24,854 bases of DNA from a virus. Of this stretch, positions 1 to 24,854 are shown piece by piece. The notes below the pieces were generated by a model that was not told where the DNA came from, did no database searches, and was given only the letters and a program-made list of their open reading frames with translations. The position numbers and the translations under genes were made by a program. The stretch lies in IMG/VR virus record IMGVR_UViG_3300042197_004786, positions 1 to 24,854 of that record; one strand, written 5' to 3'. Positions within the stretch are counted from its first letter, which is position 1. Each line of letters opens with the position of its first letter.

Positions 1-49
1 TATACACCCCGTAACCAGGATCGGGCAGTGCAAATTCCCAGATGCGCAT
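1..49 (-). CDS. 5' end of a gene leaving the window
   Basis: An ATG at 47-49 (minus strand) directly follows the TAA stop of the nuclease gene (TAAATG arrangement), and the frame stays open to the window edge. The 16 visible residues begin MRIWEFALPD. The opening MR-x-x-EF resembles the MRAREF start of two proteins a few genes upstream, but no L/I/V-x-E site is visible. Too little is present to name a product. Translation is probably coupled to the preceding gene. Confidence 0.55.
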   Translation of the reverse strand, partial: MRIWEFALPDPGYGVY

Positions 50-493
50 TTATTGACACCATGACTGTTTGGTTTCACCGTAGTATTCACGGGCCAGGCC
101 GTTCTTTAACAGCCCCTGGCGCACGCTGCGACCATCCACCAGGATGTCGCCCAGCACTCGTCCACCAAACTTGTCCCAACCGTACAAGGTGACCTGGAAC
201 TTTTGGCCTGATGCCACCAACTGTCGGGTCCAGGCCGAGGCGGCCTCACCGCGCTGTGCTTCGCTCGGACATTGTGCTCTATGGCCTTTTTCTGGTGTGT
301 CCACTCCAAAGATCCTCACCGCCAGTTCAGGTTTGAGCGGCGCGGGCAGGAAACGCGCAGAGATCACGATGGTGTCACCATCACTTACACGCAAGATCTG
401 CGTGTCGTAGGTCACGCCTTGTGGTTGCTTCTGGGCATACGCAGAGCCTATCATTGCGAGCACGGTCATGATCATCGCTGCTATGGTTTTCAT
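50..493 (-). CDS. Secreted SNase-like (thermonuclease family) nuclease
   Basis: This is a 147-residue protein of the staphylococcal nuclease family, which cleaves DNA and RNA using calcium. Residues 1-20 look like a Sec signal peptide: Lys2, a hydrophobic stretch, and an AYA cleavage motif before Gln21. The family core follows: DGDT at 38-41, RIFGVDTPE with Arg60, Asp65 and Glu68 (matching Arg35, Asp40 and Glu43 of the model enzyme), and DKFGGRVLG with Arg112 (matching Arg87). Length is normal for a single-domain SNase. The start is supported by an AAGGA eight bases upstream and by a 4-base ATGA overlap with the preceding gene. Export to the periplasm is inferred from the signal peptide. Family is confident; its use to the phage is unknown (host or competitor DNA degradation, or a virion role). 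Confidence 0.88.
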   Translation of the reverse strand: MKTIAAMIMTVLAMIGSAYAQKQPQGVTYDTQILRVSDGDTIVISARFLPAPLKPELAVRIFGVDTPEKGHRAQCPSEAQRGEAASAWTRQLVASGQKFQVTLYGWDKFGGRVLGDILVDGRSVRQGLLKNGLAREYYGETKQSWCQ

Positions 494-894
494 CTTGGAT
501 ATCCTTGGAAGGCCCGTATGGGGCTCTGTGTGGCCACGAAATCAGGTTCGTGGCTTTGGGCATCACCCACTGGCTGTTTGCCGCCGGGTGTGCGGGTCAT
601 CTTCAGCGCGGCATCTATCACGGGCGCGATACTGGCCGTGGTGCCAACCACCACCGCATGTTCTCCGAAAGCTGTTTCTGCGGACCATTCGGGAATGTAG
701 GGATCGATGCCGGTATTGGCTGGATTCAGCGCACTGGCATAATCGCTGCGCGCCCTGGCCATGGCCACACCCATCCTGTAATTTTTGTAGGGATCGCTGG
801 CACTGAGTCCGGGCAGCACATAGGTATGGCGCATGGGAGCGCTGGATTCCGGTGGTAGAGACCGTTGTTCTGTCACGAACTCGCGCGCTCTCAT
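490..894 (-). CDS. Conserved phage protein, MRAREF...FQGYPR family (134 aa)
   Basis: No function is recognised. The protein starts MRAREFVTE and ends SPIRAFQGYPR. The neighbouring 123-aa protein has nearly the same two ends (MRAREFLQE and SPIKGFQGYPR) around a different middle. The N-terminus resembles the T4 capsid-targeting peptide MKTYQEFIAE, with a possible prohead-protease site after VTE (residue 9). The middle, roughly residues 34-95, includes a DPYKNYRMGVAMA segment and looks alpha-helical; there is no membrane segment. The start ATG at 892-894 overlaps the upstream TGA (ATGA), with AGGGG eight bases before it. Similar small proteins occur in aquatic T4-like phages, from memory. A virion-internal role is an inference. 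Confidence 0.8.
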   Translation of the reverse strand: MRAREFVTEQRSLPPESSAPMRHTYVLPGLSASDPYKNYRMGVAMARARSDYASALNPANTGIDPYIPEWSAETAFGEHAVVVGTTASIAPVIDAALKMTRTPGGKQPVGDAQSHEPDFVATQSPIRAFQGYPR

Positions 895-1262
895 CTGGGA
901 TACCCCTGGAATCCTTTGATAGGGCTCTTGACATTGCCACCCGGTGGTTCTTGGCTGCGCATGTCGCCGCGGTTGAGATCCTGATGTATGCTGCCCACGG
1001 CTTCATAGGCCTGCCGCAGCATGGCCGCTTCTTCTTCAGTGTAAGGCAGAGCGATGTCGTAGTTGTGCGCCCATGATGCGCTGGGGACATCTATGGGATT
1101 CACGCCATCTGCCGCGGCCACGGCCATCATCACACGATGCAGCTCATAATAGCGATCGCGACCGTCGGCATCTTTGAAACGATGCAGACCACGGGTGCCG
1201 TATCGCTGCCGCTTGGTCAGCCGGCCTTCGGGACCTTCTTGCAGGAACTCTCGGGCTCGCAC
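891..1262 (-). CDS. Conserved phage protein, MRAREF...FQGYPR family (123 aa)
   Basis: This protein shares its ends with the next gene downstream (MRAREFLQE at the start, SPIKGFQGYPR at the end), but the interior differs. It has a GTHGLHRF-type segment (read as GTRGLHRF, about residues 23-30), a YELHRVMMAVAAADG helix and LPYTEEEAAMLRQAYEAVG (about 73-91). The function is unknown. The start codon is GTG at 1260-1262, with GGAG seven bases upstream; no ATG lies near the conserved N-terminus, so GTG is the likely start. A possible prohead-protease site follows LQE at residue 9. The last codons overlap the following gene by ATGA and also supply its ribosome-binding site. Confidence 0.78.
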   Translation of the reverse strand: MRAREFLQEGPEGRLTKRQRYGTRGLHRFKDADGRDRYYELHRVMMAVAAADGVNPIDVPSASWAHNYDIALPYTEEEAAMLRQAYEAVGSIHQDLNRGDMRSQEPPGGNVKSPIKGFQGYPR

Positions 1263-1264
1263 CG

Positions 1265-1579
1265 CTAGACTCCGTAGTTGCTATCTGCTCCCAACTGAGC
1301 TGCTGTGGTAGGCCGCACGGCCACTAGACCGGACGAGGTGGTGCCGATTTCCTGCGCGGTGAAGTTCGCCCCAGAGATGGTGAGCTGATTGCCCACACCC
1401 ACCCAAACATCCGAGCTCCAGTTGGCCGGCACAGATGTGGCATTGCTGTAGAGATTGCCGGTGTCAGGTGTGCCATACAGGATGTTGACCTGATAGGTCA
1501 CGGCTGTGTTGCCCGTGGTGATGCGGCATTTGTCGGTGTTCCATGCCAGACTTGAAACTGTGGTGTATACATTGGCCAT
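1265..1579 (-). CDS. Small hypothetical, probable structural protein (104 aa)
   Basis: The protein is not recognised by function. It is 104 residues, rich in Thr, Ser, Asn, Gly and Val with few charges, which fits a beta-rich virion protein such as a decoration or accessory structural protein. Notable segments are SSLAWNTDKCRITTGNTAV (about 8-26) and VGVGNQLTISGANFTAQEIG (about 60-79). There is no signal peptide or membrane segment. The ATG has TGGAG eight bases upstream, and this ribosome-binding site lies in the last codons of the homing endonuclease gene. It is probably transcribed with the MRAREF genes downstream. The structural role is inferred only from composition and context. Confidence 0.72.
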   Translation of the reverse strand: MANVYTTVSSLAWNTDKCRITTGNTAVTYQVNILYGTPDTGNLYSNATSVPANWSSDVWVGVGNQLTISGANFTAQEIGTTSSGLVAVRPTTAAQLGADSNYGV

Positions 1580-1580
1580 T

Positions 1581-2207
1581 TTACAAACTCCATTTTTTGT
1601 GTAACCATTTTTTCACTAGGTCATTAGTGGTTCCTACTGCTATGGCTATGTTTCTTATTGAATGACCTTGAGATCTCAAATGATAAATTTGATCGTATTG
1701 ATCTTTGCTCAAAGATCGTCTTGTCAAGGCGCTTTTTACAATTTGTTCTCTGGTAGGCTTCACCCAGGGTTTTTTCATGCCTTGATGTGCCATGGATATT
1801 TTGGCTTTGCTTTCTTCCGAATGCTTTTTGTCCTTCATCCGATCATAATTCTTCGGTATGCCTTTCTGGGCTATGCTCCTAGCCAGATTGGATTCCTCGG
1901 ACATCACGATGCCGTTGTTGCCATCGCCGCCTTTGGTAGCGTTGTATCCTTGCTGATAGGAATCAAACTGTTCAATCAGTTCTATCTCTTTGCATTTTGC
2001 TTCTTCTACAGATGCCACCTCCAGTAGGGTCTCCACCTGCCAACAATCTAGTCCATGCTTACGGATCGCATTGTAAAACTTTCGATTGTCACGGTTTTTC
2101 AAGGCATCATCTTTGTGTCTTTGCCATCTGTCAGCCACAGTTCTACCAGTCCAGCCGATGTAGCATTTGTCGTTTTCGAGATTGGTGATTTTGTACAGGT
2201 ATGCCAT
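1581..2207 (-). CDS. GIY-YIG homing endonuclease
   Basis: This is a 208-residue GIY-YIG nuclease. The catalytic domain is N-terminal: YLYKITN at 3-9, CYIG at 15-18, catalytic Arg27 in RTVADRWQRH, Glu74 in CKEIELIEQFDS, and GYNATKGGDG near 86-95. A NUMOD3-like DNA-binding segment follows (KHSEESKAKISMAHQG, around 127-142). The C-terminal 40 residues look like a helix-turn-helix (DQYDQIYHLRSQGHSIRNIA). ATG at 2205-2207 is the best start; a longer reading to 2279 would run back into the upstream gene. The gene starts one base after the upstream TAA and ends one base before the next ATG, so it fills an intergenic site without breaking a gene. It is visibly AT-rich (21 of 60 G/C by hand in 1681-1740), consistent with mobility. 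No catalytic residue seems missing. Confidence 0.88.
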   Translation of the reverse strand: MAYLYKITNLENDKCYIGWTGRTVADRWQRHKDDALKNRDNRKFYNAIRKHGLDCWQVETLLEVASVEEAKCKEIELIEQFDSYQQGYNATKGGDGNNGIVMSEESNLARSIAQKGIPKNYDRMKDKKHSEESKAKISMAHQGMKKPWVKPTREQIVKSALTRRSLSKDQYDQIYHLRSQGHSIRNIAIAVGTTNDLVKKWLHKKWSL

Positions 2208-2208
2208 A

Positions 2209-3846
2209 TTACCAGGAACGACATGCCCAGTAACGGGCCGATGTTTTAGGACCGGGATTGTCACACCGGTGGCGAGCACGGAAACTTTTTCGCCGGGCTG
2301 GATTGGATTTTTTGATCTTCATGTTGGGATCGCCAAATGATACTTTTCTTATATTTTTGGTCGTTGGATCCTTGACATACACATAAAATTTCTTTGATCC
2401 GCCGCGTTTTGGTTTATTAAGTTCCACCTTGCGGCCTTGGTATTCGGCTTCTTGCACGGGCGCCGTGGCCGCACGCACGCGGAGCCTTTTCATCTGCCCA
2501 TTGGTGTCTATCTCATAAAAATGCATGTCTGCATCTCGTATGCCTGCCATCTTTTCGGCCTGTTCGGGACTGTGACCGCTCTTGATCGCGCGGTTATAGG
2601 CATCGGCCTTCTGCTGATCATAACCCTCATTGATTTTGTCTGCTCGCTCTGCGTCACGCATGGCTGCCCGGTTTGCTTCGATGTCTCGATCCAGCTCTGC
2701 TCGACCAGATGCCGGCGATTGCATCCCAACTGCCCGACCCGCCTGTTTGATGTTGCCCTGCAAGTTGTCCATAGCTCTCTGCCACATGGGTCTGTCGCCG
2801 TGTTTGGGTTGTGTATCGGCCTCATCTAGCTGGCCACCAAAATCATCTGCGATACGGTCCATCAAGCGATCCAGGATCATGTCAGAATCATCATCGGGAT
2901 GCAAGCGGAAATCTCTGGCCACATCCGCATACATGTCCTGCACCATCTCGCCTGCTGGCGATGTTGAAGTCAAGAGATCATACAGCCGATCATAGTCACC
3001 GGCATCAGCGATCTCGGCCAGTTCGGTGGCTACATCTTTCATGGCACCCTCGTCCACAGTGGTGGCTGTTGTGGGATCTTTTTCTGTGCCCACAGGTGCT
3101 AGATCCGCGGCCTTGGCTGCCAAGGGATCGGTGCGTGCAGCATTGGGGTTGGGCTGGATGGGGACGGTTTCTGCGATGGTCACTCCGGCCAGTTCTAGCA
3201 TGCGCGGCATGTAATCTTCATTCGTGGGCTCATCTGGTTTCTGCGCCATGGCCTGGCGCATGCCTCGACGGGCTAGATGCCGTGCCCGATGTTTTATAGG
3301 GTTGCCAAACTCGTCGCGGTCACTGGCATCACGATCGGGCGTGAATGGTACATCATCGTCAGCATAGAGTTCCACGATACGATCCATTAGGATATCAAGA
3401 TTGCGATACTGGTCATGGCGGAATCCTCGCCCCTGGCGCTCCATGTCAGATTCGATCTCCTGCATCATGTGCTGGAGATATTCAGCGGTCTTGGAGCCCA
3501 GCTCGCCCTGCAGGCCATCGATCAGGCGGCCTTGGTCACCACTGGCTGCTATGTCACGGAGATCGATATCGATCTCGCTCATCACACCTTCAGCCACGGT
3601 GTAGCCCATGGCCCTGCTGGAACCTACCGCTCCGTAGCGACCTATGCGCTCAGACAGCAGGCCGCGCTGTTTCATCACTGCTGCGGCCGATTCAGAGATC
3701 TCCAACACGATGTATTCACCATCCGATTCGAGCACACGGCCTTCCACCAGCTCGTCAGGTGCCAGCTCGATGTCAAGCTCATCGCCCTCACGGGGGCTAT
3801 CGGCCCAGTGTTCTGTTTCAGCGAAATAGTGTCGCAGGCTCTGCAT
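2209..3846 (-). CDS. Large conserved phage protein, possible prohead-core/internal protein (545 aa)
   Basis: This is an acidic, mostly helical protein of unknown function. It begins MQSLRHYFAETEHW. FAE at 8-10 sits where a prohead-protease site would be, but Phe is not the usual L/I/V. Two D-rich helical units resemble each other: NLDILMDRIVELYADD and DMILDRLMDRIADDF. The last 80 or so residues form a basic domain with KKFYVYVKD, ARRKSFRARHRCDNPGP and a final ARYWACRSW; I recall this ending from other aquatic T4-like phage proteins, so the C-terminus looks complete despite the adjacent homing endonuclease. The start is ATG at 3844-3846 (TGATG with the upstream stop), seven bases after AGGA; a GTG three bases earlier is possible. 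Context suggests a head-assembly role. Confidence 0.78.
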   Translation of the reverse strand: MQSLRHYFAETEHWADSPREGDELDIELAPDELVEGRVLESDGEYIVLEISESAAAVMKQRGLLSERIGRYGAVGSSRAMGYTVAEGVMSEIDIDLRDIAASGDQGRLIDGLQGELGSKTAEYLQHMMQEIESDMERQGRGFRHDQYRNLDILMDRIVELYADDDVPFTPDRDASDRDEFGNPIKHRARHLARRGMRQAMAQKPDEPTNEDYMPRMLELAGVTIAETVPIQPNPNAARTDPLAAKAADLAPVGTEKDPTTATTVDEGAMKDVATELAEIADAGDYDRLYDLLTSTSPAGEMVQDMYADVARDFRLHPDDDSDMILDRLMDRIADDFGGQLDEADTQPKHGDRPMWQRAMDNLQGNIKQAGRAVGMQSPASGRAELDRDIEANRAAMRDAERADKINEGYDQQKADAYNRAIKSGHSPEQAEKMAGIRDADMHFYEIDTNGQMKRLRVRAATAPVQEAEYQGRKVELNKPKRGGSKKFYVYVKDPTTKNIRKVSFGDPNMKIKKSNPARRKSFRARHRCDNPGPKTSARYWACRSW

Positions 3847-5990
3847 CACTGGATCCTCTTGTAGAGATCCATCAAGCGGTTCTGCATCTTCTGCTCGATG
3901 TCTTCTGCCACAGCACCAAGGTTCAGCTGACCTGAAGCACCTTTGCTGGCCAGGCTGCGCATGGCCAGGGGATTGTCTGCCGGATTGTTGGGGTTGCTCT
4001 GCAGCTTGGGACCGTTGAGTCCGCCGCTCACGCCATAGTCTCTGGTATCACCCAGTTCGGCATATGCAGGTTCTGGCGAGTTGGCCAGTTCCTCTTCTAC
4101 CATGTCGCGGCCTGCGCAACCGGCTTCGTGCATGCCCTCGTGCCCACCGCATACTTTGCAGGTGCTGCCAGAGGATCCGCCGCCGAGGCCCGCCATCTTC
4201 AATATGGCGGCCAGCTGGTCGGCTTCTTCGTCTGTGGCGCTCACAGTGAGACTCTTTTTACCTGTTTCGTCCACGCTCATGTTGATGTTCATGCCTTCTG
4301 TGAGCATGGCGAACTTGCGATCGAAACTTTCTGCGATCTGGCTCTCATACACACCTTTGCCAAACTGCATGCCGCCTTTCTTGGCTTTGGGTGTGTCAGT
4401 GCTTACAGCCACTGAACCTGACACCGTGGTCTCGTCCATTTCTTCTTTGTCTTCCTCTTTTACCTTTTCAGGTAGACCTTTTTCTTTGGTCTTGGCGAAC
4501 TTCCGGAGTTCACCGGAGGGCATCTTGGCCATCTCTTTGGAGGCACCGCGCAGTTCCGACTTGGGTATGTCGCCTTTCTTGGCCGCGTAGGCGATGCCGG
4601 CAGCGGCACGCTGGGCCCGGCTCACGGCCTTTTCGGCTACCAACTCTTCGTCGTCCACTTCCACATCTACATCCATGTCCTCTTCATCGGGATTGGCTTT
4701 CATGTAATCGCGAGCCGAATCGATGTACTCCTTGGCCAGGGTGATCTTCTTTTGCACCCACTCTGGCAGGTTCTCATCATCGTCCAGGATGTCCTGCAGT
4801 TCCTGTGCAGCATCCTCGATGGTGCGGGCTTGGCTCTTGGCCATCTCGCCTTCCTCGTCGTACTCGTCTTTGTCGTAGTCTTCCGACACATCTTGTCTCA
4901 GAGCCGAATACACAGCCTGGACAACTTGTTCGTGCTGGCGGTCAGAGAGATCAGACAACTGTTCTGCCACTTGTGTGCGTATCTCTTCGATATCGGCATT
5001 GGCAAAATCCTCGTCGTAGTCATAGTAGGTAAACTCACGAGTTTTGCCATCAATCTTCATTGTGAATACTTGTTGATCCAGATCATACTCTTGACCCAAG
5101 ATTCTGACATCTTCCGACATGCGCAAGAGCTTTGAACGGCCCGAGGGACCTTTGGCTCCGAGGGCGCGTTTGGCACCTTTAGGGCGACCACGACCGCGTT
5201 TCACGACATTGCCTTCCGCATCCTGCTCTTCGGACGCATCCACGGGCTCTAGGCTTGTGACCTTGCGACGGCCATCCATTTCTTGGTAGCGCTTGCGGGT
5301 GCCATCCCTGAAGGTGACCACATAGTCATCACTGCGGCCTTCCACATCGGCACCAATTTTCTTATACATCTGTTTCTTGTCAAAGAAATCAGCAAAACCT
5401 TCGTCCATGCGCTGCTCGTCTGAGGTATCACCGGTCACACGATAAACTTTGCCATCAAGTTTGAAGGTGGGTTTGCCGGCACGGATCGCTGCCAGCCTGG
5501 CTCCTGTAAAGTCGTTGCCTTCGCCCATGTCTGCTTCATCCATCTTGTCGTGCTGGGCACGGATCCGGGCCATCTTTTCTTTGCTGGCACCGGCGCGTCC
5601 GGCCTTCTGTAGGGCAGCCATTCCTTCTTTGCCATATTTCTTCTTGCCGAGATAGGCCTGTAGAGCAGACTCTTCCATGTCAGCTTCATTTACATCTTCT
5701 TTAGCACGCAGTTTGGCCAGCACGGCACCGGCCACTTTCTCGCCGCGCTCTTTGCTGCCATAACGCTCGCCCGCTGACTTGGCTATTTTTGCGAATGTCT
5801 TGCCGGGCTTGCCGATGTCCTTGCCGGCACGCGCGGCCTTGGCCGAGTAACTGGCTTCGTCTACTTCCTTGGCGGCCTTGCTGATAGGTTCGGTGCGGTC
5901 ACCGTCACGGTCGATGTCAGGAAAGTCGGGTTTGAAGCTTTTGCCTTCCAGCAGGTTCATTTTTTCAAGTATGTCGTACATGTTGTTCAT
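3846..5990 (-). CDS. Large charged multidomain protein with AT-hook, scaffold-like (714 aa)
   Basis: No enzymatic domain is recognised. The protein is strongly charged (Glu, Asp, Lys) and low in complexity. Segments in order: MNNMYDILEKMNLLEGKSF at the start; a KPGKTFAKIAKSAGERYGS block near 60-80; a VVTFRDGTRKRYQ block; an AT-hook RGRGRPKGAKR near 266-276; LPEWVQKKITLAKEYI; QIAESFDRKFAMLTEGMN near 560-577; a SLTVSATDEEADQLA block; and a CxxC...C cysteine cluster (CKVCGGHEGMHEAGC, about 609-624). Several L/I/V-x-E sequences (LLE, IAE, LTE, VAE) could be prohead-protease sites, as in the T4 scaffold gp22. AAGGAA lies six bases before the ATG at 5988-5990, better placed than for the ATG at 5991-5993. 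A scaffold or internal-protein role is an inference. Confidence 0.75.
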   Translation of the reverse strand: MNNMYDILEKMNLLEGKSFKPDFPDIDRDGDRTEPISKAAKEVDEASYSAKAARAGKDIGKPGKTFAKIAKSAGERYGSKERGEKVAGAVLAKLRAKEDVNEADMEESALQAYLGKKKYGKEGMAALQKAGRAGASKEKMARIRAQHDKMDEADMGEGNDFTGARLAAIRAGKPTFKLDGKVYRVTGDTSDEQRMDEGFADFFDKKQMYKKIGADVEGRSDDYVVTFRDGTRKRYQEMDGRRKVTSLEPVDASEEQDAEGNVVKRGRGRPKGAKRALGAKGPSGRSKLLRMSEDVRILGQEYDLDQQVFTMKIDGKTREFTYYDYDEDFANADIEEIRTQVAEQLSDLSDRQHEQVVQAVYSALRQDVSEDYDKDEYDEEGEMAKSQARTIEDAAQELQDILDDDENLPEWVQKKITLAKEYIDSARDYMKANPDEEDMDVDVEVDDEELVAEKAVSRAQRAAAGIAYAAKKGDIPKSELRGASKEMAKMPSGELRKFAKTKEKGLPEKVKEEDKEEMDETTVSGSVAVSTDTPKAKKGGMQFGKGVYESQIAESFDRKFAMLTEGMNINMSVDETGKKSLTVSATDEEADQLAAILKMAGLGGGSSGSTCKVCGGHEGMHEAGCAGRDMVEEELANSPEPAYAELGDTRDYGVSGGLNGPKLQSNPNNPADNPLAMRSLASKGASGQLNLGAVAEDIEQKMQNRLMDLYKRIQ

Positions 5991-6000
5991 CATGGGTTCC

Positions 6001-6603
6001 TTATGTCCTGAAGCCGGTGGCTGGTCGAGGTGGTCGTTTTACTGTGCTCATAGGGCTCTTCACTCCCATGGGCAGATCGTTTGTGGTCTCGGCTGGAGGA
6101 GTTCGGCCTCCTGCCACGGTCCATACAGCATCTTCTGCTGAATTACGCACTACCTGCTTGTCCTTGCCCACGGCAGAGTAATCTCGGATCAATTCTTTCT
6201 GTTCTTTGGTGTCGGCAGGATAGTCTGTGAGCAAAACAGGAGATCCCTGATCCTCGATGCCCATGAGTTCGGCATCCATGCCTTCGGCCCAGTGGGTTTC
6301 ATTGATCGAGATGCGATCCGGATCTAGGCCCAACAACTGTGCTATCTGTTGGATCTGCGGTGGTATGGCTGGATAGCGAAACACCACATCCATCATGTTC
6401 ACGGCTTGGTTGTTGAAAGCAGGAAAGTCTTTGGGTTTGGCCAGTATGGGTGTGGTTTTCACATCACCTATTGACACCGGATCAAACTTTTTCAAGCGGA
6501 CCTTGAACTCTTTGACGAAATCGCCGGGCAGATCTCCCACGATCTTGATGCGGTAATCAAAGGTCTTCTCGCTCTCTGTAAGATATTGTGCGAATGTTTT
6601 CAT
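6001..6603 (-). CDS. Conserved head-region protein with capsid-targeting-like N-terminus (200 aa)
   Basis: The protein begins MKTFAQYLTE, close to the T4 internal-protein capsid-targeting peptide MKTYQEFIAE, which the gp21 protease removes after Glu10. The next segment, KTFDYRIKIVGDLP, and the pattern of a roughly 100-residue alpha/beta domain recall a conserved aquatic T4-like phage protein of unknown function. The C-terminal 60 residues look disordered (Pro, Thr, Arg rich). ATG at 6601-6603 is chosen over a longer in-frame reading because AAGGA lies eight bases upstream and a late promoter (ATAAATA, 6621-6627) lies 17 bases upstream. The TAA overlaps the ribosome-binding site of the next gene. 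A prohead-core or internal role is inferred. Confidence 0.75.
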   Translation of the reverse strand: MKTFAQYLTESEKTFDYRIKIVGDLPGDFVKEFKVRLKKFDPVSIGDVKTTPILAKPKDFPAFNNQAVNMMDVVFRYPAIPPQIQQIAQLLGLDPDRISINETHWAEGMDAELMGIEDQGSPVLLTDYPADTKEQKELIRDYSAVGKDKQVVRNSAEDAVWTVAGGRTPPAETTNDLPMGVKSPMSTVKRPPRPATGFRT

Positions 6604-6604
6604 G

Positions 6605-7147
6605 TCAGGATTCCTTGGTGTATTTATGGGCTGCGGTGTTTTGTGCGGTGGGCTGCACATCCAGTACGCGGCGCAGGAGTTCGTTGCGATCCAACACTGT
6701 GCCTTCAGCGGTGGTCATTGCCACACCGTCTGCACCGCCTTCTCTGTCCAGTTTGAGCTTGCGCATCTGCAGATCGATCATCTTGAGCTTCTTGTTCATC
6801 TTGGCCGTCTTGGCTGTTATGGCATGCCCCAGCATGGTGCTGGCCACGGCGAAGATCTCGGAACTGTATCGGCTGTCGACCTGCATGCCAAGGTTCATGA
6901 GATCATCAAAACTCTCCGTGGCCCGGCTGGCAAGATCGTCCATCTCTGTGTCGCTTGCTTCTAGTCCGCGGACCGCTGGAAGGGCTGCTTCGATCTTGTC
7001 AAGAGCAGCCAGAGCTTCTGGCAGGACGGGCAACTGCGCCGCATCGCTTGCAGTTTGGCTGTCATGGTCGGTGATTGGTTCATCTAGGTCTTGGCTTCGG
7101 GGTAGGTCAAAGAGATCTTCTAGTTTCTGGTTCTGTGGCAGGCTCAT
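6605..7147 (-). CDS. 16: Terminase small subunit, T4 gp16-like
   Basis: This 180-residue, mostly helical protein has the general layout of T4-type small terminases: an acidic, disordered N-terminus, a central helical hairpin (DDLMNLGMQVD and SEIFAVASTMLGHAI, about 80-112), a Lys-rich helix KMNKKLKMIDLQMRKLKLD (about 115-133), and a C-terminal TVLDRNELLRRV motif (about 150-161). In T4 the gp16 oligomer regulates the gp17 packaging motor. The gp17 gene is not next to it here and is not in the window. Length is close to T4 gp16 (164 aa). A GTAAATA lies only five bases before the ATG and there is no strong ribosome-binding site. Assignment rests on remembered family resemblance, so it is moderate. 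Confidence 0.62.
   Translation of the reverse strand: MSLPQNQKLEDLFDLPRSQDLDEPITDHDSQTASDAAQLPVLPEALAALDKIEAALPAVRGLEASDTEMDDLASRATESFDDLMNLGMQVDSRYSSEIFAVASTMLGHAITAKTAKMNKKLKMIDLQMRKLKLDREGGADGVAMTTAEGTVLDRNELLRRVLDVQPTAQNTAAHKYTKES
6621..6627 (-). promoter_or_regulatory. T4-type late promoter of the 200-aa head-region gene
   Basis: ATAAATA on the minus strand (context CCCATAAATACACC), 17 bases before the ATG at 6603 with AAGGA between. It sits inside the last codons of the terminase small subunit gene. Confidence 0.65.
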
Positions 7148-7155
7148 AAGCCTAT

Positions 7156-7590
7156 TTACCGTTTTTTTCCTCGCCGGAAAAGATGCTCTTCGTTCAGCAC
7201 CCGGAACACGATGCCAGACCGTTTACACCAGGCCTGGGCCGCTTGCCATTTGTAATGATTGATGGCCACTATCATGCGATCTTTTTCGCTCATCCGGCCT
7301 TCGATCATGCTCTGTTTGCGTGGTTTGATCTCCACCAGTTCCGAACAGATCTTGTTATTTTTGGTACGATACCGCAGGAACACGTCCGGCACATACATGG
7401 TCATCCGGCCGGTGAAGGGGTGCCGATAGGGTATGGAGATAGCTTCGCTGGCCCATTCCAGGATGTGATCGTTGTTGTCACAGAACTGGAAGAAAGCCCA
7501 CTCCCATCCCGAACGATAACGGGGGAATCCTTTGCCTATGTATTTTTTAGGGTTGAGAGGTCGGTACACACCTTGTGCGAACTGGCTCAT
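7156..7590 (-). CDS. 4: Head completion nuclease, T4 gp4-like
   Basis: This 144-residue protein matches the T4 gp4 head-completion family, which acts after DNA packaging so that tails can attach. The fold is a PD-(D/E)xK nuclease related to the TnsA endonuclease domain. Visible catalytic-type residues are Glu30 in SGWEWAFFQFCD, Asp69 in YVPDVFL, and Glu87-x-Lys89 in LVEIKP. T4 gp4 is about 150 residues, so the length fits. The ATG at 7588-7590 overlaps the upstream TGA (ATGA), pointing to coupled translation with the 119-aa gene. The stop is eight bases before the small terminase ATG. Confidence 0.85.
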   Translation of the reverse strand: MSQFAQGVYRPLNPKKYIGKGFPRYRSGWEWAFFQFCDNNDHILEWASEAISIPYRHPFTGRMTMYVPDVFLRYRTKNNKICSELVEIKPRKQSMIEGRMSEKDRMIVAINHYKWQAAQAWCKRSGIVFRVLNEEHLFRRGKKR

Positions 7591-7946
7591 GGCAACACAT
7601 TGCGTGCCACATAAGCATTGGGTGTGACCGGTTCGTTCACTCCCAGCAGGGTGGCCGGACTGCGCAGACCGTTGAGATAGTAGGCCAAGGTGGCCGTGAG
7701 CTGGATGGTGTCTAGACCTTGGAGCTGTGCCAAGATGTCCAGCACAGGTACTTCGGTTTCATCTGCGATACGGAACAGCGTGGTAGAGAAATTTTCCGCA
7801 GCCTCTGCGGTTCGGAACACACTAAGCATGTAACTGTTCACGATGTCCCAGGTGTTGGCATCTACTTCTATGGCGAAGTTGTAGAAATCATCAAACACCC
7901 GCACAGTGAGATCGACGGCTGGATTGATCGCGTTGACTGTGCCCAT
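7587..7946 (-). CDS. Conserved phage protein of unknown function (119 aa)
   Basis: This 119-residue protein is of a type I recall from several aquatic T4-like phages, always without a firm function. Segments include VFDDFYNFAIEVDANTWDIV (about 18-37), AAENFSTTLFRIADETEVP (about 49-67), ATLAYYLNGLRSPATLLGV and a closing PNAYVARNVLP. The pattern suggests a compact helical protein with no signal or membrane segment. The start overlaps the upstream stop (TAATG) and the end overlaps the gp4-like gene (ATGA), so three genes are tightly coupled. Its place between tail-tube and head-completion genes suggests a virion or assembly role, which is inference. Confidence 0.78.
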   Translation of the reverse strand: MGTVNAINPAVDLTVRVFDDFYNFAIEVDANTWDIVNSYMLSVFRTAEAAENFSTTLFRIADETEVPVLDILAQLQGLDTIQLTATLAYYLNGLRSPATLLGVNEPVTPNAYVARNVLP

Positions 7947-9115
7947 TATCTTGACCTGTTAGGAGTAGGAAATATGGGACCCACGGTGCGATTATTGGTT
8001 GTGCTCTGGATGCCCGGCTGGGCCCGTACCTGTCCCGGAATGGTGTTGCGCAGCACTTCTTGCACTCCGGCCCGGGTCTCTGCGCGAGCGATAGCACCAA
8101 GATCTCGGCCTTTGAATGTTTCGTAAGCACGTCCAGCTTTCTGCACAGCACCGATCAAACTGGTCACCGATCCCGTCTGCAGATCTTGGTAGATACCAAT
8201 ACCAGCATCCAAAAGACCGCCCTGTCCCAAGATGCTCTGTGTACCACCCGGACGATTCAGCGGGCTGGGGCCCTGATCGTAATGTTCGGGGCTGGCAAAT
8301 CCCTGCACGTTGGTATCTGACCGCACTTTGCCGATGGCACCAGAATAATATTTCACGGTCTCATACTGGATGGTCATGGTGTTCTCCATGATACCGTTGC
8401 CTTGATAATAATCATATTGGTCATGATTCCAGTCTGTAATGATAGGATTGATCAGCACATACTCCACGAACTTGTGCTGATTGAAACCATAGATTGATAT
8501 GTCTCTGAAAAAAGCAGGTTTACCACCTGTACCGTTTGCACCCGCGGTGCTGTTGGCTGAATCATTGTAGCTCTCGCCTATGAAACCCCAGTCGTTAACG
8601 AAACGATCCTGTGCATAGGTATCTCTCACATTATAACCAAATCCCGCGGTACGATTGGCATTGATGCCTAAAGCACCGTTGGCAGCACTTTGGCCACGAT
8701 AGGGCTGGCTGGGATCTTTGTAGTAGTATGCGTAGTAGTTGTACCACAGCGTGCGAGACAGATCACCACCATCATCGTGCAGAGTGATGCGCACCGGTTG
8801 ATAGTTGATCTTCTTCTGGATGATGCGTTTGCGGTTGTACTGATTCAGCACTTCCGTATCGATCTGATACTTTGGAAGTTCTACATTCTTTACAAGGAGA
8901 CCGATAGTGCTGGTGTCGTTGTTGCCAAACACTGCCTGGGGACCGTTGCGCAGGCTGGGGATAGAATCATTGAGATTGAAATACACATGGAATAGAAACT
9001 TGAAACGCGGAGAGTTCTCGTATCCATTGGTGCGGAAGGTCTTGCTGGCATGACGATAATCACGTAGATAATCGTTGCCAAAGAAAGTTTTAAGGAAATC
9101 CTGCCCAAAGGCCAT
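7946..9115 (-). CDS. Tail-tube-like structural protein (389 aa)
   Basis: The N-terminal half has the layout of the tail-tube protein encoded just upstream: RFKFLFHVYFNLN (cf. KYRFRVFFENFG), LLVKNVELPKYQIDTEVLNQYN, a KKINYQPVRITLHDD strand and GGDLSRTLW (cf. VTVNLRDD and SGQISRL). This is the shared fold of T4 gp19, gp48 and gp54. The central part is rich in Tyr, Asn, Asp and Gly. The C-terminal third (from about 290) is Gly/Gln-rich, ending in a flexible tail. AGGAT precedes the ATG by nine bases, seven bases after the tube gene's stop. It could be a baseplate-proximal tube initiator (gp54- or gp48-like) or another tail component; the exact equivalent is not settled. Confidence 0.68.
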   Translation of the reverse strand: MAFGQDFLKTFFGNDYLRDYRHASKTFRTNGYENSPRFKFLFHVYFNLNDSIPSLRNGPQAVFGNNDTSTIGLLVKNVELPKYQIDTEVLNQYNRKRIIQKKINYQPVRITLHDDGGDLSRTLWYNYYAYYYKDPSQPYRGQSAANGALGINANRTAGFGYNVRDTYAQDRFVNDWGFIGESYNDSANSTAGANGTGGKPAFFRDISIYGFNQHKFVEYVLINPIITDWNHDQYDYYQGNGIMENTMTIQYETVKYYSGAIGKVRSDTNVQGFASPEHYDQGPSPLNRPGGTQSILGQGGLLDAGIGIYQDLQTGSVTSLIGAVQKAGRAYETFKGRDLGAIARAETRAGVQEVLRNTIPGQVRAQPGIQSTTNNRTVGPIFPTPNRSR

Positions 9116-9122
9116 GGCAGGA

Positions 9123-9749
9123 TTATCCTGTGATCACGTCGTTGACAGTTCTTGCTACCTGTGCACCAATACCGCTGCTGAGCGGAGTCTGCAGAGCATT
9201 GTCAAAGCGGATATTCATGGCTATGGTCATGGGACCTGATTCACCATAGTTAGCATCGTTGTAGTTGACCTGGCGCACATAGCAACCGTAAAGCTCCCAG
9301 GTTTCAAGCACGTTGGGTTCTGCGGCACCGTTACCACCGTCCAAAACTTCAAACTTGGTAAGGAATTTATAATCGATACCGGAAGCCGCCGATGCCTGTT
9401 CCATGAAATCAAACTGTTTCTGCACCTGCTCACCGATGAGCCGAGAGATCTGTCCTGACGCGTCATCACGAAGGTTCACAGTGACCTCTTCCCAGGTGTA
9501 CTTGCCCGCGAGATACAGACGGCTATTGTAGATCTCGATAGGCACGTCTTCGAAGCTCACTGACGGTCGGGTGAAATCCATGACCTGCTTGGTGAGCTCG
9601 GTGCGTGGGGTTGAAACTCCAAAGTTCTCGAAGAAAACCCTGAAGCGATACTTCATCTTGGGCATGAGTAAACCCTGGTTGGGGTTGCTCTGATCGCTGG
9701 CAAACGGCCCCAAGGGTACTGTCATTCTCTGTAGTGATGAAACGGCCAT
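9123..9749 (-). CDS. 19: Tail tube protein, T4 gp19-like
   Basis: This 208-residue protein fits the T4 gp19 family, whose hexamer rings form the inner tube inside the contractile sheath. T4 gp19 is 163 aa, so this is somewhat longer. Characteristic features are the opening GPFASDQSNPNQGLLMPKMK, the strand YRFRVFFENFG (about 33-43), LTKQVMDFTRPSVSFEDV (about 53-70), YTWEEVTVNLRDDASGQISR and a C-terminal IAMNIRFDNA strand. The start is well supported: AAGGAG seven bases upstream and a late-promoter core (TAAATA) 21 bases upstream. A terminator lies between it and the sheath gene, so it has its own transcript. Confidence comes from sequence pattern and from its place directly after the sheath. 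Confidence 0.88.
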   Translation of the reverse strand: MAVSSLQRMTVPLGPFASDQSNPNQGLLMPKMKYRFRVFFENFGVSTPRTELTKQVMDFTRPSVSFEDVPIEIYNSRLYLAGKYTWEEVTVNLRDDASGQISRLIGEQVQKQFDFMEQASAASGIDYKFLTKFEVLDGGNGAAEPNVLETWELYGCYVRQVNYNDANYGESGPMTIAMNIRFDNALQTPLSSGIGAQVARTVNDVITG

Positions 9750-9770
9750 GTATGTTCTCCTTGCTAGTGT

Positions 9771-9777
9771 TATTTAC
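9771..9777 (-). promoter_or_regulatory. T4-type late promoter of tail tube gene
   Basis: GTAAATA on the minus strand, 21 bases before the gp19 ATG and just after the sheath terminator. It resembles the T4 late consensus TATAAATA, recognised by the phage sigma factor gp55. Confidence 0.65.
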
Positions 9778-9790
9778 CACGGCAGAGACC

Positions 9791-9820
9791 AAAAAAAATG
9801 GGGTGTGATCACCCCATTTT
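9791..9820 (-). terminator. Rho-independent terminator after tail sheath gene
   Basis: A perfect inverted repeat, 9795-9805 pairing with 9810-9820 around a TGAT loop, with GC-rich core GGGGTG/CACCCC. On the minus strand it is followed by eight T residues (9791-9798). It lies 17 bases after the sheath stop and just before the tube promoter. The AAAA/TTTT flanks also give T residues on the plus strand, so it might work in both directions. Confidence 0.88.
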
Positions 9821-9836
9821 ACTGCTAGCGATGTGG

Positions 9837-12800
9837 CTAGACTGTGGCTGACGAAGCCACCTCACCACTGGCGATCTCCCCGGTGTTCTTGATCCGGAGC
9901 GGTATGTAGATGAACTCGATGGCCTTCACGGGCTCGATCGCGATGTCAACGTACAGCTCATTGCGGTCGATGCGGGCTGGTGTGTTGTTGCTTTCATCGC
10001 ACACCACCAGATAATCATAGATGCCGCGCTTGGCCACCAGGTCTACCATTAGTCCTTCGATAGCATTTGATATCTCGTTGCGGGTGATCTGATCGTTGGG
10101 TTCAAACACGAAAGTGTTGGCTATCTCTTCGAGCCTACCACGGATGAACGCAACCAGGCGAGCCACGTTGATGCGATCCAAGGCACTGGGTGTGGCTGCT
10201 TCGGTCTTGTTGCCGAAATTGGTGATACCTACACCTGGTATGAACGTGATAGGATTGATGCGATTCTCGTACAAGGTATCTCTCAGACCTTGACCAGTGG
10301 CTATGGTAATGAACTCGCCGGTCTGGCCGTCAACATAACCCAGACGTTCGGCGTTGTCTATCACGCCTCTGCGCACTCCGGCTGGAGCCAACCAAGGAAA
10401 GGCCACTTCGTCCGAACGGATTATGGTACGGATCATCATGTGGCTAGGAGGTTGCACTACCTGGCTGCCCGTAAGATCCGTGGTCTGGCAAGACGGATAG
10501 AACGTGCCCAGATAGGTGTCAGCGGTAACAAGTGCGGCTTCGTTATCAGATCCCTGAACAGCGGCATTGGTGGCCCAGGCCGTGATCGCTGTGCCCGTAG
10601 GCTCCAGCCTCAAAGGAGTGTCACCCACCACGAAACCAGTGTTTGAACGCTCGTTGTTCAAAGCCACCATGTTGGGGATCAGCTCTGGATACTGCGGGCA
10701 GGCCAGGAGATTGAACTGTACCTGTTCTTCTCGCAGGGTGTCCTGTGTGTCTATAGCCGATTTCATGGCAGCTACCACTATCTGGCGCACAGCCTGGCGG
10801 CCCATGTATGGTGAACCATCCGCGCGATTGCCGCTCACAGTGAGCCAGGTGTTGGTCTCTAATTCTGCCCAGAAAGCGGTATTGGTGGGTTGATTGCCGG
10901 TAGTGGCAGCGATAGCCACGTAGAGCACGGCATTGAACAGCACACGATCTCCCACGGCATAGGTAGTCACGGCAGAATAAGCATCAAATGAAAAATCCGT
11001 GGCGTTGAAGTAATCGACCTGGAATGATTTGACATTGAAGCCCGATCTCCGTGTGTTGAACAGCAACATGCCCTCTGGATAAAGGCTAGCATCCGGAGCG
11101 TCCACATCAAGATAAGAGCTTGACAGCAGGCTCACGATAGTGGGTATGGGAGCAGTGATGGGATTGGTGGTTCCGTTGGGAGCCCAGCGCGCATCTGCGA
11201 ACAGGATGCCATTTTCTGTGGTCTGATCCGAGTTCACTATCTGAACCCATTGCAGCACTCCGTCCACTTCCTGCCAGCGATAGATTTGAGGATACAGCTC
11301 GAGATTGCTGGTGTCGATCCAGAGGTCGCCCTGCACCAAGGCCGTCTCGTCGCTCTGCTGGATAGGCGCCGTGGCTGATACTATAGGACCAGCAGGATCG
11401 GTCTGTGTGAGATTGAATCCGCGCACATCATTGCTCACTGTGCGATAACCCACGAAGTTACCGTTGTTCTGGATCATGATGTCCACTTCATCTACCTCTG
11501 AGTAGTACCAGTTGCGACCGTCGGCAGGATCTTGGCTAGGAGCATTGTCGCTAGCGGTGTAGGTCAAAGCCACCCAGTTACTGAGTATGAGATCGCCATC
11601 TATTCCGTCACGGACCTGATCGATGGTGGTATTGAATCCAGCATCTACCACAGGGGTACCACTGACATCATTAAGCACTATCACACCACCTTGGCTGTGT
11701 GTGAAGGCAATGGCACCATCTGATGTCACGGCTGCAGACACCGGAGAGCCTGCGGGCAGGGCAGCTGATACCGCTGTTACGAATGCGGCAGCAGTGGTGC
11801 CTCCCAGCGTCACAGTGACCGCTGTAGAAAGATTGTTGGAGTTGGCGGTGCTGTACTGTATAGTAAAGGTTTCTGCGGCCACAAACGAGGGTGTGGTGGT
11901 GTCCCCAACTACAACAGTGGCGCCCGTGGACAAACGCTCGAATACTTTAAGCGTGAAAGTGTTGTTGTACTCGTCTGTAGCATCTTCCGGGCTCACATTG
12001 TATTGGGTGTATGTGGTGCCCGCAGCGATATTTCGCCCGCCGCCTGCGGGATCTAGAGCCTTGTTAGCGCTCTGATCATTTTCATAGATAGGAGCCGGCT
12101 GAGATACGAAATCGCCCAGAACAGCATCAAATTTTTTCACGATGATGTCGGCGCCTTGATTTACGGCCGTGGTCATGTTCCACACAGACCCAGTGGGTCT
12201 ACCGCCACCTGTGTCGGTAGCGCGCCATCTAGGCACGGTAAAGTTAGGGCTCTGCTGCAAAGCAGGAGACAGATAACTCGTGGCCGTGATGCCCAAGGTG
12301 GTCAGGAGGCCCGCTGTGCTTTCCGGAGCGATCACTATGATACCACCATCTGCTGAAGAACCATCTGACTCAGCATCACTGTCGGCGTAAAGCCAGAGCT
12401 TGTTGCTGGTGCGTGTGAGATCAGTTTCAGCTGTGACACCCGGTATGCCCGTGGTGTTGATCTGGGCCACCAGTGCTGCCAAGGTAGTGGTCACCGGTAC
12501 AGTGACAGTCTGTCCATTGATTATGAGCACATTGCCTTGCGTGAGCGCGGAACCTGTCACAGAGTTAGCACCTTGTACAGTGGGCCAGCTCAACTTCCAG
12601 GCATCTGATCCTACTAACACCCAGGCATTGTCTTGGTCTTTATAGTAAACAGGATTGTTGGCATTCGTGGCCACCACGGCATAACCACCGATGCTGCCCA
12701 CAGCGGCACTGGGGATGCCGCCTGTGAGTTGCGTGGTGCTGGTGATAACCGTGGGGGTCTGCACGGTAAACGCACCAGTAGTCTGGTTCCACTGGAAGAT

Positions 12801-13235
12801 ACCCCAGGAAGTGGATGCGGTATCCAGCCAGTAGGTACCATCCTCAGGATCGCCTGTGGGTCTCACTAGGGTAGCAGTGAGTTCGGTAAGATCAACGTTG
12901 GCACGCTGCACATAGGCTCTGTTAGATATGCCCAGAGCAGAATAGGCAGCGAGCAACCCATATTCATTGAGCTCGTAACCGTTGATAGGTGTGCCTGCGG
13001 CAGTCTTATAGAAGAAAGGATTGCCAAAAGTGGCGGCCAGGTCTCTCTGGCTGGTTATGAGGTAAACCCTACCAGCATTGGCTGCCAGTGTGCCCGCTGC
13101 CACACCTATTCCGGTGCCGGAGATCTTGTTCTGCGTCGTGGCGATCAAGAAGTAAGGGACCGAGTTGGTCGCGGCAGGGATATAATTGCTTTCGTCTACG
13201 ACGGTAACTTCTACACCTGGTGAAATCAGTGCCAT
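9837..13235 (-). CDS. 18: Tail sheath protein, T4 gp18-like, enlarged
   Basis: This is the contractile tail sheath. The N-terminus (LISPGVEVTVVDES) and the C-terminal domain (about 800-1120: ERLGYVDGQTGEFITIA, NPITFIPGVGITNFGNK, RIDRNELYVDIAIEPVKAIE) are typical of gp18, and the end FIYIPLRI is characteristic. At 1132 residues it is far longer than T4 gp18 (659). The extra sequence lies between about 140 and 800, is Thr/Ser/Ala-rich and probably beta-rich. It includes a segment at about 752-790 (YAVGDRVLFNAVLYVA, then FWAEL) resembling carbohydrate-binding module 5/12. The start has AAGGA seven bases upstream and a late promoter at 13263-13269, and a strong terminator follows. The long insert probably forms domains on the outside of the tail, which is inference. 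Confidence 0.93.
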   Translation of the reverse strand: MALISPGVEVTVVDESNYIPAATNSVPYFLIATTQNKISGTGIGVAAGTLAANAGRVYLITSQRDLAATFGNPFFYKTAAGTPINGYELNEYGLLAAYSALGISNRAYVQRANVDLTELTATLVRPTGDPEDGTYWLDTASTSWGIFQWNQTTGAFTVQTPTVITSTTQLTGGIPSAAVGSIGGYAVVATNANNPVYYKDQDNAWVLVGSDAWKLSWPTVQGANSVTGSALTQGNVLIINGQTVTVPVTTTLAALVAQINTTGIPGVTAETDLTRTSNKLWLYADSDAESDGSSADGGIIVIAPESTAGLLTTLGITATSYLSPALQQSPNFTVPRWRATDTGGGRPTGSVWNMTTAVNQGADIIVKKFDAVLGDFVSQPAPIYENDQSANKALDPAGGGRNIAAGTTYTQYNVSPEDATDEYNNTFTLKVFERLSTGATVVVGDTTTPSFVAAETFTIQYSTANSNNLSTAVTVTLGGTTAAAFVTAVSAALPAGSPVSAAVTSDGAIAFTHSQGGVIVLNDVSGTPVVDAGFNTTIDQVRDGIDGDLILSNWVALTYTASDNAPSQDPADGRNWYYSEVDEVDIMIQNNGNFVGYRTVSNDVRGFNLTQTDPAGPIVSATAPIQQSDETALVQGDLWIDTSNLELYPQIYRWQEVDGVLQWVQIVNSDQTTENGILFADARWAPNGTTNPITAPIPTIVSLLSSSYLDVDAPDASLYPEGMLLFNTRRSGFNVKSFQVDYFNATDFSFDAYSAVTTYAVGDRVLFNAVLYVAIAATTGNQPTNTAFWAELETNTWLTVSGNRADGSPYMGRQAVRQIVVAAMKSAIDTQDTLREEQVQFNLLACPQYPELIPNMVALNNERSNTGFVVGDTPLRLEPTGTAITAWATNAAVQGSDNEAALVTADTYLGTFYPSCQTTDLTGSQVVQPPSHMMIRTIIRSDEVAFPWLAPAGVRRGVIDNAERLGYVDGQTGEFITIATGQGLRDTLYENRINPITFIPGVGITNFGNKTEAATPSALDRINVARLVAFIRGRLEEIANTFVFEPNDQITRNEISNAIEGLMVDLVAKRGIYDYLVVCDESNNTPARIDRNELYVDIAIEPVKAIEFIYIPLRIKNTGEIASGEVASSATV

Positions 13236-13262
13236 GGTTGCATCCTTGTAAATGGTTATTGA

Positions 13263-13269
13263 TATTTAT
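13263..13269 (-). promoter_or_regulatory. T4-type late promoter of tail sheath gene
   Basis: ATAAATA on the minus strand (context CCATAAATATC), 27 bases before the sheath ATG with AAGGA in between. It is a near-perfect match to the T4 late-promoter core. Confidence 0.75.
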
Positions 13270-13278
13270 GGATCGACC

Positions 13279-13306
13279 AAAAAACACCGCCGTTTGCAGG
13301 TGCCTT
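13279..13306 (-). terminator. Possible terminator upstream of the sheath promoter
   Basis: On the minus strand AAGGCACC (13299-13306) can pair with GGTGTTTT (13281-13288) with two G-T pairs and a 10-base loop, ending in a run of six T (13279-13284) followed by GG. The T run followed by GG and then a late promoter mirrors the two clear terminators at 9791 and 24236, but the stem is weak. Confidence 0.35.
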
Positions 13307-13319
13307 GATTAAGGCCTGC
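13296..13319. other. Imperfect inverted repeat between divergent genes
   Basis: GCAG/CTGC and GCCTT/AAGGC arms around a GATT loop, with a two-base bulge. It lies between the sheath promoter and the plus-strand zinc-finger gene and overlaps one arm of the possible terminator at 13279-13306, so the two hairpins cannot both form. It could be an operator or an RNA structure; no function is shown. Confidence 0.4.
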
Positions 13320-13335
13320 CAAGATAAGTATGTGC

Positions 13336-13680
13336 ATGAGACCACTGTGCCGGGTGTGTGAACGCAATGCCGCTGCCATCAACGGCTATCACAACGGTCG
13401 GGTGTACTATCGCAGCAGATGCAATGCCTGCATCAGGAGAGGCCGGCAGCAGAAACCTGCGGCGCCGCGCTGGCAACAGTCAGGTTACAAAAAAAAGAAC
13501 AGTTGTGATCGCTGTGGATTCCGGGCACGCCATGCCAGCCAGCTCATGGTATATCATGTGGATGGGGATCTCAATAATTCGGAATTACGCAATCTCAAGA
13601 CAGTTTGCTTGAACTGCGCGGCCCTGATCACGCGTCAGGATCTGCCCTGGCGGCGCGGAGATCTCGAACCAGATCTGTGA
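13336..13680 (+). CDS. HNH-like zinc-finger protein
   Basis: This is a 114-residue protein with four CxxC pairs: Cys5/Cys8, Cys29/Cys32, Cys57/Cys60 and Cys91/Cys94. The C-terminal half follows the HNH plan: DRCGF, then YHVDGDLNN (His74, Asp76, Asn80/81), then LRNLKTVCLNC. The usual final His after the last cysteine pair is absent (Ala95), so it may bind DNA without cutting. I recall close relatives in other aquatic T4-like phages. ATG at 13336 is chosen; another in-frame ATG lies two codons earlier. It is encoded opposite to its neighbours, divergent from the sheath gene, and its last 53 bases overlap the end of the dNMP kinase gene. It could be a nuclease remnant, a regulator or an active HNH enzyme. 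Confidence 0.75.
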   Translation: MRPLCRVCERNAAAINGYHNGRVYYRSRCNACIRRGRQQKPAAPRWQQSGYKKKNSCDRCGFRARHASQLMVYHVDGDLNNSELRNLKTVCLNCAALITRQDLPWRRGDLEPDL

Positions 13681-14260
13681 TCTGCTGATACAGCTCGTCC
13701 ATGGAGCCGTTGTTGTCGATCACACGATCGAACCGTGTTCCTGCCCACGCCCATTCGCTTTGGTGTGGCAGGTCAGCAGGTCGCGGAGTACCTTCGATTA
13801 AATGCTGTTGTACTGGTGTGAACCATGCAGGGTCTGCTCCGCGCACCACACGGATCACATGCCCACCTTGTGCGCGGATCGCTTCAATCTCGTTGGGGAA
13901 CCTGCAGTCTGATATCACCACGTCATCCGCGGAATTGCGGAGCTTGTTTTCCAGGCTGGCGATCCAGATGTCATCATGGAAACCACGGCGACACACTTCG
14001 GTACCCCAGAGCTGCAGCACCAGTCTGGGCGTGATCTCTCTGCCCAGGCGTTCACTCCACCACTGATCTGGTTGTTCGCGCCATTCTCTGCTGCTGCGGC
14101 TGCGGCCTTCCAGCATGTCTCTGTCCCAGCCAAACACCGAACCTACCGCATCTTTAAGTGTGGCTGCAAACGAATCCCTGCGGAATTCGTGGATGTTGAC
14201 GAGATAATCCGCGATGGTGTCTTTTCCGGCACCGATCAATCCAACGATACCTATGATCAT
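13628..14260 (-). CDS. 1: Deoxynucleoside monophosphate kinase, T4 gp1-like
   Basis: This is a 210-residue P-loop kinase similar to T4 gp1, which phosphorylates dNMPs (including the modified dCMP of T4) to dNDPs in the cytoplasm. The Walker A motif GLIGAGKDT is at residues 7-15, followed by IADYL. Further family features are the FAATLKDAV segment (about 30-38), LQLWGTEVCRRGFHDDIWI, and VVISDCRFPNEIEAI (about 110-124), which supplies the acidic and arginine residues after a strand. T4 gp1 is 241 aa. ATG at 14258-14260 is preferred because it gives the canonical N-terminal strand and overlaps the upstream TGA by ATGA; a longer in-frame reading would lie inside the exonuclease gene. It is probably co-transcribed with that exonuclease. 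Confidence 0.85.
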   Translation of the reverse strand: MIIGIVGLIGAGKDTIADYLVNIHEFRRDSFAATLKDAVGSVFGWDRDMLEGRSRSSREWREQPDQWWSERLGREITPRLVLQLWGTEVCRRGFHDDIWIASLENKLRNSADDVVISDCRFPNEIEAIRAQGGHVIRVVRGADPAWFTPVQQHLIEGTPRPADLPHQSEWAWAGTRFDRVIDNNGSMDELYQQITDLVRDLRAARADPDA

Positions 14261-14784
14261 ACTAGCTCCCGTACTTTGAGATATTCCAGGCTGTCCCACA
14301 ACAACCGGATCTGCCGGCGGCAGTCTTCCAGAGCATGATGGCTGGCTGGATACTTGTTGAGCATGGGCACCAGGCTGTACACGGTGCGTGAATCACGCAC
14401 CACGAAAAACTTCCAGGGCAATGGCATGCTGGCCTCTTTGTAGGCATGCTCCAAGATGTTGGCATCGAAAGTGGGGCCATTCGACCAGAATCTCTTTGAT
14501 TGCCAGATCAGCCGACCTAGCTCCTCTAGGGCCTGTGCCAAAGGTATGCGGTTATCTTCACCAAACGCTTCCTGCTGTGCCACAACGGGCTGTGTAGCCC
14601 ACCATTCTATGGTCGCTTGTTCTACTCTGCGATTGGGTTGACTACCGGGATCGATACGGGCATAATAGTGCCGATAAGAGTCAAAATCATGGCGCTCCAA
14701 AGGATTGAAACACTGCGCGGCTATGGTCAGCACACAGGCTTCGGGTCCGGTACCGCAAGTTTCAATGTCGATCATGATGTCCAT
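14257..14784 (-). CDS. DEDD-type 3'-5' exonuclease
   Basis: This is a 175-residue exonuclease of the DnaQ/RNase T superfamily, similar to phage DexA or RNase T-like enzymes. Exo I is Asp6-x-Glu8 in MIDIETCGTGP. Exo II is Asp107 in WSNGPTFDANIL. Exo III is His149-x4-Asp154 in SHHALEDCRRQI, making it the DEDDh type. RDSRTVYSLV at 130-139 is a typical intervening segment. The protein would remove nucleotides from 3' ends of DNA or RNA, perhaps for nucleotide recycling together with the overlapping dNMP kinase gene (ATGA overlap). No strong ribosome-binding site is seen, and a TATAAT element lies five bases before the ATG. Confidence 0.85.
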   Translation of the reverse strand: MDIMIDIETCGTGPEACVLTIAAQCFNPLERHDFDSYRHYYARIDPGSQPNRRVEQATIEWWATQPVVAQQEAFGEDNRIPLAQALEELGRLIWQSKRFWSNGPTFDANILEHAYKEASMPLPWKFFVVRDSRTVYSLVPMLNKYPASHHALEDCRRQIRLLWDSLEYLKVRELV

Positions 14785-14789
14785 GTTAC

Positions 14790-14820
14790 ATTATAACACG
14801 ATCAGATCATTGTGTGTGAA
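14790..14820 (-). promoter_or_regulatory. Possible sigma70-type promoter of exonuclease/dNMP kinase genes
   Basis: On the minus strand TATAAT (14790-14795) matches the -10 consensus exactly. TTCACA (14815-14820) is one base from TTGACA, but the 19-base spacer is long. The -10 box ends five bases before the exonuclease ATG, so the transcript would be nearly leaderless. Confidence 0.35.
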
Positions 14821-15515
14821 GTTTTTGGACGCCAATTTCCCAGACTGTGGAACCAATCTTGCCATCCGGATTGGCTGGGATGGAAACCATCCTCGCTCAT
14901 AAGTGCGCGATCGCGGCAGTGTTCATATGGAGTGCTCGGAACACAACGATGCCAGGGTAGAAGCTGTAACAAAGGATCATCTTTGGGTACAGCGCCTCCG
15001 AATGAAGTATGTTCATCGGTGTAGGATTGGTAAATGTCGTAGATAAATCCCCATGTGTAAGGTATCCTCAATGATTCTAGGGTATTAAGGCATCCGATCA
15101 CGCGCATCAAGCTCTGTTGATTTAGATATGTCCAATCCAAAGCCAGATACTGGCTGTAAAAATAACGAGAACTGATCTGTTTGGGATCTCGTATATTATC
15201 CAAGGTCCATGTGCCTGCCCATCCGCCGCTGTGCAACCATATACAATCTTCTTCCTGGCTCACATGTGAAAAATTTATGCTGGATTCCATGGTTTTAGGC
15301 AGACTGATGTCTATCCTAGACAGTCCAGAAAACAACACAAAAACTTCAGATACTCCCAGGTACAAATGGCTCAAAATTGAATGAGAAATATAGTGATTGC
15401 CTGCGCCATTCCTTGACACTATGCGGCAACGCTGATAATCGTGGGCTATGGATCCAAATCCTGTGAGATGGCAAGCGGGATCATTCACATAACTGCAGCC
15501 CGCCAGTAGTAACAT
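14802..15515 (-). CDS. SGNH/GDSL hydrolase-like protein
   Basis: This 237-residue protein has the spaced blocks of SGNH hydrolases. MLLLAGCSYV at the N-terminus places Ser8 as the nucleophile in block I. RNGAGNHYI (about 35-43) gives the Gly/Asn oxyanion region. VLFSGLSRID (about 61-70) corresponds to the block III strand. DGFHPSQSGWQDW near the C-terminus supplies the Asp-x-x-His pair. Families of this type deacylate or esterify sugars and lipids; no substrate can be read here. ATG at 15513-15515 overlaps the upstream TAA (TAATG) and begins the GCSY strand exactly, so the longer in-frame reading is rejected. The gene is more AT-rich than its neighbours. Possible roles are glycan modification of the host or the virion. 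Confidence 0.65.
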   Translation of the reverse strand: MLLLAGCSYVNDPACHLTGFGSIAHDYQRCRIVSRNGAGNHYISHSILSHLYLGVSEVFVLFSGLSRIDISLPKTMESSINFSHVSQEEDCIWLHSGGWAGTWTLDNIRDPKQISSRYFYSQYLALDWTYLNQQSLMRVIGCLNTLESLRIPYTWGFIYDIYQSYTDEHTSFGGAVPKDDPLLQLLPWHRCVPSTPYEHCRDRALMSEDGFHPSQSGWQDWFHSLGNWRPKTSHTMI

Positions 15516-16276
15516 TAGCCTATGACTAGTGTGAGCGGCTGCGAACCATCTACATAGAGCTTGAGATCTTCGATGCAGCGATCCATCTGGGCCTGCCCTT
15601 CGGATTTCATAGCAGCACCGTTGAGGGTACCGCCTCCTTGTGGCCCGGCGATTTGCGTGAATTTCTCTCGGGCCTCGCCTATGATGTACTTGGCCGCACC
15701 GGTCATGTAATCTCTGAACCATTGCGAGATCTGATAATCGCTCAGCAACACGATCTCCGGACGCAGATTGTAGGTCCATAGCAACACAACCTCGCCTGTG
15801 CCACGCGGATCTCGGATCAGCTGCAGGCGCTTGGTCACAGGGTTCCAGGTGTAGTTGATGTAACCGCCAAACATTCTGGCGGCCAGTTCCACATACTGCT
15901 GATAGAAATCGTAAGTGGCCATGCCGCCTGCAGCCTGATTGAAGTTCAGGAGATACACGTTCAGCGTAGCCTGACCAAATGGATCAAAACTGTAACCGCC
16001 CACACCAGTGATACCGATGGTACGCCGGAAGATCTGTCGCACCGAGATGGTTTCTTGCGGCAGATAGTACTCGTTCACATTGTCTTCGAGCTCTAAGAAA
16101 CTGTAGCTTTCTTCATACGCGTTTTGAGCACGCTGGCGATAGGTGCCCAAGGTGCGTTGATAGGCAGCTTCGTAGTGGGCAGGATCTAGTTCGAGATCGA
16201 TGATCTGATCGCCCAGTTGCAGTTGCACATATTCTATCAGCTGCTTTTTGAGTGGGTCTAAGGTGTCGTTGGCCAT
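15515..16276 (-). CDS. Probable neck/head-tail connector protein (gp13-like)
   Basis: This is a 253-residue protein. Its opening (LIEYVQLQLGDQIIDLELDP, about 13-32, then YEAAYQRTLGTYRQRA) is the helical pattern I associate with the neck or connector proteins of T4-like phages. EYYLPQETISVRQIFRR (about 69-85) follows. The middle has Gly/Asn/Tyr-rich strands with VTKRLQLIRDPRGTGEVVLLW, and the C-terminal half includes WFRDYMTGAAKYIIGEARE. It has its own late promoter (16294-16300) and an AAGGAA five bases before the ATG. In T4, gp13 and gp14 together form the neck; a gp14-like gene lies nearby on the other strand, which supports the assignment. It could be another connector protein. Confidence 0.62.
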   Translation of the reverse strand: MANDTLDPLKKQLIEYVQLQLGDQIIDLELDPAHYEAAYQRTLGTYRQRAQNAYEESYSFLELEDNVNEYYLPQETISVRQIFRRTIGITGVGGYSFDPFGQATLNVYLLNFNQAAGGMATYDFYQQYVELAARMFGGYINYTWNPVTKRLQLIRDPRGTGEVVLLWTYNLRPEIVLLSDYQISQWFRDYMTGAAKYIIGEAREKFTQIAGPQGGGTLNGAAMKSEGQAQMDRCIEDLKLYVDGSQPLTLVIG

Positions 16277-16293
16277 GGGGATTCCTTACCCCA

Positions 16294-16300
16294 TATTTAT
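16294..16300 (-). promoter_or_regulatory. T4-type late promoter of the neck-protein gene
   Basis: ATAAATA on the minus strand (context CGATAAATATGG), 17 bases before the ATG at 16276. The TAA stop of the upstream 381-aa gene is part of the motif. Confidence 0.72.
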
Positions 16301-17442
16301 CGCACCTTGAGCAAGACCAAATTCTCGTTGCTGCGGCCGTTAAATTTAACTTCGGTGGCCTTTATGTCTTTGAAGAACTTGCGGGTGTTGGCCACTCCCC
16401 CTGTGAGCAATCCTCGGATCTGCTCCGCAGGTTTCCTAAGGGTTTTCTGCACGGAGTTCACGGTGTCGAATCCCACGAGACTGGTGCCTTTCACTGTCAT
16501 GGTTCCTATGTGGCTGTCGGCCACCGCGTAGATCAATTTGCGACCTTTGGTATCGTAAAGCCAGACCTCCTGGCTCCCTACCAATTTTGTTATGGGTTCG
16601 CTCACAAGCTTGAGCTCTACAAATTCTTTCAAGTAACGGAACTTCTGTGTGAGGCGTTCGGCGCTGACGGGTTTCTTCTTGCGTGGCGCCCGCTCGGTCT
16701 TTTTGATCTGCACATAGCTACCGCAGTCAGAGATCACAGTCTCTGCGAACCTGATAAGATTTTTCAGCTGCAATTTAGAAAAATTACCGTAACCTTCTGC
16801 GAGCTGGCTGTCTTTGCCTCCTATCACTTCTTCCAGAGCCGTCAACCTAATGCGCCACATCTCTGCTATTTCGCTTACTAACTGTGGTGCCACATTCAGT
16901 CCGCGCAACACCACCATTGGTTTGTAATCCGCGTTCATCCGGGATCCGGCCGAGATCATCTCGTCGTACATGCCTTCGATTTCGCCTGCAGCTTCCGTCA
17001 TTCGGTCTCGCAGGCGATCCTGGATAGTAGGCCGGACCACTGGATCTTCAACGGATGCTGTGACCTGTTTGACCGAGTGATTGGCACCTATCAAGATGCG
17101 GATGTGATTGTCCACGGCCAGTTGCTCGTGTTCTGTGAGCTCCAAGCCCATCAGGTTCATGCGGGCCAGCCAGCCAAACACATTGACCATGGCGCCATCG
17201 GGCACACGACCAAATTCTCGGGCTTCTCGCGCACGGTCGGTGCGGGTGAGCCAATCCGTGATGAATTCTTTCACTTCTTTCTTGCCATAATGATAGCCGT
17301 ACCAATAGAAAGCAGCGCCCAAGCGGCTGTTTCTGTCATCAGCGGTGGGCTGAGTGCGCCATTCTGGTTCGATGCCAGTGTATTTGACATCGGCGGTGCG
17401 AGGATTCAATGGTCGTATGGGTCGAGCGGCGGTGGGTGTCAT
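16297..17442 (-). CDS. Conserved phage protein of unknown function (381 aa)
   Basis: This is a 381-residue protein of a conserved aquatic T4-like phage type without known function (recognised from memory of its C-terminal half). The N-terminal part is helical with RLGAAFYWYGYHYGKKEV (about 40-57). A basic linker APRKKKPVSAERL (about 252-264) separates it from a beta-rich domain: RYLKEFVELKLVSEP, VWLYDTKGRKLIYAVADS, KGTSLVGFDTVNSVQKTLRK and ETKFNGR-type VKFNGRSNENLVLLKVR at the end. There is no signal or membrane segment. ATG at 17440-17442 overlaps the upstream TGA (ATGA). The stop lies inside the next gene's late promoter. A DNA-binding or assembly role is possible but not shown. Confidence 0.78.
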   Translation of the reverse strand: MTPTAARPIRPLNPRTADVKYTGIEPEWRTQPTADDRNSRLGAAFYWYGYHYGKKEVKEFITDWLTRTDRAREAREFGRVPDGAMVNVFGWLARMNLMGLELTEHEQLAVDNHIRILIGANHSVKQVTASVEDPVVRPTIQDRLRDRMTEAAGEIEGMYDEMISAGSRMNADYKPMVVLRGLNVAPQLVSEIAEMWRIRLTALEEVIGGKDSQLAEGYGNFSKLQLKNLIRFAETVISDCGSYVQIKKTERAPRKKKPVSAERLTQKFRYLKEFVELKLVSEPITKLVGSQEVWLYDTKGRKLIYAVADSHIGTMTVKGTSLVGFDTVNSVQKTLRKPAEQIRGLLTGGVANTRKFFKDIKATEVKFNGRSNENLVLLKVR

Positions 17443-17711
17443 GAGGCATCCTTTTGCATGAGTTTAGCGATCAATATGTGAGCTTCAAAATTTTTCAGAG
17501 ATTCTTCGGCCTGTTCTAACAGCAGATCAAACCGGTGCGAGCCTCGACCGCGCTGGCGGCAATTCACCCATTCTGAGTTGGCCAGATTCAGCCGTTCCTG
17601 CACTGCCCGGTGCATGATCCAGAATTCTCGCAGGCCAAATCGCGACCCGATCGTGGCACGATGTGCTTGATCCAAGCGGTCTTGTAGATTCTGCCAATCC
17701 GTCAGGTCCAT
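17439..17711 (-). CDS. Small hypothetical protein (90 aa)
   Basis: This is a 90-residue, helical, Arg/Gln/Leu-rich protein without a recognised family. Segments are WQNLQDRLDQAHRATIG (about 6-22), EFWIMHRAVQERLNLANSEWV (about 29-49) and FDLLLEQAEESLKNFEAHI (about 61-79). There is no signal or membrane segment. It is first in a minus-strand series, coupled by ATGA overlap to the 381-aa gene. A sigma70-like promoter (17717-17745) ends five bases before the ATG, and there is no ribosome-binding site, so translation might start on a nearly leaderless RNA. Coding is supported by the overlap and helical periodicity rather than by homology. Confidence 0.65.
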   Translation of the reverse strand: MDLTDWQNLQDRLDQAHRATIGSRFGLREFWIMHRAVQERLNLANSEWVNCRQRGRGSHRFDLLLEQAEESLKNFEAHILIAKLMQKDAS

Positions 17712-17716
17712 ACAGT

Positions 17717-17745
17717 ATTTTAGCAGGATTGGCTTTTGCGATCAA
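17717..17745 (-). promoter_or_regulatory. Predicted sigma70-type promoter of the 90-aa gene
   Basis: On the minus strand TTGATC (17740-17745) and TAAAAT (17717-17722) are separated by 17 bases, matching four and five of six consensus bases. The -10 box ends five bases before the ATG. It is back to back with a late promoter for the plus strand. Confidence 0.5.
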
Positions 17746-17752
17746 CCTGCGA

Positions 17753-17759
17753 ATAAATA
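17753..17759 (+). promoter_or_regulatory. T4-type late promoter of the polysaccharide deacetylase gene
   Basis: ATAAATA on the plus strand (context CGAATAAATATC). With T4 spacing, transcription would begin about six bases downstream, near 17765, which argues against a GTG start at 17764 and for the ATG at 17782. Confidence 0.65.
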
Positions 17760-17781
17760 TCTTGTGTACAAACCAGCGTTG

Positions 17782-18276
17782 ATGATCCATCAAATTCACA
17801 GAGATCTTTTCCGATGGCCATTGGAAAAGTTTGTGTTGACCTTTGATGATGGTACAGAAGATCATTGGCAGTTTTTTCCTAATTTTGTGACCATTTCCAC
17901 CCGAAAAATTTATTTTGTGACCTGTTCATGGGTCGGCAGACCAGGTTTTGTGACCGTGGAGCAACTCAAAAACATGATGACGCATCCGAATGTAGAAATC
18001 GGGGCACACAGTTTTGCTCATGCTGATCTCAATGATTTGACTTTGCAACAAAAGATTTTGCATCTTGAACAAGATACCCAGCAGACTTGTGAATGGTTCA
18101 TGTTGAATCTCGGCATGGTACCTCGAATCTTTGCATATCCAGGTAATCATGCCCAATATGGCATTTACATCAAGATTTTGCAGAAGTACGGATTCGACGA
18201 ATTTTTTGGCAATGAAAGGATAGATCCTGCCTGGCTAGACGATCCAGAATGGACGCGCTGGCATAAACTTTGGTAA
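17782..18276 (+). CDS. Polysaccharide deacetylase (NodB/CE4 domain)
   Basis: This is a 164-residue protein with NodB-homology motifs: TFDDG (20-24, catalytic base and metal Asp22/Asp23), IGAHSFAH (73-80, metal ligands His76 and His80) and FAYPGN (117-122). Members remove N- or O-acetyl groups from chitin-like polymers, peptidoglycan or exopolysaccharide. The domain is short, and no C-terminal motif 5 (Leu-x-His) is seen, although IYIKILQKYGFDEFFG and a final GNERIDP segment follow. I recall similar small forms in cyanophages. ATG at 17782 is preferred over GTG at 17764 because of the late promoter just upstream; no good ribosome-binding site is visible. It is AT-rich (24 of 60 G/C by hand in 17881-17940), unlike the gp14 and gp15 genes that follow, suggesting acquisition. 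Confidence 0.8.
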   Translation: MIHQIHRDLFRWPLEKFVLTFDDGTEDHWQFFPNFVTISTRKIYFVTCSWVGRPGFVTVEQLKNMMTHPNVEIGAHSFAHADLNDLTLQQKILHLEQDTQQTCEWFMLNLGMVPRIFAYPGNHAQYGIYIKILQKYGFDEFFGNERIDPAWLDDPEWTRWHKLW

Positions 18277-18287
18277 ACAATGATTCC

Positions 18288-18294
18288 ATAAATA
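18288..18294 (+). promoter_or_regulatory. T4-type late promoter of gp14-like gene
   Basis: ATAAATA on the plus strand (context CCATAAATAAC), only seven bases before the ATG at 18302. With T4 spacing the transcript would begin one or two bases before the start codon. Confidence 0.6.
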
Positions 18295-18301
18295 ACGGAC
18301 T

Positions 18302-19684
18302 ATGCCCAGATTAAGCCTTTGGAGTCCCCAGAAACGCAACGATTACCGATTCTTTGATAGAACCATATCGGAGATGTATACTGTTGGTGGCCTGGATCTC
18401 TACATCCACAAATATCTGGGTCCAAAGACCGGAACCGGAGATTCGGCAGAATCCGGTAACTTTGACCCCACGCAACCCAACTATACCTTCGAAGATCCCT
18501 TGTTCATACAAGATCTCTTGCTGGGCGAAAATCGTGATCGCGCTTACGACCCCGACATCTATCGCATGCGCGGTGTGTACAATTCCCAAGATATCGATTT
18601 CAATCTCACGCAGTTCGGTCTTTTTCTCAACAACGACACCCTGTTCATCACGTTCCACTACAATGACATGATCGATACCATACAGCGCAAGCTCATGGCC
18701 GGTGATGTGATAGAGGTGCCCAATCTACGCGATTTAAATCCGCTAGATCCGGCCACCCTGCCCTTGCCTCGTTATTATGTGATCCAGGACGCGGCCTTCG
18801 CATCAGAAGGCTTCAGCCAGACCTGGTTCCCTCACACCTGGAGGGTGAAGGCCACGCCCCTGGTCAACGCACAAGAATACCAGGAGATCCTGAACAAGCC
18901 CCTGGTCACTGAGACCATCTGGGATCCAGGACAGTTCTGGTCCGCAGGCACCATAGTAAACTCAGGCGATGTGTACTATCGAGCTCGAATCGATGTGCCC
19001 GCGGGTACCGAGATAACCAATACCACTTACTGGGAAGAGATCAATCCGCCCACCATCGAAGACAAGGCCACATCAAGGCCCAAAGATCTGGAATTCAATG
19101 ACGCCATCCTGGCAGCGGCAGAACTGCAGGTACCGCTGAGTGGTTACGACACTGTGAAGTTCTACATCTTCCCCACCAATCCAGATGGTACACCCGCAGA
19201 TCCCAACTCCATCACCATCGATGCTTCTCTGCCTACCGTGGACGCCACGGGCACCAATGTCGCGGATGCCAGTCAAACACCCAGGGCCGATGGATACACC
19301 ATGGGCTATCTCACCGGCGATGGCATCGCTCCCAATGGTTTACCGGTCACACCCGGTGTGAGCTTTCCGGCCAATCCCTCAGAAGGTGATTATGCCCTGC
19401 GATTGGATTACTGGCCAAATCGCCTGTTCCGCTACAATGGTCGCGCCTGGATCAAGATCGAGGAGAAAGTCAGGACCGATCTCACCAACGGACCTCAGAA
19501 CAATACCTTGCGTTCAACATTCGTCAACAATACATACACAGTGAGAACCACGGATCAGGGCAACATACCCAGCAGGCAGAGCCTGAGCGAGATCCTGCGA
19601 CCCCGGGCGGACAACGGCAACGATGGTGGAGACAAGCCCGCCAATCCTTATCCGCCCACGCAGCCTGGACAACCTTCGAGCTAA
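18302..19684 (+). CDS. 14: Neck protein, T4 gp14-like
   Basis: This is a 460-residue neck protein, longer than T4 gp14 (256 aa). The N-terminal domain matches the family: LSLWSPQKRNDYRFFDR, YIHKYLGPKTG, IQDLLLGENRDRAYDPDIY, YNSQDIDFNLTQFGLFL, KLMAGDVIEVPNLRD and YYVIQDAAFASEGFSQTW. These align in order with T4 gp14 segments around DLIFGEDLKNKF, SNFGMQVQDEV and PKEGDLIYFPMD. A segment at about 211-247 (SGDVYYRARIDV, then TNTTYWEEI) resembles a carbohydrate-binding module 5/12. The C-terminal part is Pro/Asn/Gly-rich with a flexible end. In T4, gp14 with gp13 closes the packaged head and joins the tail. No clear ribosome-binding site is seen; gp15 follows after nine bases. Confidence 0.8.
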   Translation: MPRLSLWSPQKRNDYRFFDRTISEMYTVGGLDLYIHKYLGPKTGTGDSAESGNFDPTQPNYTFEDPLFIQDLLLGENRDRAYDPDIYRMRGVYNSQDIDFNLTQFGLFLNNDTLFITFHYNDMIDTIQRKLMAGDVIEVPNLRDLNPLDPATLPLPRYYVIQDAAFASEGFSQTWFPHTWRVKATPLVNAQEYQEILNKPLVTETIWDPGQFWSAGTIVNSGDVYYRARIDVPAGTEITNTTYWEEINPPTIEDKATSRPKDLEFNDAILAAAELQVPLSGYDTVKFYIFPTNPDGTPADPNSITIDASLPTVDATGTNVADASQTPRADGYTMGYLTGDGIAPNGLPVTPGVSFPANPSEGDYALRLDYWPNRLFRYNGRAWIKIEEKVRTDLTNGPQNNTLRSTFVNNTYTVRTTDQGNIPSRQSLSEILRPRADNGNDGGDKPANPYPPTQPGQPSS

Positions 19685-19693
19685 GGATCAGCA

Positions 19694-21073
19694 GTGCAAC
19701 AATATTTTTATGATGCCCAGATAAGACGATTCCTCCTGCAGTTCACCAGGATCTTCTCCAACTTCCAGATCATGTATGGAGCGCAGGGTTCTGAAAACGA
19801 GACCCTGGTGCGCGTGCCGGTGCGCTACGGCGACTTCAGCCGGCAAGCCCAGACTGTAGCACAGCAGAACTCCTCCAGCTTCATGCCATCCACTCCCTTG
19901 ATCACCTTCTATGTCACGGGCATGGAGTACCAACAGGACAGGATGCAGGAGCCATACTTTGTGAGCAAGATCCAGGTCAGGCAGAGGACCTATGATTCCG
20001 GTACGGATACCTACGAAACCACGCAGGGCAATGCTTTCTCCATCGAACGGCTGATGCCGGTGCCCTACAGGATGACCATCACCCTAGACATCTGGACATC
20101 CAACACACACCAGAAGTTCCAGATCTTCGAGCAGGTGGCCACTCTGTTCAATCCCAGCTTGGAGATACAGAGCACCGACAACTACATCGACTGGACCAGC
20201 CTCTCCATAGTGGAGCTGGAGGCCACTACCTTCACCAGCAGGACCATACCCATCGGCACAGAAGATCCCATAGACATCATGACCATGCGATTTGGCCTGC
20301 CTATCTGGATATCGGCTCCGGCCAAGGTCCGGAAACTGGGTGTGGTTGAAAAAATCATCGCGTCTGTGTTCGATGCGCAGGGCGATGCCAACGAAGCCAT
20401 CACCAACAACGATCTCTTGCTGGGTACCCGGCAGAAATTCACGCCCTACAACTTCCAGGCCTTGTTGATCGGCAACAAGGTGCAAGCCTTGAAGTACAGC
20501 CAGACCGTGCCTGTGGCCAACGCTTCCGTGGCACCACCGGAATCACCACCCAGCAACGAATTCTGGCAGGCCGTGGTGGGTCAGTATGGGGTACTAAGAC
20601 CTGGCATCAGTCAGATGAGGTTTGATAATCAATGGGGTGATGACACCCAGATCATTGGTGCTGTGAGCTTTGATCCCACCGACGATCGTTTCCTCCTGAT
20701 AGATCTTGACGCAGATACCTTGCCTCAGAACACCTTGGACCCTATAGACGCCATCATAGACCCTTTGGTCAGCGGCCCTGGAGCAGGATTGCCTGCAGCA
20801 ACCACAGGCACCAGATATCTCATACTGGACGATATAGGATCCTCAAGCAACGCTGTGCCCGCTGCCAGTTGGGGACTGGTGGTAGCCCGGGCCAACGACA
20901 TCATCGAGTACACTGGCACACAATGGCAAGTGGTATTTGCGGCAGCTGATGCGGAATCTGTTCAGTTCGTGACCAATGTCACCACCGGCATACAATACCG
21001 TTGGACTGGAGAAACTTGGGTCAAAAGCTATGAAGGCCTGTACCCCGGAGGCGAGTGGAGTCTGGTGTTGTGA
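19694..21073 (+). CDS. 15: Tail completion/sheath stabiliser protein, T4 gp15-like
   Basis: This 459-residue protein matches T4 gp15, which forms the ring capping the sheath and tube where the tail meets the neck. Family features are YFYDAQIRRFLLQFTRIFSN at the N-terminus (cf. T4 YFYNSSFRRYATLMGDLFSN), LVRVPVRYGD, PVPYRMTITLDIWTSN, QKFQIFEQVATLFNPSLEI and RFGLPIWIS. T4 gp15 is 272 aa. The extra C-terminal 190 residues form a Trp/Tyr-rich region (WGLVVARANDIIEYTG, RWTGETWVKSYEGLYPGG) that I recall from aquatic T4-like phages. The start is GTG at 19694, with AAGGA six bases upstream, nine bases after the gp14 stop. The end overlaps the Nudix gene by GTGA. Confidence 0.87.
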   Translation: MQQYFYDAQIRRFLLQFTRIFSNFQIMYGAQGSENETLVRVPVRYGDFSRQAQTVAQQNSSSFMPSTPLITFYVTGMEYQQDRMQEPYFVSKIQVRQRTYDSGTDTYETTQGNAFSIERLMPVPYRMTITLDIWTSNTHQKFQIFEQVATLFNPSLEIQSTDNYIDWTSLSIVELEATTFTSRTIPIGTEDPIDIMTMRFGLPIWISAPAKVRKLGVVEKIIASVFDAQGDANEAITNNDLLLGTRQKFTPYNFQALLIGNKVQALKYSQTVPVANASVAPPESPPSNEFWQAVVGQYGVLRPGISQMRFDNQWGDDTQIIGAVSFDPTDDRFLLIDLDADTLPQNTLDPIDAIIDPLVSGPGAGLPAATTGTRYLILDDIGSSSNAVPAASWGLVVARANDIIEYTGTQWQVVFAAADAESVQFVTNVTTGIQYRWTGETWVKSYEGLYPGGEWSLVL

Positions 21074-21489
21074 ATGCGGTAGGCGTTTGGTTTTACAGTG
21101 TCAACACCCAGCGTTATCTCTATCTCATGCGCCGAGATTCAAAGAACCCAGGCTGCTGGGGACTGCCAGGTGGTAAGGTACATGTGAACGAGAGCTTGCT
21201 GGCGGCCATGCAGCGAGAATGCGCGGAAGAGATTGGTCAGTTTCCAGACTACATCAGGCTCATACCCTTAGAACAGTTTACCAGCGCAGATGGTGCGTTC
21301 CATTACCATACTTTTTTCTGTTCAGTGGCCCTGGAATTCCGGCCCGATCTCAATCATGAACACCTGGGTTATGCCTGGATCGACAGCGGCACTTGGCCCC
21401 GACCCATGCATCCGGGGCTGTGGAACACAGTGAACTTTGAAGCGGTGCAAGACAAGATCCAGCAGATCACCGCTCAGATGTCGCAGTAG
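21070..21489 (+). CDS. Nudix hydrolase
   Basis: This is a 139-residue Nudix protein with a complete Nudix box at 35-56: Gly35, Glu41, Arg49-Glu50, Glu53-Glu54 and Gly56 in the Gx5Ex7REUxEExG pattern, preceded by WGLPG. Nudix enzymes cleave nucleoside diphosphates linked to another group (dNTPs, NADH, ADP-ribose, sugar nucleotides, capped RNA). The substrate cannot be read here. GTG at 21070 is preferred over an in-frame GTG at 21055 because it overlaps the gp15 stop (GTGA) and has GGAG nine bases upstream. It closes the plus-strand gp14-gp15 group, and its last 16 bases overlap the end of the minus-strand gene that converges on it. Confidence 0.85.
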   Translation: MNAVGVWFYSVNTQRYLYLMRRDSKNPGCWGLPGGKVHVNESLLAAMQRECAEEIGQFPDYIRLIPLEQFTSADGAFHYHTFFCSVALEFRPDLNHEHLGYAWIDSGTWPRPMHPGLWNTVNFEAVQDKIQQITAQMSQ

Positions 21490-22139
21490 GAAACAAATTC
21501 TTTGGTGTTCATGCAGCGAACGTTTGAATGGCTGCGCCATGATTCAGGCATATTGCCTTCCACGCCAACCAGCACAAACGCGGTACCCGAATATGCTGAC
21601 ATGATGCTGTCAATGTCAGAGATCCAGGTCTTGGTGCCTGCAAGAGTCTCAAGACAGTATCCCAACATAAACACTTCGGCATGTCCATCAAACGCAGCCA
21701 GATACAATGGAGTCGCGAGACTGTCCAGCTGCGGCAGATAAGGGATAGGATAGAACCTTCCTGGGTTGTCTATGCAGATTCGAGCCGTGGTAAACACTGT
21801 GCATCGTTGATCATAATCTTGTGAGACCATGCGATCTATCTCCGATCTGTCTGTGCAGGCGAAAAAATCAAACCGCATGTCCTGCCAGAGATCACCGGTG
21901 CCATAGGTCTGCAACCGTTTCCGGCCCATGAGACCTCCTCGGTGGCGCTGCAATCTCTGGTATTGGAATCTATGGCTGAGCGTGCGGCTGCCTATCACAG
22001 CAGCCCTGCCCGAAATGTGATGGTTCTCTATCACATTGGGTATCCATTCACGTGTTTGATGGCTTTCACCATCTGCTAATCGGGTTTCTACAATCACAAA
22101 CTCGCCATGATAATCACGGCGATATCTCTCCTGGATCAC
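21474..22139 (-). CDS. Unidentified phage protein with Rossmann-like features (221 aa)
   Basis: The function is not firmly recognised. The start is GTG at 22137-22139, overlapping the fibre gene's TGA (GTGA). The protein opens with MIQERYRRDYHGEFVIV (GTG read as Met), then ISGRAAVIGSR, a Gly-containing strand-turn like the start of a nucleotide-binding fold. GKRLQTYG-type GRKRLQTYGTGDLWQDM follows. PLYLAAFDGHAEVFMLGY (around residues 145-162) resembles the 'dGhkeIfLlGyd' strand of sialyltransferase-like or DUF115-type sugar enzymes. VRCMNTKEFVSYCDI ends it. I recall relatives next to tail-fibre genes in aquatic phages. A sugar-transfer or fibre-related role is inference. There are no membrane segments. 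Confidence 0.7.
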   Translation of the reverse strand: MIQERYRRDYHGEFVIVETRLADGESHQTREWIPNVIENHHISGRAAVIGSRTLSHRFQYQRLQRHRGGLMGRKRLQTYGTGDLWQDMRFDFFACTDRSEIDRMVSQDYDQRCTVFTTARICIDNPGRFYPIPYLPQLDSLATPLYLAAFDGHAEVFMLGYCLETLAGTKTWISDIDSIMSAYSGTAFVLVGVEGNMPESWRSHSNVRCMNTKEFVSYCDI

Positions 22140-23041
22140 AGGCGGCCTACCAGGACCTCGATGCGACCTGTACCATCTTGATCGTGATCTTCCAGCGCTT
22201 TTCCAATCACTGCGCCAGGTCTGTACTGATCTGTGGGCAGGCTCACGGCGTGTCCAGCCGTGGTACTGCTGCACAAGAGATCACCTCGGCGGATGCGTCC
22301 CGCTACCAAGCATGGCACGCGCCCCAGCAAGGCCACCGTGACCACGTGATCGCCAGAGGCTCCAGAGTTCATGATGAAAGCAGGATCAGTAGACACCACG
22401 CCCGCGATGCGCGTGCTGGCAAAGGTATTGGTATGTGTGACTTCTGCAGCACCGCCAATCTCTACCACGGTACCGGGTTCATAGCCGTGATCGGCTAGGT
22501 ATTTTTCTGCCACGTCCGCATACTGCGCAGATGTGGCCTTGGCAAACACAGTATCAAATACCGAAGTGCTAGATCCTATATTGCCCACACCATTGGAGCC
22601 AGTTTTCGTGATGGATGCCAGACTCACGAGCCCAGCTGTAATAAGGTTGCCACCAGTGATATTGCCGGTGGCAGAGATCAACCCAGCCGTGGTTAGGTTT
22701 CCACCTGCCACGTTACCAGTGGCCGACACGAAACCTGTGACGTTGGCACCGCTGGAACTCAACAACTGGATGGTGCTGCCACCCACGTTGGCACGGATGT
22801 TACCGCCTGAAGCGATCACAGCGACGCTGCTGGTTCCGTCTGATATTGAGTTAGCGCTGAGGCCGCCGATCTCCGCGTCAACATAGGCCACAGTAGCTAG
22901 ATTTCCACCACCGCCCGCGGTCACACCATCATGCACCCTGAGAGTCCAGTTGGTGGTATCCACGGTAATCTCAGCCAAGGCTCCAGTGAAAGCGTTGTTT
23001 TGCGTTGCTGTGCCTCGGCGATATTGTACTTGTGTTGACAT
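22136..23041 (-). CDS. Tail fibre/adhesin-like protein (301 aa)
   Basis: This is a phage fibre-type protein. The N-terminus (QYRRGTATQNNAFTGALAEI) matches the attachment-type domain found at the start of the major tropism determinant and similar fibres. The middle is Ser/Gly/Asn-rich with a 17-residue unit repeated twice at about 108-141 (SATGN-hydrophobic-x-GGNL-x-TAGL). The C-terminal 130 residues (from about YADVAEKYLADHG, through RIAGVVSTDPAFIMNSG and VIGKALEDHDQDG) form a domain also present in the partial gene at the right edge. It resembles the peptidase G2/chaperone-type fibre end, which is sometimes autoproteolytic. It has its own late promoter and an AAGGAA before the ATG. A receptor-binding or fibre-tip role is likely. 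Confidence 0.8.
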   Translation of the reverse strand: MSTQVQYRRGTATQNNAFTGALAEITVDTTNWTLRVHDGVTAGGGGNLATVAYVDAEIGGLSANSISDGTSSVAVIASGGNIRANVGGSTIQLLSSSGANVTGFVSATGNVAGGNLTTAGLISATGNITGGNLITAGLVSLASITKTGSNGVGNIGSSTSVFDTVFAKATSAQYADVAEKYLADHGYEPGTVVEIGGAAEVTHTNTFASTRIAGVVSTDPAFIMNSGASGDHVVTVALLGRVPCLVAGRIRRGDLLCSSTTAGHAVSLPTDQYRPGAVIGKALEDHDQDGTGRIEVLVGRL

Positions 23042-23056
23042 TTTTGTTCCTTGAGA

Positions 23057-23063
23057 TATTTAT
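23057..23063 (-). promoter_or_regulatory. T4-type late promoter of the 301-aa fibre gene
   Basis: ATAAATA on the minus strand (context CTCATAAATATCTC), 15 bases before the ATG at 23041. The TAA stop of the upstream fibre gene is part of the motif. Confidence 0.72.
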
Positions 23064-24205
23064 GAGACGATCTGGCGGTCTGTCACGCGGCGCCAGTTGG
23101 TACCATCCGAGAATGCGGGTACAGCACCGCCAGTTTCGTCGCTACAATACACAAACTGTGCAGCAGGATTGGCCGACAGATTGGCCAGTTGGGCCACGGT
23201 TTTTGTTGGCAGGATCAGGCTGTCTGGTTGGATCACACCACCAGTGACGATCGGTCCCAGATCGTATTCCACTGTGGCCACATCTGTTATCAGACCAAGA
23301 TCTTCTTCCACTGTGACCGCTTCTGTGATTGTGCCCATGTCGCCACCGGTGGCAAAGATGCTGTCAGTGGCCACTGATCCAATGGTTATCGTGTTATTGG
23401 CAGCATCTGTCACGATAGAAATACCGGTGCCTTCGGCAAAGGTCAGCGTGTCGCTGGTATTGTCGGCGCTGACAGTGGTTTCGCCCGCTACCGCTATGTT
23501 GCCAAATGCATTGATACCTGTGAGAGTGGTTCCGTTGCCTGACACAGTGCCTGTGATCGCCAAACCTGCGGAATTGAAATTGGCAATTTGATTGTCCGCA
23601 ACACCCACTGTGACATTGCCACCTGATGAGACCACGGTGACATTAGAGGTGCCGTTGGAGATTGAATTGAGGCTGATCCCTGTTACCGCGAAAGTAACGG
23701 TCTTGGTGGCATTGTTGCCCGTGATTGAGATATTGTCGCCAGCCGTGAAGGTCACGGCATCTCCCACGGTATTGGCCAGCACTGCGGTACCATTGGCCGA
23801 GATGTTTCCAAAAGCGAATGCTGAGTTCTGCTCAAACACCAGCGGAGTGGTACCGATGATGATGGGATCGTTGGTGGTGAGCTTCCACTGTGTGTCTTTG
23901 TACTCAGTGCCTTCGGTGACCATCACGATCATGCCAGCTTCGATCTCGCCGTCTTGATTGCCATCAGAGCTGCGCACCCAGGTGCCATTTGAACCCGCGC
24001 CCACGGTCTGCACAATGTAAAGGCCGTTTTCTGATCCAGGATCTTGACCTGCGACCAGCACCCTGTTTCCCGCCACCAGGCTTATACCATCTACTTCGGC
24101 AGGAGCACCACCCGACAAGGTGATGTCCGTGAGGGTGATCACGCGCACCGCCTGCTTGTAGTCTATGTCCGAAATCTGTTCGGCGCGGATCCTGGTTAAG
24201 CCCAT
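23060..24205 (-). CDS. Tail fibre-like structural protein (381 aa)
   Basis: This is a Gly/Asn/Thr/Val-rich beta-type protein with the look of a phage fibre or tail appendage. It begins LTRIRAEQISDIDYKQAVRV, a common opening in aquatic phage fibre genes. Residues 20-130 form a domain with GISLVAGNRVLVAGQDPGSE and SENGLYIVQTVG, as in DUF2793-like fibre modules. The next 150 residues are a repetitive beta-rich stalk (TFTAGDNISITGNNAT, TLFAEGTG-type units), with a turn at TVEEDLGLITDVATVEYDLG. The end carries FVYCSDETGGAVPAFSDGTNWRRVTD, a module often found at the end of fibre proteins. GGTGA precedes the ATG and a late promoter lies 21 bases upstream. It is translated separately from the terminated upstream gene. 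Confidence 0.8.
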   Translation of the reverse strand: MGLTRIRAEQISDIDYKQAVRVITLTDITLSGGAPAEVDGISLVAGNRVLVAGQDPGSENGLYIVQTVGAGSNGTWVRSSDGNQDGEIEAGMIVMVTEGTEYKDTQWKLTTNDPIIIGTTPLVFEQNSAFAFGNISANGTAVLANTVGDAVTFTAGDNISITGNNATKTVTFAVTGISLNSISNGTSNVTVVSSGGNVTVGVADNQIANFNSAGLAITGTVSGNGTTLTGINAFGNIAVAGETTVSADNTSDTLTFAEGTGISIVTDAANNTITIGSVATDSIFATGGDMGTITEAVTVEEDLGLITDVATVEYDLGPIVTGGVIQPDSLILPTKTVAQLANLSANPAAQFVYCSDETGGAVPAFSDGTNWRRVTDRQIVS

Positions 24206-24226
24206 GTATTCACCATAATAATGTGA

Positions 24227-24233
24227 TATTTAG
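24227..24233 (-). promoter_or_regulatory. T4-type late promoter of the 381-aa fibre gene
   Basis: CTAAATA on the minus strand (context GGCTAAATATCAC), 21 bases before the ATG and three bases after a terminator T run. Confidence 0.68.
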
Positions 24234-24235
24234 CC

Positions 24236-24262
24236 AAAAAAATAGGGTGCTGATGCACCCTA
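24236..24262 (-). terminator. Rho-independent terminator after the right-edge fibre gene
   Basis: Perfect 8-base inverted repeat TAGGGTGC (24243-24250) and GCACCCTA (24255-24262) around a TGAT loop, followed on the minus strand by seven T (24236-24242). It lies 17 bases after the stop of the fibre gene. Confidence 0.88.
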
Positions 24263-24279
24263 TCTTGGCCATCGATTCC

Positions 24280-24854
24280 TTACACGCGGCCCACCACCAC
24301 TTCGATCACGCCATCTGCGCCATCAAAGTCTGCCAGAGCCTTGCCGATAACCGTACCCACTGCTGCGACGTTGTTGGCGCGACCACGACCATCTCCGGTG
24401 CTGACGATGAGATCCCCTTTGCGTATGGTGCCTGTTACCCTACATGGTACTCGTCCTGTGAGGGCCACTGCTGCCACGTGTTCACCGGTCTGGCCTGAGT
24501 TCATTAGATAGGAGGGATTGGTCGAAACCACGCCAGCCACACGGGTGCAGTCTGTTTGATCGCACAGCGTGACTTCTCGCAAGCCACCAAAGCACAGCAC
24601 GGTACCGGGTGCGTACACAGTATCCGCTTCGTACATCTCGGCAAGGTCAGCGTATTGCGCTGATGTGGCTTTGGCGAACACTGTGTCGAATGCCGAGGTA
24701 CTAGAACCAATGTTGCCCACACCGTTAGATCCGGTCTTGGTTATTGATGCCAGGCTCACTAATCCGGCGGTTATGAGATTGCCACCTGTGATGTTGCCCG
24801 TGGCTGTGACAAAGCCTGTGACATTGGCTCCGTCTGAGCTGAGGAGCTGTATGG
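24280..24854 (-). CDS. Fibre-like protein, 5' end outside the window
   Basis: The 190 visible residues are the C-terminal part of a fibre-like protein; the frame runs off the right edge without a start. An in-frame GTG at 24757-24759 lies inside a conserved stretch, so it is not the start. The visible part begins IQLLSSDGANVTGFV, then one GNITGGNLITAGLVSLA repeat unit, KTGSNGVGNIGSSTSAFD and the same C-terminal domain as the 301-aa fibre protein (RVAGVVSTNPSYLMNSG, VALTGRVPCRV, VIGKALADFDGADG). The two proteins diverge most between about YADLAEMYEAD and DCTRVAG, where this copy has two extra cysteines (LCDQTDC). The stop lies 17 bases before the terminator. Gene duplication explains the resemblance best. 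Confidence 0.82.
   Translation of the reverse strand, partial: IQLLSSDGANVTGFVTATGNITGGNLITAGLVSLASITKTGSNGVGNIGSSTSAFDTVFAKATSAQYADLAEMYEADTVYAPGTVLCFGGLREVTLCDQTDCTRVAGVVSTNPSYLMNSGQTGEHVAAVALTGRVPCRVTGTIRKGDLIVSTGDGRGRANNVAAVGTVIGKALADFDGADGVIEVVVGRV

Follow-up and report, generated by a model that had tools for sequence, protein, structure and literature searches.

Introduction

The internal proteins IPII and IPIII of bacteriophage T4 begin with the capsid-targeting sequence (CTS) MKTYQEFIAE (PMC9026906, PMC3012670). Residues 4 and 7 of IPIII function in targeting and residues 8 and 10 in processing, and T4 gp21 cleaves after L/I-x-E (PMC9026906). The head ejection proteins of phiKZ and SPN3US (PMC5694885) offer a comparable case, in which N-terminal propeptides are cut by a gp21-family protease after x-x-E and paralogues have near-identical N-termini, although most of these propeptides are longer than 100 residues and are cut at A-x-E or S/A/G-x-E, as opposed to the L/I/V-x-E described below. 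Enzymes have also been reported in cyanophage virions: a virion proteome has been published for S-CREM2 (PMC10665884), NMNAT is a reported virion protein of S-SCSM1 (PMC9602691), and a cytidylyltransferase of S-SZBM1 was detected by mass spectrometry (MS; PMC9146016). For such enzymes, contamination or high expression could not be excluded (PMC10665884, PMC9602691). The accessible parts of these reports name no targeting signal, and in the literature that we searched, with incomplete coverage, we found no description of such tags for cyanophages or for T4-like phages from the environment.

Here we analyze a 24,854-base virus record (IMG/VR IMGVR_UViG_3300042197_004786; the window), a fragment of 24.9 kb that carries a T4-like tail and neck module and for which a nucleotide search of the phage collection returned no close relative. 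An initial annotation had noted that five neighboring genes begin with tag-like, protease-cleavable peptides, and all five N-termini were found where it had placed them, on the minus strand (Table 1). We conclude, with a probability of roughly 0.84, that this block encodes interchangeable cargo for the head interior of a T4-like phage, fitted with head-targeting tags of the T4 type that gp21 removes. For the five proteins themselves, targeting, cleavage after the glutamate and injection are what we infer from this assignment.

Results and Discussion

Locus and gene order

Downstream of the gp4-like gene, the minus strand encodes proteins of 180, 200, 714, 545, 208, 104, 123, 134 and 147 aa in that order, and the block neighbors tail-tube, sheath and gp4-like genes. 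Homologues of the SNase-like nuclease gene occur in 34 of the retrieved loci described below. The GIY-YIG gene has a homologue in just one of them (L054) and therefore looks recently inserted. A 116-aa open reading frame beside the sheath gene on the opposite strand (13330-13680, plus) has Cys pairs and resembles an HNH-type endonuclease.

Table 1. Features of the block and its surroundings; positions refer to the window.
Feature	Position	Strand	Evidence
Head-closure gene, gp4-like; upstream syntenic anchor of the block	7156..7590	-	PHROG 218, E 3.9e-38
180-aa gene, without tag; negative control	6605-7147	-	N-terminus
200-aa protein; predicted internal head protein	6001..6603	-	tag and domain evidence
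Putative tag MKTFAQYLTE (200-aa protein); register as in T4 IPIII MKTYQEFIAE	6574..6603	-	
Acidic protein of 714 aa with several modules; predicted to be a tagged internal protein	3846..5990	-	DUF3008 and modules in MS-detected cyanophage virion proteins
Putative long-form tag MNNMYDILEKMNLLE (714-aa protein), ends LLE	5946..5990	-	
KPDFPDIDRDGDRTEP module; also in two MS-detected virion proteins, S-SCSM1 ORF92 and S-CREM2 ORF111	5838..5933	-	
DUF3008 module; stand-alone virion protein in S-SCSM1 (ORF93)	4461..4628	-	
Internal LTE565, candidate second cleavage site	4296..4304	-	in 59/61 homologues
545-aa protein; predicted tagged internal protein	2209..3846	-	N-terminus
Putative tag MQSLRHYFAE (545-aa protein)	3817..3846	-	
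208-aa GIY-YIG homing endonuclease, between 545-aa and 104-aa genes	1581-2207	-	
104-aa gene, without tag; negative control	1265-1579	-	N-terminus
123-aa protein, GTG start; tandem paralogue of 490-894	891..1262	-	N-terminus, alignment
Putative tag MRAREFLQE (123-aa protein)	1236..1262	-	
Conserved C-terminal peptide SPIKGFQGYPR (123-aa protein)	894..926	-	alignment
134-aa protein; paralogue of 891-1262	490..894	-	N-terminus, alignment
Putative tag MRAREFVTE (134-aa protein)	868..894	-	
Conserved C-terminal peptide SPIRAFQGYPR (134-aa protein)	493..525	-	alignment
147-aa SNase-like nuclease, hydrophobic signal-peptide-like N-terminus	50-493	-	

The tags and their chance expectation

Four of the five N-termini fit the T4 CTS register, and the 714-aa protein begins with a longer variant outside this short register. 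Like the T4 CTS, which occupies about 10 N-terminal residues, the tags lie at the extreme N-terminus within about 10-20 residues. Hydrophobic or aromatic residues occur exactly at targeting positions 4 and 7 in the 200-aa and 545-aa proteins; the MRAREF proteins have A3 and F6 instead, so that these positions are shifted by one residue. The hydrophobic residue at position 8, the glutamate at position 10, the variable cargo behind a conserved tag and a gp21-type protease, here found in relatives, are further features in common with T4. Orthologues of all five families include the closing L/I-x-E site, and P3 in the window's own copies is F in the 545-aa and V in the 134-aa protein. In contrast to T4, the cargo here is unrelated to IPI-III and falls into far more families, and the predicted tags also take two other forms, MRAxEF[ILV]xE of 9 residues and MYDIL/FFYDLN of 15-25 residues.

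An [LIV]xE triplet near the N-terminus is by itself poor evidence, because it is too common and shows no more than a mild enrichment at residues 8-11 in four related genomes. We therefore used a full register, ^M.{1,2}[FYLA]..[FY][LIVMF].E, composed from T4 MKTYQEFIAE and the window peptides, in which the choice to permit F at P3 was partly swayed by the window and S-CREM2. From shuffled N-termini one expects 0.05-0.13 matches in a related genome and 0.009 in the window, against 2-5 and 4 observed, and the matches cluster within the block (hypergeometric p between 4e-5 and 3e-3). When the closing residue was swapped in a slightly narrower register, counted over loci not picked by a DNA pattern, E gave 223 distinct proteins, K gave none and any of D/Q/N/S/T gave 12. 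In T4, used as a positive control, the register picks IPII and IPIII (identified through the published CTS sequence), one 54-aa open reading frame and one in-gene start. The 54-aa frame (L374:18966-19130) starts MKTFKEFIKE, fits the CTS register as IPII and IPIII do, and might be packaged.

Conservation in relatives

Nucleotide and tblastn searches of phage isolates yielded almost no relatives for four of the five proteins, and the 545-aa protein matched isolates solely via its C-terminal domain, which is widespread in marine phages. We therefore turned to IMG/VR, from which 171 loci were retrieved using the gp4-like, 714-aa and 200-aa proteins; gene order is conserved across them. The closing E10 and a hydrophobic P3 residue are present in all 80 orthologues of the 200-aa protein, whereas chance LxE triplets elsewhere in this protein are retained in 6/80 and 5/80. 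The closing E and hydrophobic P3 likewise occur in 63/63 orthologues of the 123-aa protein and 59/59 of the 134-aa protein, and [LIVMF]xE in 39/45 of the 545-aa protein. Absence of the L/I/V-x-E positions from relatives had been named in the initial annotation as grounds for abandoning its inference, which thus survived. It had also singled out FAE of the 545-aa protein as the weakest case. Orthologues mostly read MK[ST][LF][RK][DE]Y[LI]xE, so that FAE is an outlier in its own family; most of these orthologues have [LIV]xE, and an MS-detected virion protein of S-CREM2 has the same F (see below).

In the 714-aa family, [LI]xE falls within residues 10-30 of 53 of the 60 distinct homologues, compared with 13.9 expected from shuffling, and within the next stretch (residues 31-51) of 11/60; it comes at a variable distance after a conserved N-terminal segment. 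Two interchangeable N-terminal forms, MNNMYDIL... and MTFFYDLNKK..., precede LxE in this family. Across orthologues, E at P1 and the P3 residue are near-invariant and P2 is variable, and insertions behind MRAREF leave an LxE or IxE intact at a shifted position (VLSE in L122, NLGE in L063 and KITE in L091). Fixed P1 and P3, a free P2 and an LxE at shifting distance are the pattern expected from a protease that reads P3 and P1.

A total of 281 distinct MRAxEF proteins in the loci, part of which were selected by a pattern that includes the E, form 31 BLAST-unrelated clusters, thus indicating that this tag behaves as a module. Pfam assigned mostly no family to ten MRAxEF-tagged cargo proteins. Contig G001 (L209:80-5557) carries another cluster of N-termini that are of the MRAxEF type or resemble it; this cluster includes a HAD-like protein with the MRAxEF start MRASEFSNSK, without a closing E, and MRAQEFVTEKWSTKYKRSINC, which matches cyanophage proteins near terS/terL. 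A Vibrio jumbo phage encodes, two genes after its gp4-like gene, a protein that begins MKDLNTILTE and is 36% identical to the first part of the 200-aa protein. A Vibrio jumbo-phage protein starting MTKQINE was considered as a detached C-terminal part of the 714-aa protein and rejected, since its matches elsewhere are weak and of low complexity.

Tags in cyanophage virion proteomes

In S-CREM2 the register occurs in 6 of 219 annotated ORFs, five of which are among the 52 MS-detected proteins (Fisher p 0.003). These five are a SAM hydrolase (MKDFDSFLEE), an APH/ChoK-like kinase (MKRFDAFLTE), a cytidylyltransferase (MKNFSSFLTE), ORF13 (MKDLHSFLTE) and ORF136 (MQTFSMFFSE, with F at P3). Permitting the core motif anywhere additionally finds the virion-detected Cas9-like ORF12, at residue 18. 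As the register was partly set after the S-CREM2 N-termini had been seen, S-SCSM1 and S-SZBM1 were examined. A tag on the S-SCSM1 NMNAT was predicted before its sequence was read, and the protein does start MKSFLQFLKE. Three annotated S-SZBM1 ORFs have the register; in the MS table the cytidylyltransferase (MRFRQFIIE) is listed and the other two are absent. These phages have in common with the locus the CTS register, which in them marks virion-associated enzymes, and the DUF3008 and KPDF modules; they differ in their hosts and cargo. Two virion-detected proteins have CTS-like C-termini, possibly C-terminal tags: S-SCSM1 ORF93 (L383:29627-29836; TFKEFLEYIE) and S-CREM2 ORF12 (L361:7704-10313; KTFRDFLN).

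Matching tags on enzymes inside the virions of cultured relatives imply that head cargo may be genome-readable. We consider it reasonably probable that aquatic T4-like phages use a modular 9-10-residue N-terminal tag to load dozens of unrelated proteins, that gp21 removes the tag, that the cargo can be read from genomes and that it includes host-directed enzymes, namely a SAM hydrolase, a kinase, NMNAT and a Cas9-like protein. Such a tag would explain how enzymes enter cyanophage virions and would make the question of contamination testable. If the rule is true, proteins likely to be delivered with the DNA of a T4-like phage would be predictable from sequence, uncultured viruses included, and each conserved L/I/V-x-E gives one exact N-terminal mass-spectrometry prediction per protein.

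Mechanism and alternative readings

A mechanism is proposed in which a short, probably helical tag at each N-terminus would work like the T4 CTS, its hydrophobic and aromatic side chains binding the prohead core during assembly. A gp21-type protease would then cleave past [L/I/V]-x-E and release the mature protein, which would be retained in the head and then probably be delivered to the host alongside the DNA. Two tag forms would operate: a 9-10-residue CTS (MKxFxxYLxE or MRAxEF[ILV]xE), found on numerous proteins that have no other relationship, and a longer one of 15-25 residues, in which MNNMYDIL... or MTFFYDLN... is followed by LxE. The gp21 homologue that the initial annotation advised seeking is absent from the window, but Peptidase S77 (gp21) and gp23 score above Pfam cut-offs in 14 of 18 long related contigs, and the gp23 N-termini of relatives have LxE shortly ahead of the conserved body (YLKE/NASAG, YLQE/SSAG and LLAE/SS). 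It is unlikely that the tags are uncut core-binding peptides that merely place proteins in the prohead. The P1 glutamate could be structural, kept for helix capping or binding, and the T4 work does separate targeting from processing residues; however, the free P2 between fixed P3 and P1 is protease-like, LxE moves with insertions and varies in distance in the 714-aa family, and the protease is there in relatives.

A scaffold or core role, in which gp22/gp67/gp68-like components are fragmented and lost from the head, is quite improbable. The 714-aa protein does resemble these T4 core proteins in being acidic and having several conserved [LIV]xE sites (LTE565 in 59/61 homologues, in otherwise moderately variable surroundings, and VEE633 in 57/61). 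Relatives, however, carry a separate gp22-like gene between gp21 and gp23, the block proteins have no homology to gp22 and no scaffold-family match in PHROG or Pfam, and related modules persist in the mature virions of S-SCSM1 and S-CREM2. The proteins thus look like internal cargo, and of the two roles offered in the initial annotation for these putative prohead proteins, scaffold is the unlikely one. The annotation's placement of the proteins in the prohead accords with the matching tags on virion-detected proteins of three cyanophages. Least likely is that the common N-termini reflect another assembly role, such as docking at the tail or neck, or that they stem from a recent duplication of genes: the block adjoins tail-tube, sheath and gp4-like genes and the 123-aa and 134-aa proteins are paralogues with common N- and C-terminal peptides, but MRAxEF tags occur on unrelated clusters, and the register marks T4 internal proteins and non-structural enzymes of cyanophage virions.

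Bodies of the tagged proteins

The mature bodies show no homology to T4 IPI-IPIII in PHROG or Pfam and are not assigned to the IP family. Two modules of the 714-aa protein, KPDF..D.DG..EP and DUF3008, recur in the S-SCSM1 virion proteins ORF92 and ORF93, which makes it plausible that the 714-aa family is virion-borne. Of the internal sites that had been pointed out in the 714-aa protein, LTE565 and VAE453 (55/61) are retained and IAE554 (30/61) is not generally so; together with VEE633, the conserved sites allow more than one cut, and the protein may undergo cleavage at these additional positions. The 200-aa protein matches PHROG 14802 "virion structural protein" (head and packaging) weakly (E 0.0013). 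Its AlphaFold model (pLDDT 72) has a ferredoxin-like domain at residues about 14-101 and a low-confidence C-terminal half; Foldseek hits are mostly ribosomal S6 (best E 0.004), and since the fold has no specific relative no function was assigned from it. By analogy with the T4 internal proteins (PMC3012670), one might guess at a counter-defense role for the cargo bodies. The model of the 134-aa protein consists mainly of helices and loops, and a sequence search of the PDB gave no match. In the 123-aa and 134-aa paralogues, conservation is limited to the N-terminal tag, certain core residues and the peptide SP[IV]KxFxGYPR at the C-terminus, which matches the tag in its degree of conservation.
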